A DNA stretch of 64,000 nt from Agromyces fucosus (GTDB lineage Bacteria > Actinomycetota > Actinomycetes > Actinomycetales > Microbacteriaceae). The position numbers and the translations under genes were made by a program. Below, piece by piece: positions 1 through 64,000 of the stretch; position 1 is the stretch's first letter, and each line of letters starts with the position of its first letter. Under the pieces are notes generated by a model. That model made no database searches, was not told where the DNA came from, and saw only the letters and a program-made list of their open reading frames with translations. The stretch is from contig NZ_SDPO01000004.1 of assembly GCF_004134865.1 (NCBI RefSeq), positions 1 to 64,000 on the forward strand. Direction: 5' to 3'.

Positions 1-75
1 AGCTGGGGTTCAATAAAATTGGCATTGAACATAGTGCACGCTGTTGAGTTCTCAAGGAACGGACGCACCCGACAA
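1..75 (-). promoter_or_regulatory. Leader of a 16S rRNA operon (rrn continues left of window)
   Basis: Read on the minus strand, this stretch contains TTGAGAACTCAACAGCGTGC, a sequence that characteristically lies just upstream of 16S rRNA in actinobacteria and takes part in antitermination and RNase III processing. An AT-richer tail follows towards position 1. The mature 16S gene is therefore expected just left of the window, transcribed leftwards. tyrS next to an rrn operon is a familiar arrangement in this group. The assignment rests on recalled motif similarity; the 16S gene itself is not in the window. Confidence 0.72.
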
Positions 76-267
76 CCAACCCACAACAGGGCCGAACCAC
101 CGGAGCTCATCGTTCTCATCCGGCCATCCCACCAGGGACGCATCCGAACGCTTCAAACCCGGAAGAAAACACCTTCACAAGCTTGGGATCATCGTGCCAA
201 CTTGAGGATCAGAACCAGACGCTTCTCAGCAATCCCGCTCTGCGCTCCTGTGGGGCAACGAAGGATT

Positions 268-297
268 ACTTTACGCGGACACCACAACCAACCGCAA
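268..297 (-). promoter_or_regulatory. Probable rrn promoter
   Basis: On the minus strand TTGCGG (292-297) is followed after 18 nt by TAAAGT (268-273). TAAAGT is a typical -10 hexamer of actinobacterial rRNA promoters. It lies about 200 nt upstream of the rRNA leader motif and downstream of the tyrS terminator, as expected for an independent rrn promoter. Other promoters may exist in the remaining sequence between 76 and 333, where I see no gene. Confidence 0.55.
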
Positions 298-333
298 ATC
301 ACCCATGCAACCCGGGCGTGTCGCACCCACAAA

Positions 334-383
334 CCCCTAAAACACAAGGCCCCGGGCACTCATCGACATGAATGACCGGGGCC
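334..383 (-). terminator. Rho-independent terminator of tyrS
   Basis: On the minus strand, GGCCCCGG (376-383) pairs perfectly with CCGGGGCC (348-355) across a 20-nt loop and is followed by the T-rich run TTGTGTTTT. It begins 20 nt after the tyrS stop codon and insulates tyrS from the downstream rrn promoter. Confidence 0.75.
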
Positions 384-403
384 CGGAACGAGGTCTGCGG
401 CGA

Positions 404-1705
404 CTATCCGACGAAGATGCCCGCGAGGGTCTTCTTGCCACGGCGCAGCACGGCCATGCCGCCGGCCTCGACATAGCTGTCGAGCGTCGCGGCGTCATCG
501 TCGATGCGCACGTTGTTCAGCGACACTCCACCTTGGGCAACAGCGCGCCGGCCCTCGCTCTGACTCGAAACGAGCCCGGTGTCGACGAGGAGCTGGACGA
601 TCGAGGCATCCGTCGCCGCCGTGGTGTTCGGAAGCTCGCGAAGCGCGGCCTCGAGGGTCGCGGGGTCGAGCGCGGCGAGATCGCCTTGGCCGAACAGTGC
701 GCGCGATGCATCGATCACAGCCTGCGTGGCTTCCGCTCCATGCACGAGGGTGGTGACCTCGGTCGCGAGCACCTTCTGCGCCTCGCGCTTGAACGGCTCG
801 GTCGAGACGAGGGACTCGAGCTCCTCGATGCGCTCCCGGCTGAGGAACGTGAAGATCTTCAGGCGCGAGATCACGTCGGCATCGTCGGTGTTGAGCCAGA
901 ACTGGTAGAACGCGTACGGGCTGCACATCGAGGCATCCAGCCAGATGGCGTTGCCCTCGCTCTTGCCGAACTTCGTGCCGTCGGAGTTCGTGACGAGGGG
1001 GGTGCCGATCGCATGAACGCTCGCGCCCTCGACCTTGTGGATGAGATCCGTGCCGCTCGTGAGGTTGCCCCACTGGTCGCTGCCGCCCGTCTGCAACACG
1101 CAGCCGTACTGGCGGTAGAGCTCGAGGTAGTCGAAGCCCTGCAGGATCTGGTAGCTGAACTCGGTGTAGCTGATGCCGGCGTCGGAGTTCAGGCGCGACG
1201 CCACCGCATCCTTCTTCAACATCGTGCCGACGCGGTAGTGCTTGCCGATCTCGCGCAGGAAGTCGATGGCGGAGAGCCCGCCGGTCCAATCGAGGTTGTT
1301 GACGAGCCGAACCGCGTTGTCGCCCTCTCCCGAGAGGAACCGCGAGACCTGGCCCTGCAGGTAGCCGACCCACTCGGCGACGGTCTCCTTCGTGTTCAGC
1401 GTGCGCTCGGCCGTCGGCCGAGGATCGCCGATCAGGCCCGTCGAACCGCCGACGAGGCCGAGCGGCTTGTGACCGGCGAGCTGGAGACGGCGCATCGTCA
1501 GCAGCTGCACGAGATTGCCGAGGTGCAGGCTCGGTGCTGTCGGGTCGAACCCGCAGTAATACGTGATCGGCTCGCCCGAGAGCAGCTCTTTCAGCGCAGC
1601 CTGGTCGGTCGACACGTGCACGAGGCCGCGCCAGACGAGCTCCTCCCAGACGTCTGCGAAGGAGGCGTCGTTCTGCTGGGATTCGAGGATCACTGGGTCT
1701 GACAC
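404..1705 (-). CDS. tyrS: Tyrosyl-tRNA synthetase
   Basis: This is a class I aminoacyl-tRNA synthetase that charges tRNA-Tyr in the cytoplasm. The 433-residue length fits bacterial TyrRS. The HIGH-type motif appears as HLGN in DPTAPSLHLGNLVQ near residue 60, and the KMSKS-type loop as KFGKSEG near residue 240. An S4-like RNA-binding domain lies at the C terminus (SEGRRAVAQGGVSLNN...). The start is GTG (MSDPVIL). It is monocistronic, divergent from the SatD-like gene, and ends in a hairpin terminator before the rrn promoter. Confidence 0.97.
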   Translation of the reverse strand: MSDPVILESQQNDASFADVWEELVWRGLVHVSTDQAALKELLSGEPITYYCGFDPTAPSLHLGNLVQLLTMRRLQLAGHKPLGLVGGSTGLIGDPRPTAERTLNTKETVAEWVGYLQGQVSRFLSGEGDNAVRLVNNLDWTGGLSAIDFLREIGKHYRVGTMLKKDAVASRLNSDAGISYTEFSYQILQGFDYLELYRQYGCVLQTGGSDQWGNLTSGTDLIHKVEGASVHAIGTPLVTNSDGTKFGKSEGNAIWLDASMCSPYAFYQFWLNTDDADVISRLKIFTFLSRERIEELESLVSTEPFKREAQKVLATEVTTLVHGAEATQAVIDASRALFGQGDLAALDPATLEAALRELPNTTAATDASIVQLLVDTGLVSSQSEGRRAVAQGGVSLNNVRIDDDAATLDSYVEAGGMAVLRRGKKTLAGIFVG

Positions 1706-1753
1706 TCCGTCAGGGTATCAGCGAGTGGATTAGGTTCCATCTCTAACCGATTC

Positions 1754-1779
1754 GTGATTAATGTTGTATGCTTATTCAC
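1754..1779. promoter_or_regulatory. Imperfect palindrome in tyrS/SatD-like intergenic region
   Basis: GTGATTAA (1754-1761) and TTATTCAC (1772-1779) are inverted repeats with one mismatch and a 10-nt spacer, in an unusually AT-rich stretch for this genome. The palindrome lies 34 nt upstream of the ATG at 1813, in the expected promoter region, so it is a candidate operator, perhaps for autoregulation by the HTH protein encoded next to it. The function is inferred only. Confidence 0.35.
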
Positions 1780-1812
1780 TAGCAGATGAAGGCTGCAACC
1801 TGAAGGAGCCAC

Positions 1813-2418
1813 ATGATCGTCGTCACCGCGGACCAGGTCGCGAGCCGCACGAACGCCGATCTCGCCGGCGCCGAGCGGGACCGCATCCAGCGCGACCACG
1901 GCGAGAAGCTGCTCCTGCCGGTCGCGCGCAACGCAGGAGACGAGATCCAGCTGCTCACCCGCGACGCTCGCACCGTCGTGGAGGTCGTCTTCGAACTCAC
2001 CCGCGACGGCGCCTGGAGCGTCGGCATCGGATGCGGTGACGTGCGGGACCCGCTTCCGTCGGACATCCGGGAGGCGAGCGGCGAGGCGTTCTTCGCCGCT
2101 CGCGACGCGGTCGAGCGTGCGAAGAAGAGTTCGCCCCGGCTCGCGATCGAGGCGGCGCACGACGATGCCGAACACGTCGAGTCGCTGTTCAAGCTCGCCC
2201 TCCTCCTGCGCGAGCGCAGATCGGAACAGGGCTGGGAGGTCTACGACCGCATCGTGGCAGGTGCCATGCAGTCGCAGATCGCCGACGAGCTCGGCGTGAG
2301 CGCGCCGGCGATCAGCTCGCGCATGAAGTCGGCCAATATCCGTGCGGAGCTCGACGCTGTGCCGGCGCTCGCTAGGCTGCTCGAGAACCTCGACAGCTCG
2401 ACGGGAGCCCGCGCATGA
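1813..2418 (+). CDS. SatD-like HTH protein
   Basis: This 201-residue soluble protein begins MIVVTADQVASR, which resembles the VTADQ(V/I)xSR opening of SatD-family proteins. Residues about 135-185 look like a helix-turn-helix of the sigma-region-4/MarR kind (QSQIADELGVSAPAISSRM), so DNA binding is likely. A good ribosome-binding site (AAGGAG) sits about 6 nt before the ATG. Its stop codon overlaps the start of the next gene (ATGA), so the two are co-translated. The target is unknown; the palindrome upstream suggests autoregulation. The family assignment is from recalled similarity. Confidence 0.6.
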   Translation: MIVVTADQVASRTNADLAGAERDRIQRDHGEKLLLPVARNAGDEIQLLTRDARTVVEVVFELTRDGAWSVGIGCGDVRDPLPSDIREASGEAFFAARDAVERAKKSSPRLAIEAAHDDAEHVESLFKLALLLRERRSEQGWEVYDRIVAGAMQSQIADELGVSAPAISSRMKSANIRAELDAVPALARLLENLDSSTGARA

Positions 2419-3017
2419 ACCTCTTCGTCATCGCCGATGCCATCACCTGGTCCGCCCTGGTGATGTCGCTGGTCGCCGCGGCGGCACTCTCGGTGCTCGC
2501 CTACCTGCGACCGCGCCGTGCCTACATCTGGTTCGCGGCGGGCACGCTCGGCGTCGCGCTGCTCGCAGCGGCATCGGCGACCGGGCCGGCCCAATTCGGC
2601 CTGGCCCCCCTCATCACCGTGCTCGGCCTCACCGTCGCCGTCTTCGGCGGCAGCCCGGCCGCGGCCACGGCGCTCGACCTCGCGATGGGCGGCACCGTCG
2701 CACCCGGCCTCCACGGCGGCATCATCGTCGCCGAGAAACGGTCGGCGGACGAGGAGCATCGCGGCGTGCAGGCCGCCACCAGGCGCGAGGTGCTGCGCGG
2801 CGGGCTCACGATCGGCGTGCTCGAACGCGTCGCCTCGGCCGGCGCGATCATCGCCGGATTCCCGGAGGCGCTCGCGATCGTCGTCGCGATCAAGGGCGTG
2901 GGGCGCTTCACCGAACTCGAGGCACCTGAAGCGCGCGAACGATTCATCATCGGCACCTTCGCGAGCCTCATCTGGGCCTGCGCGGGCGCACTCGTCGTGC
3001 ATCTCGCGTTGAGCTGA
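2415..3017 (+). CDS. Membrane protein partnered with SatD-like regulator
   Basis: This 200-residue integral membrane protein starts inside the stop of the SatD-like gene (ATGA). Hydrophobic segments are visible at about residues 10-30, 35-55 and 60-90 and at the very C terminus (SLIWACAGALVVHLALS). The middle holds GVLERVASAGAIIAG and AIVVAIKGVGRF, which resembles the C-terminal part of DUF3307-type proteins commonly encoded beside satD. The role is unknown; it may be the effector or sensor half of a two-gene module. It converges with the glycosylase gene. Confidence 0.55.
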   Translation: MNLFVIADAITWSALVMSLVAAAALSVLAYLRPRRAYIWFAAGTLGVALLAAASATGPAQFGLAPLITVLGLTVAVFGGSPAAATALDLAMGGTVAPGLHGGIIVAEKRSADEEHRGVQAATRREVLRGGLTIGVLERVASAGAIIAGFPEALAIVVAIKGVGRFTELEAPEARERFIIGTFASLIWACAGALVVHLALS

Positions 3018-3056
3018 GCCTCGTCGAGCGCAGCGGATGTCGCGCGCCCGCGCTGC

Positions 3057-7325
<4,269 letters not shown>

Positions 7326-7329
<4 letters not shown>

Positions 7330-8228
7330 GCCGCCACCACCTCCGTGCCGATGCCCGATTGCGTGAAGACCTCGAGGAGGATCGAGTGCGGCACGCGGCC
7401 GTCGATGATCGCGGCCTTCGCGACACCGCCCTCGACGGCTTCGAGGCACGCAGCCATCTTCGGGATCATGCCCGACTCGAGGCTCGGCAGCAGTTCGATG
7501 AGCGAGGGCACGTCGATGACCGAGACGAGCGAGTCCCGGTTCGGCCAGTCGCGGTAGAGGCCCGCGACGTCGGTGAGGATCACGAGCTTCGCCGCGCCGA
7601 GTGCGACCGCGAGCGATGCTGCTGCCGAGTCCGCGTTGACGTTGAGCGACTGCCCGGTGACGTCGCCATCGGGTGCGATCGAGGAGACCACGGGGATGCG
7701 CTCGGCGTCGAGCTCGGCGAGCACCGCGGCCGGGTCGACGGCGATGACGTCGCCGACGAGCCCGAGGTCGACCTCTTCGCCGTCGACGACCGCGCCGCGC
7801 CGTCGACCCGTGAAGAGCCCGGCGTCTTCGCCCGAAAGGCCCGACGCCAGCGGCCCGTGCTCGTTGATGAGCGAGACGAGTTCACGGTTGACCTGGCCCG
7901 AGAGCACCATACGCACGACGTCCATCGTCTCGGGCGTCGTCACGCGGTAGCCGCCGCGGAACTCGCTCGGAATGCCGAGCCGCTCGAGCATCGCCGAGAT
8001 CTGCGGGCCGCCGCCGTGCACCACGACCGGCTTGATGCCCGCGTACCGCAGGTAGACCATGTCTTCCGCGAACGCGCGCTGCAGCTCGGGGCTGACCATG
8101 GCGTTGCCGCCGAACTTGACGACGATCGTCTCGCCGTGGAATCGCTTCAGCCAGGGCAGCGAATCGATGAGCACCTGGGCTTTCGCGGCGGCGTCGTTCG
8201 TGTCTTCTGATTCTGTCTCGTCGCTCAT
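7326..8228 (-). CDS. argB: Acetylglutamate kinase
   Basis: It phosphorylates N-acetylglutamate and is usually the arginine-feedback-controlled step. The amino-acid-kinase fold is visible as VVKFGGNAM near residue 40, VVHGGGPQI near residue 75, and a C-terminal [14 protein letters not shown] segment. I prefer the ATG at 8228 (MSDETESED, 300 residues) over a TTG two codons earlier that would overlap the argJ stop. It is followed by argD with an ATGA overlap. Confidence 0.95.
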
Positions 8229-8230
8229 GC

Positions 8231-9382
8231 TCAACTCGCGTAGGCGCTGTTCTCGTGCACGTAGTCGTGCGTGAGATCGTTCGTGAAGATGGTGGCGGAT
8301 GCCTCGCCGGCATGCAGCTCGATGAGCACGTGCGTGGCACGCGGCGTGAGGTCGACCTGGTCGCGCGGGGCGTCAGGGCGACCGGCGTGGCAGACGCGCA
8401 CCCCGTTCATCGAGACGTCGACGAGGTACGGGTCGAACGGCGCGCTCGTGGTGCCGATCGCGGCGAGCACCCGGCCCCAGTTGGGGTCGTTGCCGAAGAT
8501 CGCCGCCTTGAAGAGGTTGTTGCGGGCGACGGAACGGCCGACCTCGACCGCGTCGTCTTCGGTGACCGCGCCGACGACCTCGATCGCGATGTCGTGGCTC
8601 GCGCCCTCGGCATCCGCTTGGAGCTGCAATGCGAGGCTCCGGCAGGCCTCGGTGAGGGCCGCGGTGAACTCTGCGAGATCGGGCGTGACGCCCGAGGCAC
8701 CGGAGGCGAGCAGCGAGACCTGGTCGTTCGTCGACATGCAGCCGTCGGAGTCGAGCCGGTCGAAGGTCACGCGCGTGGCGGAGCGGAGCGCGAGGTCGAG
8801 GGCACCGGCCGGCAACGCGGCATCCGTCGTGAGGACCACCAGCATCGTCGCGAGGCCGGGTGCCAGCATGCCCGCGCCCTTCGCGATGCCGCCGATGGAC
8901 CAGCCGTCACCCTCGACGACGACCTGCTTCGGCGTCGTGTCGGTCGTCATGATCGCGCGAGCCGCGTCGTCGCCGCCGTCGGTCGCGAGACGGGCGATCG
9001 CCGAGACGACACCCTCTTCGAGCACCTCGCCGTCGAGCTGGTCGCCGATGAGACCGGTCGAGCAGACGAGCACGTCGCCGGCCGCGATGCCGAGGCCCGA
9101 CGCGACGGCCTCGGCCGTGCGGTGCGTGACCTGGAAGCCCTCGGGGCCGGTGAAGCAGTTGGCGCCGCCGGAGTTCAGCACGATCGCCGAGACGATGCCG
9201 TCGGCCGCGACCTGCTTCGACCAGATGATCGGGTTCGCCTGCGCGCGGTTCGAGGTGAAGACGACTGCGGCCTCCTGCGCCGGGCCGCGATTCACGACGA
9301 GTGCGAGGTCGAGTGCTCCCGAGCGCTTGATGCCCGCCGCGATGCCGGCGGCTTCGAATCCCTGCGGTTGGGTGACGGTCAC
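8231..9382 (-). CDS. argJ: Bifunctional glutamate N-acetyltransferase / ornithine acetyltransferase
   Basis: It recycles the acetyl group from N-acetylornithine to glutamate (and may use acetyl-CoA), closing the cyclic arginine pathway. The family is made as a precursor that self-cleaves before a threonine; the matching site is [14 protein letters not shown] near residue 180. The start is GTG at 9382 ([13 protein letters not shown]), overlapping the argC stop as GTGA and giving 383 residues. A longer frame extends upstream into argC but lacks family similarity. Confidence 0.95.
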
Positions 9383-10422
9383 GGGGCGACTCCGTTCACG
9401 GGGAGCCCGGTCGACTCGGTGAGCCCGAGTGCGATGTTCGCGGACTGGATGGCGGCACCCGCGGTGCCCTTCACGAGGTTGTCGACGGCAGCGACCACGA
9501 CGGCGCGGCCCGAGTTCTCGTCGACCTGGAGGCCGAGGAGCGCGGTGTTGGCGCCGAGCACGTCGGCGGTGCGCGGGAACTGGCCCTCGGGCAGCAACTG
9601 CACGAAGCGTTCGCCGGCATAGGCGTCCTCCCACGCGGCGCGGACCGCCGAGGCATCCGTGCCGGGCACGATGCGCGCCGTCGACGTCGCGAGGATGCCC
9701 CGCGACATCGGCACGATGACCGGAGTGAACGAGATGGTCGGGTTGCCACCCCCCGCCCAGCGCAGCGCCTGCTGGATCTCGGGGATGTGCCGGTGCACGC
9801 CGCCGACCGAGTAGGGATTCGCCGATCCGAGGATCTCCGAGCCGAGCAGGTGCGCCTTCAGGCTCTTGCCGGCTCCGGAGGGGCCGACGGCGAGGACCGA
9901 CACGACATCGGACGCCTCGATGACCCCGGCGCGGATGCCGGGCGCGAGCGACAATGCGACGGTCGACGCGTTGCAGCCCGGGGCCGCGATGCGCTTCGTC
10001 TTCGCGAGCCGGTCGCGCTGCGTGCCCGACAGGCGCGGCAGTTCGGGCACGCCGTACGTCCACGCCCCGTGGAAGTCGCCACCGTAGAACGCGGCCCAAT
10101 CGGACTTGCTCTCGAGGCGGTGGTCGGCACCGCAGTCGATGACGAGGGTCTCGGCCGGGAGCTGCGCGGCGATCGCACCGGAAGCCCCGTGCGGCAACGC
10201 GAGGAACACGATGTCGTGACCGGCGAGGTTCTCGGCCGTCGTGTCCTTCAGGGTGAGGTGCGTGTAGCTGCGCAGGTGCGGCTGCACCGCGATGAGCGGC
10301 TGGCCGGCGTTGGAGTGCGCGGTCACGGTGCGCACGTCGAAATCGGGATGATCGGCGAGGAGGCGAAGGATCTCGCCTCCGGCATAGCCGGACGCGCCGG
10401 AAACGGCGACGGTGAACGTCAT
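9379..10422 (-). CDS. argC: N-acetyl-gamma-glutamyl-phosphate reductase
   Basis: This NADPH-dependent enzyme reduces N-acetylglutamyl phosphate to the semialdehyde. The N-terminal Rossmann motif is [12 protein letters not shown] (residues 9-20) and the catalytic cysteine lies in [12 protein letters not shown] near residue 150. It is the first gene of argCJBDFH, with an AAGGTGG ribosome-binding site 4 nt before the ATG. The 388-bp region upstream must hold the operon promoter; no clear ArgR box was recognised by eye. Confidence 0.97.
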
Positions 10423-10810
10423 GGTTCCACCTTAAAGGTCGGAGTGGTCGAGTGACTCCCGGCGACGCTCACGACCTGAATGGTCGAGGAGGTCGAGGGA
10501 TGGCTCCGGCGACACCTGCTTCGGCTTCGTTGCCGCATGCCGGGGTCGCCTAGAGTCGGCGCTCGCCACGACGTCGGCTGCGCACCACGACGACACGCGA
10601 GATGCGTGCGGGGGCTGCGAACCGAGCGGCGGACATACAAGCGACCCTAGCCGGGGCAGGTCGCGCTGCGCAAACGCATGACCGGCTGGCGTCGCGGCCA
10701 TCTCCGAAACGAGGAGATCTGCGATTCCGAGGGCGGATCGGAGCTCGATCACCCTCTGAATCGCAGATCTCCTCGGAATCGCGCGCGATCAGCGGATCAG
10801 GCGACAGGGT
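10423..10810. other. 388-bp non-coding region between pheT and argC
   Basis: No credible gene is seen; the open frames here lack coding character. The region must contain the end of the pheST transcript and the promoter of argCJBDFH. Its only striking structure is the long inverted repeat at 10711-10774. Confidence 0.6.
10711..10774. repeat. 17-bp perfect inverted repeat downstream of pheT
   Basis: GAGGAGATCTGCGATTC (10711-10727) is repeated in inverted orientation at 10758-10774, separated by 30 nt. A second, overlapping pair, CGATTCCGAGG (10722-10732) and CCTCGGAATCG (10771-10781), gives an alternative fold. It starts about 36 nt past the pheT stop, so it may act as the pheST terminator, but the 30-nt loop and lack of a T-tract are unlike a standard terminator. 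It could instead be a dispersed intergenic element. Confidence 0.7.
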
Positions 10811-13336
10811 TCACTCGCGGATGGTCGCCCCGAAGCGCTCGTTCGCGAGCGCCGCACCGGCGAGCTTCGCCTCGCTCGCCTCCGCGGCCGTCAATGTGCG
10901 ATCGTCGGCGCGGAACCTGAGCGCGAACGTCAGGCTCTTCGCGTCGGCGGGCACGCCCTGGCCGCGGTAGTCGTCGACGATCGAGAGCTGCTCGAGCAGC
11001 GCGCCCGCTCCCTCGCGGATCGCCGCGGCGACCTCCGCGGCCGCGACTCCGACGGGCACGATGAGCGAGAGGTCCTGCGTCGCGGCGGGCATCGTGTCGA
11101 TCGTGCGCGCCTCCAGAGCGGCATCGGTCAGCGCGATGACGGCGTCGAGATCGAGCTCGACGACCGCGACGACGCGTGGCAGGTCGGCTTCGATCGCGAG
11201 CGCCGGCAGCAGTTCACCGGCGAAACCGACGAGCGTGCCGTCGACGCGCAGCTCGGCCGTGCGTCCGGGGTGCATCGCCCGGTGAGAACCCTGCGAAACG
11301 TCGATACGGGCACCGGTCGCGAGCTCGACCTGGCGCACGATGTCGAGCGCATCCGCGATACCGGCCGGAACCGCGGGCTGACCCGGCTGCTTCGCCACGG
11401 TGTCGCCGAGGATGAGCGCACCGAGATGGCGCGGCTGCGGCGGGATGCCGGCGTCGAGCGCCGCGAGCAGCTCGTCGCTCGGCTTCGCGTTGCCCGCCGG
11501 CAGCTCGAGCGACCCGTAGCTGCGCCCCGGCTCGGGCAGGAACACCGTGCCGATCTCGAACAGGTCGAGGTCGGTGAGACCCCGCGAGAGGTTGCGACGC
11601 GCGGCGCCGATCAGGCCGGGCACGAGCGAACGACGCAGGAACGGCACCGTCTGGTCGAGGGCGTTCGCGATGCGCACGGATGCCACGGGGGCACCGTCGG
11701 CGCTGCCGAACACGGCGTTGTCGGCCTCGGAGACGAACGGGAACGAGAGCACCTCGACCGATCCGGCTGCGGCGAGCGTGTCAGCGGTGCGCCGGCGCAG
11801 GCGCTGGGAGCGGGTGAGCCCGCGACCGGGCGGCGCGACGGGAAGCACCGACGGGATGCGGTCGTAGCCGATCAGGCGGGCGACCTCTTCGGCGAGCTCT
11901 TCGCGGCCGGTCAGGTCGGGTCGCCAGGCCGGCGGCACGACCGAGAAGCCGCCGTCGACGGCGGTGATGACGCCGCCGATCTCGGCGAGGGCATCGTGCA
12001 CCTCGTCTTCGGTGTACTCGACGCCGATGATCGACGAGACGAAGCCCGCGGGAAGGAGGATCGCCTCGCGCGCCGGCGCGGTCGAGATGAGCGAGCCGCC
12101 TGCATCGGCGGTGCCGCCGGCGAGGTCGACCATGAGCTGCGCGACACGGGAGACGGCCGCGGCCGCGATCTCGGGGTCGACGCCGCGCTCGTAGCGCTTG
12201 GCCGCTTCGCTCGGCAGCTTGTGGCGACGTGCGGTGCGCGCGATCGACACCGGGTCCCAGTTGGCGGCCTCGACGAGCACGTTGCGCGTCTCGTCGCCCA
12301 TCTCGGTCTCCGCGCCGCCCATGACGCCGCCGAGGCCGATCGGGCCGCGGTCGTCGGTGACGACGAGGTCTTCGACGTGGAGCGTGCGCTCCTTGCCGTC
12401 GAGCGTGGTGAACTTCTCCCCCACCGTGGCGCGCCGCACGACGATGCCGCCGCGGAGCTGGTCGAGGTCGTAGCCGTGGATCGGCTGGCCGAGCTCGAGC
12501 ATGACGTAGTTCGTGATGTCGACGAGCAGCGAGATCGAGCGGATGCCGGCGAGCTTCAGCCGTGCGATCATCCACGCCGGCGTCGGGCGGGAGGCGTCGA
12601 CGTCGCGCACGATGCGCGTGGCGAAGACCGAGGAGCCGATCTTGCCGCGGATCGGAGCCGCATCGTCGATCACGACGGAGAACGCGTCATCGGAGACATC
12701 CGCCGGCACAGCCTGCTCGACGGGGTCGCGGAAGCGGGCCCCCGTGGCGTGCGCGTACTCGCGAGCGACACCGCGGATGGAGAACGCGTAGCCGCGGTCG
12801 GGCGTGACGTTGATCTCGATCGCGGCGTCGTCGAGGCCGAGGAGCGTGATCGCGTCGGTGCCGACGGGTGCGTCGATGCCGAGCGTCGAGAGCCGCAGGA
12901 TGCCGTCGTGGTCTTCACCGAGGCCGAGCTCGCGCGCCGAGGCGATCATGCCGTCGGAGACGTGACCGTAGGTCTTGCGGGCGGCGATCGGGAACGGGCC
13001 GGGCAGCACGGCGCCCGGCAGCGTCACGACGACCTTGTCGCCGACGAAGAAGTTGCGGGCACCGCAGACGATGCCGTGCACGGCGTCGCCGCCGTCGGCC
13101 GCCGTCTCACCCTCGGGGGCGACGCGCACCTGGCACCAGCGGATCGTCTTGCCGTTGGACTGCGGCTCCTCGACGAACTCGAGCACCTCGCCCACGACGA
13201 TCGGGCCCTCGAGGTCGAACGTGTGCACGTCCTCCTCTTCGAGGCCGACCTTGACGAGTGCGGCGTGCACGTCTTCAGGCGTCGTGCCGGGCACGAGCTC
13301 GACGTACTCGGCGAGCCAGCTCAGTGGAACTCGCAT
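10811..13336 (-). CDS. pheT: Phenylalanyl-tRNA synthetase beta subunit
   Basis: This is the large subunit of the (alpha-beta)2 PheRS that charges tRNA-Phe. At 841 residues it has the usual length. Visible parts are the N-terminal MRVPLSWLAEYV start, the tRNA-binding domain (residues ~40-150), the B3/B4 editing region, the B5 region with DLTGREELAEEVARLIGYDRI near residue 480, and a C-terminal anticodon-binding fold (LTFALRFRADDRTLT). It follows pheS after 3 nt. Confidence 0.96.
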   Translation of the reverse strand: MRVPLSWLAEYVELVPGTTPEDVHAALVKVGLEEEDVHTFDLEGPIVVGEVLEFVEEPQSNGKTIRWCQVRVAPEGETAADGGDAVHGIVCGARNFFVGDKVVVTLPGAVLPGPFPIAARKTYGHVSDGMIASARELGLGEDHDGILRLSTLGIDAPVGTDAITLLGLDDAAIEINVTPDRGYAFSIRGVAREYAHATGARFRDPVEQAVPADVSDDAFSVVIDDAAPIRGKIGSSVFATRIVRDVDASRPTPAWMIARLKLAGIRSISLLVDITNYVMLELGQPIHGYDLDQLRGGIVVRRATVGEKFTTLDGKERTLHVEDLVVTDDRGPIGLGGVMGGAETEMGDETRNVLVEAANWDPVSIARTARRHKLPSEAAKRYERGVDPEIAAAAVSRVAQLMVDLAGGTADAGGSLISTAPAREAILLPAGFVSSIIGVEYTEDEVHDALAEIGGVITAVDGGFSVVPPAWRPDLTGREELAEEVARLIGYDRIPSVLPVAPPGRGLTRSQRLRRRTADTLAAAGSVEVLSFPFVSEADNAVFGSADGAPVASVRIANALDQTVPFLRRSLVPGLIGAARRNLSRGLTDLDLFEIGTVFLPEPGRSYGSLELPAGNAKPSDELLAALDAGIPPQPRHLGALILGDTVAKQPGQPAVPAGIADALDIVRQVELATGARIDVSQGSHRAMHPGRTAELRVDGTLVGFAGELLPALAIEADLPRVVAVVELDLDAVIALTDAALEARTIDTMPAATQDLSLIVPVGVAAAEVAAAIREGAGALLEQLSIVDDYRGQGVPADAKSLTFALRFRADDRTLTAAEASEAKLAGAALANERFGATIRE

Positions 13337-13339
13337 CTT

Positions 13340-14380
13340 CTAGACCACCATTCCGAACTGCTGGGAGAAGCGGATGTCTCCCTCGACCATTTCGCGCATG
13401 TCCTGCACGTCGTTGCGGAGCATGAGCCCGCGCTCGATGCCCATGCCGAACGCGAACCCGGTGTAGACCTCGGGATCGATGCCGGCCGCCCTCAGCACAT
13501 TGGGGTGCATCATGCCGCAGCCGCCCCACTCGATCCAGCGAGCGCCGCCCTTGAAGGTCGGGTGCCAGAAGTCGAGCTCGGCCGACGGCTCGGTGAAGGG
13601 GAAGAAGCTCGGGCGCAGGCGGATCTTCGCCTCGTCGCCGAAGATCGACTTCACGAAGTGGTCGAGGGTGCCCTTCAGGTGCGCCATCGTGAGGCCCTTG
13701 TCGACGGCGACGCCCTCGAACTGCATGAACACGGGCAGGTGCGTGGCGTCGAACTCGTCGGTTCGGTACACGCGGCCCGGTGCCAGCACGTAGAGCGGCA
13801 GCTCGCGCTCGAGCATCGAGCGGATCTGCACCGGGCTCGTGTGGGTGCGGAGCACGAGGTGCGACTCGGGCGGGTCGACGAAGAAGGTGTCCTGCATGGC
13901 GCGCGCCGGGTGGTCGGCGTCGAAGTTGAGCGCGTCGAAGTTGAACCACTCGCTCTCGACCTCTGGACCCTCGGCGACCTCCCAGCCCATGCCGGTGAAC
14001 ACGTCGCAGACCCGGTCTTGCAGCAGCGAGAGCGGATGCCGCGCGCCCGGCCGGTATCGCGACGCGAGCGCCGTGACATCCACCGTCTCGGCCGCGAGCT
14101 GTGCGGCCGCCTCGGCCTCGACGATCTCGGACTCGCGGGCGGCGAACGCCTGGTTCACCCGGCCGCGGGCACCCCCGACGAGCTTGCCGAGTGCGGCCTT
14201 CTGCTCGTTCGGGACGTTGCGGAGTTCGGCGTTCAGGAGCGCGAGGGCGGACTTCTCGCCCGTGTGCTCGGTGCGGACCTGCTTCAGCGCGGCGGAGTCG
14301 CCGGCCGATGCGATGGCCGCGAGGGCTGCATCGACCGCCGTCTGGACGGCGCTCTCGGTGATTTCACGGGGCTCGGACAC
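13340..14380 (-). CDS. pheS: Phenylalanyl-tRNA synthetase alpha subunit
   Basis: This catalytic subunit of PheRS has 346 residues and starts with GTG. Class II motifs are visible as DTFFVDPPESHLVLRTHTSP (residues ~170-190), the YRTDEFDATHLPVFMQFEG block, and GGCGMMHPNVL plus GFAFGMGIERGLML near the C terminus, where the ATP-binding arginine lies. The N-terminal ~90 residues form the coiled-coil arm. No T-box or leader peptide was recognised upstream; only 37 nt separate it from gluD. Confidence 0.97.
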   Translation of the reverse strand: MSEPREITESAVQTAVDAALAAIASAGDSAALKQVRTEHTGEKSALALLNAELRNVPNEQKAALGKLVGGARGRVNQAFAARESEIVEAEAAAQLAAETVDVTALASRYRPGARHPLSLLQDRVCDVFTGMGWEVAEGPEVESEWFNFDALNFDADHPARAMQDTFFVDPPESHLVLRTHTSPVQIRSMLERELPLYVLAPGRVYRTDEFDATHLPVFMQFEGVAVDKGLTMAHLKGTLDHFVKSIFGDEAKIRLRPSFFPFTEPSAELDFWHPTFKGGARWIEWGGCGMMHPNVLRAAGIDPEVYTGFAFGMGIERGLMLRNDVQDMREMVEGDIRFSQQFGMVV

Positions 14381-14417
14381 GAGAACCGAGTCTACCGGCG
14401 CGATGCGACGCCCCGTG

Positions 14418-15344
14418 TCAGATCCTGCCGGGAGCGTTCCCCATCTGCCGCGCCGCCGCCGACGCCTCGGCGACCAGGATCGCCTGATTCGGGTTGTCGG
14501 GATCGAGCTTCGTCCCGCTCGACTTCGATGCCGTGCGCTTCGAGAGCCAGCGTGCGAACCACGACAGTGAGAGGTTCATGATCAGGTACAGCACGAGGGT
14601 GACGATGAAGAACGAGAACAGGTATCGGTTGCCGTAGAAGGTCGCAAGCTGGTACATGTTCAGCCGCAGCAGCTCGACGTAGCCGACGATCGCTCCGAGC
14701 GAGGTGTCCTTCAGGAGCACCACGAGCTGGGCGACGATGATCGGCAGCATCTGGCGGAACGCCTGCGGGAACTCGACGAGCATCTTCGACTGCAACGGAC
14801 GCATGCCGAGGCTGAGTCCGGCTTCCCGCTGCCCGCGCGGCAGTGCTGCGAGCCCTGCTCGGAGCGCCTCCCCGATGATCGCACCGTTGTAGAGCGAGAG
14901 CGCCGCGACGACCGCCCAGAAGGCACCGGTGTTCAGCACGAGGAGGATGAAGAGCATCATGAGCAGCACGGGCATGCCGCGCACGAACTCGAGCACGACC
15001 GCGGTGGGGATCCTGATCCACGCGATGGCGGAGCTCCGCATGAGCGACAGCAGGATGCCGAGTGCGATCGCGAACACCGATGCCGTGAGCGCCGCACTGA
15101 GCGTGGCCCAGACGCCGGCGGTGAGGATGCGGCTCCACAAGGCGGGGTCGGCGAAGATGTCCCATCGACTCGGGTCGAAGTAGCCGGGAAGCGTGATGCC
15201 GCCGCTCTCGCGCGGCGCCGCGAGGGTCATCACGATCCAGGCGAGGCCGGCGAGGATGAGGACGCCGGCGACGATCGACGAGATCAGCGACCGACGACGC
15301 GCCTTCGGGCCCGGGGCGTCGAAGAGGACGCTCGTTCCGCTCAT
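14418..15344 (-). CDS. gluD: Amino-acid ABC transporter permease (GluD type)
   Basis: This is the second inner-membrane permease of a polar-amino-acid (probably glutamate) importer. The HisM/GlnP-type fold has multiple membrane spans, including a first span at about residues 25-47 (SLISSIVAGVLILAGLAWIV), and the EAA loop GEALRAGLAALPRGQREAGL near residue 180. The start at ATG 15344 overlaps the gluC stop (ATGA); an ATG five codons earlier is less likely. The C-terminal tail after the last span is about 35 residues. Confidence 0.88.
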   Translation of the reverse strand: MSGTSVLFDAPGPKARRRSLISSIVAGVLILAGLAWIVMTLAAPRESGGITLPGYFDPSRWDIFADPALWSRILTAGVWATLSAALTASVFAIALGILLSLMRSSAIAWIRIPTAVVLEFVRGMPVLLMMLFILLVLNTGAFWAVVAALSLYNGAIIGEALRAGLAALPRGQREAGLSLGMRPLQSKMLVEFPQAFRQMLPIIVAQLVVLLKDTSLGAIVGYVELLRLNMYQLATFYGNRYLFSFFIVTLVLYLIMNLSLSWFARWLSKRTASKSSGTKLDPDNPNQAILVAEASAAARQMGNAPGRI

Positions 15345-15988
15345 CGCTGCACCACCCATTTGCGCTCGAGTTGGGCTGCGACCGCACCGAGCGGGATGGT
15401 GATCGCAAGATAGAAGGTCGCTGCACCGAGGAGGATCGCGATGACGGCATCGCCGTTCGCGTTCGCGAGTTCACGCGTGCCGGCGAACAGCTCGAAGACG
15501 AAGAAGGCGCCCGCGACTGAGGTGTTCTTCGTGAGGGCGATGAAGACGTTGATGAGCGGCGGGATCGTCATGCGGAAGGCCTGCGGCAGCACGATGAGGC
15601 CCACGGTCTGTCCGAAACCGAGGCCCACGCTCCGCGCGGCCTCCGCCTGCCCGATCGGCACGCCGTTGATGCCCGACCGCAGCGCCTCGGCCACGAACGG
15701 TGAGGTGTAGACCGCGAGGCCGATCATCGCCGCCGTTGCGAATTCGAGCCGCGATCCGAGGATGGGCAGCACGACCGCGCAGAAGAAGAGCACGAGGGTC
15801 AGCGGGGTGTTCCGCACGAGCTCGGTGTAGACCGTTGCGAAGCCGCGCAGTGAGGCCACCGGCGAGATGCGCATCGCCGCGATGATCGTGCCGAGCACGA
15901 GCGCCGAGAGGCCGCTCACGCCGAGCAGCAGCAAGGTCATGCTGAAGCCGCGCCAGTACGTCGGCAGGTTCTCGATGACGGCGTCCAC
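15341..15988 (-). CDS. gluC: Amino-acid ABC transporter permease (GluC type)
   Basis: This first permease (215 residues, GTG start) of the importer has about five membrane spans and the EAA loop AEALRSGINGVPIGQAEAAR near residue 105, which docks to the ATPase. It is translationally coupled to gluD by an ATGA overlap. A strong hairpin separates it from gluB, which may lower permease synthesis relative to the binding protein. Confidence 0.9.
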   Translation of the reverse strand: MDAVIENLPTYWRGFSMTLLLLGVSGLSALVLGTIIAAMRISPVASLRGFATVYTELVRNTPLTLVLFFCAVVLPILGSRLEFATAAMIGLAVYTSPFVAEALRSGINGVPIGQAEAARSVGLGFGQTVGLIVLPQAFRMTIPPLINVFIALTKNTSVAGAFFVFELFAGTRELANANGDAVIAILLGAATFYLAITIPLGAVAAQLERKWVVQR

Positions 15989-16018
15989 GCGTCTCCGTTC
16001 CGGTCAGTGGGGAGGGCA

Positions 16019-16049
16019 CGCGGCCCGGACGATGCTCGCCCGGGCCGCG
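16019..16049 (-). terminator. Strong hairpin between gluB and gluC
   Basis: CGCGGCCCGG (16019-16028) pairs perfectly with CCGGGCCGCG (16040-16049) around an 11-nt loop, starting 6 nt after the gluB stop. There is no T-tract, and gluCD continue on the same strand. The likely roles are partial termination or protection of gluB mRNA from 3' decay, the usual way solute-binding proteins are made in excess over their permeases. Confidence 0.7.
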
Positions 16050-16055
16050 TTCCGA

Positions 16056-16922
16056 TCAGTAGCGGTCGGGAGCCGGCGGCTCGACGTACGGCAGCACGGT
16101 TCCGGCGGTGGAGTTCCACGCCTCTTCGTAGCGGCCGTCTGCGTAGGCCTCTTCGAGCACGTCGTTGATCCACATGCGGAAGTCGGTGTCGTCCTTCGTC
16201 AGGCCGATGCCGTAGGGCTCTTCGGTGAACGGCTCGCCGACGACCTTGAACTCGCCCTCGTTCTGGGCCGCGAGACCCGCGAGGATGACGTTGTCGGTCG
16301 ACACTGCGACGACGGCGCCGCTGCGGAGCGGCTCGAGGCAGTTGGAGTACGTGTCGGTGAGCACGGGCTCGGCGCCGATCTCGGCGAGCTTCGCGGCCGG
16401 GGTGGAACCCGTGACGGAGCAGACCGGCTGACCGACGAGGTCGTCTTCGCTCTTGATGTCGTCGTTGTCGGCGAGCACGAGGATCGACTGGCCGGCCATG
16501 TAGTACGGCCCGGCGAAGGAGATGACTTCCTTGCGCTTGTCGTTGATCGTGTACGTGGCGACGACGAAGTCGACCTGGCCGTTCTCGATGAACGGCTCGC
16601 GGTTCGCCGAGACCGTCTCGGTCCAGGTGATGTTCTCTTCGTCGATGCCGAGCTCGCTCGCGATGATCTTGGCGATCTCGACGTCGAATCCGACGGGCAC
16701 GCCGTCGGGGCCGACGAGACCGAACAACGGCTGGTCGAACTTCGTGCCGATCGTCACCTTGCCGGCCTCGGACAGCTTCTCCATGGTGCTGCCGGCCGCG
16801 AACGTGGGCGCGGGCTCAGCCGTCGGCTCCTCGGTGGCCTCCCCGCCGCCGCCGGCGCAGCCGGCAAGCGCGAGCGCCGACACCGCAGCTGCTGCGACGA
16901 GTGCGAATCTCATGCGTTTCAT
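16056..16922 (-). CDS. gluB: Glutamate-type solute-binding lipoprotein
   Basis: This extracellular substrate-binding lipoprotein of the ABC importer begins MKRMRFALVAAA with a hydrophobic stretch and a lipobox ALAGC. Cys22 would be acylated and anchored to the outer face of the membrane. A Gly/Glu/Pro-rich linker follows, then a family 3 solute-binding domain (GTKFDQPLFG, VPVGFDVEIAKIIA, VDFVVATYTIND). 288 residues is normal. It is co-transcribed with gluA, C and D. Confidence 0.93.
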   Translation of the reverse strand: MKRMRFALVAAAAVSALALAGCAGGGGEATEEPTAEPAPTFAAGSTMEKLSEAGKVTIGTKFDQPLFGLVGPDGVPVGFDVEIAKIIASELGIDEENITWTETVSANREPFIENGQVDFVVATYTINDKRKEVISFAGPYYMAGQSILVLADNDDIKSEDDLVGQPVCSVTGSTPAAKLAEIGAEPVLTDTYSNCLEPLRSGAVVAVSTDNVILAGLAAQNEGEFKVVGEPFTEEPYGIGLTKDDTDFRMWINDVLEEAYADGRYEEAWNSTAGTVLPYVEPPAPDRY

Positions 16923-16976
16923 GTCTCTGCCTCTTCTCCTGTGTGGTGGTTCCTCGCCGCTCGTGGCAGCGCAGGT

Positions 16977-17765
16977 CTAGTGCTCGAGGATCTTCGACAG
17001 GAAGTCCTGTGCACGCTCGGACTGAGGATTGTCGAAGAACTCGGCGGGCGTCGCCTCTTCGACGATCTTGCCGTCGGCCATGAAGAGCACCCGGTCGGCG
17101 GCCTTCCGGGCGAAGCCCATCTCGTGCGTGACGACGATCATGGTCATGCCGTCTTTGGCCAGACCGATCATGACGTCGAGGACCTCGTTGATCATCTCGG
17201 GGTCGAGCGCGCTCGTCGGCTCGTCCATGAGGATGAGCTTGGGGTTCATCGCGAGCGAACGGGCGATGGCGACACGCTGCTGCTGGCCGCCGGAGAGCTG
17301 GGCCGGGAGCTTCTTGGCCTGGTTCGCCACGCCCACCCGCTCGAGGAGCTTCATCGCCTCCGCCTCGGCGGCCTTGCGCGACATCCGCTTCACCTTGATG
17401 GGCGCGAGGGTGACGTTCTCGAGGACCGTCTTGTGTGCGAACAGGTTGAACGACTGGAACACCATGCCGACGTCGGCACGCAGCTTCGCGAGCGCCGCGC
17501 CCTCTTCGGGCAGCTTCACGCCGTCGATCGCGATCGAGCCCGAGTCGATGGTCTCGAGGCGGTTGATGGCACGGCAGAGCGTCGACTTGCCCGACCCGCT
17601 CGGGCCGATCACGACGACGACCTCGCCGCGGTTGACGACCGTGTTGATGTCGTTGAGCACGTGCAACTCGCCGAAGTGCTTGTCGACGTGGTCGACGACG
17701 ACGAGCGGCTCACCGCGACGCACCGAGATGTTGGAGGTCGGCGGGGCAGGCTGCGTGGGCTCCAT
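16977..17765 (-). CDS. gluA: Amino-acid ABC transporter ATP-binding protein (GluA type)
   Basis: This ATPase powers the importer. In 262 residues it has Walker A (GPSGSGKST, ~residue 55), the Q-loop (MVFQSFNLF), the ABC signature LSGGQQQR (~residue 160) and Walker B (LILMDEPTSALD). It is the first gene of gluABCD, 55 nt downstream of the methyltransferase gene, so it either has its own promoter in that gap or is read through. Placing the transporter between trmH and pheS is unusual. Confidence 0.95.
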   Translation of the reverse strand: MEPTQPAPPTSNISVRRGEPLVVVDHVDKHFGELHVLNDINTVVNRGEVVVVIGPSGSGKSTLCRAINRLETIDSGSIAIDGVKLPEEGAALAKLRADVGMVFQSFNLFAHKTVLENVTLAPIKVKRMSRKAAEAEAMKLLERVGVANQAKKLPAQLSGGQQQRVAIARSLAMNPKLILMDEPTSALDPEMINEVLDVMIGLAKDGMTMIVVTHEMGFARKAADRVLFMADGKIVEEATPAEFFDNPQSERAQDFLSKILEH

Positions 17766-17820
17766 GTCCCCAAGTTACGGCCAGCGGCGGTGTCGCGACA
17801 AGCTGCCGAGCAGTGGTTAC

Positions 17821-18633
17821 CTAACCGTGATCAGCGCTGCGCTGCGCGAAGGCGCTCTCGTAGAGGCAGACGGATGCCGCGGTCGCGAGGTTCATCGACT
17901 CCGCGTGCCCGTATATCGGCACGGTGACCACTCGATCGGCGAGCTCGAGCTGCTCGTCGGGCAGTCCTCTGGCCTCGTTGCCGAACACCCAGGCGGTCGG
18001 CCCGGCGAGCACTCCGTCGTTGCGGGCGGAGAGCAGGTCGTCGCCCTTGACGTCCGCGGCGAGCACCGTGAGGCCGGCGGCCCGTGCCCGCGCGAGCACG
18101 TCGGCGAGCTCGGCGCCGATGGCGACGGGGAGGTGGAAGATCGACCCCGTCGAGGATCGGACGACCTTCGGGTTGTAGAGGTCGACGGTGCGACCGGTGA
18201 AGATGACGGCGTCGGCGCCCGCGGCATCGGCCGCACGCACGATGGTGCCAGCGTTGCCGGGATCGCGCACCTCTTCGAGGATGGCGACGAGCTTCGGCTT
18301 CGCCGCGAACACGTCTTTCACCGCGGTCGGGAACTGGCGGCAGATCGCCACGAAGCCCTGCGGCGTCACCGTGTCGGCCATCGAGTCGAGCACCTCTTCG
18401 GTGACGAACTCGATCTCGACGTCGGAGGAGGCTGCGGCCTCGGCGATTTCGGGGTGGCGTTCGAGCGCGCTCGGTGTCGCGAAGAGCTCGACGACGAGTT
18501 CGGAACGGAAGGTGAGCGCCTCGGCGACCGCCTGGGGGCCCTCGAGCAGGAACATCCCGCTGTCGGCACGTGCTGCCTTGCGGGCGAGCTTCGCTACTGC
18601 GCGCACGCGCGGCGATCGGGGATTCTCGAGCAT
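17821..18633 (-). CDS. TrmH/SpoU-family RNA 2'-O-methyltransferase
   Basis: This SAM-dependent enzyme methylates ribose 2'-OH groups in rRNA or tRNA. The 270 residues comprise an N-terminal RNA-binding substrate domain and a C-terminal SpoU knot. The knot has the three family motifs VRDPGNAGTIVRAADAAG (~residue 125), FGNEARGLP (~residue 215) and PIYGHAESMNLATAASV (~residue 240). It follows rplT in the order infC-rpmI-rplT-trmH that is conserved in actinobacteria, but a strong hairpin lies between. The exact target nucleotide is unknown. Confidence 0.93.
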   Translation of the reverse strand: MLENPRSPRVRAVAKLARKAARADSGMFLLEGPQAVAEALTFRSELVVELFATPSALERHPEIAEAAASSDVEIEFVTEEVLDSMADTVTPQGFVAICRQFPTAVKDVFAAKPKLVAILEEVRDPGNAGTIVRAADAAGADAVIFTGRTVDLYNPKVVRSSTGSIFHLPVAIGAELADVLARARAAGLTVLAADVKGDDLLSARNDGVLAGPTAWVFGNEARGLPDEQLELADRVVTVPIYGHAESMNLATAASVCLYESAFAQRSADHG

Positions 18634-18660
18634 GCCTCCAATTCTATTGGGGGAACGCGG

Positions 18661-18704
18661 AACGGCCCGGCACCCTGCTTGTGCAGCAGAGGTGCCGGGC
18701 CGTT
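18661..18704 (-). terminator. Terminator of infC-rpmI-rplT
   Basis: A perfect 14-bp stem, AACGGCCCGGCACC (18661-18674) with GGTGCCGGGCCGTT (18691-18704), surrounds a 16-nt loop. It lies 19 nt after the rplT stop. There is no T-tract, as is common for actinobacterial terminators. Confidence 0.8.
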
Positions 18705-18722
18705 CGAAGCTGAAGTCGCTGC

Positions 18723-19109
18723 TTACGCGGCGGTCTTCGGGGCCGACGTGTCGGCCGGGAGCGCCTGCTTGGCCGACTCGACCAGCGCGGCGAACGTCGC
18801 GGGCTCGTTGACCGCGAGGTCGGCGAGGATGCGACGGTCGACCTGGATGCCTGCGAGGCCGAGGCCCTGGATCAGGCGGTTGTACGTGAGGCCGTTCGCA
18901 CGCGACGCGGCGTTGATGCGCTGGATCCAGAGGCGACGGAAGTCGCCCTTCTTCTGGCGGCGGTCGCGGTACGCGTAGACGAGGGAGTGGGTGACCTGCT
19001 CCTTGGCCTTGCGGTAGAGACGCGAACGCTGGCCGCGGTAACCACTGGCGCGCTCGAGAATGACCCGGCGCTTCTTGTGGGCGTTGACCGCCCGCTTCAC
19101 TCTTGCCAT
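18723..19109 (-). CDS. rplT: 50S ribosomal protein L20
   Basis: This is an early-assembly protein of the large subunit that binds 23S rRNA. It opens [15 protein letters not shown] and contains the conserved [22 protein letters not shown] block (split here: [11 protein letters not shown], then [11 protein letters not shown]). The 128-residue length includes a short Ala/Thr/Pro tail. It is the last gene of infC-rpmI-rplT; in many bacteria L20 represses this operon through the infC-rpmI leader. Confidence 0.98.
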
Positions 19110-19159
19110 GACTCTGTTTCTTCCTTAATGGGCCTGAATCGGCTGTCTATGCTGCCGGC

Positions 19160-19354
19160 TCAGTGGCCGAGAAGCTTCTTGATGACCTTGGCGTCGGGAG
19201 CCGACACGATCTTGTCCTGGTTCAGACGGGCCTTGCGCTTCGAGGACTTGACCTCGAGGTTGTGGCGCATACCGGCCTGCTGCTTCTTGATCTTGCCGCT
19301 GCCGGTGATCTTGAAGCGCTTCTTGGACCCGGAGTGGGTCTTCTGCTTCGGCAT
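19160..19354 (-). CDS. rpmI: 50S ribosomal protein L35
   Basis: This is a small, very basic 64-residue large-subunit protein. It starts [15 protein letters not shown], the universal L35 signature, and ends VIKKLLGH. The ATG at 19354 has an AAGGAG site 7 nt upstream; a longer frame extending upstream lacks similarity to the family. It sits between infC and rplT. Confidence 0.98.
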
Positions 19355-19409
19355 CTCGTATTTCTCCTTGGTTCTGCCGTCACGCGAGTGACGGACGGGG
19401 ATGTTTGGC

Positions 19410-20030
<621 letters not shown>

Positions 20031-20293
20031 GCGTGTTCTCCTCTACTCAAGCTGTTTCGCTCGGTCGGAAGGCGGATGCCGCCCGACGACGAAAGGAGAA
20101 ATCCACGCATGCGTGCACGGAATCCCACCGTGCTTTTTCATGCGGCACCCTACCTACTCCCCCGTCTTGCGACGTGGGAGCGGAGTGCAATGACCCGGTA
20201 ACCTTGATGAAGCGGTATGCGCGGGTGGGAGAATCTCCACTTTCGTACCGGGGTGAAGCCCCGGAGCCCGAAGTAGTCTAGCAGAGGAAATCC
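20031..20293. promoter_or_regulatory. Shared infC / DUF1844 divergent control region
   Basis: This 263-bp gap separates infC (minus) from the DUF1844 gene (plus). On the minus strand TAGACT (20275-20280) is a plausible -10 for infC. It gives a leader of about 240 nt that contains a CCGGGG-CTTCA-CCCCGG-type hairpin near its 5' end. A long leader fits L20/IF-3 autoregulation. For the plus gene a GAGGAAAT ribosome-binding site precedes GTG 20294. No further gene is seen. Confidence 0.45.
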
Positions 20294-20644
20294 GTGAACA
20301 GTAGTTCAGACGAGACCACGGTCGAGGGCGCCACCCGCGACATCGCCGAGGTCCCCGCAGTCGAGATCATCACGACCGCCGCCGTGCACCTCATGAGCGC
20401 CGCCGCCGTGAAGGTCGGGCTGGCCGAAGACCCCGAAGATCAGATCGACCTCGACGAGGCGCGCAAGCTCATCAACGCGCTCGCGGGGCTCATCACGGCC
20501 GGCGCTCCCGAGATCAGCGACATGCACGCGCGCTCGCTGCGCGACGGCCTGCGTTCACTGCAGCTCGCGTTCCGCGAGGCCTCCGTCATTCCCGACCCCA
20601 TCGGCAAGGGTCCCGGCGAGAAGTGGACGGGCCCGGTCAGCTGA
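20294..20644 (+). CDS. DUF1844 domain protein
   Basis: This small acidic protein (116 residues, GTG start) has the DUF1844 core VEIITTAAVHLMSAAAVKVGL followed by IDLDEARKLINALAGLI and EISDMHARSLRDGLRSLQLAF. The core is mostly helical. It is encoded divergently from infC, as is usual in actinobacteria. The molecular function is unknown. It is followed by convergent nei. Confidence 0.9.
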   Translation: MNSSSDETTVEGATRDIAEVPAVEIITTAAVHLMSAAAVKVGLAEDPEDQIDLDEARKLINALAGLITAGAPEISDMHARSLRDGLRSLQLAFREASVIPDPIGKGPGEKWTGPVS

Positions 20645-20710
20645 TCGACCGGCCGCTGACCTGAACGGATTCGAGCATCGAGACCGACCAGGCGGCTGAC
20701 TGACTGCACG

Positions 20711-21487
20711 CTAGCGCTGGCAGTTCGGGCACCACCAGGTCTCGCGCAGTTCGAGCTCGGTGCGCCCGAGGCGCCCGTGCTCGATGAGCGTGCCGCAACG
20801 CCGACAGGCCTCGCCGCCTCGGCCGTAGACCCAGAGCTGCCGGCCGCGATGCGTGTCACCGGTCGTCGTGCGCACCGCACGATCGCGGTTGGCACGGATG
20901 ACCCGACTCGCGAGCGCCACGAGTGGTACGAGCTCGACGTCGCCGACGGGCCGGGCCGGCAGGATGCCGCGGAGGAAGCACAGCTCGTTGACGTAGACGT
21001 TGCCGAGCCCCGCGAGATTGCGCTGCTCGGCGAGGGCCACGGCGACGGGCGTCTCGGGCGAACTCGCGAGCCGGCGCACGGCTTCCTCGGCATCCCAGTC
21101 GGGACCGAGCAGGTCGGGGCCGAGATAGGCGAGCCGCTCGGTCTCGTCGGCGGCACCGAACAGCTCGAGGGTGCCGAGGTCGAAGCCGACGGCCGAGGCA
21201 TCCGGCACCTCGATGATCGCGCGCGCCTGCCAGGCGGGTCGTCGCCACGGTTCACCCGGGCGGAACACGCGCCACTCCCCCTCCATCTTCAGGTGCGAGT
21301 GCACGACGACCTCGCCGATGCGCATCAGGAGGTGCTTGCCGCGGCTCGCGACGGAATGCACCGGCTCGCCGGCCAGGTCGACCTCGGCCAGCGCGGGCAC
21401 CCGGAAGTCGGTGCGGGTCACCGCGCGACCGGCGAGCGCCTCATCGAGCCGGCGAGCGGCCCGGTACACGGTGTCACCCTCTGGCAT
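20711..21487 (-). CDS. nei: Endonuclease VIII-like DNA glycosylase (Fpg/Nei family)
   Basis: This bifunctional glycosylase/AP lyase acts on oxidised bases. The N terminus PEGDTVYRAARRLDEAL has the catalytic Pro2 and Glu3. The H2TH region is around NLAGLGNVYVNELCFLRG (residues ~155-170). A C-terminal zinc finger is seen as CRRCGTLIEHG...WWCPNCQR (four cysteines). PEGDT rather than PELPE places it with Nei, not MutM. It is 2 nt downstream of lhr, so the two form a repair operon. Confidence 0.93.
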   Translation of the reverse strand: MPEGDTVYRAARRLDEALAGRAVTRTDFRVPALAEVDLAGEPVHSVASRGKHLLMRIGEVVVHSHLKMEGEWRVFRPGEPWRRPAWQARAIIEVPDASAVGFDLGTLELFGAADETERLAYLGPDLLGPDWDAEEAVRRLASSPETPVAVALAEQRNLAGLGNVYVNELCFLRGILPARPVGDVELVPLVALASRVIRANRDRAVRTTTGDTHRGRQLWVYGRGGEACRRCGTLIEHGRLGRTELELRETWWCPNCQR

Positions 21488-21489
21488 CG

Positions 21490-24400
21490 TCAGCTCCTGG
21501 CATCGAAGCGGAGCCCTCTCGGCGTCTCGCGGAACCCCGCCGCCCGGAGCGGGCGATCGAGCACCGAGCCGAAGACGACGCCGCCGTTGACCGTCTCGAC
21601 CCGCAGTCGCTCGGTGCGCCCTCGGGTGAGCGCGGCGGCGAGCGCCGCGGTCGCCGCGACGAGCGCCGTCTCGTCGTCGGTGAAGACGAGGGTGGTGCGC
21701 CCACCGCGTTCGAGGTAGAGCACCGCCTCGCCGTCGACGATCGCGACGAAGGCGCCGGCCTTGCGACCGGGGCGGTGCGCATTGTCACCGGAGAGCTCCG
21801 GCCAGTCGAGGGCGGCGCCGAACGGGTTCGCCGGGTCGGTCGCCGCGAGTGCGACCGCGTCGCCCTTCGGCGCAGCACGGAGCCGGTCGACCGCGGCACC
21901 GGTCGCGAACTGCGCCCCGCCCTGGCCGTCGATGAAGTAGCCGCGCCGTACTCGGCCCGAGTCCTCGAAGCCCGAGAGCGTGCGGTAGGCGAGCGCGAAT
22001 CCGCCGACATGCGCCTCCGCCATGACCGAACCACGCGTGACGATGCCGTACCGCTCGAGCAGGGCCTCGCCGAGGGCGTGCGCGCGGGGCGTCGCCGCCG
22101 CGCTCGCGAGCGGCAGCACCGACCAACGGCCGGCGGCCCTCGCCGGGTTCGCCCGCGCCGCCGCCGTGCGTCCGGCCTGCACGGTGGCCGCGAGCGAGCG
22201 TCGCGAGAGCGAACCCGCCCGGAGGCGGGCGCGAGGGGTGGGCGCGGTGGTCTTGTGCGCTCCGCCGACGGCGAGCATGCCGCGCACCGGGGCGAAGGTG
22301 TCGTTGGTCACGAGGCCCGCCCAGACGAGGCGCCAGAGCGCGTCGGCGAGCGCGCGGTCGTCTTCGGAGCCCACGGCCTCGGCCAACTGTCGGAAGAAGA
22401 ACCCTCCGCCGCCCCCGAGCACCGCGATGAGTTCGGACTCGAGCGGATCGAGGGGCGCCTCCGCCGGGGGCGGCAGGGTGAGCTCGGCGGTCTCGGCGAG
22501 ATGCAGGCTGATCCACCCGTCGTCGCCGCCCAGCGACCCGGTGCCGGCCCAGAGCACCTCGCCCGATGCGGTCAGCTCGTCGAGCATGCCCGCCCGGTAG
22601 TCGGCGACCCTGGCGGGCAGCACGTACGCCTCCCACGCGGACGCGGGAATGCGCGCGCCCTCGAGCTGCTCGATCACCGCGGCGACGCCGTCGACGCCGC
22701 TGAGCTTGCCGCCCACGTGCTGCCACGCCGGCAGGAAGCGCGCGAACTCGCGCGGCTCGACCGGCTCGACCTCGTTGCGGAGCACCGCGAGCGAGCGCCG
22801 CCGGATTCGACGCAGCACGCCGCTGTCGCACCACTCGAGTCCGGAGCCGTGCGGCAGGAACTCGCCTTCGACGACACGGCGCTCACCGCCGAGCCGGGCG
22901 AGGGCAGCGGATGCCACGGCCTGTCCGATGCCGAACCGCGCCGCCACCGCCGCCACCGTGAACGGCCCGTGCGTGCGGGCGTAGCGCGCGACGAGATCCC
23001 CGAGGGGGTCGCGCACCCCCTCGCCGAACACCTCGGGCAGGCCGGGCGGGATCGGGACGCCGAGTGCGTCGCGCAGTCGACTGACGTCTTCGACGGCGAC
23101 GAACCACGACTGCCCGGCGAAGCTCACCGGCGCCGCTCGGCGTGCCTCGACGAGTGCGGCGAGAGCCGCCGCGGCATCCGTCTCGTCGTCGACCCGCGCC
23201 GCGACCTCGTCGGCGGTGAGCGGACCGAGGTCGCCGAGCAGGTCGGCGACGCCTTCCGCGCCGCGCGCGAGGCGATCGGGGTGGACGCGCTGGAGCATGC
23301 TCTCGACCTCGTCGACCACCTCGGGATCGAGCAGCTCCCGCAGCTCGACCGTGCCGAGCAGCTCGGCGAGGAGCGCCGGGTCGAGCGAGAGCGCCGCGGC
23401 CCGCCGCTCGGCGAGCGGGGCGTCTCCCTCGTACATGAAGGCGCCGACGTAGCCGAACAGCAGGCTCGAGGCGAAGGGGCTCGGCGACTCGGTCGTGACG
23501 TCGACGAATCGCAGCTCACGTCGCTCGATGCGCTCGGCGAGCCGGGTCAGCGCCGGCAGGTCGTACACGTCTTGGAGGCACTCGCGCACGGCTTCGAGGA
23601 CGATCGGGAACTCGGGGAAGTCGCGCGCGACCTCGAGCAGTTGCGACGCCCGCTGCCGCTGCTGCCAGAGCGGAGATCGCTTGCCTGGATTCGTGCGCGG
23701 CAGGATGAGCGCCCGTGCGGCGCACTCGCGGAACCTCGCCGAGAACAGGGCGGACCCGCCGACGTTCGCCGTGACGAGCTCGGTGAGCTCGGCGGGCTCG
23801 AACGCGAAGAGTTCGGCACCCGGCGGATCGTCGCCCGTGTCGGGCATGCGGAGCACGATGCCGTCATCGCTCGCGACGGCGTTGGCGTCGACGCCGCTCT
23901 GCTCGCGCACGCGAGCGCCGATCGCGAGCGCCCACGGCGCGTGCACGCGCATGCCGTACGGCGAGTGCAGCACGATGCGCCAGTCGCCGAGCTCGTCGCG
24001 GAAGCGCTCGACCACGAGGTTCGTCGCGTCGGGCACCACGCGGGTCGCCGCGCGCTGGTCGTCGATGAACTTCACGAGGTTCGTGGCGGCGCGCTCGTCG
24101 AGCCCGGCGGCACGGCTGCGGGCGAGGGCGTCGGATGTCGGTGCGCCCGACAGTTCGGCGATGAACCCGCCGATCGCCGCCCCGAGTTCGGCGGGGCGGC
24201 CGATGCCGTCGCCCCTCCAGAAGGGCAGGCGCCCCGGCTCGCCGAACGCCGGTGCGACGAGCACCCGATCGTGCGTGATCTCTTGAATACGCCAGCTCGT
24301 GGCCCCGAGGGCGAACACGTCGCCGACCCGCGACTCGTAGACCATCTCCTCGTCGAGCTCACCGACGCGGCGGCCAGGCCCGGCCTCGCCGATCATGAAC

Positions 24401-26067
24401 ACGCCGAACAGTCCCCGGTCGGGGATCGTGCCGCCGCTCGTGACCGCGAGGCGCTGGGCGCCCCGCCGTCCGACGATCGTGCCGGAGTCGCGATCCCAGA
24501 CGATGCGGGCGCGCAGCTCGCCGAAGCGGTCGGAGGGGTAGCGTCCGGCGAGCAGGTCGAGGGTCGCGTCGAACGCCGAGCGGGGCAACGCGGCGTAGGG
24601 CGCGGCACGGCGCACGAGCTCGAACCACGCCTCGACGTCCCACTCGTCGAGCGCCGTGGCCGCGATCGTCTGCTGGGCGAGCACGTCGAGCGGGTTCGCC
24701 GGGATGCGGAGTTCTTCGATCGCACCGCTGATCATGCGCTCCGCGACGACCGCCGAGTGCAGCACGTCGGCGCGGTGCTTCGGGAAGATGAGTCCCTTCG
24801 AGACCTCGCCGACCTGGTGCCCGGCCCTGCCGAGCCGCTGCAGACCGCTCGCCACCGAAGGCGGGGACTCCACCTGCATGACGAGATCGACCGCGCCCAT
24901 GTCGATGCCGAGCTCGAGGCTCGACGTCGCCACGACGCAGCGCAGGCGGCCCGACTTGAGGTCGTCTTCGACGAGGGCCCGCTCCTCTTTGCTCACCGAG
25001 CCGTGGTGCGATCGGGCGATCACGGGCGCCGCGCCGGCCGTGGTGCCCGAGGCGCCGACCGCCTCTGCCGGCGTCCGTCTCGCCGTTGCCGGCGCCGACA
25101 CCGTCGCCGACACTGGAACCGTTGCCGACGGTGCCTCGACCGTCACGTCGCGCGGTACCTCGACTGCCATCGCGGTGCGTTCGGCCCACAGTTCGTTGAG
25201 CCGTGCCGTCAATCGCTCGGCGAGGCGCCGGGAGTTCGCGAAGACGATCGTCGAACGGTGCGCGAGCACCTCGTCGAGGATCGCCTCCTCGACATGCGGC
25301 CACACCGAACCCGCGCTCGTCTCGCCGGCGAGGTCGGAGAGGTCGTCGACCGGCACCGTCACCCGCAGGTCGAACTTCTTGCCCGAGGCCGGTGCCACGA
25401 TCGTCACCGCTCGGGTGCCTCCGAGGAACCGTGCGACCTCTTCATGCGGCCGCACGGTCGCCGAGAGCCCGATGCGCTGCACCGGCGCGGCGGTGAGCTC
25501 GTCGAGCCGCTCGAGCGACAGCGCGAGGTGCGAGCCGCGCTTCGTGCCGGCGAGCGCGTGGATCTCGTCGACGATCACCGTCTGGACCCCGCGGAGCGTC
25601 TCACGCGCCGCCGACGTGAGCATGAGGAACAGCGACTCGGGCGTCGTGATGAGGATCTCCGGCGGGTGCGTCACGAGCCGTCGCCGCTCAGCGGGCGGGG
25701 TGTCGCCCGAACGCACCCCCACCGAGACCTCGGGCACCTCGATGCCGTGCGCCGCAGCGGTGCGGGCGATGCCGACGAGGGGCGCGCGGAGGTTGCGCTC
25801 GACATCGACACCGAGGGCCTTCAGCGGCGACAGGTAGATGACGCGCGTGCCCGTCGACTCGGCATCGGCGCCCTCATGATGCAACCGGTCGATCGCCCAC
25901 AGGAAGGCCGCGAGGGTCTTGCCCGAACCGGTCGGGGCGACGACGAGCGAGTGCTCGCCTCGGGAGATGGCCTGCCACGCACCGTTCTGCACGGTGGTGG
26001 GCGCGCTGAAGGACTCGGTGAACCACGCTCGCGTCGCGGGCGAGAACGCATCGAGCGCCTCCGTCAT
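21490..26067 (-). CDS. lhr: Large ATP-dependent helicase Lhr
   Basis: This is a very long superfamily 2 helicase (about 1525 residues) of the type induced by DNA damage in mycobacteria. The helicase core is at residues ~1-500, with Walker A APTGSGKTLAAF (~residue 40), the DEIHAL motif II and the SATV motif III. Winged-helix and Lhr-core domains follow, then the long Lhr-specific C-terminal region. A poorly conserved Ala/Thr/Val-rich insertion with many pseudo-repeats lies at ~residues 310-350. The start is ATG 26067 (MTEALDAF). It is followed directly by nei. Confidence 0.95.
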   Translation of the reverse strand: MTEALDAFSPATRAWFTESFSAPTTVQNGAWQAISRGEHSLVVAPTGSGKTLAAFLWAIDRLHHEGADAESTGTRVIYLSPLKALGVDVERNLRAPLVGIARTAAAHGIEVPEVSVGVRSGDTPPAERRRLVTHPPEILITTPESLFLMLTSAARETLRGVQTVIVDEIHALAGTKRGSHLALSLERLDELTAAPVQRIGLSATVRPHEEVARFLGGTRAVTIVAPASGKKFDLRVTVPVDDLSDLAGETSAGSVWPHVEEAILDEVLAHRSTIVFANSRRLAERLTARLNELWAERTAMAVEVPRDVTVEAPSATVPVSATVSAPATARRTPAEAVGASGTTAGAAPVIARSHHGSVSKEERALVEDDLKSGRLRCVVATSSLELGIDMGAVDLVMQVESPPSVASGLQRLGRAGHQVGEVSKGLIFPKHRADVLHSAVVAERMISGAIEELRIPANPLDVLAQQTIAATALDEWDVEAWFELVRRAAPYAALPRSAFDATLDLLAGRYPSDRFGELRARIVWDRDSGTIVGRRGAQRLAVTSGGTIPDRGLFGVFMIGEAGPGRRVGELDEEMVYESRVGDVFALGATSWRIQEITHDRVLVAPAFGEPGRLPFWRGDGIGRPAELGAAIGGFIAELSGAPTSDALARSRAAGLDERAATNLVKFIDDQRAATRVVPDATNLVVERFRDELGDWRIVLHSPYGMRVHAPWALAIGARVREQSGVDANAVASDDGIVLRMPDTGDDPPGAELFAFEPAELTELVTANVGGSALFSARFRECAARALILPRTNPGKRSPLWQQRQRASQLLEVARDFPEFPIVLEAVRECLQDVYDLPALTRLAERIERRELRFVDVTTESPSPFASSLLFGYVGAFMYEGDAPLAERRAAALSLDPALLAELLGTVELRELLDPEVVDEVESMLQRVHPDRLARGAEGVADLLGDLGPLTADEVAARVDDETDAAAALAALVEARRAAPVSFAGQSWFVAVEDVSRLRDALGVPIPPGLPEVFGEGVRDPLGDLVARYARTHGPFTVAAVAARFGIGQAVASAALARLGGERRVVEGEFLPHGSGLEWCDSGVLRRIRRRSLAVLRNEVEPVEPREFARFLPAWQHVGGKLSGVDGVAAVIEQLEGARIPASAWEAYVLPARVADYRAGMLDELTASGEVLWAGTGSLGGDDGWISLHLAETAELTLPPPAEAPLDPLESELIAVLGGGGGFFFRQLAEAVGSEDDRALADALWRLVWAGLVTNDTFAPVRGMLAVGGAHKTTAPTPRARLRAGSLSRRSLAATVQAGRTAAARANPARAAGRWSVLPLASAAATPRAHALGEALLERYGIVTRGSVMAEAHVGGFALAYRTLSGFEDSGRVRRGYFIDGQGGAQFATGAAVDRLRAAPKGDAVALAATDPANPFGAALDWPELSGDNAHRPGRKAGAFVAIVDGEAVLYLERGGRTTLVFTDDETALVAATAALAAALTRGRTERLRVETVNGGVVFGSVLDRPLRAAGFRETPRGLRFDARS

Positions 26068-26130
26068 GTCTCCATTCAAGCGGATGCCGCCGACAGCAGG
26101 GTCTCGATACGCGTCCTCCTTCGTCGGGCG

Positions 26131-27573
26131 CTACTCGACCGGCGGGCGCTCGGCCTCGAGCGCCTCGAGCGCACGGGCGACGGCGTCGACCGTTCGGCGC
26201 ACCTCTGCGGCATCCGTTCGCCAGTTGCTCACCGAGAACCGCACGACGGCACGGTCCTGCCAGCGCGACGTCATGGCGAGCACCTCACCCTCGTTCCAGA
26301 GGCGCTCGCTGAGCGCCTCGGTCGCCGCGTCAGTGTCGAGCGCGATGCAGACCTGGGTGAAGACGACGTCGTTCAGCACCTCGACGCCGGGAAGGGCGCC
26401 GACGCCGTCGGCGATGCCGCGCGCCGCCTCGGCGAGGCCGTCGATCAACTGCGCGACACCCGCTCGGCCGAGCGAGCGGAGCACCGCCCAGGTCGGCACG
26501 CCGCGGGCCCGACGCGAGAGCTCGGGCGCCTTCTCGTGCGGATCGGCGCCGACCTCCGTGGCCTGCAGGTAGCTCGCATGCATGCCGAGCGCGCGCCGCA
26601 TCGCGGCCGGGTCGCGCACGATCGCGATGCCGCAGTCGTATGGCACGTTGAGCGTCTTGTGGGCATCGGTCGACCATGAATCGGCGGCCTCGTACCCCGT
26701 GGTGAGGTGGCGGAGCGACGGCGACGCGGCCGCCCACAGCCCGAACGCACCGTCGACGTGCACCCATGCTCCCGCCGCGTGGGCGGCCGCGATCGCCCCG
26801 GTGAAGTCGTCGAACGCACCCGAGTGGATGTTGCCGGCCTGCAGTGCCACGATCGCCGGCCCCTCGCCGTCGGCGAGCGCCCTCGACAACTCGTCGACGC
26901 GGATGCGGCCCTGTTCGTCGGACGGCACCGTGATCGGCGCGCCGAGTCCCAGGTACCGCGCCGCGAGGTCCATGGTGCCGTGCCGCTCCTCGCCCGCGAT
27001 GAACCTGATGGCCGGCCCGCCGGTCAGCCCGTCGGCCTCGACGTCCCATCCGGCCCTGCGCAGCACCTCGTTCCGCGCGGCCGCCATGCACGAGAACTGG
27101 GCCATGGTGGCGCCCGTCGTGAAGCCGACATCGCTCTGCGGCGGCAGGCCCAGCAGGTCGAGCAGCCACTCGCCGGCGAGCTCCTCGACGGCGACGGCCC
27201 CTGGCGTGATCGCGCGGAGTCCCGTGTTCTGGTCCCACGCCGACACCAGCCAGTCGGCGCCGAGCGCGACGGGCTGCGTGCCGCCGATCACCCAGCCGTA
27301 GAAGCGCGGCGAGCCGATCGCGATGAGACCGGGCTCGACGCCCTCGGCCAGGCGCGCGATGACCTCGAGTTCGGGCTCCCCCGCCTCGGGCAACTCGCGG
27401 CCGAGGCGGTCCTTGATGTCGTCCGCGCTCGCCTGCGGCGGGATCGGTCGCTCGCGCACACCCGACAGCCAGGCGCGCGCATGGCGACCCGATGCCTCGA
27501 TGATCGCGTCGTACGAGGCATCCGCTGCCCGGTCGTCGGAGCCGCTGTCGCTCCTCGTGTTCGCATCGGTCAT
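26131..27573 (-). CDS. PLP-dependent group II decarboxylase
   Basis: This 480-residue enzyme belongs to the aromatic-L-amino-acid/glutamate decarboxylase family. The cofactor lysine is in SWSTDAHKTLNVPYDCG (~residue 290). HVDGAFGLWAAASP provides the PLP-contacting Asp, and GFTTGATMAQF the phosphate-binding region. The substrate cannot be read from sequence; aromatic amino acids or a related compound are likely. The start is ATG 27573 (MTDANTRSD) with a Ser/Asp-rich N terminus. It is apparently a single gene between lhr and sseB. Confidence 0.85.
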   Translation of the reverse strand: MTDANTRSDSGSDDRAADASYDAIIEASGRHARAWLSGVRERPIPPQASADDIKDRLGRELPEAGEPELEVIARLAEGVEPGLIAIGSPRFYGWVIGGTQPVALGADWLVSAWDQNTGLRAITPGAVAVEELAGEWLLDLLGLPPQSDVGFTTGATMAQFSCMAAARNEVLRRAGWDVEADGLTGGPAIRFIAGEERHGTMDLAARYLGLGAPITVPSDEQGRIRVDELSRALADGEGPAIVALQAGNIHSGAFDDFTGAIAAAHAAGAWVHVDGAFGLWAAASPSLRHLTTGYEAADSWSTDAHKTLNVPYDCGIAIVRDPAAMRRALGMHASYLQATEVGADPHEKAPELSRRARGVPTWAVLRSLGRAGVAQLIDGLAEAARGIADGVGALPGVEVLNDVVFTQVCIALDTDAATEALSERLWNEGEVLAMTSRWQDRAVVRFSVSNWRTDAAEVRRTVDAVARALEALEAERPPVE

Positions 27574-27682
27574 GGCGCACCTGGATTCCGTGCGCCGAGC
27601 GCACACCACCGATTGTGCGCCGCTTCCCGGGCGCGGTCAACGGCCGGTCGCGCAGGACACCGATTGGCAGCCCGCGTCGTGC

Positions 27683-28468
27683 TCAGCCGACGGGCGTGCC
27701 GACGAGCTTCACGGTCAGGGAGTCGACGGAGGTCGCGATGACGTCGTCGGCCGCCCAGCGCCGCGCGAGCCGCGCCGTGATGGCGTCGAGCTCGTCGCGG
27801 CTCAGGCCGGCGACGAGCTCGAGGCGGACGATGAGCTCGGGCCCGAGGAGACGCCCGGTCGGATCACCCGGCAACAGGGTCACGCCGAGCACGGCGAGTT
27901 CGCGCCCGATCGAGTTCCGGAAGGCCTCGCCGACGACGGGCGACTCGAACGGCGGCAGCCACTCGTTGCCCTGCGCGACGGACCAGACCGCCGGCCGGCG
28001 GAGCACGAACTCGGTCGGCGAACCCGGATCGAGCACGACGAGTTCGGTGCCGTCGTCGGCGGCGGCGAGCGCGACCCGCACGCCGTCTGCAGGCACGGGC
28101 CTCGCGATCGGATTCCACCGCGACATCGCCTCGACCGACGCGAAGACCGGCAGCACCTTGCGACCGTCGGGGCCCTCGACCGTCACGATCGAGAGCTCCT
28201 GGCTCTTGTCGACCGCGAGGCCGTGGGCGCCGACCTCCGACCCGCCGTCGCCGAGATCGGCGAGCAGCGGGATCAGGAGGCGCGATCGCGCGAACTCCGC
28301 GACCACGGGCGCCTGCCCGGCGCCGCCGGTACGGAAGGCGTCGAGCGCGGCGACGAGAGCCTCGGGCGCACGACCGTCGTCGGCGGCGTGCGTGTTGGGC
28401 TGGAACGAACGCCCGGCCCACGGCACGCCGGCGGAGTCGGCCTGGCCCCCACCCGCATCGGCGCTCAC
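27683..28468 (-). CDS. SseB-family protein
   Basis: This 261-residue protein starts with GTG overlapping the hisA stop (GTGA). It has an SseB N-terminal domain ([19 protein letters not shown], then [17 protein letters not shown]) and a second C-terminal domain ending in [15 protein letters not shown]. SseB proteins are linked to serine sensitivity in enterobacteria, but the biochemical role is unknown. In actinobacteria this gene commonly sits after priA/hisA. Its distal position suggests co-expression with histidine biosynthesis. Confidence 0.82.
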
Positions 28469-29211
28469 TGCGAAGCGACGTCCAATGCCTCGACGAGCGT
28501 GAACGCACCCGCATAGAGCGCCTTGCCCACGATGGCGCCCTCGAGGCCGAGCGGCACGAGTTCGCGGAGCGCGACGATGTCGTCGAGGCTCGAGATGCCG
28601 CCCGATGCGACCACCGGACGGTGCGTGCGCTCCATGACCTGACGGAGCAGGTCGATGTTCGGGCCCTGCAGGGTGCCGTCCTTCGTGACGTCGGTCACGA
28701 CGTAGCGAGCGGCACCGGCTTCCTCGAGGCGTTCCATGACCTGCCAGAGGTCGCCGCCGTCCTGGGTCCAGCCGCGAGCCGCGAGGGTGGTGCCGCGCAC
28801 GTCGAGGCCGACCGCGATCGCCTCGCCGTACTGCGCGATGACGGATGCCGCCCACTCGGGGTTCTCGAGGGCCGCCGTGCCGAGGTTGATGCGCTTCGCG
28901 CCGATCTCGAGCGCGTGCTCGAGCGACTCGTCGTCGCGGATGCCGCCCGAGAGCTCGACGTTGACGCCGCGCACCTGACGGATGGTCTTCTTCAGCACGC
29001 TCGCGTTCGAGCCGCGTCCGAACGCGGCATCGAGGTCGACGAGGTGGATCCACTCCGCACCCTGATCGGCCCAATCGACGGCAGCGTCGACGGGGTCGCC
29101 GTAGCTGGTCTCGGTGCCGGCCTCGCCCTTGGTCAGGCGAACCGCCTTGCCGCAGGCGACGTCCACCGCCGGAAGCAGCACGAGGCGGGGGGTCTTGTTG
29201 AATTCACTCAT
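28465..29211 (-). CDS. priA: Phosphoribosyl isomerase (HisA, probably bifunctional PriA)
   Basis: This (beta-alpha)8 isomerase acts on ProFAR in histidine synthesis. In most actinobacteria the same enzyme (PriA) also does the TrpF step of tryptophan synthesis. The 248 residues carry the two catalytic aspartates in [10 protein letters not shown] (~residue 15) and [11 protein letters not shown] (~residue 180), and phosphate-binding SGGI and ASGGIS loops. The arginine in AVRLTKGE fits the PriA type. Bifunctionality is inferred from family and taxonomy, not shown here. Confidence 0.92.
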
Positions 29212-29311
29212 TCACTGTCCTAGTCATCGCGGTCGCGCCTTGCGAGTCGGCACAGTCACAGCATCCTAGTCCGACCGTGTCGGAGCCGAGTGCATGTGAC
29301 GGTCGATCGGC

Positions 29312-29950
29312 TCAGCCGAGGGTGCCGAGCCAGTTGGAGAGCAGGCGGATGCCCGCCTCCGCCGACTTCTCGGGGTGGAACTGGGTCGCCGTCAGGGGGC
29401 CGTTCTCGACGGCGGCGAGGAACCGGCCGCCGTGCTCGGCCCACGTCAGCGTCGGCGCGGGGAACGGCGGTTCGACGTCGAGCAGCCACTCCTGCGCGGC
29501 GAACGAGTGCACGAAGTAGAACCGCTCGTCTTCGATGCCGGCGAAGAGTGCAGAGCCCTCGCCGGCCTCGACGGTGTTCCAGCCCATGTGCGGCAGCACC
29601 GGGGCCGGGAGCTCGGTGACGGATCCGGGCCACTCGCCGAGGCCTTCGGTGTCCGCTCCACGCTCGACGCCGTGCTCGAAGAGCACCTGCATGCCGACGC
29701 AGATGCCCAGCACGGGGCGACCGCCCGCCAGGCGGCGGTCGATGATCTCGCCGCCGCGCACCGCCTGCAACTGATCCATGACCGCCTTGAAGGCGCCGAC
29801 GCCGGGCACGAGCAGTCCATCGGCCTCGAGCGCCGCCGCACGATCGGCGGTGACGGTGACCTCTGCACCCGCATGCTCGAGCGCCTTCGCGGCCGAGTGC
29901 ACGTTGCCCGAACCGTAGTCGAGCACGACGACGCGACGGCTGCGCGTCAC
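29312..29950 (-). CDS. hisH: Imidazole glycerol phosphate synthase, glutaminase subunit
   Basis: This class I glutamine amidotransferase hands ammonia to HisF. In 212 residues it has the nucleophile in [14 protein letters not shown] (~residue 85) and the His-Glu pair in ATQFHPEKS near the C terminus. GTG start 29950 overlaps the hisB stop (GTGA). The longer open frame upstream is a shadow of hisB. The partner hisF is not in the window. hisA starts 100 nt further on. Confidence 0.95.
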
Positions 29951-30561
29951 AGCGCACCCTTGGTCGACGGCACGCCCGACACCAGCGGGTCGAACGCCTT
30001 GGCCTGACGGAAGGCACGCGCGAACGCCTTGAACTCCGCTTCGGCGATGTGGTGCGGGTCGCGGCCCCCGAGCACCGTCACGTGCACGGTGAGCGCCGCG
30101 TTGTACGCGATCGCCTCGAAGACGTGCCGCACCATGGAGCCGGTGAAGTGGCCGCCGATGAGGTGGTACTCGAAACCGACGGGTTCGCCCGTGTGCACGA
30201 GGAATGGGCGGCCCGAGATGTCGACGACCGCCTGCGCGAGCGCCTCGTCGAGCGGCACGAGTGCGTCGCCGTAGCGCGAGATGCCCCGCTTGTCGCCGAG
30301 CGCCTGCCTGATGGCCTGCCCGAGCACGATGCCGACGTCTTCGACCGTGTGGTGCACGTCGATCTCGAGGTCGCCGCTCGCCCGCACCGTGAGGTCGGTC
30401 AGCGAGTGCTTCGCGAACGCCGTGAGCAGGTGGTCGTAGAACGGGACACCGGTCTCGATGTCGCTCGACCCCGTGCCGTCGAGGTCGATCGAGAGGTCGA
30501 TGCTGGATTCGCTCGTCTCGCGCTGCACCCGGGCAGTGCGCGAAGGGCTCGATGCGGTCAT
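29947..30561 (-). CDS. hisB: Imidazoleglycerol-phosphate dehydratase
   Basis: This Mn-dependent dehydratase of histidine synthesis has 204 residues and is the monofunctional form. Metal-binding repeats are seen as [14 protein letters not shown] with [10 protein letters not shown] (~residues 50-75) and [15 protein letters not shown] with [16 protein letters not shown] (~residues 130-180). It overlaps hisC at its start (ATGA) and hisH at its end (GTGA). Confidence 0.97.
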
Positions 30562-31649
30562 GAGGCAATCCTATTCGGGGCCGATACGGCGATCGCTTCG
30601 AGGAAGGCCGTGGTCTCGGCCTCCGTTCCCGCGGTGACCCTCAGGTGACCGGGAATGCCGATCTCGCGGATCAGGATGCCGCGCGCGAGCAGCTGCTCGA
30701 ACACCGCACGCGGGTCGTCGACGCCGCCGAACAGCACGAAGTTCGAACCGCTGCGGTACGGGAGGAATCCGAGCCGGGCGAGCTCGCCCGAGATGCGCTC
30801 GCGTTGCCCGCGGATCTCGTCGACCATCGCGAGCATCTCGTCGGAGTGGGCGAGGGCACCGAGGGCCGCCGCCTGCGTCAGGGCAGACAGGTGGTACGGC
30901 AGGCGCACGAGGCGCAGCGCGTCGATCGCCGCAGGGTCTCCGGCGAGATATCCGACGCGCGCGCCGGCGAATGCGAAGGCCTTGCTCATGGTGCGCGAGA
31001 CGAGGAGTCGCGGTCGCCCCGCGAGCAGGGTGAGTGCGCTCGGGGTGCCGGGTTCGGCGAACTCGAAGTACGCCTCGTCGACGACGACGATGCCGCGGGC
31101 GGCGTCGGCGACCGCCTCGATCGTCTCGATCGAGAGCGGAGTGCCCGTGGGGTTGTTGGGTGCGCAGAGCAGCACGATGTCGGGGTCGTGCTCTCGCACT
31201 GCCGCGACGGCCGTCGCGGGGCTGAGCTCGAACTCGTCGTCGCGGCCGGCGGTGATCCACTCGGTGCCGGTGCCCGAGGCGAGCAGGCCGTACATCGAGT
31301 ACGTCGGCGCGAATCCCAGCGCTGAACGACCCGGCCCGCCGTAGGCCTGCATGATGTGCTGCAGCACCTCGTTGGAGCCGTTCGCCGCCCAGATCTGCGC
31401 AGGGTCGAGGCCGTGCCCGAGGTAATCCGCGAGGGCCTGGCGCAGTGCGGAGAACTCGCGGTCGGGGTACCGGTTGAGCGTCATGATCGCCGCCGCGACG
31501 CGGGCCACGACGTCGTGCGCGACATTCTCGGGAATCGGATGCGTGTTCTCGTTGACGTTGAGTGCGACCGGAACGGCCTTCTGGGGAGCCCCGTAGGGGG
31601 CTCGACCACGGAGGTCGTCGCGGATGGGGAGGTCTTCGAGACTCGTCAC
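30558..31649 (-). CDS. hisC: Histidinol-phosphate aminotransferase
   Basis: This class I/II PLP aminotransferase makes histidinol phosphate. It has 363 residues and a GTG start. The fold is marked by [17 protein letters not shown] (~residue 85), [11 protein letters not shown] (~residue 155), VVDEAYFEF, and the Schiff-base lysine in [17 protein letters not shown] (~residue 225). It is the first his gene present; hisD, which usually precedes it, is absent, and the next gene upstream is the LysM gene 43 nt away. Confidence 0.96.
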
Positions 31650-31692
31650 CCTGCAAGCCTAACGAGGCCCGGCGCCGTGTTTCAGACGATCG

Positions 31693-32127
31693 TCACGGAG
31701 CGAGCGGCAGCGCGAGACGCTGCCCGGGTTCGACGACCGCGTCATCGAGGCCGTTGAGCCGGACGATCTCGGCGATGACCTCGCGCACGTCGCCGCTCGG
31801 GTCGATCGCCTCGGCGATCGCCCAGAGCGAATCCCCCTGACCGACCGTGACGTATTCGAAGGTCGCTCCCGCGGAGTCGACGTCGGCGGCGGCGGCGCCC
31901 GAGCCGAGGACGAGCACGAGGACCCAGACCACGAGCGGAAGCGCTGCGAGCATGGTGAAGACGACGCGACCGCGGCGGGTCAGGCGAAGGCGGGTGCGCA
32001 CCACGGCGCTCGGCGCATGCGCCACGCCGGTCTGCGTGTACACGCCCTGAGCTCGCACACTCGTGTCGAAGTCGCGCGGGAGGGCCCGCGAGGCCTGGAA
32101 GCCGGTCGTTGCGATCGCTGCGCTCAT
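31693..32127 (-). CDS. Membrane-anchored LysM protein divergent from lexA
   Basis: This 144-residue protein has an N-terminal cytoplasmic part of about 60 residues. One membrane span follows ([20 protein letters not shown], ~residues 65-85), then a single LysM domain ([15 protein letters not shown]...[18 protein letters not shown]) that binds peptidoglycan. The start is ATG 32127. The gene is divergent from lexA with an SOS box 66 bp upstream of its start. This arrangement parallels Bacillus yneA, an SOS-induced LysM division inhibitor next to lexA. The division-inhibitor role is inference. Confidence 0.8.
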
Positions 32128-32192
32128 GTCACACCTCCTGTAGGAGTCGCATCCGGCCCTCGGCCGGGAGGACCGGATGCGAAACTCTGTTC

Positions 32193-32206
32193 CGAACATA
32201 CATTCG
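32193..32206. promoter_or_regulatory. LexA (SOS) box, LysM side
   Basis: CGAACATACATTCG matches the Gram-positive/actinobacterial SOS box CGAAC-N4-GTTCG with one substitution. It is 66 bp upstream of the LysM start and 176 bp upstream of the preferred lexA start, so it probably controls the LysM gene. Confidence 0.75.
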
Positions 32207-32267
32207 AATTTCGAACAATGCAAGGATCGAACTCCGGAAACCCGGGGAACCGGATCTCCGACACACT

Positions 32268-32281
32268 CGAACAGATGTTTG
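32268..32281. promoter_or_regulatory. LexA (SOS) box, lexA side
   Basis: CGAACAGATGTTTG matches CGAAC-N4-GTTCG except for one base in the right half. It lies 101 bp upstream of the preferred lexA start and fits LexA autorepression. Confidence 0.72.
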
Positions 32282-32381
32282 CCGCACGCACGCGAGACGG
32301 ATACAGTTTCGAATGTCTGGAAGACAGTCGACCAGACACCACCGACATCCGGCCTCGCGGCCGCTACGAGGGGCGGAGACG

Positions 32382-33071
32382 TTGAGCACCGACATCGACG
32401 ACGTGCAGGCAGCAGGCAGGCCTCGCCGCCGCAAGAGTCTGAGCGCGAAGCAGATCGCCATCCTCGAGATGATCCAGCGCTCGGTGTCGAGCCGCGGCTA
32501 CCCGCCGAGCATGCGCGAGATCGGCGACGCCGTCGGGCTCTCCTCGTTGTCGAGCGTGACCCACCAGCTGAACCAGCTCGAGCTCGCCGGTTACCTCCGA
32601 CGCGATCCCAACCGCCCTCGCGCGCTCGAGGTGCTCATCGAGCTGCCCGGCGTGACCGATCGGCCTGCCACGCAGTCCGACCCCACGCCGGTGGGCGATG
32701 CGGCGATGGTGCCGCTCGTCGGGCGCATCGCCGCCGGTGTCCCCATCACCGCCGAGCAGCAGGTCGACGAGGTCTTCCCCCTCCCCCGGCAGTTGGTCGG
32801 CAAGGGCGAGCTCTTCATGCTGAAGGTCGTCGGCGACTCCATGATCGACGCCGCGATCTGCGACGGCGACTGGGTCGTCGTGCGGTCGCAGCGCACCGCC
32901 GAGAACGGCGAGATCGTCGCCGCGATGCTCGACGGCGAGGCCACCGTCAAGGTGTTCCGCCAGCGCGACGGGCACACCTGGCTGCTCCCCCGCAACAGTG
33001 CGTTCGAGCCGATCGTCGGTGACCACGCAGAGGTGCTCGGCAAGATCGTCGCGGTGCTGCGCTCGGTCTGA
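32382..33071 (+). CDS. lexA: SOS repressor LexA
   Basis: LexA represses SOS genes and self-cleaves when stimulated by RecA. The N-terminal winged helix ([38 protein letters not shown]) is followed by the Ala-Gly cleavage site in GRIAAGVP, the catalytic Ser in VVGDSMIDA, and the catalytic Lys in [10 protein letters not shown] choose TTG 32382 (229 residues). An ATG at 32313 would add 23 residues rich in codons rare in this genome (AGA, TCT, CTA), without family similarity. Confidence 0.93.
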
Positions 33072-33092
33072 CAACCGAGCGGATGACTCCCG

Positions 33093-33860
33093 CTATGCGG
33101 CGGAACGGATGCCGACCGGCACGGGTTCCGGCGTCACCGGCGCGAGTTCGCGCAGCCACCCGAGCACGGCGTCCATGAACCCGGCGTGATCGTCGCGGAA
33201 CACGGTGTGCCCGGTGCCCTGCACCGTCTCGACCGTCATGCCCTGATGACGCAGCTGGCGGGCGACCTTCGCCGTGATGAGCAGGCTCTTCTCGGCGAGC
33301 ACGACGAGCGTCGGCGCCACGAGCCGGGCCGGCGGCACGAGCGGCCGGGTGTCGGTGAAGCCGAGGATCGTGCGCTTGTCCCAGTCGCGCAGCGTCGCGA
33401 GTTCGATGTCGACGTCGACCGCGCTCCACTTCGGGTTCATCCGCACGAGTGCCGACCGCTTGGGCCGCGGCGCGACGGCGAAGAAGGCCTTGAAGGCCCA
33501 GCCCTTCACGCCCTTCGGGAACGAGAAGGCCGGATCGATGTAGATCGCCGCTCGCGGAGCGAGCCGGTCGGCCACGAGGCTCGCGACGAGCCCGCCGAGC
33601 GAGTGGCCCATGACGATGTCGGGCGGACCGTCGAGGAGCGGCTCGAGCGTCTCGACGACGTCGCCGGCCCAACCGGCGGGCGAGTAGTGCACCGCCCGCG
33701 GGCTGCGGCCGTGGCCGGCGAGGTCGACCGCGAGCACGCGGAATCCCTGCGCTTCGAGCTCCGCGGTGACGCGATGCCAGGCGCGCGAGTCCGACATGAT
33801 GCCGTGGATGAGGATCGCGGTGCGCGCACCCCCGCCGGATTCGTGGACCGCGAGTTGCAT
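33093..33860 (-). CDS. Alpha/beta hydrolase
   Basis: This 255-residue hydrolase starts at ATG 33860 (MQLAVHESGGG). The oxyanion HG motif is in AILIHGIMSDSRAW (~residue 25), and the nucleophile elbow is GHSLGG (~residue 95). A late histidine in GTGHTVFRDDHAGF (~residue 225) completes the triad. The substrate is unknown. It converges with lexA and lies beyond the two hairpins that follow metE. An upstream ATG at 33890 would add 10 residues without family similarity. Confidence 0.85.
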   Translation of the reverse strand: MQLAVHESGGGARTAILIHGIMSDSRAWHRVTAELEAQGFRVLAVDLAGHGRSPRAVHYSPAGWAGDVVETLEPLLDGPPDIVMGHSLGGLVASLVADRLAPRAAIYIDPAFSFPKGVKGWAFKAFFAVAPRPKRSALVRMNPKWSAVDVDIELATLRDWDKRTILGFTDTRPLVPPARLVAPTLVVLAEKSLLITAKVARQLRHQGMTVETVQGTGHTVFRDDHAGFMDAVLGWLRELAPVTPEPVPVGIRSAA

Positions 33861-33906
33861 GCCTCGACGGTACGCGTCGCTCCTGTGCATCACCCCGGCA
33901 TGAGCC

Positions 33907-33978
33907 GAGCGGATGCCGCGAGCCGCGACATCCGCTCGGATCGTGGAGCGGATGCCGCGAGCCGCGACATCCGCTCGG
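33907..33978. repeat. Two identical 33-bp stem-loops in tandem after metE
   Basis: Units 33907-33939 and 33946-33978 are identical over 33 bp and spaced by 6 bp. Each unit is a hairpin with a 9-bp perfect stem, GAGCGGATG and CATCCGCTC, around a 13-nt G/C-rich loop. They begin just past the metE stop codon (33985) and lie upstream of the hydrolase gene on the same strand. They probably act as a double terminator or mRNA-end stabiliser for metF-metE; recent tandem duplication explains the identity. Confidence 0.85.
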
Positions 33979-33984
33979 TTCGTG

Positions 33985-36336
33985 CTAGCCGGCGAGCACC
34001 GGAGCGGCGAGCTCGGCGCGCACCGCGACCGTCGCCTCGACGATGTGCCGCAGCGACTCGACGGTCTCGTCGTACCCGCGGGTCTTCAGGCCGCAGTCGG
34101 GGTTGACCCAGAGCCGGTTCGCCGGGATCGCGCCCGCGGCACGCTCGAGGAGCGCCTGCACCTCGGCGACGCCGGGCACGCGCGGCGAGTGGATGTCGTA
34201 CACGCCCGGGCCGATGCCGTGGTCGAAGCCGCTCGACTCGAGGTCGTCGACGACCTCCATGCGGCTGCGTGCCGCCTCGATCGATGTGACGTCGGCGTCG
34301 AGGTTCTTGATCGCGTCGATGACGACGCCGAACTCCGAGTAGCAGAGGTGGGTGTGCACCTGTGTGCCGGGTACGGCGCCGCCGGTCGCGAGGCGGAACG
34401 AGCCGACCGACCAGTCGAGGTAGGCGGGCTGATCGGCGAGCTTCAGCGGCAGCAGCTCGCGAAGGGCGGGCTCGTCGACCTGGATGATGCGGATGCCCGC
34501 GGTCTCGAGGTCGGTGATCTCGTCGCGGAGCGCGAGCGCCACCTGGCGCGCGGTGTCGCCGAGCGGCTGGTCGTCGCGCACGAACGACCAGGCGAGGATC
34601 GTCACCGGGCCGGTGAGCATGCCCTTCATCGGCAGCTCGGTCAGCGATTGGGCGTAGCTCGACCACTCGACCGTCATCGGCGCGGGCCGTGAGACGTCGC
34701 CCCAGAGGATCGACGGTCGCGTGCAGCGGGAGCCGTACGACTGGACCCAGCCGTGCTTCGTGACCGCGAAGCCGTCGAGCAGCTCGGCGAAGTACTGCAC
34801 CATGTCGTTGCGCTCGGGCTCGCCGTGCACGAGCACGTCGAGGCCCAGCTCCTCCTGGAGCCGCACGACGCGCTCGATCTCGGCGCGCATGAGCGCCGTG
34901 TAGTCGGCAGCCGACAGATCGCCCCTCACGAGCCGGGCGCGCGCCCGGCGGATCTCGGCCGTCTGCGGGAAGGACCCGATCGTGGTGGTCGGCAGCTCGG
35001 GCAGCCCCAGCGACTCCTGCGCCGCGACGCGCTCGTCGTAGCTCACGCGGGCGAAGTCCTGCTCGGCGAGGCCCGCGAGACGGTCGCGCACCGACGGCTC
35101 GCGCACGCCGGGTGCGGCGTCGCGGTCGGCGAGAGCTGCGGATGCCGCGGCGAGCTCGCCCTCGATCGCGTCGCGTCCCTCGACGAGACCGCGACCGAGC
35201 ACGGCCACCTGGCCGACCTTCTGGTCGGCGAACGCGAGCCACGAGACGAGTCGGGCGTCGAGTTCGTCTTCATCGGCGACGTCGTGCGGCACGTGCAGGA
35301 GCGACGTCGAGGTCGAGACGGACACGGCCGCGGAGAGGTGCTGCACGGCCGCGACCCGATCGAAGGCTGCGGCGAGGTCGCCGCGCCAGATGTTGTGGCC
35401 GTCGATGACGCCGGCGACGAGGGTCTTCGCCGCGAGCGACTCGGCCGTGACGGGGTCGAGGCCCTCGGGCAGCGAGCCGCGCACGAGGTCGAGGCCGATC
35501 GCCTCGACCGGGGTCGCAGCGAGCGCGGGCAGGGCGTCATCGAGCGAGCCGTACGGTGCCGCGACGAAGATCGACGGGCGGGCATCGAGTGCGCCGAGCG
35601 CGTCGTAGGCGATGCCGACGGACTCGATCACCCGAGCGCGATCGACATCGATGCTCTCGCTCACGAGAGCGGGCTCGTCGAGTTGCACCCACTCCGCACC
35701 GGCGGCGGCGAGCTGCTCGAGCAGCGCTGCGTAGACGGGCACGAGATCGGCGAGGCGGTAGATCGGTGCGAAGCCGGCCGGGGCGCCGTCGGCTGCCTTC
35801 GCGAGGAGCAGGAAGGTCGCGGGACCGACGATCACGGGCCGAGTCGTGAACCCGGCCGCCTTCGCCTCGGCGAACTCGGCGAGGATGCGCTCGGCGTGCA
35901 GCGAGAACACGGTGTCGGGGCCGATCTCGGGCACGAGGTAGTGGTAGTTCGAGTCGAACCACTTCGTCATCTCGAGCGGGGCGTCGTCGCCGACACCGCG
36001 GGCGATCGTGAAGTAGGCGGCGAGGTCGAGTCGCCCTTGCTCGTCCGCCAGGGCGGCGAAGCGCGCCGGTACCGCGCCGACGGCGACAGCGGCGTCGAGC
36101 ACCTGGTCGTAGAACGAGAACGTCTCGGGGATCGCAGAGCCGGTGCGGGCGAGGCCCAGGGCGGCCAGGCGCTCCCGGGTCGCCGCGCGCAGTTCGGCGG
36201 CCTGGTTCTCGAGTTCCTCGGCGGTGATCGAGCCGGCCCAGAACGCCTCGACGGCCCGCTTGAGCTCGCGGCGGCGACCGATTCGGGGGTAGCCCAGGAT
36301 GGTCGCGTCGGGGAAGGCGGGTGCGGGGGTGGTCAT
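33985..36336 (-). CDS. metE: Cobalamin-independent methionine synthase
   Basis: It transfers a methyl group from methyltetrahydropteroyl-triglutamate to homocysteine without B12. The 783-residue protein shows the N-terminal domain (LGYPRIGRRRELKRAVE) and the catalytic C-terminal barrel (TTIGSFPQTAEIRRARA). The zinc ligands His and Cys are in VHTHLCYSEFG, with the last Cys in NPDCGLKTRGY. It overlaps the stop of metF (ATGA), so methyl-THF is produced and used by one operon. No B12 riboswitch was recognised. Confidence 0.96.
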   Translation of the reverse strand: MTTPAPAFPDATILGYPRIGRRRELKRAVEAFWAGSITAEELENQAAELRAATRERLAALGLARTGSAIPETFSFYDQVLDAAVAVGAVPARFAALADEQGRLDLAAYFTIARGVGDDAPLEMTKWFDSNYHYLVPEIGPDTVFSLHAERILAEFAEAKAAGFTTRPVIVGPATFLLLAKAADGAPAGFAPIYRLADLVPVYAALLEQLAAAGAEWVQLDEPALVSESIDVDRARVIESVGIAYDALGALDARPSIFVAAPYGSLDDALPALAATPVEAIGLDLVRGSLPEGLDPVTAESLAAKTLVAGVIDGHNIWRGDLAAAFDRVAAVQHLSAAVSVSTSTSLLHVPHDVADEDELDARLVSWLAFADQKVGQVAVLGRGLVEGRDAIEGELAAASAALADRDAAPGVREPSVRDRLAGLAEQDFARVSYDERVAAQESLGLPELPTTTIGSFPQTAEIRRARARLVRGDLSAADYTALMRAEIERVVRLQEELGLDVLVHGEPERNDMVQYFAELLDGFAVTKHGWVQSYGSRCTRPSILWGDVSRPAPMTVEWSSYAQSLTELPMKGMLTGPVTILAWSFVRDDQPLGDTARQVALALRDEITDLETAGIRIIQVDEPALRELLPLKLADQPAYLDWSVGSFRLATGGAVPGTQVHTHLCYSEFGVVIDAIKNLDADVTSIEAARSRMEVVDDLESSGFDHGIGPGVYDIHSPRVPGVAEVQALLERAAGAIPANRLWVNPDCGLKTRGYDETVESLRHIVEATVAVRAELAAPVLAG

Positions 36337-37376
36337 CGTGCGGTGTTCCTCTCATCGGCGAACCGGTCGGTTCGAAGTCCGAGCCGGTCGACGACGTCGA
36401 GCACGGCTTCATGGCGGTTGAAGGTGTAGAGATGCAGGCCGGGTGCACCGCCCGCGATCACCTCGGCGGCGAGCCGGGTGGCGAAGGCGATGCCGAGCTC
36501 CGTCTGCCCGGCGGCATCCGGTTCGATCTCGAGGTCGATGGAGAGCGATGCGGGCGGTTCGACGCCCGTCAGCTCCGTCAGCCGTGCGAGTCTCGACGGG
36601 GTCGTCACCGGCATGATGCCCGGAAGGATCGGGATCGTGACGCCGCCCGCTCGAGCGCGCTCGACGAAGCCCAAGTAGTCGTCGGCCCTCCAGAAGAGCT
36701 GCGTGATCGCGAGGTTGGCGCCGGCGATCTCCTTCGCGAGGAGCGTGTCGACGTCGTGCCCGAGGTTCCGCGACCGCGGATGTCCCGTCGGGAACGCCGC
36801 GACCGCGACGCGCTCGGGCCGAGGCCGGGCCCTGATGCGCGAGGCGCCGGGGTTACCGGGAACCCCGACCTGCGCGAACGGCTCCCGCTCCTCCTGCACC
36901 CGATGGATGAGCTGGACGAGTTCTGCTGCGCTGCCGAGGTCGCCGATGCCCGCATCGGGGTCGGCATCAGCGGGTGGGTCGCCGCGCAGGGCCAGGAAGC
37001 TCGTGATGCCGGCGTCGAGGAACTCGCGTACGAGGCGGTTGGCCTCGAGGTGCGAGGAGCCCACGCAGGTCAGGTGGGCCATCGGCTCGACATGGGTGTG
37101 CTCGAGCATGTAGCGGAGCACCGTCAGGGATCGGGCACGCGAGCTTCCCCCGGCGCCGAACGTGACCGAGATGAATGCGGGGTCGACCTCGGCGAGCCGG
37201 TCGATCGTGCGGCCGAGGGCGAGCGCCGCCGCATCGGTGCGCGGCGGAAAGAGTTCGAAGGAGACCGGCAGTCGGGGCGTACAGTCTGCGCCCGATGCGT
37301 CGGTTGCGGTCGATGCAACGGCGCGTGCCCGCGGCGAGCTCCCACGGGAAGAGCCGTCGGTTGCGGTCGATGCCAT
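36333..37376 (-). CDS. metF: Methylenetetrahydrofolate reductase
   Basis: This flavin-dependent TIM-barrel enzyme makes 5-methyl-THF for MetE. The core starts at LPVSFELFPPRTD and includes ISVTFGAGGSSR, TCVGSSHLEANRL, FLALRGDPP and AITQLFWRADDYLGF. The start is ATG 37376 (347 residues). Between the start and the core lies a ~30-residue Ser/Thr/Ala-rich extension that contains ASTATD twice, 19 residues apart, from a 19-bp exact DNA repeat. It is the first gene of metF-metE, with its own promoter and an operator-like palindrome. Confidence 0.93.
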   Translation of the reverse strand: MASTATDGSSRGSSPRARAVASTATDASGADCTPRLPVSFELFPPRTDAAALALGRTIDRLAEVDPAFISVTFGAGGSSRARSLTVLRYMLEHTHVEPMAHLTCVGSSHLEANRLVREFLDAGITSFLALRGDPPADADPDAGIGDLGSAAELVQLIHRVQEEREPFAQVGVPGNPGASRIRARPRPERVAVAAFPTGHPRSRNLGHDVDTLLAKEIAGANLAITQLFWRADDYLGFVERARAGGVTIPILPGIMPVTTPSRLARLTELTGVEPPASLSIDLEIEPDAAGQTELGIAFATRLAAEVIAGGAPGLHLYTFNRHEAVLDVVDRLGLRTDRFADERNTAR

Positions 37377-37525
37377 GGTGCTCCTGCGTGGCGAGCGGCA
37401 ACGGGAAGAACACGGCAGGCCGCGTTCCCCCGGCCGGAACGGCGGGTGGATGTCGCGGGCGGGTGCCGGGCTCGGCGGTCGCTCCAAGTGACCTGCTTCG
37501 GCCGGTCACTGATCGATCAGGAGCG

Positions 37526-37554
37526 ACGATACGCGGGGGTGCACGGTGATGTCA
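37526..37554 (-). promoter_or_regulatory. Probable metF promoter
   Basis: On the minus strand TGACAT (37549-37554) and TATCGT (37526-37531) are separated by 17 nt, a good sigma-70-type match. This predicts a leader of about 140 nt before the metF ATG. The leader can form GTGACC-N10-GGTCAC and several GC-rich stems. Confidence 0.55.
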
Positions 37555-37556
37555 CG

Positions 37557-37571
37557 ACTGTGACGCACAGT
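37557..37571. promoter_or_regulatory. Palindromic operator candidate upstream of metF
   Basis: ACTGTGACGCACAGT is a perfect 6-bp inverted repeat with a 3-bp spacer, lying 2 bp upstream of the proposed metF -35 element. Position and symmetry suggest binding of a dimeric regulator of methionine genes; the protein is unknown. Confidence 0.45.
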
Positions 37572-37584
37572 GACGCGAGAAGGG

Positions 37585-39114
37585 TCAGCGACCTGCGGAG
37601 GTCGCCGAGAACTCCTCGAGCTGGCCGGCCAGCTCGGGTGACGCGAGCGCTCGCACGCGGGTGCCGTCCTCGTCGTACTCGATCGAGAGCACGCGACCGG
37701 TCTCGTGCAGCGTCGACACGACGTCGCCGCGGTCGTACGGCACGAGCAGGTCGATCTCGACGGCCGGGTCGGGCATCATGCGCGCGATGGCCTCGAGCAC
37801 CTCGGGGATGCCCTCGCCGGTGCGAGCAGAGGCGAAGATCGCGCCCGGCTCGAGCCCGCGCAGCACGAGGCGGTCTTCGGGCGTCACGAGGTCGGCCTTG
37901 TTGAAGACGATGAGCTCGGGGATGTCGCGTGCGCCGACCTCGCCGATGACGTCGCGCACCGTGGCGATCTGCCCGGCGGGGTCGGGGTGGGCGGCGTCGA
38001 CGACGTGCACGATGAGGTCGGAGTCGCCGACCTCCTCGAGCGTCGAGCGGAACGCCTCGACGAGCTGGTGCGGGAGGTTGCGGACGAAGCCGACGGTGTC
38101 GGCGATCGTGTAGACGCGGCCGTCGGCCGTGGTGTTGCGTCGCACGGTCGCATCGAGCGTGGCGAACAGCGCGTTCTCGACGAGCACCCCGGCGCCGGTG
38201 ACGCGGTTCAGGATGCTCGACTTGCCCGCGTTCGTGTAACCCGCGATCGCGACCGACGGCACGGCGTTTCGCTTGCGGTTGGCCCGCTTGGCCTCCCGGG
38301 CCGGCTTCATGTTCGCGATCTGCTTGCGGAGCTTCGCCATGCGCGAGTGGATGCGGCGGCGGTCGAGCTCGATCTTCGTCTCACCGGGGCCGCGGGAACC
38401 CATGCCCGCCCCGGCCCCGCCGACCTGGCCACCGGCCTGGCGGGACATCGACTCGCCCCAGCCGCGCAGTCGCGGCAGCAGGTACTCGAGCTGTGCGAGC
38501 TCGACCTGGGCCTTGCCTTCACGGCTCTTCGCATGCTGGCTGAAGATGTCGAGGATGACGGCCGTGCGGTCGATGACCTTGACCTTGATGGCGTCTTCGA
38601 GGGCACGCCGCTGGCTCGGCGCGAGCTCGGTGTCGGCCACGACCGTGTCGGCGCCGAGCGAGGCGACGATGTGCCGCAGCTCGTCGACCTTGCCGCGGCC
38701 GAGGTAGGTGCTGGGGTCGGGGTGCGGGCGGCGCTGCAGCACGCCGTCGAGCACGCGCGCGCCCGCGGTCTCGGCGAGGGCGGCGAGCTCTCGCATGGAG
38801 TTCTCGGCCTCGTCTTGCGAGCCCTGCGAGTACACGCCGATGAGCACGACGTTCTCGAGACGCAGCTGCCGATACTCGACCTCGGTGACGTCTTCGAGTT
38901 CGGTGGAGAGTCCTCCGACGCGGCGCAGACCGGCCCGTGCCTCGCGGTCGTACTGCTCGCCGTCGGTGTCGGAGCCGAACAGGTCGACCGAGTCGGGCGA
39001 CATGAGCGCCTCGGCGGAATCGGACCCGAAGCGGGTCACGCCGGCTTTGGTCTCTGCACCCTTGAGCACCCGCTCGACGGCGTCGTCTGCGGAGTTCTGT
39101 TCGGCGTCATTCAT
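37585..39114 (-). CDS. hflX: Ribosome-associated GTPase HflX
   Basis: HflX is a GTPase that splits or rescues stalled 70S ribosomes. The 509-residue protein has the N-terminal HflX domain (GRGKVDELRHIV, ~residue 155), the glycine-rich linker GGQVGGAGAGMGSRGPGE, and the G domain. The G domain carries G1 AGYTNAGKSS (~residue 305), G3 DTVGF and G4 NKAD. The first ~60 residues are a variable acidic extension. The start is ATG 39114. It is divergent from the methyltransferase gene 42 bp away. Confidence 0.95.
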   Translation of the reverse strand: MNDAEQNSADDAVERVLKGAETKAGVTRFGSDSAEALMSPDSVDLFGSDTDGEQYDREARAGLRRVGGLSTELEDVTEVEYRQLRLENVVLIGVYSQGSQDEAENSMRELAALAETAGARVLDGVLQRRPHPDPSTYLGRGKVDELRHIVASLGADTVVADTELAPSQRRALEDAIKVKVIDRTAVILDIFSQHAKSREGKAQVELAQLEYLLPRLRGWGESMSRQAGGQVGGAGAGMGSRGPGETKIELDRRRIHSRMAKLRKQIANMKPAREAKRANRKRNAVPSVAIAGYTNAGKSSILNRVTGAGVLVENALFATLDATVRRNTTADGRVYTIADTVGFVRNLPHQLVEAFRSTLEEVGDSDLIVHVVDAAHPDPAGQIATVRDVIGEVGARDIPELIVFNKADLVTPEDRLVLRGLEPGAIFASARTGEGIPEVLEAIARMMPDPAVEIDLLVPYDRGDVVSTLHETGRVLSIEYDEDGTRVRALASPELAGQLEEFSATSAGR

Positions 39115-39156
39115 CGCGTTAACCCTAGTTCCCATCGCTGCGATAGGTTCCCCTGT

Positions 39157-39771
39157 ATGGCCTCCGACCATTACTTCTCCTCTCGTCCGGGCGGCGAGGC
39201 CACTCTCCGCACCATTTCCGTGACGCTCGCCGGGCGCGAGCTGTCGCTCTCGACCTCGGGCGGCGTCTTCAGTCCCGAGCACCTCGACACCGGCACGCGC
39301 ATCCTGCTCGACCGCGCGCCCGCACCGCCGGCGAGCGGTGACCTGCTCGACCTCGGCTGCGGTTGGGGACCGATCGCGATCTCACTCGCGCTCCGATCAC
39401 CGGATGCCACGGTGTGGGCCGTCGACGTGAACGAACGCGCCCTCGACCTCGTGCGGCGCAACACCGCACGCCTCGGCATCACCAATGTCAACGCGGTGCT
39501 GCCTGACGATGTTCCCGCCGACGTCCGTTTCGCCGGCATCTGGTCGAACCCGCCGATCCGGGTGGGCAAGGCCGAGCTGCACGCCATGCTCGAGCACTGG
39601 CTTCCCCGCCTCGAAGACGACGCGAGCGCGTGGCTCGTCGTCGCGAAGCACCTCGGCGCCGAGTCGCTGCAGAAGTGGATCGGCGACGAGCTCGGGCTCG
39701 ACATCGACCGGGCGGCGCAGGACAAGGGCTTCCGGGTGCTCGAGGTGAGCGCCGCGGCATCCGCTCGCTGA
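39157..39771 (+). CDS. Class I SAM methyltransferase, RsmC-like
   Basis: This 204-residue methyltransferase has motif I LLDLGCGWGPIAISLAL (~residue 65), an acidic motif II (VWAVDVNERAL) and the NPP(I/F)R motif in IWSNPPIRVGKAELH. These are typical of guanine-N2 methyltransferases such as RsmC (16S G1207). It begins SDHYFSSRPGGEA, a common start for this actinobacterial family. It lacks the duplicated N-terminal domain of enterobacterial RsmC. It converges with dapF. Confidence 0.88.
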   Translation: MASDHYFSSRPGGEATLRTISVTLAGRELSLSTSGGVFSPEHLDTGTRILLDRAPAPPASGDLLDLGCGWGPIAISLALRSPDATVWAVDVNERALDLVRRNTARLGITNVNAVLPDDVPADVRFAGIWSNPPIRVGKAELHAMLEHWLPRLEDDASAWLVVAKHLGAESLQKWIGDELGLDIDRAAQDKGFRVLEVSAAASAR

Positions 39772-39818
39772 CGGCGGGTGCTCGTCGAACGCGCTGCCCG
39801 ACCTACCGGGCTGGTGAC

Positions 39819-40700
39819 TCAGGCCAGGCTGAGGACGCCGTCGAAGACGAGTTCCGCCGGGCCCGAGAGTGCCGCGTGCTCCCCGTCGGCCGCGTGGAAC
39901 ATGCGCACGCCGAGCACCCCGCCCGGCACCTGCACGCGCCAACGGTCAGGAGCGGCCGCTCCGGCCCAGTACCGCACCGCGAGGGCGGATGCCACCGCGC
40001 CGGTGCCGCATGAGAGGGTCTCGCCCGAGCCGCGCTCGTGCACGCGCATGCGGATGCGGCCGACGCCGTCTTCGACGAGGGGCTCGGCGGGTACGACGAA
40101 CTCGATGTTGGCGCCCGTCTCGGGCTCGGGGTCGATGACCGGCTGGTAGGCGAGATCGAGTCCGTCGAGTTCGTCGTCATCGGCGAGGGCGACGACGACG
40201 TGCGGATTGCCGACGTCGATGCCGAGGCCCGGCCGGGCGACGGGCAGGCTCTTGCCGCGCACGAGCGGCTCGCCGCCGTCGAGGCGCCAGACGCCGAGAT
40301 CGGCTTCGAACCCCGCGACCGTGCGGCGCACGGTGCGAACGCCGGCGCGGGTGCCGATCGCGATCGAGTCGTCGACACCGAGGTCGGTGAGACCCTGATC
40401 GATCAGGTAGCTCGTGAAGACGCGGATGCCGTTGCCGCACATCTCGGAGACGGTGCCGTCGGCATTCCAGTAGTCCATGAACCACACGGCCTGCGGGTCT
40501 TCGGCGAGCGACGCGGCGCCCGCGTCGAGGTTCGCCGAGCGCACGGCGCGGATGACGCCGTCGGCGCCGACGCCGAACCGCCGGTCGCAGACCGCTGCGA
40601 TCTGGGTGGGGGTGAGTTCCGACTCGCCCTCGGGGTCGCTGAAGAGCACGAAGTCGTTACCGGTGCCCTGGCCCTTGGTGAACCGCAGATCGAATGCCAT
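39819..40700 (-). CDS. dapF: Diaminopimelate epimerase
   Basis: It interconverts LL- and meso-diaminopimelate for peptidoglycan and lysine. The 293-residue protein has the two catalytic cysteines in [11 protein letters not shown] (~residue 90) and [13 protein letters not shown] (~residue 230), plus the [14 protein letters not shown] terminus. It follows miaA after 63 nt. Its first codons lie inside a 19-bp sequence duplicated at the end of miaA. Confidence 0.96.
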
Positions 40701-40769
40701 CCGATCAGTCTATGGCTGCGATCCGGGGCGCCCTCGGCCAGCCCGCAACGGAATGCCATCCGATCAGTC
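40692..40769. repeat. Imperfect duplication of the miaA 3' end / dapF 5' end
   Basis: GAATGCCATCCGATCAGTC occurs at 40692-40710 and again at 40751-40769. Beyond the 19-bp exact match both copies continue with related sequence on the miaA side. On the minus strand one copy encodes the true miaA end (RIVAVD-stop) and the other, untranslated, copy reads RIAAID-stop in the same phase. A duplication of the miaA stop region with later drift explains this. Confidence 0.75.
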
Positions 40770-41684
40770 GACCGCTACGATCCGCGCGAGTTCGGTGCCA
40801 CGTGCCACCGCGTCGTCGGCGTCGATCGTGACCGCATCACGATAGCGCTTGAACCAGCTCACCTGCCGGCGCGCATACGTGCGGGTGAGCTGCTGCGTCT
40901 CGGCGACGGCTTCGGCGCGTGAGAGTCGACCCGTGATCTCGCCGAGCGCCTGGGCGTAGCCGATGGCCTTGCTCGCGGTCACCCCCCGCTCGATGCCGGC
41001 TGGGACGAGCCCGCGAACCTCGTCGACGAGGCCGTCGCGCCACATGCCCTCGACGCGCGCGTCGAGGCGCTCGACGAGCGTCGAGCGATCGCTGCGGAGG
41101 TGCACGATGCCGTGGGGACGCCACGGCACGGGTTCGTCGGGCAGCCGAGCGGCCTTCGGCTCGCCCGTCACCTCGATCACCTCGAGCGCGCGAACGAGCC
41201 GCCGACCGTTCTGCGCGTCGACGCTCGCCGCCGTCTCGGGGTCGATCTCGCGGAGCCGCGCGTGGAGCATGCCCGGTCCACGTTCGGCGAGTTCCGCCTC
41301 GAGCCGTGCGCGCACTGCGGCATCCGTGCCAGGGAAGCGGAAGTCGTGGATGACCGAGGAGACGTACAGGCCGGAGCCGCCGACGAGCAGCGCGACGTCG
41401 TCGCGCGCGATCACGTCGTCGACCGCGGCGCGCGCAGCCGACTGGTATTCGGCGACGGATGCCTCGTCGACCACGTCGAGCACATCGAGCAGGTGGTGCG
41501 GCACGCCGCGCCGTTCGGCGAGCGGGAGCTTGGCCGTGCCGATGTCCATGCCCCGGTAGAGCTGCATCGCGTCGGCGTTCACGACCTCGGCCGTGCGTCC
41601 GACCCTGCCGTAGGCCTCGGCAAGGTCGAGTGCGAACGCGGACTTCCCCGTGCCGGTCGCACCGACGATCGCGATGAGCGTCAC
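40764..41684 (-). CDS. miaA: tRNA dimethylallyltransferase
   Basis: It adds the dimethylallyl group to A37 of tRNAs reading UNN codons; MiaB then acts on the product. The 306 residues carry the P-loop VGATGTGKS (~residue 7), the [17 protein letters not shown] motif, and the [12 protein letters not shown] segment. The C-terminal [12 protein letters not shown] block contacts tRNA. It starts with GTG 41684, 1 nt after the miaB stop. A longer upstream frame is a shadow of miaB. Confidence 0.95.
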
Positions 41685-41685
41685 G

Positions 41686-43296
41686 TCAGCGTTGGCCGTC
41701 GGCGGGGTCGTAGATCGGCATCGTGCCGACGCCGGGCGCGACGAGCGGCTCGGTGCCGCGCGCAGGCATGGCCGGCAGGCCGAGCGAGACGCGACCGGCA
41801 GCGGATGCTCCGGGCGCCGCGGGCACGCCGCAGCTCTCGGCCTGTGCGCGATCCCATGCGTCGCCCGCACGAGTGCGGCGGATGCGGAGCGGCGCGTCGT
41901 CGAGCGAGTCGGCGATGAGGTGGAACGGCGCAGCCTGCGTGATGGTCACGGAGACGACATCGCCCGGGCGCGGCAGCTCGGATCCGGCGGGAACCTCGAA
42001 GTGCACGAGGCGGCTGTCTTCGGCGCGACCGCTCAGGCGGTGCGTCTCTGCGTCTTTCTTGCCCTCGCCGGTGGCGACGAGCACCTCGACGGGCCGGCCG
42101 ATGAGGCGCTGGTTCTCCTCCCAGGAGATGCGGTCCTGCAGCGCGAGGAGCCGTTCGTATCGCTCCTGCACGACCTCTTTGGGCACCTGCTCGTCCATGG
42201 TGGCCGCGGGCGTGCCGGGGCGAATGGAGTACTGGAAGGTGAACGCCGACGCGAAACGGGCCGCCTCGACGACGCGGAGCGTCTCTTGGAAGTCCTCTTC
42301 GGTCTCACCGGGGAAGCCCACGATGATGTCGGTCGAGATCGCGGCGTTCGGGATGCGTGCGCGCACGCGGTCGAGGATGCCGAGGAACTTCTCGGAACGG
42401 TAGGAGCGGCGCATCGCCTTGAGGATGCGGTCGGACCCCGACTGCAGCGGCATGTGCAACTGCGGCATGACGCTCGGCGTCTCGGCCATCGCGTCGATGA
42501 CGTCGTCGGTGAACGCCGCCGGGTGCGGGCTCGTGAAGCGGATGCGCTCGAGCCCCTCGATCCGTCCCGCCGCCCGGAGCAGCTTGCCGAACGCCTGCCG
42601 GTCGCCGAACTCGACGCCGTAGGAGTTCACGTTCTGGCCGAGCAGGGTGATCTCGACCACTCCGTCGTCGACGAGCGCCTGGATCTCGGCGAGGATGTCG
42701 CCCGGCCTGCGGTCCTTCTCCTTGCCGCGGAGCGCCGGAACGATGCAGAACGTGCAGGTGTTGTTGCAGCCGACCGAGATGGACACCCAGCCGCTGTAGC
42801 TGGAGTCGCGCTTCGTGGGCAGCGTCGACGGGAAGACCTCGAGCGAGTCGAGGATCTCGAGCTGCGCCTCGGCGTTGTGACGGGCACGCTCGAGCAGGCT
42901 CGGGAGGGCACCCATGTTGTGGGTGCCGAAGACGACGTCGACCCACGGCGCCTTCTCGAGGATGACGTTCTTGTCCTTCTGCGCGAGGCATCCCCCGACG
43001 GCGATCTGCATGCCCTCGTGGCGGCGCTTGACCGACGCGAGGTGGCCGAGATTGCCGTAGAGCTTGTTGTCGGCGTTCTCGCGAACCGCGCAGGTGTTGA
43101 TGACCACGATGTCGGGCTCCGCGCCATCGGCGGGCACGTAGCCCGCGGCCTCGAGCGAGCCCGAGAGCCGCTCGGAGTCGTGCACGTTCATCTGGCACCC
43201 GAAGGTGCGGACCTCGTACGTTCGCGGCGTCGTTGCCGCTTCGGCGAGCTGGTCGCCGGCCATCTCATCGCTGGAGACGTCGTGAATGGTGCTCAT
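41686..43296 (-). CDS. miaB: tRNA-2-methylthio-N6-dimethylallyladenosine synthase
   Basis: This radical-SAM methylthiotransferase makes ms2i6A37. The N-terminal MTTase domain holds three cluster cysteines ([22 protein letters not shown]). The radical-SAM motif is CNNTCTFC (~residue 175). A TRAM domain follows (~residues 390-450). The 536 residues include an unusually long, Ala/Gly/Pro-rich C-terminal tail of about 70 residues after TRAM, ending DPADGQR. It is followed directly by miaA. Confidence 0.95.
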
Positions 43297-43308
43297 GATC
43301 GCACCAGT

Positions 43309-44034
43309 TTACGAGCCTTCGGCTGCGAGTGCCGCCGACACCGCCTCACGTACGACGTCGCCGGGATACCCCCGTCGCTGGAGGAACGCCGACAGCCGGC
43401 GTTCGGCCGTCTGACGGTCGAGTCCGCGCAACTGACGAGCCCGGCGCTCGGCGACGGCACGCGCGTTCTCGAGTTCCGTCTCGGGGTCGAGATCTTCGAC
43501 CGCTGCCCGTGCGAGCGCGTTGTCGACGCCGCGACGACCGAGCTCCTGCATGATCGCGCCGCTGCCCCGGCCCCGACGTACGCCGTGGCTGTGCACCACC
43601 TGTTCGGCGAGCTTCGCGTCATCGAGGTAGCCGAGCCGTTCGTAGCGCGCGATCCACTCCTCGACCTCGATGTCGTCGAGCCCGTGCTCGACGAGCACCG
43701 CGCGCACCTCTGACACCGAGAGCGCCGAGCGGCGAAGCCGTGAGATGACGAGCCGGTCGATGCGCTCATCGCGCTCCGCGCCGGTCTCTTCCGGCTCTTC
43801 GGACTCCACCGACCCGGCTGACTCCGCCCAGGTCGCTCCGCGCGAGACCGGACGAAGGCGACCACGCGCTCCGTCGGCCTTCGGGCGACTCCTCGCCGCA
43901 GCAACGGGTGCCTCGGTCTCATCGGGTTCGGTCGTGGGACGGCTGCGCGATGCTGCAGCAGGCCTCGCCGCCTCCGCCTTCGCCCACGGCAGGTACGTGA
44001 CCGGGGCGAGTCGTTCTGATGATGCGTCGCTCAT
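43309..44034 (-). CDS. recX: RecA regulator RecX
   Basis: RecX inhibits RecA filament growth. The three-helix-repeat core (~residues 90-241) is seen in [55 protein letters not shown] and [16 protein letters not shown]. The first ~90 residues are low-complexity and Ala/Arg/Ser-rich, longer than in many homologues. It follows recA by 34 nt and is co-regulated with it by the SOS response. Confidence 0.92.
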
Positions 44035-44068
44035 GTCTGACTCACCCCGGTCATGTCGTGGTTCGGAC

Positions 44069-45133
<1,065 letters not shown>

Positions 45134-45357
45134 GGGTGGGGCTCCTTCTTGCTCGATTGCGGCTGCCTCTAGGCTGTCGTTCCACGTTGCGGGCACTGAC
45201 CGACGGGTGCTGGCTCGCGGTGTCTTGCGACAAGGCGTTTGCGGTGTGTTCCGTTGCATCGACCGTATGGTCGGCCACCGACATCCGACGCCGATCTCGA
45301 CCCGGATGTGGACAGCTGCACTGGAGCTCCTGCTGTTGAGGAGCCTACCCCAGCTCC

Positions 45358-45371
45358 CGAACGCATGTTCG
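45358..45371. promoter_or_regulatory. Consensus LexA (SOS) box of recA
   Basis: CGAACGCATGTTCG is a full match to CGAAC-N4-GTTCG, about 10 bp upstream of a plausible -10 element of recA. LexA binding here would block RNA polymerase. Confidence 0.85.
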
Positions 45372-45388
45372 AAGAAACGCCCGCGTGT

Positions 45389-45402
45389 CGAACACGCCTT
45401 CG
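45389..45402. promoter_or_regulatory. Second, weaker SOS-box-like site upstream of recA
   Basis: CGAACACGCCTTCG differs from the consensus by one base in the right half. Its centre is 31 bp (about three helical turns) from the first box, so cooperative LexA binding is possible. Confidence 0.5.
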
Positions 45403-45453
45403 GACGCGGATGCGAGCGTCGATCCGGATCGCGGCGCGGCGGAGCGCCGTCGT

Positions 45454-45699
45454 CTACGGGTGTCGCGGTGCGCGCGACTCCCCTGGCACCGGACGGCCGG
45501 CGCCATGGCGGCGCTCCTCCGGGACATCCGTCGCCTCGCAGAGCGCGAGCCAGACCTCGCGCGGCCGCACCCCGGCGGCCAGCGCCTCACGGGCCGTGCG
45601 GCCGCCGAGCGCGGTGAGCACGAGATCGCCGACGATCGCGCCGCCGTATCCGACGCCGAACTCCTCCGCGACCGCCGCCTGGAACTCGCTCTGCTTCAC
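45454..45699 (-). CDS. DUF3046 protein
   Basis: This small protein (81 residues, GTG start) has the DUF3046 pattern [35 protein letters not shown] and [21 protein letters not shown]. In actinobacteria the gene is regularly found just upstream of recA on the same strand, as here. Function is unknown; conservation of position suggests a link to DNA metabolism, but nothing in the sequence shows a reaction. Confidence 0.88.
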
Positions 45700-45719
45700 C
45701 CGATCACCTCTGGACAGAC

Positions 45720-45747
45720 GATCGGCCGGTCCGAGGACCGGCCGATC
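45720..45747 (-). terminator. Terminator of the clgR-like gene
   Basis: A perfect 12-bp stem, GATCGGCCGGTC (45720-45731) with GACCGGCCGATC (45736-45747), surrounds a 4-nt CGAG loop, 21 nt after the regulator's stop. There is no T-tract. It separates the regulator from DUF3046-recA. Confidence 0.75.
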
Positions 45748-45768
45748 TGCGTTGCGTGCGTGGAGTCT

Positions 45769-46077
45769 TCAGCGGACCATCAGGTCGGCGTCGAACTCCG
45801 CCACGAGCTCGTCGGGCAGGCTGTCGGGCACCACGGAGAGGCCCTCGAGCACTGCGATGCGGTCGCCGACCTCGTGCATGATCACCGAGATGGGCGTGTC
45901 GAGTGCGTCGGCGACGGAGGCGAGAATCTCGGAGGACGCCTCTTTCTGGCCGCGCTCCACCTCGCTCAGATAGCCGAGCGCGACGCTGGCCTTGGACGCG
46001 ACCTGACGAAGGGTACGACCCTTCTGCAGGCGGAAGTCCCTCAGCACATCGCCGATCTCCTGTCGAACCAGGACCAT
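45769..46077 (-). CDS. clgR: XRE-family regulator, ClgR-like
   Basis: This 102-residue DNA-binding protein has an HTH at residues ~9-65: VLRDFRLQKGRTLRQVASKASVALGYLSEVERGQKEAS (a Cro/C1-type fold, split over more than one helix). ClgR activates clp protease and stress genes in actinobacteria and is usually encoded after cinA. The start at ATG 46077 has AAGGAGG 6 nt upstream. A GTGAAC/GTTCAC inverted repeat lies upstream. The identification rests on the HTH plus context. Confidence 0.8.
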   Translation of the reverse strand: MVLVRQEIGDVLRDFRLQKGRTLRQVASKASVALGYLSEVERGQKEASSEILASVADALDTPISVIMHEVGDRIAVLEGLSVVPDSLPDELVAEFDADLMVR

Positions 46078-46186
46078 CGGGAACCTCCTTCTCTCTGCCT
46101 GCGGCTCCCCCGGAGCCGGAAACGGGAGCGTCAGTCTAGCCGACTCTCCGTGATACCAATCTAGCGTTGCACACTGGGGCTTTCGT

Positions 46187-46217
46187 GTGAACCTGCCACA
46201 TGTAACAGGGTGTTCAC
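46187..46217. promoter_or_regulatory. Inverted repeat upstream of clgR-like gene
   Basis: GTGAAC (46187-46192) and GTTCAC (46212-46217) are inverted around 19 nt, with an inner CCTG/CAGG pair. It lies 110-140 bp upstream of the regulator's start and just past the cinA stop. It may be an operator or a weak cinA terminator; the data do not decide. Confidence 0.35.
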
Positions 46218-46222
46218 GAAGA

Positions 46223-46741
46223 CTATTCCGCCGACTTCGGAGAAGTTCGTCCGACTCGCGCGAGCGCCGCCGCGATGGCGGCGTGCACGGTCGCGGTGCG
46301 GATCTCCGCGCGGCTGCCGCGGAGCGCGAGTTCGATCGCCTCGACGTCACCACCGAATGCGACGCCGATGAAGACCGTGCCCGGCGGCTTGCCGTCTTGA
46401 CCGGTCGGCCCCGCGACTCCGGTCGTCGCGATGCCGAGATCGGCGGCGCGGCCGTCGACCGCGAGCGTCGTGCGCACGTGGTCGGCCATCTGCCGGGCGA
46501 CCTCGGGGTGCACGGCGCCCACGGCTTCGAGCAGCTCGGCGTCGACACCCAGCACCGACCCCTTCACCGAGGTGTCGTAGGCCACGACGCCGCCGCTGAC
46601 CACGACGGACGCCCCGGGCACGCTCGTGAGCTCGGCGACCACGAGCCCGCCCGTCAGCGACTCGGCGACGGCGACCCGCAGGCCGCGCTCGGTGAGCTCG
46701 GCGATGAGCCGGGCTGCCGGCTCCCCGGTGGCACGAGGCAT
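46223..46741 (-). CDS. cinA: CinA-family nicotinamide-nucleotide amidohydrolase
   Basis: This 172-residue protein corresponds to the C-terminal domain of CinA (PncC), which deamidates NMN. Hallmarks are VAVAESLTGGLV (~residue 25), SGGVVAYDTSVKGSVLGV, and GIATTGVAGPTGQDGKPPGTV. The N-terminal MoaB-like domain of full-length CinA is absent, as in most actinobacteria. It follows pgsA by 13 nt and precedes the clgR-like gene. Confidence 0.92.
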   Translation of the reverse strand: MPRATGEPAARLIAELTERGLRVAVAESLTGGLVVAELTSVPGASVVVSGGVVAYDTSVKGSVLGVDAELLEAVGAVHPEVARQMADHVRTTLAVDGRAADLGIATTGVAGPTGQDGKPPGTVFIGVAFGGDVEAIELALRGSRAEIRTATVHAAIAAALARVGRTSPKSAE

Positions 46742-46754
46742 CCGCTCGCTCGTC

Positions 46755-47357
46755 TCAGCTCGCCTCGCGGGGCGCGCGTGCGAGGCGCACGGCGTCGCGC
46801 ACGTAGAGCAGTCCCGACCAGAGGGTGAGCACGAGGGCGACCGCCATCGTCGCCCAATTGAGCCAGAGGATCCAGTCGCCGACGATCGTCCACAGCGGCA
46901 CGAGGGCGAGCGAGATCGCGACGGACTGCGCGAGGGTCTTGAGCTTGCCGCCGGACGACGCGGGCACCACGTTGCCGCGGCGCAGCTCGACGAGGCGCCA
47001 CACGGTGATGCCCACCTCGCGCACCACGATGACGATGGTGACCCACCACCACAGCTCGCCGAGGATCGAGAGGCAGATCAGGGCACCGCTCGTGAGGAGC
47101 TTGTCGGCGATCGGGTCGAGGATCTTGCCGAGGTCGGTGACCAGACCGCGGGAACGAGCGAGCCACCCGTCGACCCAGTCGGTCGAGATCGCGACGATGA
47201 AGATCACGGCGCCCCACCAGCGCATCGGGCCGTCGGCTCCCGCGTCGGCGAGGAGCAGCCAGAAGACCAGCGGAGCCATGAGGATGCGGACGACGGTGAT
47301 CGCGTTCGGAAGGTTCCAGTTCGCCGATCGCGCGGGCGTGCCGGCGGAAGAGGTCAT
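46755..47357 (-). CDS. pgsA: CDP-diacylglycerol--glycerol-3-phosphate 3-phosphatidyltransferase
   Basis: This integral membrane enzyme of phosphatidylglycerol synthesis has 200 residues. The CDP-alcohol phosphotransferase signature is DWVDGWLARSRGLVTDLG followed by KILDPIADK (~residues 60-90), with all three metal-binding aspartates. About four to six membrane spans flank it. It lies between ftsK and cinA. Confidence 0.93.
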   Translation of the reverse strand: MTSSAGTPARSANWNLPNAITVVRILMAPLVFWLLLADAGADGPMRWWGAVIFIVAISTDWVDGWLARSRGLVTDLGKILDPIADKLLTSGALICLSILGELWWWVTIVIVVREVGITVWRLVELRRGNVVPASSGGKLKTLAQSVAISLALVPLWTIVGDWILWLNWATMAVALVLTLWSGLLYVRDAVRLARAPREAS

Positions 47358-47432
47358 ACGGCCAGACTACCGGCCGCGCGGCTCCACGGAACGGCCCACG
47401 ATCGTCTCGGCCGGCGTGGAACCGTCCCGGGT

Positions 47433-50342
47433 TCAGTCGCGCCCGGTGAGGCCCCAGGCGTCCTCGTCGGTGTCGCCCTCGACCTCGGGCAGGCCCTCGC
47501 TCATGCGCGCGACGGGGTCGTCGTAGCGGGCGTCGGGGGCGTCGTACGCCTCGGTGGGCGCGATGCCGCCTCCGAGCGGACCGGTCTGCGTCGGACCGGG
47601 CGTCGGCGCCGCGGCCGCAGCCGGCGGCCTGACCGCCGGAGCGGCCGGCTCCTCGCCGCGGAGACGTGCGAGCACGCCCGGCAGCTGCTCGGCGGTCACG
47701 AGCACGTCGCGCGCCTTCGAGCCCTCGGACGGGCCGACGATCTCTCGCGACTCGAGCAGGTCCATGAGGCGCCCGGCCTTCGCGAAGCCCACGCGGAGCT
47801 TGCGCTGCAGCATCGACGTCGAACCGAACTGGGTCGAGACGACGAGTTCGGCGGCGGCGAGCAGCAGCTCGAGGTCGTCGCCGATGTCGGAGTCGATCTC
47901 TTTGCGGGGGGCGGATTCCGCGACATCCTGCCGGTATTCGGGACGAGCCTGCCGGGTGACGTGCTTCACGACCCGCTCGATCTCGTCTTCGCTGACCCAC
48001 GCGCCCTGCACGCGGAGCGGCTTCGAGGCGCCCATCGGCAGGAAGAGCGCGTCGCCCTGCCCGATGAGCTTGTCGGCGCCCGGCTGGTCGAGGATGACGC
48101 GCGAGTCGGTGACGCTCGTGACCGCGAACGCGAGTCGCGAGGGCACGTTGGCCTTGATGAGTCCCGTGACGACATCGACCGACGGCCGCTGCGTCGCGAG
48201 CACGAGGTGGATGCCGGAGGCCCGGGCGAGCTGCGTGATGCGCACGATCGAGTCCTCGACGTCGCGCGGGGCGACCATCATGAGGTCGGCGAGCTCGTCG
48301 ACGACGACGAGCAGGTACGGGTAGGGCTTGAGCTTCCGCTCGGAGCCGGCGGGCAGCACGATCTCGCCGCCCACGACGGCCTTGTTGAAGTCGTCGATGT
48401 GGCGGAACCCGAACGACGCGAGGTCGTCGTACCGCATGTCCATCTCCTTCACGACCCATGAGAGCGCCTCGGCGGCCTTCTTCGGGTTCGTGATGATGGG
48501 CGTGATGAGGTGGGGCACGCCCGCGTACGGGGCGAGCTCGACGCGCTTCGGGTCGATGAGCACCATGCGCACGTCCGACGGCTTCGCCCGCATCAGGAGC
48601 GAGGTGATCATCGAGTTCACGAAGCTCGACTTGCCCGAGCCGGTGGAGCCGGCCACGAGCAGGTGCGGCATCTTCGCGAGGTTCGCGACGACGTAGCCGC
48701 CGCCGACGTCCTTTCCGACGCCGATCGTCATGGAGTGCGTCGCGTTCGCGGCGTTGCCCGATCGCAGCACGTCGCCGAGGGTCACGATCTCGCGGTCGGC
48801 GTTCGGGATCTCGATGCCGATCGCGCTCTTGCCCGGGATCGGCGACAGGATGCGCACCTCGTTCGAGGCGACGGCATAGGCGAGGTTCTTCGACAGTGCG
48901 GTGACGCGCTCGACCTTCACGCCCGGGCCGAGCTCGATCTCGTACTGCGTGACCGTCGGGCCGCGCGAGAAGCCCGTGACCTTCGCGTCGACGCCGAACT
49001 GCTCGAGCACGCCGGTGATCTGGCGCACGACGTCGTCGTTGGCCTGCGAGCGCTTCTTCGCGGGGGCGCCGGCGGCGAGCGTCGACGCTGCGGGCAGACT
49101 GTAGGGGCGATCGGGTTCGGATGCCGCTTCCGCATCGAATTCCGACGCCTCGGGTGCGCCGGAGCCCGGCGGGCCGGCGGCATCGCCCGCGTCGCCCGCG
49201 AGATCGAAGGCCGCGAGCACGTTCGTGGCCCCTGCATCGTCGCCCCGGAGCCCGGTGCCGCCGCGCGGCACGTCGCCCGTGAACTGCTGCAGCGCCGATT
49301 CGGCCCGCTCGAGGTCGCCGATCACCTCGGTGTTGTAGCTGGGCTGGCCGACGCCCTCGAGCGGCGTCTCGAAGCTCCCGGCCGCGGAACCCGCGCCGAA
49401 CACCTCGGTGAGTCCCTCGACGCCGGCCGCCTCGAACGCGGGATCCTCTTCGCGATTGGAGTCGTTGCGGCGCCACCACGGCAGCATGCCGCCCTTCGGC
49501 TCCTCGTCGCCCTCGCCGAGGGCGTCGATGCCGTCGAGTTCGGTCTGCACCGACTTCTTGCGCTCGCGCTTCGTGGGCTTCGGGCCGACCTCGGTGACGG
49601 GCTCGTCGTGGGTCGCGCCGAAGAGCCATTCGTAGAGTTCACGGAACCGCGCAGGAATGCGGTTCGGCGGCGTCTTCGTGATGATGAGCAGCGACAGGAG
49701 CAGCAGCACGATCACGACGGCGGTCGCGCCGGCCTCGGTGATGAGCGCCGTGAGCGGCGCGGCGACCATCCAGCCGAGGATGCCTCCGGCCCGCGCGAGC
49801 ACGGCCATGCCCTCGCGCGGCTCGGGCTGGCCGCCGAAGATGTTGCAGAGCGCCGAGACGGTCAGGAGCAGGAGGCCGAGCCCGATGCCGATGCGGGTGT
49901 TGTCGTGCACGGAACTCGGGTGCCGGAACAACCAGACGGCGAAGATCAGCATGACGACGGGCAGCGCGAAGGCCACCCGGCCGAAGAGGAGGCCGAAGGT
50001 CCACGAGTCGAGCGTCTGGGCGACGGGCTCGTTGATGAGGAACCACTCGACGACGGCGCCGACGATGGCGAGCACGACGATGAAGAACGGCAGGCCGTCG
50101 CGACGCTCCTCCTTCGAGAGCGTCTCAGGCCCGAGCGCGCGGGCGGCTCCGCCGGTCAGGTGCGCGAGACCCATCCATGCGCGCACGAAGAGGTTCGGCC
50201 CCTCGGGTGCGGCGGGCGCCTTCTTCGTCGCGGCGGCGCGCGTGCTCGCGGCCGGCAGCTTCTTCGTGGGCGCGGTTCGGGAACTCGAAGCACGCGAGGA
50301 CGCGCCCGAGGCACGCCCGTTCGACCTGGTGCTCGTAGCCAT
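47433..50342 (-). CDS. ftsK: DNA translocase FtsK
   Basis: It couples chromosome segregation and dimer resolution to division. The 969-residue protein has a basic Ala/Thr/Lys-rich start, four membrane segments at ~residues 80-240, and a ~300-residue low-complexity linker. The RecA-like motor follows, with Walker [13 protein letters not shown] (~residue 570) and Walker [13 protein letters not shown]. The gamma winged helix ([19 protein letters not shown]) reads KOPS sites. A ~60-residue Pro/Ala-rich tail follows gamma. The start is ATG 50342. Confidence 0.96.
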
Positions 50343-50451
50343 GTCGACAAGGCTACGGCCGCCCGCCCGCACTGGGCGACAGCCCGGCGCGAGTGTTCGC
50401 GATCCGATGTGCGATTCGGCCCTCGAAATCAGCGGGAACGAGCGGCTGAGC

Positions 50452-50943
50452 TCAGGCCAGCGAACGCACCATGGTGTCCCGCCCGGCATCGGAGGCGACG
50501 ACGGTGAAACCCTCCGACCGATAGAGGGAGACGGCGAAGTTGCCGTGCTCGACGCTCAGGGCGAGTCGGGCGAATCCCGCCGCACGCGCGGTCTCCGCCA
50601 GCGACTGCATCAGGGCGCGGCCGACGCCTTGCGCGCGCCACAGCGGCCGCACGCCGATGATCAGTTCGGGCACCCCGACCGCGACGAAGCCGTGGGCCGC
50701 CGCGTCGGCCGCGAAGAGCCGGTACCAGGCGGCACCGACCGGTCGGCCATCGCCGTCGAGGGCGACGACGCCGCGGTCGGCCGGGCGCTGCCATCCCGAG
50801 ATGTAGCCGCGCGAGGCGGGGTCGGCGAGCACCGTCGGTCGCGGCCGGGTGCCGCCCGATCGCCAGTTCGCGGCCTCGACCACCATGTCGGCGAGGAACG
50901 AGCCGTCGTCGGGGGTGGCCGGGCGCACGGTGAATGCCGCCAT
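50452..50943 (-). CDS. GNAT-family N-acetyltransferase
   Basis: This 163-residue acetyltransferase begins [16 protein letters not shown]. The acetyl-CoA-binding motif A is [19 protein letters not shown] (~residue 100), followed by [26 protein letters not shown] typical of motif B (split into LALSVEHGN and SLYRSEGF). The substrate is unknown. It is a stand-alone gene between ftsK and the ABC efflux cassette. Confidence 0.87.
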
Positions 50944-51045
50944 GCCCGGATGCTACGGGCCGGGTGTTACGTCGGTGTTTCGTGTTGCGCGCCCCCGAGC
51001 TGCGACATCGGCGGCGCGACATCCGTGGCGCTCGTCGGCGGCGGC

Positions 51046-52287
51046 TCAGAACCGGATCGCGTCGATCACCTTCACCCGCACTGCGCCGAGGGCCGGCAGG
51101 AGCCCGGCGAGTGCGCCCACCGCGACGGCGGCGCCGATGCCGATCAGTGCCGCCTCGACCGGGAATCCGGGCATGTCCTGCACCTCGGCGCCGCCGAGGG
51201 CCATGCCCATGAGCGGGCTGCGCACGAGCGCGATCGCCGCACCGACACCGACGACGCCCGCGACGAACGTGCCGACGACGGTCTCCATGAGCACCGAGAA
51301 GAAGACGCGCCCGGCAGTGGCGCCGAACGACCTCCGGATGCCGATCTCGCGGATGCGTCCGCGCACGGTGACGAGCGCGATCGTGAGGAGCCCGAGCGCG
51401 CCGAGCAGCAGGATGACGACGGCGACGCCGACGATCATGAGCTTGATCGGCAGGAACGGGTCGCCCTCCTGAGCGGCGTAGTCACTGCGCCATCCGTCGA
51501 CCGTGGCGCCGTCGCCGAGTTCCGACTCGAACGCACGTTTCACCGATTCGGTGAGCTCGTCGGCCGACCCGTCGGGGACCCACATCTCGTACGACGGCGC
51601 GTACGCGCCCATCATCGGATCGGCGGTCTCGGGCTGCAGCGGGAGGAACGAGTCGGTCAGGATGAATGCGGCGGGTTCGGTCTCCCACTCGCTCTGCGCG
51701 GGCGTGACGCCCGTGATGACGCCGGTGACCTGCCCGTTGCCGACCAGCTCGACCGTCGGGTGCGTCGCAAGCGAGGGGCTTCCGATGCGCTCCCAGAAGG
51801 CCTCGTTGACGATGAGCGCCGGCGCCAGGCGATCGCCGTCGCCGTCGGTGAACCAAGCACCCTCCATCACCCGCACGCGGTGCATCACCCCGTAGTCGGG
51901 GTCGACGACCTGCATCGCGACCGGCACCGCGCCGTCGACGAACTGCACCGTGAGAGTGCCGTAGCCGGACCGGCTCGCATAGTCGATGCCGTGCCGGTCG
52001 AGCGTGGTCTGCCACGCCGCGGCCACCGCCTCGTTGTCGGTCGCACCGCTGCCGGTGCCGACGTTCATCGAGACGGTCGCCGGCCGGCCGCCGAACCGCT
52101 CCGACATCTCCCGGCCCGCCTGCTCGGCGATGGCCCCGGCGCCCACCACCGTCGTGAGGGCGCAGACGGCGACGGCGACCCCGATGAGCGAGAGCAGCAC
52201 CCGGCCGCGGTGGATGCGCAGTTCTTCGAGCGCCTCGACGATCGTGCTCACGACGCCCGTCGCCGTGCGGGTCAGCCAGCCGGTCAT
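51046..52287 (-). CDS. ABC transporter permease, MacB/FtsX type
   Basis: This 413-residue permease has an N-terminal span (~residues 28-50), a ~200-residue extracytoplasmic MacB-like domain, and three spans in the C-terminal FtsX domain (IVGVAVVILLLGALGLLTIA, VVGTFVAGVVGVGAAIALV, AALIGIGAAVAVGALAGLLP). The segment IREIGIRRSFGAT is the conserved coupling region. It forms an exporter with the overlapping ATPase and adaptor genes, probably for a drug, peptide or lipid-like compound. Confidence 0.88.
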   Translation of the reverse strand: MTGWLTRTATGVVSTIVEALEELRIHRGRVLLSLIGVAVAVCALTTVVGAGAIAEQAGREMSERFGGRPATVSMNVGTGSGATDNEAVAAAWQTTLDRHGIDYASRSGYGTLTVQFVDGAVPVAMQVVDPDYGVMHRVRVMEGAWFTDGDGDRLAPALIVNEAFWERIGSPSLATHPTVELVGNGQVTGVITGVTPAQSEWETEPAAFILTDSFLPLQPETADPMMGAYAPSYEMWVPDGSADELTESVKRAFESELGDGATVDGWRSDYAAQEGDPFLPIKLMIVGVAVVILLLGALGLLTIALVTVRGRIREIGIRRSFGATAGRVFFSVLMETVVGTFVAGVVGVGAAIALVRSPLMGMALGGAEVQDMPGFPVEAALIGIGAAVAVGALAGLLPALGAVRVKVIDAIRF

Positions 52288-53051
52288 GCCACGGCCTCGA
52301 CCTGGGCGTCGATATCGGCATCAGCATCAGCGACGTTCGCGTTGCCGTCGCTCTGCACGTCGCCTGCGGCATCCGCCGACTCGAGCCTGCCGTCGCGGAG
52401 CAGGAAGTGGCGGTTCGATCGCGCCGCGATCGTCGGATCGTGCGTGATCGTCACGAGCGCGGCGCCGGTCTCGGCGGCGACGGCCTCGATGAGCGCCATG
52501 ACCTCGGCGCCCGTCTCGAGGTCGAGCGCGCCGGTCGGTTCGTCCGCGAGGATGAGTCGTGGCTTGCGCACGAGCGCGCGGGCGATCGCCACGCGCTGCT
52601 GCTCTCCGCCCGACAATCGCTCGGGCTTCGTCGTGAGCCGCTCCCCCAGCCCGACGCGCTCGAGCATGTCGCGCGCGATGCGCTCGCGCCGCCAGAACTC
52701 GCGGCCGCCCGAGTAGAGCAGCGGCGTCTGCACGTTCTCGAGCGCGGTGCGGCCCGGGAGCAGGTTGAACTGCTGGAAGACGAAGCCCACCTCGCTGCCG
52801 CGCAGGCGGTCGCGAGCACCGCTCCCGATGCGGCGCACATCGTGGCCGAGGAAGGCGAGCTCGCCCTCGGTCGGCGCATCGAGCAGGCCGAGGAGGTTCA
52901 GGAGCGTCGACTTGCCCGAACCCGAGCGGCCGACGATCGAGACCCGATCGCCCTCGGAGACGGTGAGGTCGACCCCCGACAGGATCGTGAGCGGCCGCCC
53001 GTCGGGCAGCTCGACGGTGCGGCCGACGCCGCGTGCCTCGACGAGCGTCAT
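52284..53051 (-). CDS. ABC transporter ATPase, MacB/LolD type
   Basis: This 255-residue ATPase has Walker A GRSGSGKST (~residue 48), the Q-loop FVFQQFNLLPG, the signature LSGGEQQR (~residue 150) and Walker B LILADEPTGALD. The start is ATG 53051, overlapping the adaptor's stop (ATGA); it overlaps the permease in the same way. An unusual C-terminal tail is rich in Asp/Ala (ADADIDAQVEAVA). Confidence 0.93.
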   Translation of the reverse strand: MTLVEARGVGRTVELPDGRPLTILSGVDLTVSEGDRVSIVGRSGSGKSTLLNLLGLLDAPTEGELAFLGHDVRRIGSGARDRLRGSEVGFVFQQFNLLPGRTALENVQTPLLYSGGREFWRRERIARDMLERVGLGERLTTKPERLSGGEQQRVAIARALVRKPRLILADEPTGALDLETGAEVMALIEAVAAETGAALVTITHDPTIAARSNRHFLLRDGRLESADAAGDVQSDGNANVADADADIDAQVEAVA

Positions 53052-54112
53052 TTCGTGAGCGTCCCGCACATCATCATGCCGTCGGGCGACTGCACGCAGC
53101 CCTCCTGGCCGGCCTCGCCCGGGGCGCCCGGCACGAACTGGAGCACCTGGTCGCCCTCGGCGACGCCCTCGACGACCTCGACCTGCGTGCCGTCGCTCAG
53201 CCCGAGTTTCACCGGCTGCTCGACGCGCTCGCCGTCAGGGGTCACGAGCCAGACGACACCCGTCTCCGCCCCGCCCTCGACCGCGGTGATCGGCACGACG
53301 AGCACGTCGGCGGCACTGCCCGCCGAGATCTTCACCTGGGCGGAGAGCCCCGGGAAGACGCGGACGTCACCAGGCACGATGCAGCGAACCGTCGTGCCAC
53401 CGGATGCCTCCGCGCCCGCACCCGCCGCACCGGCGCCCGCTCCGCCCGCGCCGCCACCGGCCCCGGTGCCGGACAACGGCGTCGAGATCACGAGGCCACC
53501 GCACGTGAACGGGGCGGGCCCGCCCGCGATCGTCACGAGGGCCTCGGTCGGCGCGCTCGTCAGCCGGTACTGCTGCTCGGGGCTGAGGGTCGCTGTGACG
53601 TTGAAGCTCGGCGGCGCCACCTGCCCGGTCACGTCTCCCGTCGCGACGGGCTGTCCAGTGATGACATCGAGCGACGAGAGCACGCCTGCCGTGGGGGCGA
53701 GCACCTTCTCGAAGTGGAACGAGGGCTTCGGCGCCGTCATCGTCGGCATGCCGTCGGGCCCGACCGTCTCGGTCGGTTCCACCTCGTCGGTCACCTTGAT
53801 GTCGTAGAGCTTCTGCCCGGCGGCGACCTGCTGTCCGGCAGCGGCGAACACCTCGTCGACGGCCCCGGTGCCGGTCGCCTTCACGGGCGCCGCGGCATCC
53901 GCGTTGACCGTGCCGGTCAGCACGACGTCGTTGGCGATCGAACCGCGCGCGACCGGAACCTGCGGCTCGGACACGCTCCCCGTCGGCGACAGCGTCTCGG
54001 CGTCGGCCTCGGCGCGATCGGGGAAGAACGCGAGTTTCGCGAGTGCGATCGCGATCACCGCCACCAGCACGATTCGAATCGTCGGGAAGATCCACTTGCG
54101 CCAGACGCCCAC
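53048..54112 (-). CDS. Efflux adaptor protein (membrane-fusion type)
   Basis: This 354-residue protein has one N-terminal membrane anchor (~residues 10-30), then a barrel-sandwich/HlyD-like region (VVLTGTVNADAAAPVKATG, FAAAGQQVAAGQKLYDI). A Gly/Ala-rich loop near residue 220 is flanked by two cysteines (PFTCGG, VRCIVPG), and further cysteines lie at the C terminus (GCVQSPDGMMMCG). In Gram-positives such adaptors help MacB-type exporters at the cell surface. It is the first gene of the three-gene cassette. Confidence 0.82.
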   Translation of the reverse strand: MGVWRKWIFPTIRIVLVAVIAIALAKLAFFPDRAEADAETLSPTGSVSEPQVPVARGSIANDVVLTGTVNADAAAPVKATGTGAVDEVFAAAGQQVAAGQKLYDIKVTDEVEPTETVGPDGMPTMTAPKPSFHFEKVLAPTAGVLSSLDVITGQPVATGDVTGQVAPPSFNVTATLSPEQQYRLTSAPTEALVTIAGGPAPFTCGGLVISTPLSGTGAGGGAGGAGAGAAGAGAEASGGTTVRCIVPGDVRVFPGLSAQVKISAGSAADVLVVPITAVEGGAETGVVWLVTPDGERVEQPVKLGLSDGTQVEVVEGVAEGDQVLQFVPGAPGEAGQEGCVQSPDGMMMCGTLTK

Positions 54113-54254
54113 GGCACTCCTTCATCGGGTCGCCCGGGCGTAGGGGCCGCCGGGCATCTCACCCACCCTATGGAGTCGGCGACGGCGGCGGAATCCTTCT
54201 CAGGGAGGATTCGGGGTCATCCCCGACACCCGGCGTCCGCACGCGCAGAAACGG

Positions 54255-54284
54255 CGAACGGCCCGTCCGAGGACGGGCCGTTCG
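54255..54284 (-). terminator. Terminator of rnj
   Basis: CGAACGGCCCGTCC (54255-54268) pairs perfectly over 14 bp with GGACGGGCCGTTCG (54271-54284) across a 2-nt gap. In practice the two innermost pairs open to give a small GAGGA-type loop. It lies 18 nt after the rnj stop. No T-tract. Confidence 0.8.
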
Positions 54285-54302
54285 TAGCGTGCAGAGCGCG
54301 GG

Positions 54303-55979
54303 CTACGCCTCGATGACGAGCGGCACGAGCATCGGGCGACGACGCAGCCGGCGGTTGACCCAGCCGCCGAGCACACGGCGCACGATCTGCGACAGCGCGT
54401 GCGAGTCGCGCACGCCGTTGCGAGCCGCCTCGGCGAGGGCGTCGATGATCTTCGGCTTGACGTCGTCGAACACCGAGTCGTCTTCGGCGAATCCGCGCGC
54501 GTGGATCTCGGGACCGGTGATGACACGGCCCGTCGAGGCGTCGACCACGACGATGACCGAGATGAAGCCCTCTTCAGCGAGGATGCGGCGGTCCTTCAGA
54601 TCGGCGTCGGTGATCTCGCCGACCGTCGAGCCGTCGACGTAGACGAAGCCGAGGTCGAGCTGGCCGACCGGGCTGAGTACGCCGCCGCGCAGATCGTAGA
54701 CGGTGCCGTTCTCGCCGATGAAGGTGTTCTTCTCGGGGATGCCGGTGTCCTGTGCGAGCTTCGCGTTCGCGAAGAGGTGCCGGTACTCGCCGTGGATCGG
54801 CAGCACGTTCTTCGGCTTCAGGATGTTGTAGCAGTAGAGCAGCTCGCCGGCGGCCGCGTGGCCCGACACGTGCACCTTCGCGTTCGCCTTGTGCACGACG
54901 TTCGCGCCGAGCTTCGTGAGGCCGTCGATGACGCGGTAGACCGCGTTCTCGTTGCCCGGGATGAGGCTCGACGCGAGGATCACCGTGTCGCCCTCGCCGA
55001 TCTCGATCTGGTGGTCGCGGTTGGCCATGCGCGAGAGCACGGCCATCGGCTCGCCCTGCGAACCGGTCGACATGTAGACGATCTCGTCGTCGGGAACGTT
55101 GCCGGCCTTCTTGTAGTCGATGAGCACGCCCTCGGGCACCTTCAGGTAGCCGAGGTCGGCGGCGATCGTCATGTTGCGCACCATGCTGCGGCCGAGGAGC
55201 GCCACGCGACGGTGGTTCGCCCACGCGGCGTCGAGCACCTGCTGCACGCGGTGCACGTGGCTCGAGAAGCTGGCCACGATGACCCGGCGCGGGGCGCGGT
55301 TGATGACCTCGTCGAGCACGGGACCGATCGATCGCTCGAGCGGCGTGAAGCCCGGGACATCCGCGTTCGTGGAGTCGACCATGAAGACGTCGACGCCCTC
55401 TTCGCCGAGGCGCGCGAACTCGCGCAGGTCGGTGAGGCGGCCGTCGAGCGGCAGCTGGTCCATCTTGAAGTCGCCGGTCGCGAGCACGGTGCCCGCGTCG
55501 GTCTTGATCGCCACGGCCAGCGCGTCGGGGATCGAGTGGTTGACGGCGATGAACTCGAGGCGGAACGGGCCGATCGTCTCGCGCCCGCCCTCTTTCACCG
55601 TGAGCGTGTAGGGCTTGATGCGGTGCTCTTTGAGCTTCGCCTCGATGAGCGCGAGCGTCAGCTGCGAACCGATCAGGGGGATGTCGCCGCGGAGCTTCAG
55701 GAGGTACGGCACCGCGCCGATGTGGTCCTCGTGGCCGTGCGTGAGCACGACGCCGACGATGTCGTCGAGGCGGGACTTCAGGAAGCCGAAGTCGGGCAGG
55801 ATCAGGTCGACGCCCGGCTGGTGCTCTTCGGGGAACAGCACGCCGCAGTCGACGATGAGGATCTTGCCGTCGATCTCGTAGCTGGTCATGTTGCGGCCGA
55901 CCTCCCCCAGGCCGCCGATGGGGATGATGCGGAGCGTTCCGGCCTCGAGCGGGGCGGGATCGATGACGACGTCGGGCAT
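54303..55979 (-). CDS. rnj: Ribonuclease J
   Basis: This metallo-beta-lactamase/beta-CASP 5'-exo/endoribonuclease functions in mRNA and rRNA processing. The 558 residues start MPDVVIDPAPLEAG at ATG 55979, with AAGGAGG 4 nt upstream. The zinc motif is LTHGHEDHIGAVP (~residue 80), with later ligands in AVNHSIPD and TGDFKMDQ. The beta-CASP region contains STGSQGEPMA. A C-terminal domain ends the protein. It follows dapA, as is usual in actinobacteria. Confidence 0.96.
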   Translation of the reverse strand: MPDVVIDPAPLEAGTLRIIPIGGLGEVGRNMTSYEIDGKILIVDCGVLFPEEHQPGVDLILPDFGFLKSRLDDIVGVVLTHGHEDHIGAVPYLLKLRGDIPLIGSQLTLALIEAKLKEHRIKPYTLTVKEGGRETIGPFRLEFIAVNHSIPDALAVAIKTDAGTVLATGDFKMDQLPLDGRLTDLREFARLGEEGVDVFMVDSTNADVPGFTPLERSIGPVLDEVINRAPRRVIVASFSSHVHRVQQVLDAAWANHRRVALLGRSMVRNMTIAADLGYLKVPEGVLIDYKKAGNVPDDEIVYMSTGSQGEPMAVLSRMANRDHQIEIGEGDTVILASSLIPGNENAVYRVIDGLTKLGANVVHKANAKVHVSGHAAAGELLYCYNILKPKNVLPIHGEYRHLFANAKLAQDTGIPEKNTFIGENGTVYDLRGGVLSPVGQLDLGFVYVDGSTVGEITDADLKDRRILAEEGFISVIVVVDASTGRVITGPEIHARGFAEDDSVFDDVKPKIIDALAEAARNGVRDSHALSQIVRRVLGGWVNRRLRRRPMLVPLVIEA

Positions 55980-56086
55980 GTGCCCTCCTTCTGTTGCGGT
56001 GTTCAGTTCGGTGCCGGCCCTGTGACCGGCGGATGTCTCGGGGCGGATGTCGATGCGGGCAGGTGCCCGCTGCAGCATCCGCTCGT

Positions 56087-57061
56087 TCAGCGGGTGGTTC
56101 CCGCGACCTTCGGCAGCGCGCCGCCGGCAGCGGCGTTGCGGTCGGGGCGGAAGTTGTGGAAGTCGACACCCGGGATGCCCTGCACGTGGTCGATCTCGTC
56201 CTCGATGAGGGCGGCCTCCCACTCTTCGGGGCCGACGAGCGGCAGGCGCACGCGCGGGCTCGAGATGCGGCCGAGGCCGTGCAGGATGTACTTCGCCGCG
56301 ACCGTGCCGGGCACGTGGGTCATCGTGGCGCGCACGAGCGGCTCGAGCTGCTGGTGGGCGGCCGTCGCCGTGGCGAGGTCGCCGCGGTTCACGGCGTCGA
56401 CGATCGTGCGGTACGGCGCCGGCGCGATGTTCGCGGTGACGCCGATGAGGCCCGTCGCGCCGATCGCGAGGTGCGGCAGCACGTTGGCGTCGTCGCCGGA
56501 GAAGTACATGAGGTCGGTCTGGTTCAGCACCCGGCTCACCTCGGAGAAGTCGCCCTTGGCGTCTTTCACGGCGAGGATGTTCGGGTGCTTGGCGAGGCGC
56601 AGGATCGTCTCGTACTTGATGGGCACACCGGTGCGACCAGGGATGTCGTAGAGAATGACGGGCAGGTCGGTGGCGTCGGCGACCATGCGGAAGTGCGTCA
56701 GGATGCCGGCCTGCGTGGGCTTGTTGTAGTACGGCGTGACGATCATGATGCCGTCGGCGCCGATGCGCTCGGAGTGCTTGTAGAGCTCGATCGCGTGGGC
56801 GGTCTCGTTCGAGCCGCCGCCCGTGATGATCTTCGCGCGGCCCGCGGCGACATCCTTGCCGACCTCGACGAGGCGGATCTTCTCGGGGTCGGTGAGCGTG
56901 CTCGTCTCGCCGGTGGTGCCCGTGACGACGATGCCGTCGGCGCCGCCCTCGATGAGGTGATCGATGTGCTTCTCGACCCCGGGCCAATCCACTTCGCCGT
57001 CCGCCGTCATCGGCGTGACGAGCGCGACGAGCACTTGTCCGAAGGGATTCTCTGAAGTCAC
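56087..57061 (-). CDS. dapA: 4-hydroxy-tetrahydrodipicolinate synthase
   Basis: It condenses pyruvate with aspartate semialdehyde, the first committed step of the DAP/lysine branch. The 324-residue barrel has VVTGTTGETSTL (~residue 48), the YYNKPTQAGILTHF segment with the catalytic tyrosine, and the Schiff-base lysine in ILAVKDAKGDFSE (~residue 170). The start is GTG 57061 (MTSENPFGQ). A longer upstream frame has no similarity. Confidence 0.95.
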   Translation of the reverse strand: MTSENPFGQVLVALVTPMTADGEVDWPGVEKHIDHLIEGGADGIVVTGTTGETSTLTDPEKIRLVEVGKDVAAGRAKIITGGGSNETAHAIELYKHSERIGADGIMIVTPYYNKPTQAGILTHFRMVADATDLPVILYDIPGRTGVPIKYETILRLAKHPNILAVKDAKGDFSEVSRVLNQTDLMYFSGDDANVLPHLAIGATGLIGVTANIAPAPYRTIVDAVNRGDLATATAAHQQLEPLVRATMTHVPGTVAAKYILHGLGRISSPRVRLPLVGPEEWEAALIEDEIDHVQGIPGVDFHNFRPDRNAAAGGALPKVAGTTR

Positions 57062-57161
57062 GCCCTCCAGCGTATCGGGTCGGCCCCGCGGCGCGGGCCG
57101 CGCTGCGGGTCGGCGGATGCACCCGGCACTGCTCGCCTCCCCTGCTCGCCTCCCAGCCGCT

Positions 57162-57235
57162 GAGTCACAGGAGCAGCCAAGCGACACGCCGACGTGCATC
57201 GGCGCGCCATGCGTTTCATCCTGCGACTCAGCGAG
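57162..57235. repeat. 74-bp structured repeat, copy A
   Basis: It aligns without gaps to 58201-58274, with about 56 of 74 positions identical. The ends are the most conserved (GAGTCACAGGA at left, ACTCAGCGAG at right). The outer arms GAGTCACAGGA (57162-57172) and TCCTGCGACTC (57219-57229) pair with one central mismatch, and an inner CGCCGA/TCGGCG stem lies at 57187-57204. The right end contains the stop codon of the DUF559 gene. Confidence 0.8.
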
Positions 57236-58088
57236 AACGACGACGACGGCTTCGATCGAGCGCCGCAAGGATCGCCGCCTCGACGAGCGGCCAATCGTGC
57301 ACCACCATTGCGTAGTCGAAGCGCAGCGCCTCGAGGCCGTATGTCGACGCGACGGCGTCGCGCACGAGGTCCTTGTGCCGTGAGGATGCCAGGTCGGCGT
57401 GGCCCACGATGCCGTCGACCTCGAGCACGATCAGACCCGCGAGCACGAAGTCGACACGGCCTGCCCCGGGTATCTCGACCTGCGAAACGAGCGAGATGCC
57501 GAGCGCCCGCAGCCTCAACCGGAGCACTGATTCGAGCCCGCTGCCCGCGTCCCATCGCGCGAAGCCGACCAGCCACCGGTGCATGCGCGGAAGCCGCCCA
57601 CCGAGTTCGTGGAGCGAGCGATGGTTGAGAAGCCGCTTGCTCATCGCAGATTCGAGCGCAACGAAGAAGTCCTCGATGCCGAAACATTGCAGCACTTGGG
57701 CGAGCGACTCCACCAGCGGGGCGAAGCCGCCTACCGCCGGGCCTCCCGTCCAATGGGTGACGCATCGACAGTCGACGTGCCGGCGGGCATTGCCCGTGCG
57801 CGGCATGGACACGTGCACGCGTACGTCGTTCCGGTCGAGCACCCACAGCCCAGCGGCCCGGATACGACTGAGGCATCCCAGCCGGCCCCCGTGTGCGACA
57901 GCCGCGATCACGTCGTGCGGTGCGTCGGCCGCCCCGTACACACCCTCCCGGATGCGAATGATCTCTCCGCCGAGCACGGCCATTTTCAGGGAGTGCTCAT
58001 CGATGCCGATCGCGGCGAGCTCGGCTGTCCGGGCCACGCCGCCGAGATCGGTGCACCGTCGGCGCACCTCGACCGGATGGAATTGCAT
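57228..58088 (-). CDS. AbiEi-like HTH + DUF559 (Vsr-like nuclease) protein
   Basis: This 286-residue protein starts at ATG 58088. Residues ~10-55 resemble the AbiEi antitoxin winged helix (GGVARTAELAAIGIDEHSLK...REGVYGA). Residues ~215-286 match DUF559, a Vsr/PD-(D/E)XK-type nuclease fold, with candidate catalytic residues in GRVDFVLAG, VLEVDGIVGH and KDLVRD. No toxin partner or methylase lies nearby. The stop codon lies in repeat copy A and copy B lies 112 bp upstream, suggesting a mobile cassette. The function is unknown; nuclease activity is inferred. Confidence 0.8.
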   Translation of the reverse strand: MQFHPVEVRRRCTDLGGVARTAELAAIGIDEHSLKMAVLGGEIIRIREGVYGAADAPHDVIAAVAHGGRLGCLSRIRAAGLWVLDRNDVRVHVSMPRTGNARRHVDCRCVTHWTGGPAVGGFAPLVESLAQVLQCFGIEDFFVALESAMSKRLLNHRSLHELGGRLPRMHRWLVGFARWDAGSGLESVLRLRLRALGISLVSQVEIPGAGRVDFVLAGLIVLEVDGIVGHADLASSRHKDLVRDAVASTYGLEALRFDYAMVVHDWPLVEAAILAALDRSRRRRSR

Positions 58089-58200
58089 ACGCCGATGGTG
58101 CGGGATCGGCCGCCGGGCGGACGCTGCGATCACCGGGTTTCTGGAGCATCGACGCTGAAGCGACCTTGTCGAGGATGAGTCGGCTGCCAACGCCCGCGCC

Positions 58201-58274
58201 GAGTCACAGGATCAGAAACGCGACTCGCCGCGGCCTGTCGGCGCGTCGGCCGTATCGTCCTGAGACTCAGCGAG
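58201..58274. repeat. 74-bp structured repeat, copy B
   Basis: It lies in the same orientation as copy A. The outer arms GAGTCACAGGA (58201-58211) and TCCTGAGACTC (58258-58268) again pair with a single mismatch in the same column as copy A. The inner CGCCG (58226-58230) pairs with CGGCG (58239-58243), extended by CGAC/GTCG. Stem sequence is kept while the loop differs. It lies between the DUF559 gene and the folA stop. Confidence 0.8.
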
Positions 58275-58318
58275 GTGGGCCGGTCGGGAGCGCGTCGGCA
58301 CGGGTCTGCAGCGAGCGA

Positions 58319-58912
58319 TCAGGGGCGGGCGTAGCGGCGGAAGCGGTAGCCGACGCCCGTGCGGGAGACGTGGGTCGCAGGGCCGTCGGCCTCGACGAGC
58401 CGCCAGCTCATGTCGATCGACGGGGCGTAGGCGTCGCCGGGGATGTCGAGGTCGAGCTCGGTGACCTCGAGACGGTCGGCCCGGTCGATGAGCCGGGCGA
58501 AGAGCTCGCCGCCGCCGATGCCCCAGACCCATTCGGGGTCGGATGCCGCGGCAAGCGCCAGCCCGTCGTCGATCGAGCCCGCGCGCGTCGCGCCCTCGGC
58601 CGCCCACTCCTCGTTGCGGGTGACGACGATGTTCGCGCGCCCCGGCAGCGGGCGGAAGCGCTCGGGCAGCGAGTCCCAGGTCTTGCGGCCCATCACGACG
58701 GGGCTGCCGAGCGTGATCGCCTTGAAGTGTGCGAGGTCTTCGGGCACGTGCCACGGCATCACGCCGCCGGCACCGATCACGCCGCGATACGCCTCGGCCC
58801 AGATCAGGCCGAGCTTCGGCGCGGCCGGGGTCGAGGCGCCCGTGGCTTCAGCAGTGGTCGAGGCATCCGTGGCCCAGGAGGCCGTGGCCGCCGAGGCATC
58901 CGCTTCGCTCAT
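58319..58912 (-). CDS. folA: Dihydrofolate reductase
   Basis: It reduces dihydrofolate, replenishing the tetrahydrofolate used by ThyA. The 197-residue protein has the core [27 protein letters not shown] (substrate Asp/Glu position), [12 protein letters not shown] and [11 protein letters not shown]. The core is preceded by a ~32-residue Ala/Thr/Ser-rich extension not typical of the ~160-residue family. The ATG at 58912 overlaps the thyA stop (ATGA). A shorter version starting nearer the core cannot be excluded. Confidence 0.94.
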
Positions 58913-59718
58913 ACCGCGACGGCCGCGCGGATCGGCGGGTGGTGCTGGTAACCCTCGACGACGAAGTCCTCGTACTCGTAGTCGAAGATCGAGTCGGGCG
59001 TGCGGGCGAGGCGCAGCGTCGGCGGCGCGAACGGCTCGCGCTCGAGCTGCGTACGCACCTGCTCGACGTGGTTGTCGTAGATGTGGCAGTCGCCGCCGGT
59101 CCAGACGAAGTCGCCGACCTCGAGCCCGGTCTGCGCCGCGATCATGTGGGTCAGCAGCGCGTACGAGGCGATGTTGAACGGCACCCCGAGGAAGAGGTCG
59201 GCGCTGCGCTGGTAGAGCTGGCACGAGAGCTTGCCGTCGGCCACGTAGAACTGGAAGAGCGCGTGACACGGCGCGAGCGCCATCGACGGGATGTCGGCCG
59301 GGTTCCACGCCGACACGATGAGCCGGCGCGAGTCGGGGTTGGTGCGGATCTGCTCGATGACGTCGGAGATCTGGTCGATCTGCTCGCCGGACGGCGTCGG
59401 CCACGAGCGCCACTGCACGCCGTAGACGGGGCCGAGCTCACCCTCGGAATCGGCCCATTCGTCCCAGATCGTCACGCCGTGCTCGCGCAGCCAGCCGACG
59501 TTCGACGAGCCCTGCAGGAACCACAGCAGCTCGTACGCGATCGATTTGAAGTGCACGCGCTTCGTGGTGACGAGCGGGAAGCCCTCGGAGAGGTCGAACC
59601 GCAGCTGGCGGCCGAACACGCTGCGCGTGCCGGTGCCCGTGCGATCGGTCTTGACGGCGCCGTGCTCGAGCACGTCGCGCAGCAGGTCTTCGTACGGAGT
59701 TGAGATCGTCTCGGCCAT
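58909..59718 (-). CDS. thyA: Thymidylate synthase
   Basis: It makes dTMP from dUMP using methylene-THF. The 269-residue protein shows the [12 protein letters not shown] phosphate-binding segment (~residue 25), the nucleophile in [12 protein letters not shown] (~residue 150), the [18 protein letters not shown] block, and [11 protein letters not shown] start at ATG 59718 ([11 protein letters not shown]); GTG two codons earlier is possible. It is followed by folA, so the folate cycle is closed within one operon. Confidence 0.96.
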
Positions 59719-59838
59719 CTCCACAAGGCTAACCCTCACCTGCGACACTTCGGCGAAGGCGAGCGGATGCCGCGGGCATCCCCGTCATCGTCGGTCACAC
59801 TCCGCACGGGGCGTCGCGGCCTGCGTACGCTCGACCGC

Positions 59839-60279
59839 ATGGACTGGCTCCCGGCACTCGCGACCGGCGCAGCGCTGCTCGCGGCGGCGACCGCGCTCGG
59901 CCTCGTCTGGCGCTCTCGTCAGGGTGTCGCCCGCAGCGTCTCCGGCGACGTGGTGCGGCCGGCCGATCTCGGCGTCGCTGCATTCGGCGAACGGGCCACG
60001 CTCGTGCAGTTCTCGACCGAGTTCTGCGCCCGCTGCCCGGCGACCGGGCGCCTGCTCACCGAGCTCGCGGGCGAGCACGACGGCGCGGCGCACGTCGAGG
60101 TCGACCTCACGCATCGCCCAGACCTCGCCGGCCGCTTCCGCGTGACCGAGACACCGACGACGCTGCTGCTCGACGCCGACGGCGCGGTGCGCGCCCGCAT
60201 CGCCGGACTCCCCCGTGCCGGCGCCGTGCGCGAACGACTCGACGACCTCTTGAGGAGCCCCCATGTCATCTCCAGCTGA
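59839..60279 (+). CDS. Membrane-anchored thioredoxin-like protein
   Basis: This 146-residue protein has an N-terminal hydrophobic anchor (LPALATGAALLAAATALGLV) and a thioredoxin fold with the active site FCARCPATGRLL (CxxC, ~residue 67) and the cis-proline region VTETPTTLLLDADG. A reductase or folding role outside the membrane is likely. The start is ATG 59839; an in-frame upstream GTG is unlikely. It overlaps the DUF4395 gene by 17 nt, a common pairing in actinobacteria. Confidence 0.87.
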   Translation: MDWLPALATGAALLAAATALGLVWRSRQGVARSVSGDVVRPADLGVAAFGERATLVQFSTEFCARCPATGRLLTELAGEHDGAAHVEVDLTHRPDLAGRFRVTETPTTLLLDADGAVRARIAGLPRAGAVRERLDDLLRSPHVISS

Positions 60280-60751
60280 TCCTTCGGCATCGAGCGCCGA
60301 CCGCGCATCGGCGGGCATCGACCCCCGCGGCCCGCGCTTCGGCGCCGCCATCACCGCGGCGTTGCTCCTCATCACCGTCGTGCTCGCCGTCGCCGGCGCG
60401 GATGCCGCGGCCTTCTGGCTGCTCGTCGCGATCACGGCGCTCTTCGCCTGGGGCGCGTTCGCGGGTATCCGGCGGCACCCGTACGGCCTCGTCTTCGCGA
60501 GGCTCGTGCGACCGCGACTCGCGCCGCCGGCCGAGCTCGAGGACCCGCGCCCGCCGACCTTCGCACAGGGCATCGGGTTCGCCGTCGGCCTCGCCGGGGT
60601 GCTGCTCTCGCTCCTCGGCCTCGAGTACGCGGTGCCGATCGCCGCGGCGATCGCCTTCTTCGCCGCGTTCCTGAACGCGGCCTTCGACTTCTGCCTCGGC
60701 TGCCAGATCTACCTGCTGCTCGCACGCGCCCGGATCGTCCCCGGGGTCTGA
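60263..60751 (+). CDS. DUF4395 membrane protein
   Basis: This 162-residue integral membrane protein has hydrophobic pairs at residues ~30-68 and ~105-155. It carries the DUF4395 signature IDPRGPRFGAAITA near the N terminus and a CxxC in NAAFDFCLGCQIYLL near the C terminus. The cysteines and the coupled thioredoxin gene suggest a membrane redox partner, perhaps in a thiosulfate/sulfur or disulfide pathway. This is inference from context. Confidence 0.85.
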   Translation: MSSPADPSASSADRASAGIDPRGPRFGAAITAALLLITVVLAVAGADAAAFWLLVAITALFAWGAFAGIRRHPYGLVFARLVRPRLAPPAELEDPRPPTFAQGIGFAVGLAGVLLSLLGLEYAVPIAAAIAFFAAFLNAAFDFCLGCQIYLLLARARIVPGV

Positions 60752-60804
60752 CCTGCGGCGTCCCTCGCCGATAGGCTGGGAGCCCGGCTCGACGAGGAGG
60801 AAAC

Positions 60805-61230
60805 ATGGCAGTCACGAGTGAAGCGACCACCGTCTGGAAGGGCACGCTCTTCGAGGGATCGGGCGATGTCGCCCTCGACTCCTCGGGTCTCGCGTCCTTC
60901 CCCGTCAACTGGAAGGCCCGCGCCGAGGGCGCCGAAGGCACCACGAACCCCGAAGAGCTGCTCGCCGCAGCTCACTCCTCGTGCTTCTCGATGGCACTGT
61001 CGCTGGGCCTCGCCCAGGCCGGCACGCCGGCCGAGAGCATCCAGACCACCGCGGCCGTCACCTTCGAGGCCGGCAAGGGCGTGCTCGGCAGCCACCTGCT
61101 CGTGAGCGCCCGCGTGCCGGGGCTCAGCGAAGAGCAGTTCGAGGCCCTCGCCGAGGACGCCAAGAAGAACTGCCCGATCTCGCAGGCGCTCGCCGGGATT
61201 CCGATCACGATCGAAGCCGAACTCGCCTGA
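60805..61230 (+). CDS. OsmC-family peroxiredoxin
   Basis: This 141-residue protein reduces organic hydroperoxides with two cysteines. Both are present, in LLAAAHSSCFSMALS (~residue 60) and KKNCPISQAL (~residue 125). A GAGGAGGAAAC ribosome-binding site precedes the ATG. It follows the thioredoxin/DUF4395 pair by 53 nt, making a redox-themed cluster, and is 3 nt before the epimerase gene. Confidence 0.93.
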   Translation: MAVTSEATTVWKGTLFEGSGDVALDSSGLASFPVNWKARAEGAEGTTNPEELLAAAHSSCFSMALSLGLAQAGTPAESIQTTAAVTFEAGKGVLGSHLLVSARVPGLSEEQFEALAEDAKKNCPISQALAGIPITIEAELA

Positions 61231-61233
61231 TCC

Positions 61234-62139
61234 ATGCGGGTACTCGTCGCCGGTGCATCCGGATTCATCGGCACCGCACTGGTCACCGCTCTGACCGAAG
61301 ACGGGCACGAGGTCGTGCGTCTGGTGCGGCGGCGCGCCCATGGCGCCGATGAGGCGGCGTGGTCGCCGGCGGCGGGCATCATCGACTTCACCGTGATGGA
61401 TCGCGTGGACGCGGTCGTGAACCTCTCGGGCGCCTCGCTCGCCCGCCTGCCGTGGTCGAAGTCGTACCGCGGCGAGATCCTCGAGTCGCGCATCACGGCG
61501 ACCCGCACGCTCGCCGACGCGATGCGCAAGGCGCGGCAACCGCCGACGGTCTTCCTCAGCGCCTCGGCGGTCGGCTACTACGGCGACCGCCCCGGCGAAC
61601 TGCTCACCGAGTACTCGAGCGCCGGCACGGGCTTCCTCGCCGAGGTCGTCGGCCGCTGGGAGGCGGCGGCAGGGCTCGCCCCCGAAGAGACCCGCACGGT
61701 CGTCTTCCGCAGCGGCATGGTGGTCGGGCACGGCGGGGCCATGAAGCGCGTCGGCGCCCTCACCCGCCTCGGCGTCTCGGCGCGGCTCGGCACCGGCGGC
61801 CAGCACTGGCCGTGGGTAGCGCTCGACGACGAGGTCGGCGCCATCGTGCACCTGCTCGGTTCGTCGCTGTCGGGCCCGGTGAACCTCGCCGGTCCGACAC
61901 CGGCGACGGCCGATCGCGTGATGTCGGCGATGGCCGAGCGGATGCATCGGCCGCACGCCCTCGGCGTGCCGGAGCGCGTGCTCGAGGTCGCCCTCGGCCG
62001 TGCCGCCGACGAGCTGCTGCTCTCGAGCCAGAAGGTGCGCCCGCAGCGTCTCATCGACGACGGCTACCGGTTCCGGCACGCCACCGTCGAGTCGGCGATC
62101 GACGCGATGCTCGCGGCGCCGCGCACGTCGACGCGTTAG
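61234..62139 (+). CDS. TIGR01777-family NAD-dependent epimerase
   Basis: This 301-residue extended short-chain dehydrogenase-like protein (YfcH/SulA-type) has the Rossmann motif AGASGFIGTALV (~residue 6). NLSGASLARLPWSKSYRGEI is characteristic of the family, SASAVGYYGDR contains the Tyr of the SDR fold, and a DUF1731-like C terminus follows. The substrate is unknown. It is very likely co-transcribed with osmC. Confidence 0.88.
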   Translation: MRVLVAGASGFIGTALVTALTEDGHEVVRLVRRRAHGADEAAWSPAAGIIDFTVMDRVDAVVNLSGASLARLPWSKSYRGEILESRITATRTLADAMRKARQPPTVFLSASAVGYYGDRPGELLTEYSSAGTGFLAEVVGRWEAAAGLAPEETRTVVFRSGMVVGHGGAMKRVGALTRLGVSARLGTGGQHWPWVALDDEVGAIVHLLGSSLSGPVNLAGPTPATADRVMSAMAERMHRPHALGVPERVLEVALGRAADELLLSSQKVRPQRLIDDGYRFRHATVESAIDAMLAAPRTSTR

Positions 62140-62152
62140 GCCGGTTCGGGTC

Positions 62153-62593
62153 TCAGCGAGCGTCGCGCGACAGTGCGATGGCGCGCCGCACGGCCTGCCG
62201 CGCGTTGCGACGATCGCCGGCGGCGTCGTACGCGAGTCCGAGCCGCATAGAGGCCTGCCACGACTCGGGTGCCGCATCGGCCGCGGTGCGGAACCCGTCG
62301 AGCGCACCACGGGCAGCCGCGCGTTCGGGGCGCCCACTCGGCAGGAGCGGCAGTTCGAGGTCGAGCCCGCCCTCGGCATCGAGTCGCTTCACGAGCTCGT
62401 GCGAGCGGGTGCCGAAGTCGATCTCGCGCCAGAGCGCCCAGAGGCCGATGAGCGGCAGCACGACGAGCGCGACGCCCATCGCGATCGCGACCGGCTCCCC
62501 CGTCGACATGAACTGCACGGCGCGCCATCCGACGAGCGCGAGGTAGAGCACGAGGAGCGCGGCCATGATGAGCGCGCCGAGCTTCGTGGTCAT
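62153..62593 (-). CDS. Small membrane protein with TPR-like tail
   Basis: This 146-residue protein has two membrane spans (residues ~5-25 and ~35-52). A soluble part follows whose end reads like one tetratricopeptide repeat (SWQASMRLGLAYDAAGDRRNARQAVRRAIALS). The start overlaps the dapB stop (ATGA), so it is made with DapB. This gene commonly follows dapB in the group; function unknown. It converges with the epimerase gene. Confidence 0.8.
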   Translation of the reverse strand: MTTKLGALIMAALLVLYLALVGWRAVQFMSTGEPVAIAMGVALVVLPLIGLWALWREIDFGTRSHELVKRLDAEGGLDLELPLLPSGRPERAAARGALDGFRTAADAAPESWQASMRLGLAYDAAGDRRNARQAVRRAIALSRDAR

Positions 62594-63333
62594 CGAACGG
62601 TGCCGGGCAGTCCGAGGTCGAGCAGCGCGTCGAGGCCGACGGTGACACCGGATGCCTCGGGGGCGCTGCGGAGCGCGAGCAGGATGCCGGCCTCGTACGA
62701 GCTCGGCGAGAGCGTGGAGTGGGTGATCGTGAGGGTCTCGCCGTCGCCGCCGAAGACGACGCGCTGCTCGGCCGCGACGCCGGCGAGGCGCAGGCTGTGC
62801 ACGGGCACCCCGCTCACGAGCTGGCCGCGGGCGCGCTGGTCGGCGTGCGGAGCGGCGACCGGTCCGCGTGCCGCACCGATAAGCTCCGCCGTGCGTACGG
62901 CCGTGCCCGAGGGCGAGTCGACCTTGCCGGCGTGGTGGGCTTCGACGATCTCGATCGAGTCGAAGAACGGCGCAGCGAGCTTCGCGAAGGCGGTGCCGAG
63001 CACGCTGCCGATCGAGAAGTTGGGGATGAAGAGGACGGCTCCGGCGTCGGCATGACCGCGCACGAACGCGGAGATCTCGGAGATTCGCTCGCTCGACCAC
63101 CCGGAGGTGCCCACGACGATCGGGATGCCGGCACCTGCCGCGAACTCGACGATCTCGGCGCTCGCGCCCGGGTGCGTGACGTCGAACGCCACGTCGGCGC
63201 CGAGCATGAGGTCGAGGCTCGACTTCGAATCGAGCGCGGCGTGCAGTTCGAGGTCTTCGGCCTCCTCGATCAGTCGAAGCGCCAGCTGCCCCATCTTGCC
63301 GGTGGCTCCCGCCACGGCGACCCGTATCGTCAC
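62590..63333 (-). CDS. dapB: 4-hydroxy-tetrahydrodipicolinate reductase
   Basis: It reduces the DapA product with NAD(P)H. The 247-residue protein has the dinucleotide motif VAVAGATGKMGQ (residues ~5-16), GTSGWSSER, and the active-site segment EAHHAGKVDSPSGTA (~residue 135) with the catalytic His and Lys. It is the third DAP gene of the window but is not adjacent to dapA or dapF. Confidence 0.96.
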   Translation of the reverse strand: MTIRVAVAGATGKMGQLALRLIEEAEDLELHAALDSKSSLDLMLGADVAFDVTHPGASAEIVEFAAGAGIPIVVGTSGWSSERISEISAFVRGHADAGAVLFIPNFSIGSVLGTAFAKLAAPFFDSIEIVEAHHAGKVDSPSGTAVRTAELIGAARGPVAAPHADQRARGQLVSGVPVHSLRLAGVAAEQRVVFGGDGETLTITHSTLSPSSYEAGILLALRSAPEASGVTVGLDALLDLGLPGTVR

Positions 63334-63425
63334 GGCTTCACCCTAGCAAGCGGGAGCCGGGCGACAGCCTCGCCGAAAGGCGTCGGCCACGAGGCATCCG
63401 CCGTATTCGCAAATAGTGTGGAGGC

Positions 63426-63908
63426 ATGCTGCGCTACCGAGACGCCTCCGTGACCGACGCCGACGCGCACGCCCTGCTCGCCGACTACTTCGCCGAGCGT
63501 GCCGTAGGGTTCCCCGCCGCGCAGGGCGAGTACCGGCCGACCTGGCCGGCCGCGGAGCAGTTCACGCCGCCCGCAGGTGTCTTCCTGATCGTCGTCGACG
63601 AGTCGGGAACCGCGGTCGGATGCGGCGGGGTGCGACGCATCCAGCGCCGGCCCGAGACGTTCGAGGTGCGCTTCGAGGTCAAGCACCTCTGGCTCGCGCC
63701 CGCTGCCCGTGGCGGCGGCGAAGGGCGGCGACTCCTCGCCGAGCTCGAACGCCGGGCGATCGAGTACGGCGCGCAGGAAATCGTGCTCGACACGAACGCG
63801 AGCCTCGAGGCCGCCGGCGGTCTGTACCGCTCGAGCGGGTACGTCGAGATCGAGCCCTACAACGCCAACCCCAACGCGACGAACTGGTACGGCAAGCGCG
63901 TCGGCTGA
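63426..63908 (+). CDS. GNAT-family N-acetyltransferase
   Basis: This 160-residue acetyltransferase has the acetyl-CoA motif LWLAPAARGGGEGRRLLAEL (~residue 90), with GGGEGRRLL in place of the more usual GxGxGxxLL. It is followed by IVLDTNASLEAAGGLYRSSGY (split: IVLDTNASL and GLYRSSGY). The substrate is unknown. The gene is monocistronic and divergent from dapB with a 92-bp gap. Confidence 0.87.
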   Translation: MLRYRDASVTDADAHALLADYFAERAVGFPAAQGEYRPTWPAAEQFTPPAGVFLIVVDESGTAVGCGGVRRIQRRPETFEVRFEVKHLWLAPAARGGGEGRRLLAELERRAIEYGAQEIVLDTNASLEAAGGLYRSSGYVEIEPYNANPNATNWYGKRVG

Positions 63909-63946
63909 CGCGAGAGCGCGACGCGCGCGTGCCCGTGCGCGATCGC

Positions 63947-64000
63947 TCAGATCGCGTAGGGCTCCGCGAGGCCGGTGCGCAGCTCGGGCGGCAGGTGCGC
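63947..64000 (-). CDS. 3' end of an unidentified gene (partial)
   Basis: Reading the minus strand from the window edge, one frame gives 17 codons (AHLPPELRTGLAEPYAI) then TGA at 63949-63947. Codon use looks coding, and convergence with the GNAT gene makes a gene end likely here. Too little is present to identify the protein. Confidence 0.45.
   Translation of the reverse strand, partial: AHLPPELRTGLAEPYAI

Follow-up and report, generated by a model that had tools for sequence, protein, structure and literature searches.

What is the role of a small LysM protein encoded back to back with lexA in Agromyces fucosus, and which signals turn its gene on? The window analysed here is a stretch of 64,000 nucleotides. 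It holds a gene for a protein of 144 amino acids (31693–32127, minus strand; Pfam LysM, E = 5.6e-8) and, diverging from it across a gap of 254 bp, lexA (32382–33071, plus strand; TIGR00498, E = 5.2e-69; Pfam LexA_DNA_bind and Peptidase_S24). A first-pass annotation of the same DNA had described this divergent pair with an SOS box on each side and had taken the LysM gene for a candidate division inhibitor resembling YneA of Bacillus; both genes and both boxes were located at the positions it gave. The place and design of the LysM gene are of a known kind, that is, a lexA-divergent division inhibitor with one membrane span and usually with a LysM domain. By analogy with that kind, it is likely that the gene is a DNA-damage checkpoint of the ChiZ/YneA kind, which would stop septation during DNA repair; induction by damage and arrest of division would be expected on the same grounds. 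Sequence comparison suggests that the new variant part is the control arrangement, namely the layout of a PafBC-type site and a hairpin in the leader. Agromyces belongs to the Microbacteriaceae, in the order Micrococcales; below, family counts refer to Microbacteriaceae and class counts to Actinomycetes.

LexA boxes and a PafBC-type site in the shared gap

LexA box 1, on the LysM side, is CGAACATACATTCG (32193–32206) and LexA box 2, on the lexA side, is CGAACAGATGTTTG (32268–32281); each agrees with CGAACnnnnGTTCG at 9 of the 10 defined positions. The predicted LysM promoter, on the minus strand, has its −10 hexamer TATGTT (32195–32200) within box 1 and its −35 hexamer TTGCAT (32218–32223) 17 bp from it, and the LexA-controlled transcript would start at approximately 32188 (minus strand), 7 nt past the −10. 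In relatives this −10 is mostly TATATT, TATGTT or TACATT. Box 2 overlaps the −35 of the predicted lexA promoter (TTGCCG-17-TACAGT, 32279–32307, plus strand, start about 32314), and the promoter block GGATACAGTTTCGAATGT is present in 30/30 Agromyces loci. For comparison, a perfect LexA box, CGAACGCATGTTCG (45358–45371), and a second one matching at 9/10 (45389–45402) lie upstream of recA.

Matches to the LexA box with at most one mismatch number 641 in the 4.01 Mb of the genome, therefore about 0.04 would be expected in the 254-bp gap; the chance of two is about 8e-4 by a Poisson estimate. Since single matches are frequent, the credibility of the boxes rests on position and conservation. The loose form of the lexA-side box (CGAA-N5-GTTTG, within 330 bp upstream of lexA) is found in 69/79 Microbacteriaceae loci and 81/90 others, and the strict form (TCGAACnnnYGTTTG) in 51/79 and 78/90, respectively. 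Outside Microbacteriaceae, a site 25–110 bp from the lexA-side box matches at 10/10 in 34/79 loci and at 9/10 in 25/79 (59/79 together). Among 75 loci of the family, the best LysM-side site scores 8/10 in 46, with CGAATATATCTTCG as the typical form; 21 loci reach 9/10, two reach 10/10 and six stay lower. These counts are approximate, since in some loci the best-scoring site is an adjacent one, at 8/10 and 13 bp off. The LysM-side box of the window genome, at 9/10, is among the better ones in the family. We infer from this distribution that the LysM-side box is an old LexA site, weakened in most Microbacteriaceae and comparatively good in the window genome. The first-pass annotation had missed the PafBC-type promoter and the leader hairpin described below, and most members of the family have a degenerate LysM-side box. 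Judged by its sequence, the gap probably does not leave LexA as the sole control of the LysM gene.

A predicted PafBC-type promoter facing the LysM gene is located at 32326–32347 (minus strand). It consists of TGTCGGTG (32340–32347), an N8 spacer with a TG extended −10, and the hexamer TCGACT (32326–32331). With the mycobacterial PafBC promoters (TTGTCRGTG-N8-TAnnnT) it shares all 8 of 8 core positions (TGTCRGTG), T1 and T6 of the hexamer and the spacing; it differs from them in the loss of A2 (TCGACT versus TAnnnT), in the TG extended −10 and in standing face to face with lexA. The strand preference of the core is strict. TGTCRGTG occurs on the LysM-facing strand in 72/79 Microbacteriaceae loci and on the lexA-facing strand in 0/79, with 0/79 for a reversed control; outside the family the corresponding counts are 29/90, 0/90 and 3/90. 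A longer PafBC pattern, at 10/11 positions or better, is present on the LysM-facing strand in 26/69 class loci, on the other strand in 3/69 and in 0.5% of shuffles.

Columns that took no part in the selection are nearly fixed as well. In the 74 Microbacteriaceae sites, where selection accounts for the first nine bases (the pattern for eight and a filter on G for the ninth), T14 is kept in 67, G15 in 72, T17 in 73 and T22 in 74. When the ninth-base filter is dropped, 94 sites in 72 loci are obtained, second sites in lexA codons included, and T17 is kept in 73, T22 in 77 and G15 in 87 of the 94. Together, the near-fixed T14, G15, T17 and T22 spell TGnTnnnnT, an extended −10 whose spacing is exactly that of PafBC promoters. 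Hexamer position 2 is A in just 2 of the 74 filtered sites. More than one TGTCRGTG is found in 19 of 72 family loci, in many Agromyces with the second copy within the first lexA codons; because several copies occur in these loci, the octamer alone is no proof.

A PafB-like gene and a PafC gene lie side by side near tatC in the window genome, which also has weaker PafC-HTH matches elsewhere. With at most one mismatch the full PafBC pattern gives 65 matches genome-wide (34 + 31), as against 15 (5 + 10) for a reversed control. The motif lies 28–29 nt before the start codons of uvrA (perfect match) and of uvrB, ruvA and ligA (one mismatch each), and a perfect motif lies 87 nt before a recA start; these distances come from 15 hand-chosen loci of the 65 matches, 14 of which yielded data, and the start used was that of the longest ORF beginning 25–330 nt past the motif, a rule that favours near starts. 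A perfect PafBC promoter for comparison within the window is TGTCGGTGGCCGACCATACGGT (45262–45283, minus strand), upstream of recA (ORF 44069–45259). The spacing of 28–29 nt before uvrA, uvrB, ruvA and ligA suggests a transcript start about 28 nt past the first T of the motif. Applied to the site in the gap, this rule would put the start at about 32319 (minus strand), inside the lexA promoter and beside the lexA start at about 32314, so that the PafBC and lexA promoters, on opposite strands, would overlap face to face. Such overlap fits the distance between TGTCRGTG and the lexA box, which is 75–80 bp in 58/71 Microbacteriaceae loci; in this family the PafBC site mostly overlaps the predicted lexA promoter.

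The same rigid distance can be read in another way, namely that TGTCRGTG is a conserved segment within the 5′ leader of lexA, an RNA or DNA element acting on lexA, and no PafBC promoter. The −10 that is off consensus and the copies of the 8-mer inside lexA codons in many Agromyces would agree with this. We nevertheless consider it rather unlikely. A leader element gives no reason for near-fixed T17 and T22 at exactly the PafBC spacing together with a TG extended −10, nor for an octamer that faces only the LysM gene. The distance from the motif to the lexA start varies widely, and of 18 sites outside Micrococcales, 16 are found beyond the lexA box, upstream of it, and yet face the LysM gene. 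Other Micrococcales families are mixed, with 12 motifs in 22 loci, six of them downstream of the lexA box, five upstream and one further off.

A PafBC promoter directed at the inhibitor has a precedent. According to a supplement legend of PMC8151990, the PafBC motif by lexA in M. tuberculosis has the rv2719c operon, rather than lexA, as its target, that is, a motif in the shared gap acts on the gene of the LysM protein ChiZ/Rv2719c; the discussion of that article prints Rv2019c/Rv2018c/Rv2017c instead. In the mycobacterial-looking loci L077–L079 the PafBC site is positioned beyond the lexA box and has a TAnnnT −10, whereas the window has it within the lexA leader, overlapping the predicted promoter of lexA and with a TG extended −10. 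Our comparisons suggest that a PafBC input like that described for mycobacteria is present at the lexA–LysM locus of other actinobacteria too, facing the inhibitor but at differing positions.

A hairpin in the leader of the LysM message

The predicted LysM mRNA leader contains a covarying hairpin of 15 bp with the loop CCGGCC (32147–32182, minus strand), identified by covariation and by a covariance model. Some 6 nt separate it from the predicted start of the LexA-controlled LysM transcript. A leader could be taken from 77 of 79 Microbacteriaceae loci; 65 of these have the loop anchor, and 60 distinct sequences were aligned. Spacing between box and hairpin is identical in 65/65 anchored leaders. 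Together with two found through the model, the hairpin is present in 67/79 loci, and it is absent or shortened in 12/79.

In the 60 distinct sequences 96.6% of the cells are paired, and 13 of the 15 pairs have changed on both sides. Double changes amount to 89 cells, compared with 17.4 (sd 3.4) in shuffled alignments and 7–14 in slid structures. G–U or U–G pairs on the LysM-sense strand make up 59 of 893 cells, which indicates RNA on that strand. The loop region CUC-CCGGCC-GAG is near-fixed while the stem varies. Could the hairpin instead reflect a palindromic binding site for a regulator in the DNA? In favour of this, the inverted repeat is near-perfect and adjoins a promoter, and its distance from the box is constant in all 65 anchored leaders. 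On the opposite strand the 59 G–U/U–G cells would be A–C mismatches, however, although pairing on the sense strand is as high as 96.6%, and the near-fixed loop beside a varying stem also speaks against a DNA palindrome. We regard this alternative as unlikely. That the leader hairpin is a structured RNA outside the families of Rfam 15 is well supported by the sequence comparisons: the gap and 20 loci gave no Rfam 15 match at E up to 1, and the leader alone gave at E up to 10 chance matches only (best E = 2.6).

The covariance model has one strong site in the window genome. A weaker match at C2:310583 (31.4 bits, E = 7.2e-5) was rejected as a second copy, being terminator-like and just past the ends of two opposite ORFs; a third match is the opposite strand of the main site. 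At E up to 1e-6 the model has exactly one site in each of 53 out of 80 Microbacteriaceae genomes, and the remaining 27 gave none. Every one of these 53 sites precedes the LysM gene and is on the same strand as it; 30 of them belong to genomes outside the input of the model. At the same threshold none was found in 78 genomes outside the family; stricter filters were used in both searches, by which weak sites could be lost. The hairpin, found in Microbacteriaceae only, is accordingly a difference from the ChiZ locus.

Weinberg and others reportedly proposed in 2017 a candidate RNA called lysM-Actino, by its name a structured RNA upstream of an actinobacterial LysM gene. It may be the same element as the leader hairpin.

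The LysM protein and its nearest kin

LysM is the sole Pfam domain in the protein (E up to 1). The AlphaFold2 model, with 48 homologues as input, has a low-confidence N-terminus, a single long helix at about residues 51–79, predicted to cross the membrane, and a LysM fold at 90–141 (pLDDT about 95); the residues LRLTRRGR occupy positions 47–54. These predictions agree with the claim of a single-span protein with its LysM domain on the outside. A Foldseek search with the model gave LysM domains as top matches (best E = 2.7e-3, probability 1.00), several of them from wall enzymes, and the matches of a sequence search against solved structures were LysM proteins as well.

Regarding the proposed resemblance to Bacillus subtilis YneA, both are SOS-type genes adjoining lexA and both encode one span and a LysM domain. 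A lexA-divergent, one-span, mostly LysM-bearing protein is a recognised Gram-positive pattern in the available part of PMC6851548, so the likeness in design and location was correctly seen. Similarity in sequence is another matter. The NCBIfam YneA model is matched by 48/48 aligned homologues (E up to 0.01), the next family by 12/48. The equivalog model NF010723 gives the window protein 42.2 bits, or 43.3 when the genome is searched, below the curated cut-off of 60. LysM alone accounts for 38.6 of the 42.2 bits and the membrane piece has no match to the YneA model, so that similarity is confined to LysM, as had been anticipated, and an extension over the helix was rejected. A match below the cut-off is not specific, because 12 of 14 well-known control genomes also match at E up to 1; one exceeds the cut-off. 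By score the LysM protein is not a YneA equivalog, and it differs from YneA also in a long N-terminal tail and in LRLTRRGR.

Its nearest known kin, by place and design, is the actinobacterial ChiZ/Rv2719c kind of Mycobacterium, which is likewise divergent from lexA and has one span and an outside LysM. DivS of Corynebacterium glutamicum and SosA of Staphylococcus aureus, as described in the parts of the literature available, also lie by lexA, have one span and block division after damage; they have no LysM, unlike the window protein. The earlier idea of a YneA-like division inhibitor was broadly right though incomplete, and the closer actinobacterial kin (ChiZ/Rv2719c, DivS) had gone unnamed.

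Directly before the helix the residues are mostly LRLTRRGR. In an alignment of 160 homologues T30 is kept in 87%, R32 in 90%, G33 in 92% and R34 in 87%; each column holds 155–157 of the 160 sequences, which were not picked by the motif and of which 30 are close Agromyces relatives. Conservation of the LRLTRRGR core nears that of the LysM core. The alignment of 48 proteins was chosen by the pattern LT.RGR, so the invariance of the motif there is a matter of selection. Mycobacterial-looking homologues L078 and L084 lack LTRRGR, which sets them apart from the window protein. LTRRGR as a mark of many membrane proteins was rejected, since degenerate DNA matching found five occurrences in the genome, one of them the LysM gene, versus three in the reversed control.

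What might this motif do? In the available text of PMC13396833, alanine changes early in the membrane segment of YneA remove both localisation and toxicity, the YneA membrane helix binds FtsW, and the YneA LysM binds glycan. By analogy with these results, LRLTRRGR is a good candidate for docking on the divisome. An alternative, which we consider unlikely, is that the protein is a damage-induced wall remodeller or anchor, or a hydrolase as claimed for ChiZ, and influences division only secondarily. The LysM domain binds peptidoglycan, several of the Foldseek matches belong to wall enzymes, and a review accessible in part calls ChiZ a cell wall hydrolase (PMC3989709). No catalytic domain is seen, however, as the AlphaFold2 model comprises a helix and LysM, and LysM is all that Pfam reports at E up to 1. 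Strongest conservation outside LysM is that of the juxtamembrane LRLTRRGR, which suggests docking rather than catalysis. The same review states, in the part available, that the LysM of ChiZ appears dispensable, contrary to the YneA result (PMC13396833).

Proposed checkpoint mechanism and spread of the family

A division checkpoint at this locus could operate in the following way. LexA on box 1, at the LysM −10, and on box 2, at the lexA −35, would hold both genes low, and RecA-driven cleavage of LexA would release both. PafBC would be activated by single-stranded DNA, as is known for mycobacterial PafBC from the accessible part of PMC11804915, and sigma-A polymerase, starting at the PafBC-type promoter within the lexA leader, would then transcribe leftward, crossing the promoter of lexA before it reaches the LysM gene. 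Motif, orientation and conservation suggest that this route would be a second, LexA-independent input. The 5′-terminal hairpin of the LexA-promoter transcript, a structure indicated by covariation, may tune the stability or the translation of the message. The LysM protein would have its N-terminus inside; LRLTRRGR and the helix would dock on the divisome, on FtsW if YneA is a guide, and LysM would grip septal glycan and block septal wall synthesis.

It is conceivable, and we put it forward tentatively, that the Microbacteriaceae gap is a three-input damage switch, in which PafBC firing makes the inhibitor and at the same time blocks re-synthesis of LexA, and in which the CCGGCC-loop hairpin is a new RNA class gating the checkpoint. 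If this is true, PafBC firing couples two damage responses, with one pathway silencing the repressor of the other. In the open-access literature that was searched, mostly as listings and passages, no description was found of the face-to-face PafBC site, the LRLTRRGR signature or the leader hairpin, and nothing on Microbacteriaceae at this locus.

Inhibitors of the ChiZ/YneA kind diverge fast, and our survey adds a family spread across the class in which LRLTRRGR is conserved besides LysM, which makes the docking hypothesis open to direct mutation. A divergent homologue stands beside lexA in 69 of 80 sampled Actinomycetes lexA loci, hand-picked across families from 165 genomes with lexA; the other 11 have no LysM match. 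Locus L127 is cut by a contig end, and L194 has no lexA. Searching with the protein gave a match in 57/60 relatives and in 118/120 Microbacteriaceae genomes. Where both genes were in the stretch, 155 of 159 loci passed the divergence rule, and L122 (homologue 1,334 bp off), L071, L156 and L176 did not. In the last three the homologue is on the divergent strand all the same, the profile alignment having overrun the lexA start. That the gene is an ordinary LysM neighbour of lexA with no role in damage, as the commonness of the domain and the 641 single box matches in the genome might allow, is very improbable given the class-wide adjacency from either gene, the conserved boxes and the PafBC element.

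The profile of the protein family reaches the mycobacterial-looking loci L077–L080 and L084 at low scores of 28–43 bits, with no named ChiZ among them. In two sampled genomes that appear Streptomyces-like (L109 and L110, a label inferred by us) the homologue is absent, which agrees with a remark in the available text of PMC9380542 that Streptomyces is without clear homologues of known SOS division regulators. At three of the 80 loci (L081, L082 and L141) inspection by eye found, in the same place, a protein that has a single hydrophobic stretch but lacks LysM and may be DivS-like.

Damage-regulator sites upstream of recA and uvrA

Upstream of recA (window 45262-45402) there is a perfect promoter for PafBC, the second DNA-damage regulator besides LexA, together with two LexA boxes, one perfect and the other matching 9 of 10 defined positions. 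Because of these sites, the LexA and PafBC damage pathways appear to converge at recA, as they likewise do in mycobacteria. The region upstream of uvrA (locus L035, G000:C1:497228-497291 in the genome holding the window) carries a perfect PafBC motif and a perfect LexA box; the start codon follows the PafBC motif by 28 nt, and the LexA box is located about 30 bp farther upstream than this motif.

Fifteen PafBC-motif loci of this genome were picked by hand (L034-L060) and 14 of them yielded a row. In 9/14 the longest ORF downstream of the motif has its start codon 28-29 nt past it, under a start-codon rule biased toward near starts. This distance suggests that PafBC-driven messages would be leaderless.

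Elements at the lexA-LysM locus

The sequence GGATACAGTTTCGAATGT (window 32300-32317) surrounds the predicted lexA start and was found in all 30 of 30 Agromyces loci; it includes a TTCGAA at the start. Many Agromyces (loci L001-L012, L024, L029) have a second TGTCGGTG inside the first lexA codons, oriented toward the LysM gene, which could be either coding or functional. A second, small hairpin, CTCCTACAGGAG (window 32135-32146), would cover the Shine-Dalgarno sequence of the LysM gene both here and in a few relatives; across the family Microbacteriaceae it is not conserved.

lexA-divergent loci outside Microbacteriaceae

Three loci (L081, L082 and L141), called Nocardia-like by inference only, encode divergently from lexA a one-span protein lacking LysM, as judged by eye. 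LexA boxes are retained there, and the proteins are perhaps similar to DivS, the LysM-less division inhibitor of Corynebacterium glutamicum. Outside Microbacteriaceae (e.g. in the other-order loci L089, L090, L095, L116) two LexA boxes often adjoin on the LysM side with 16-bp spacing, the second overlying a predicted LysM -10 element in some loci.
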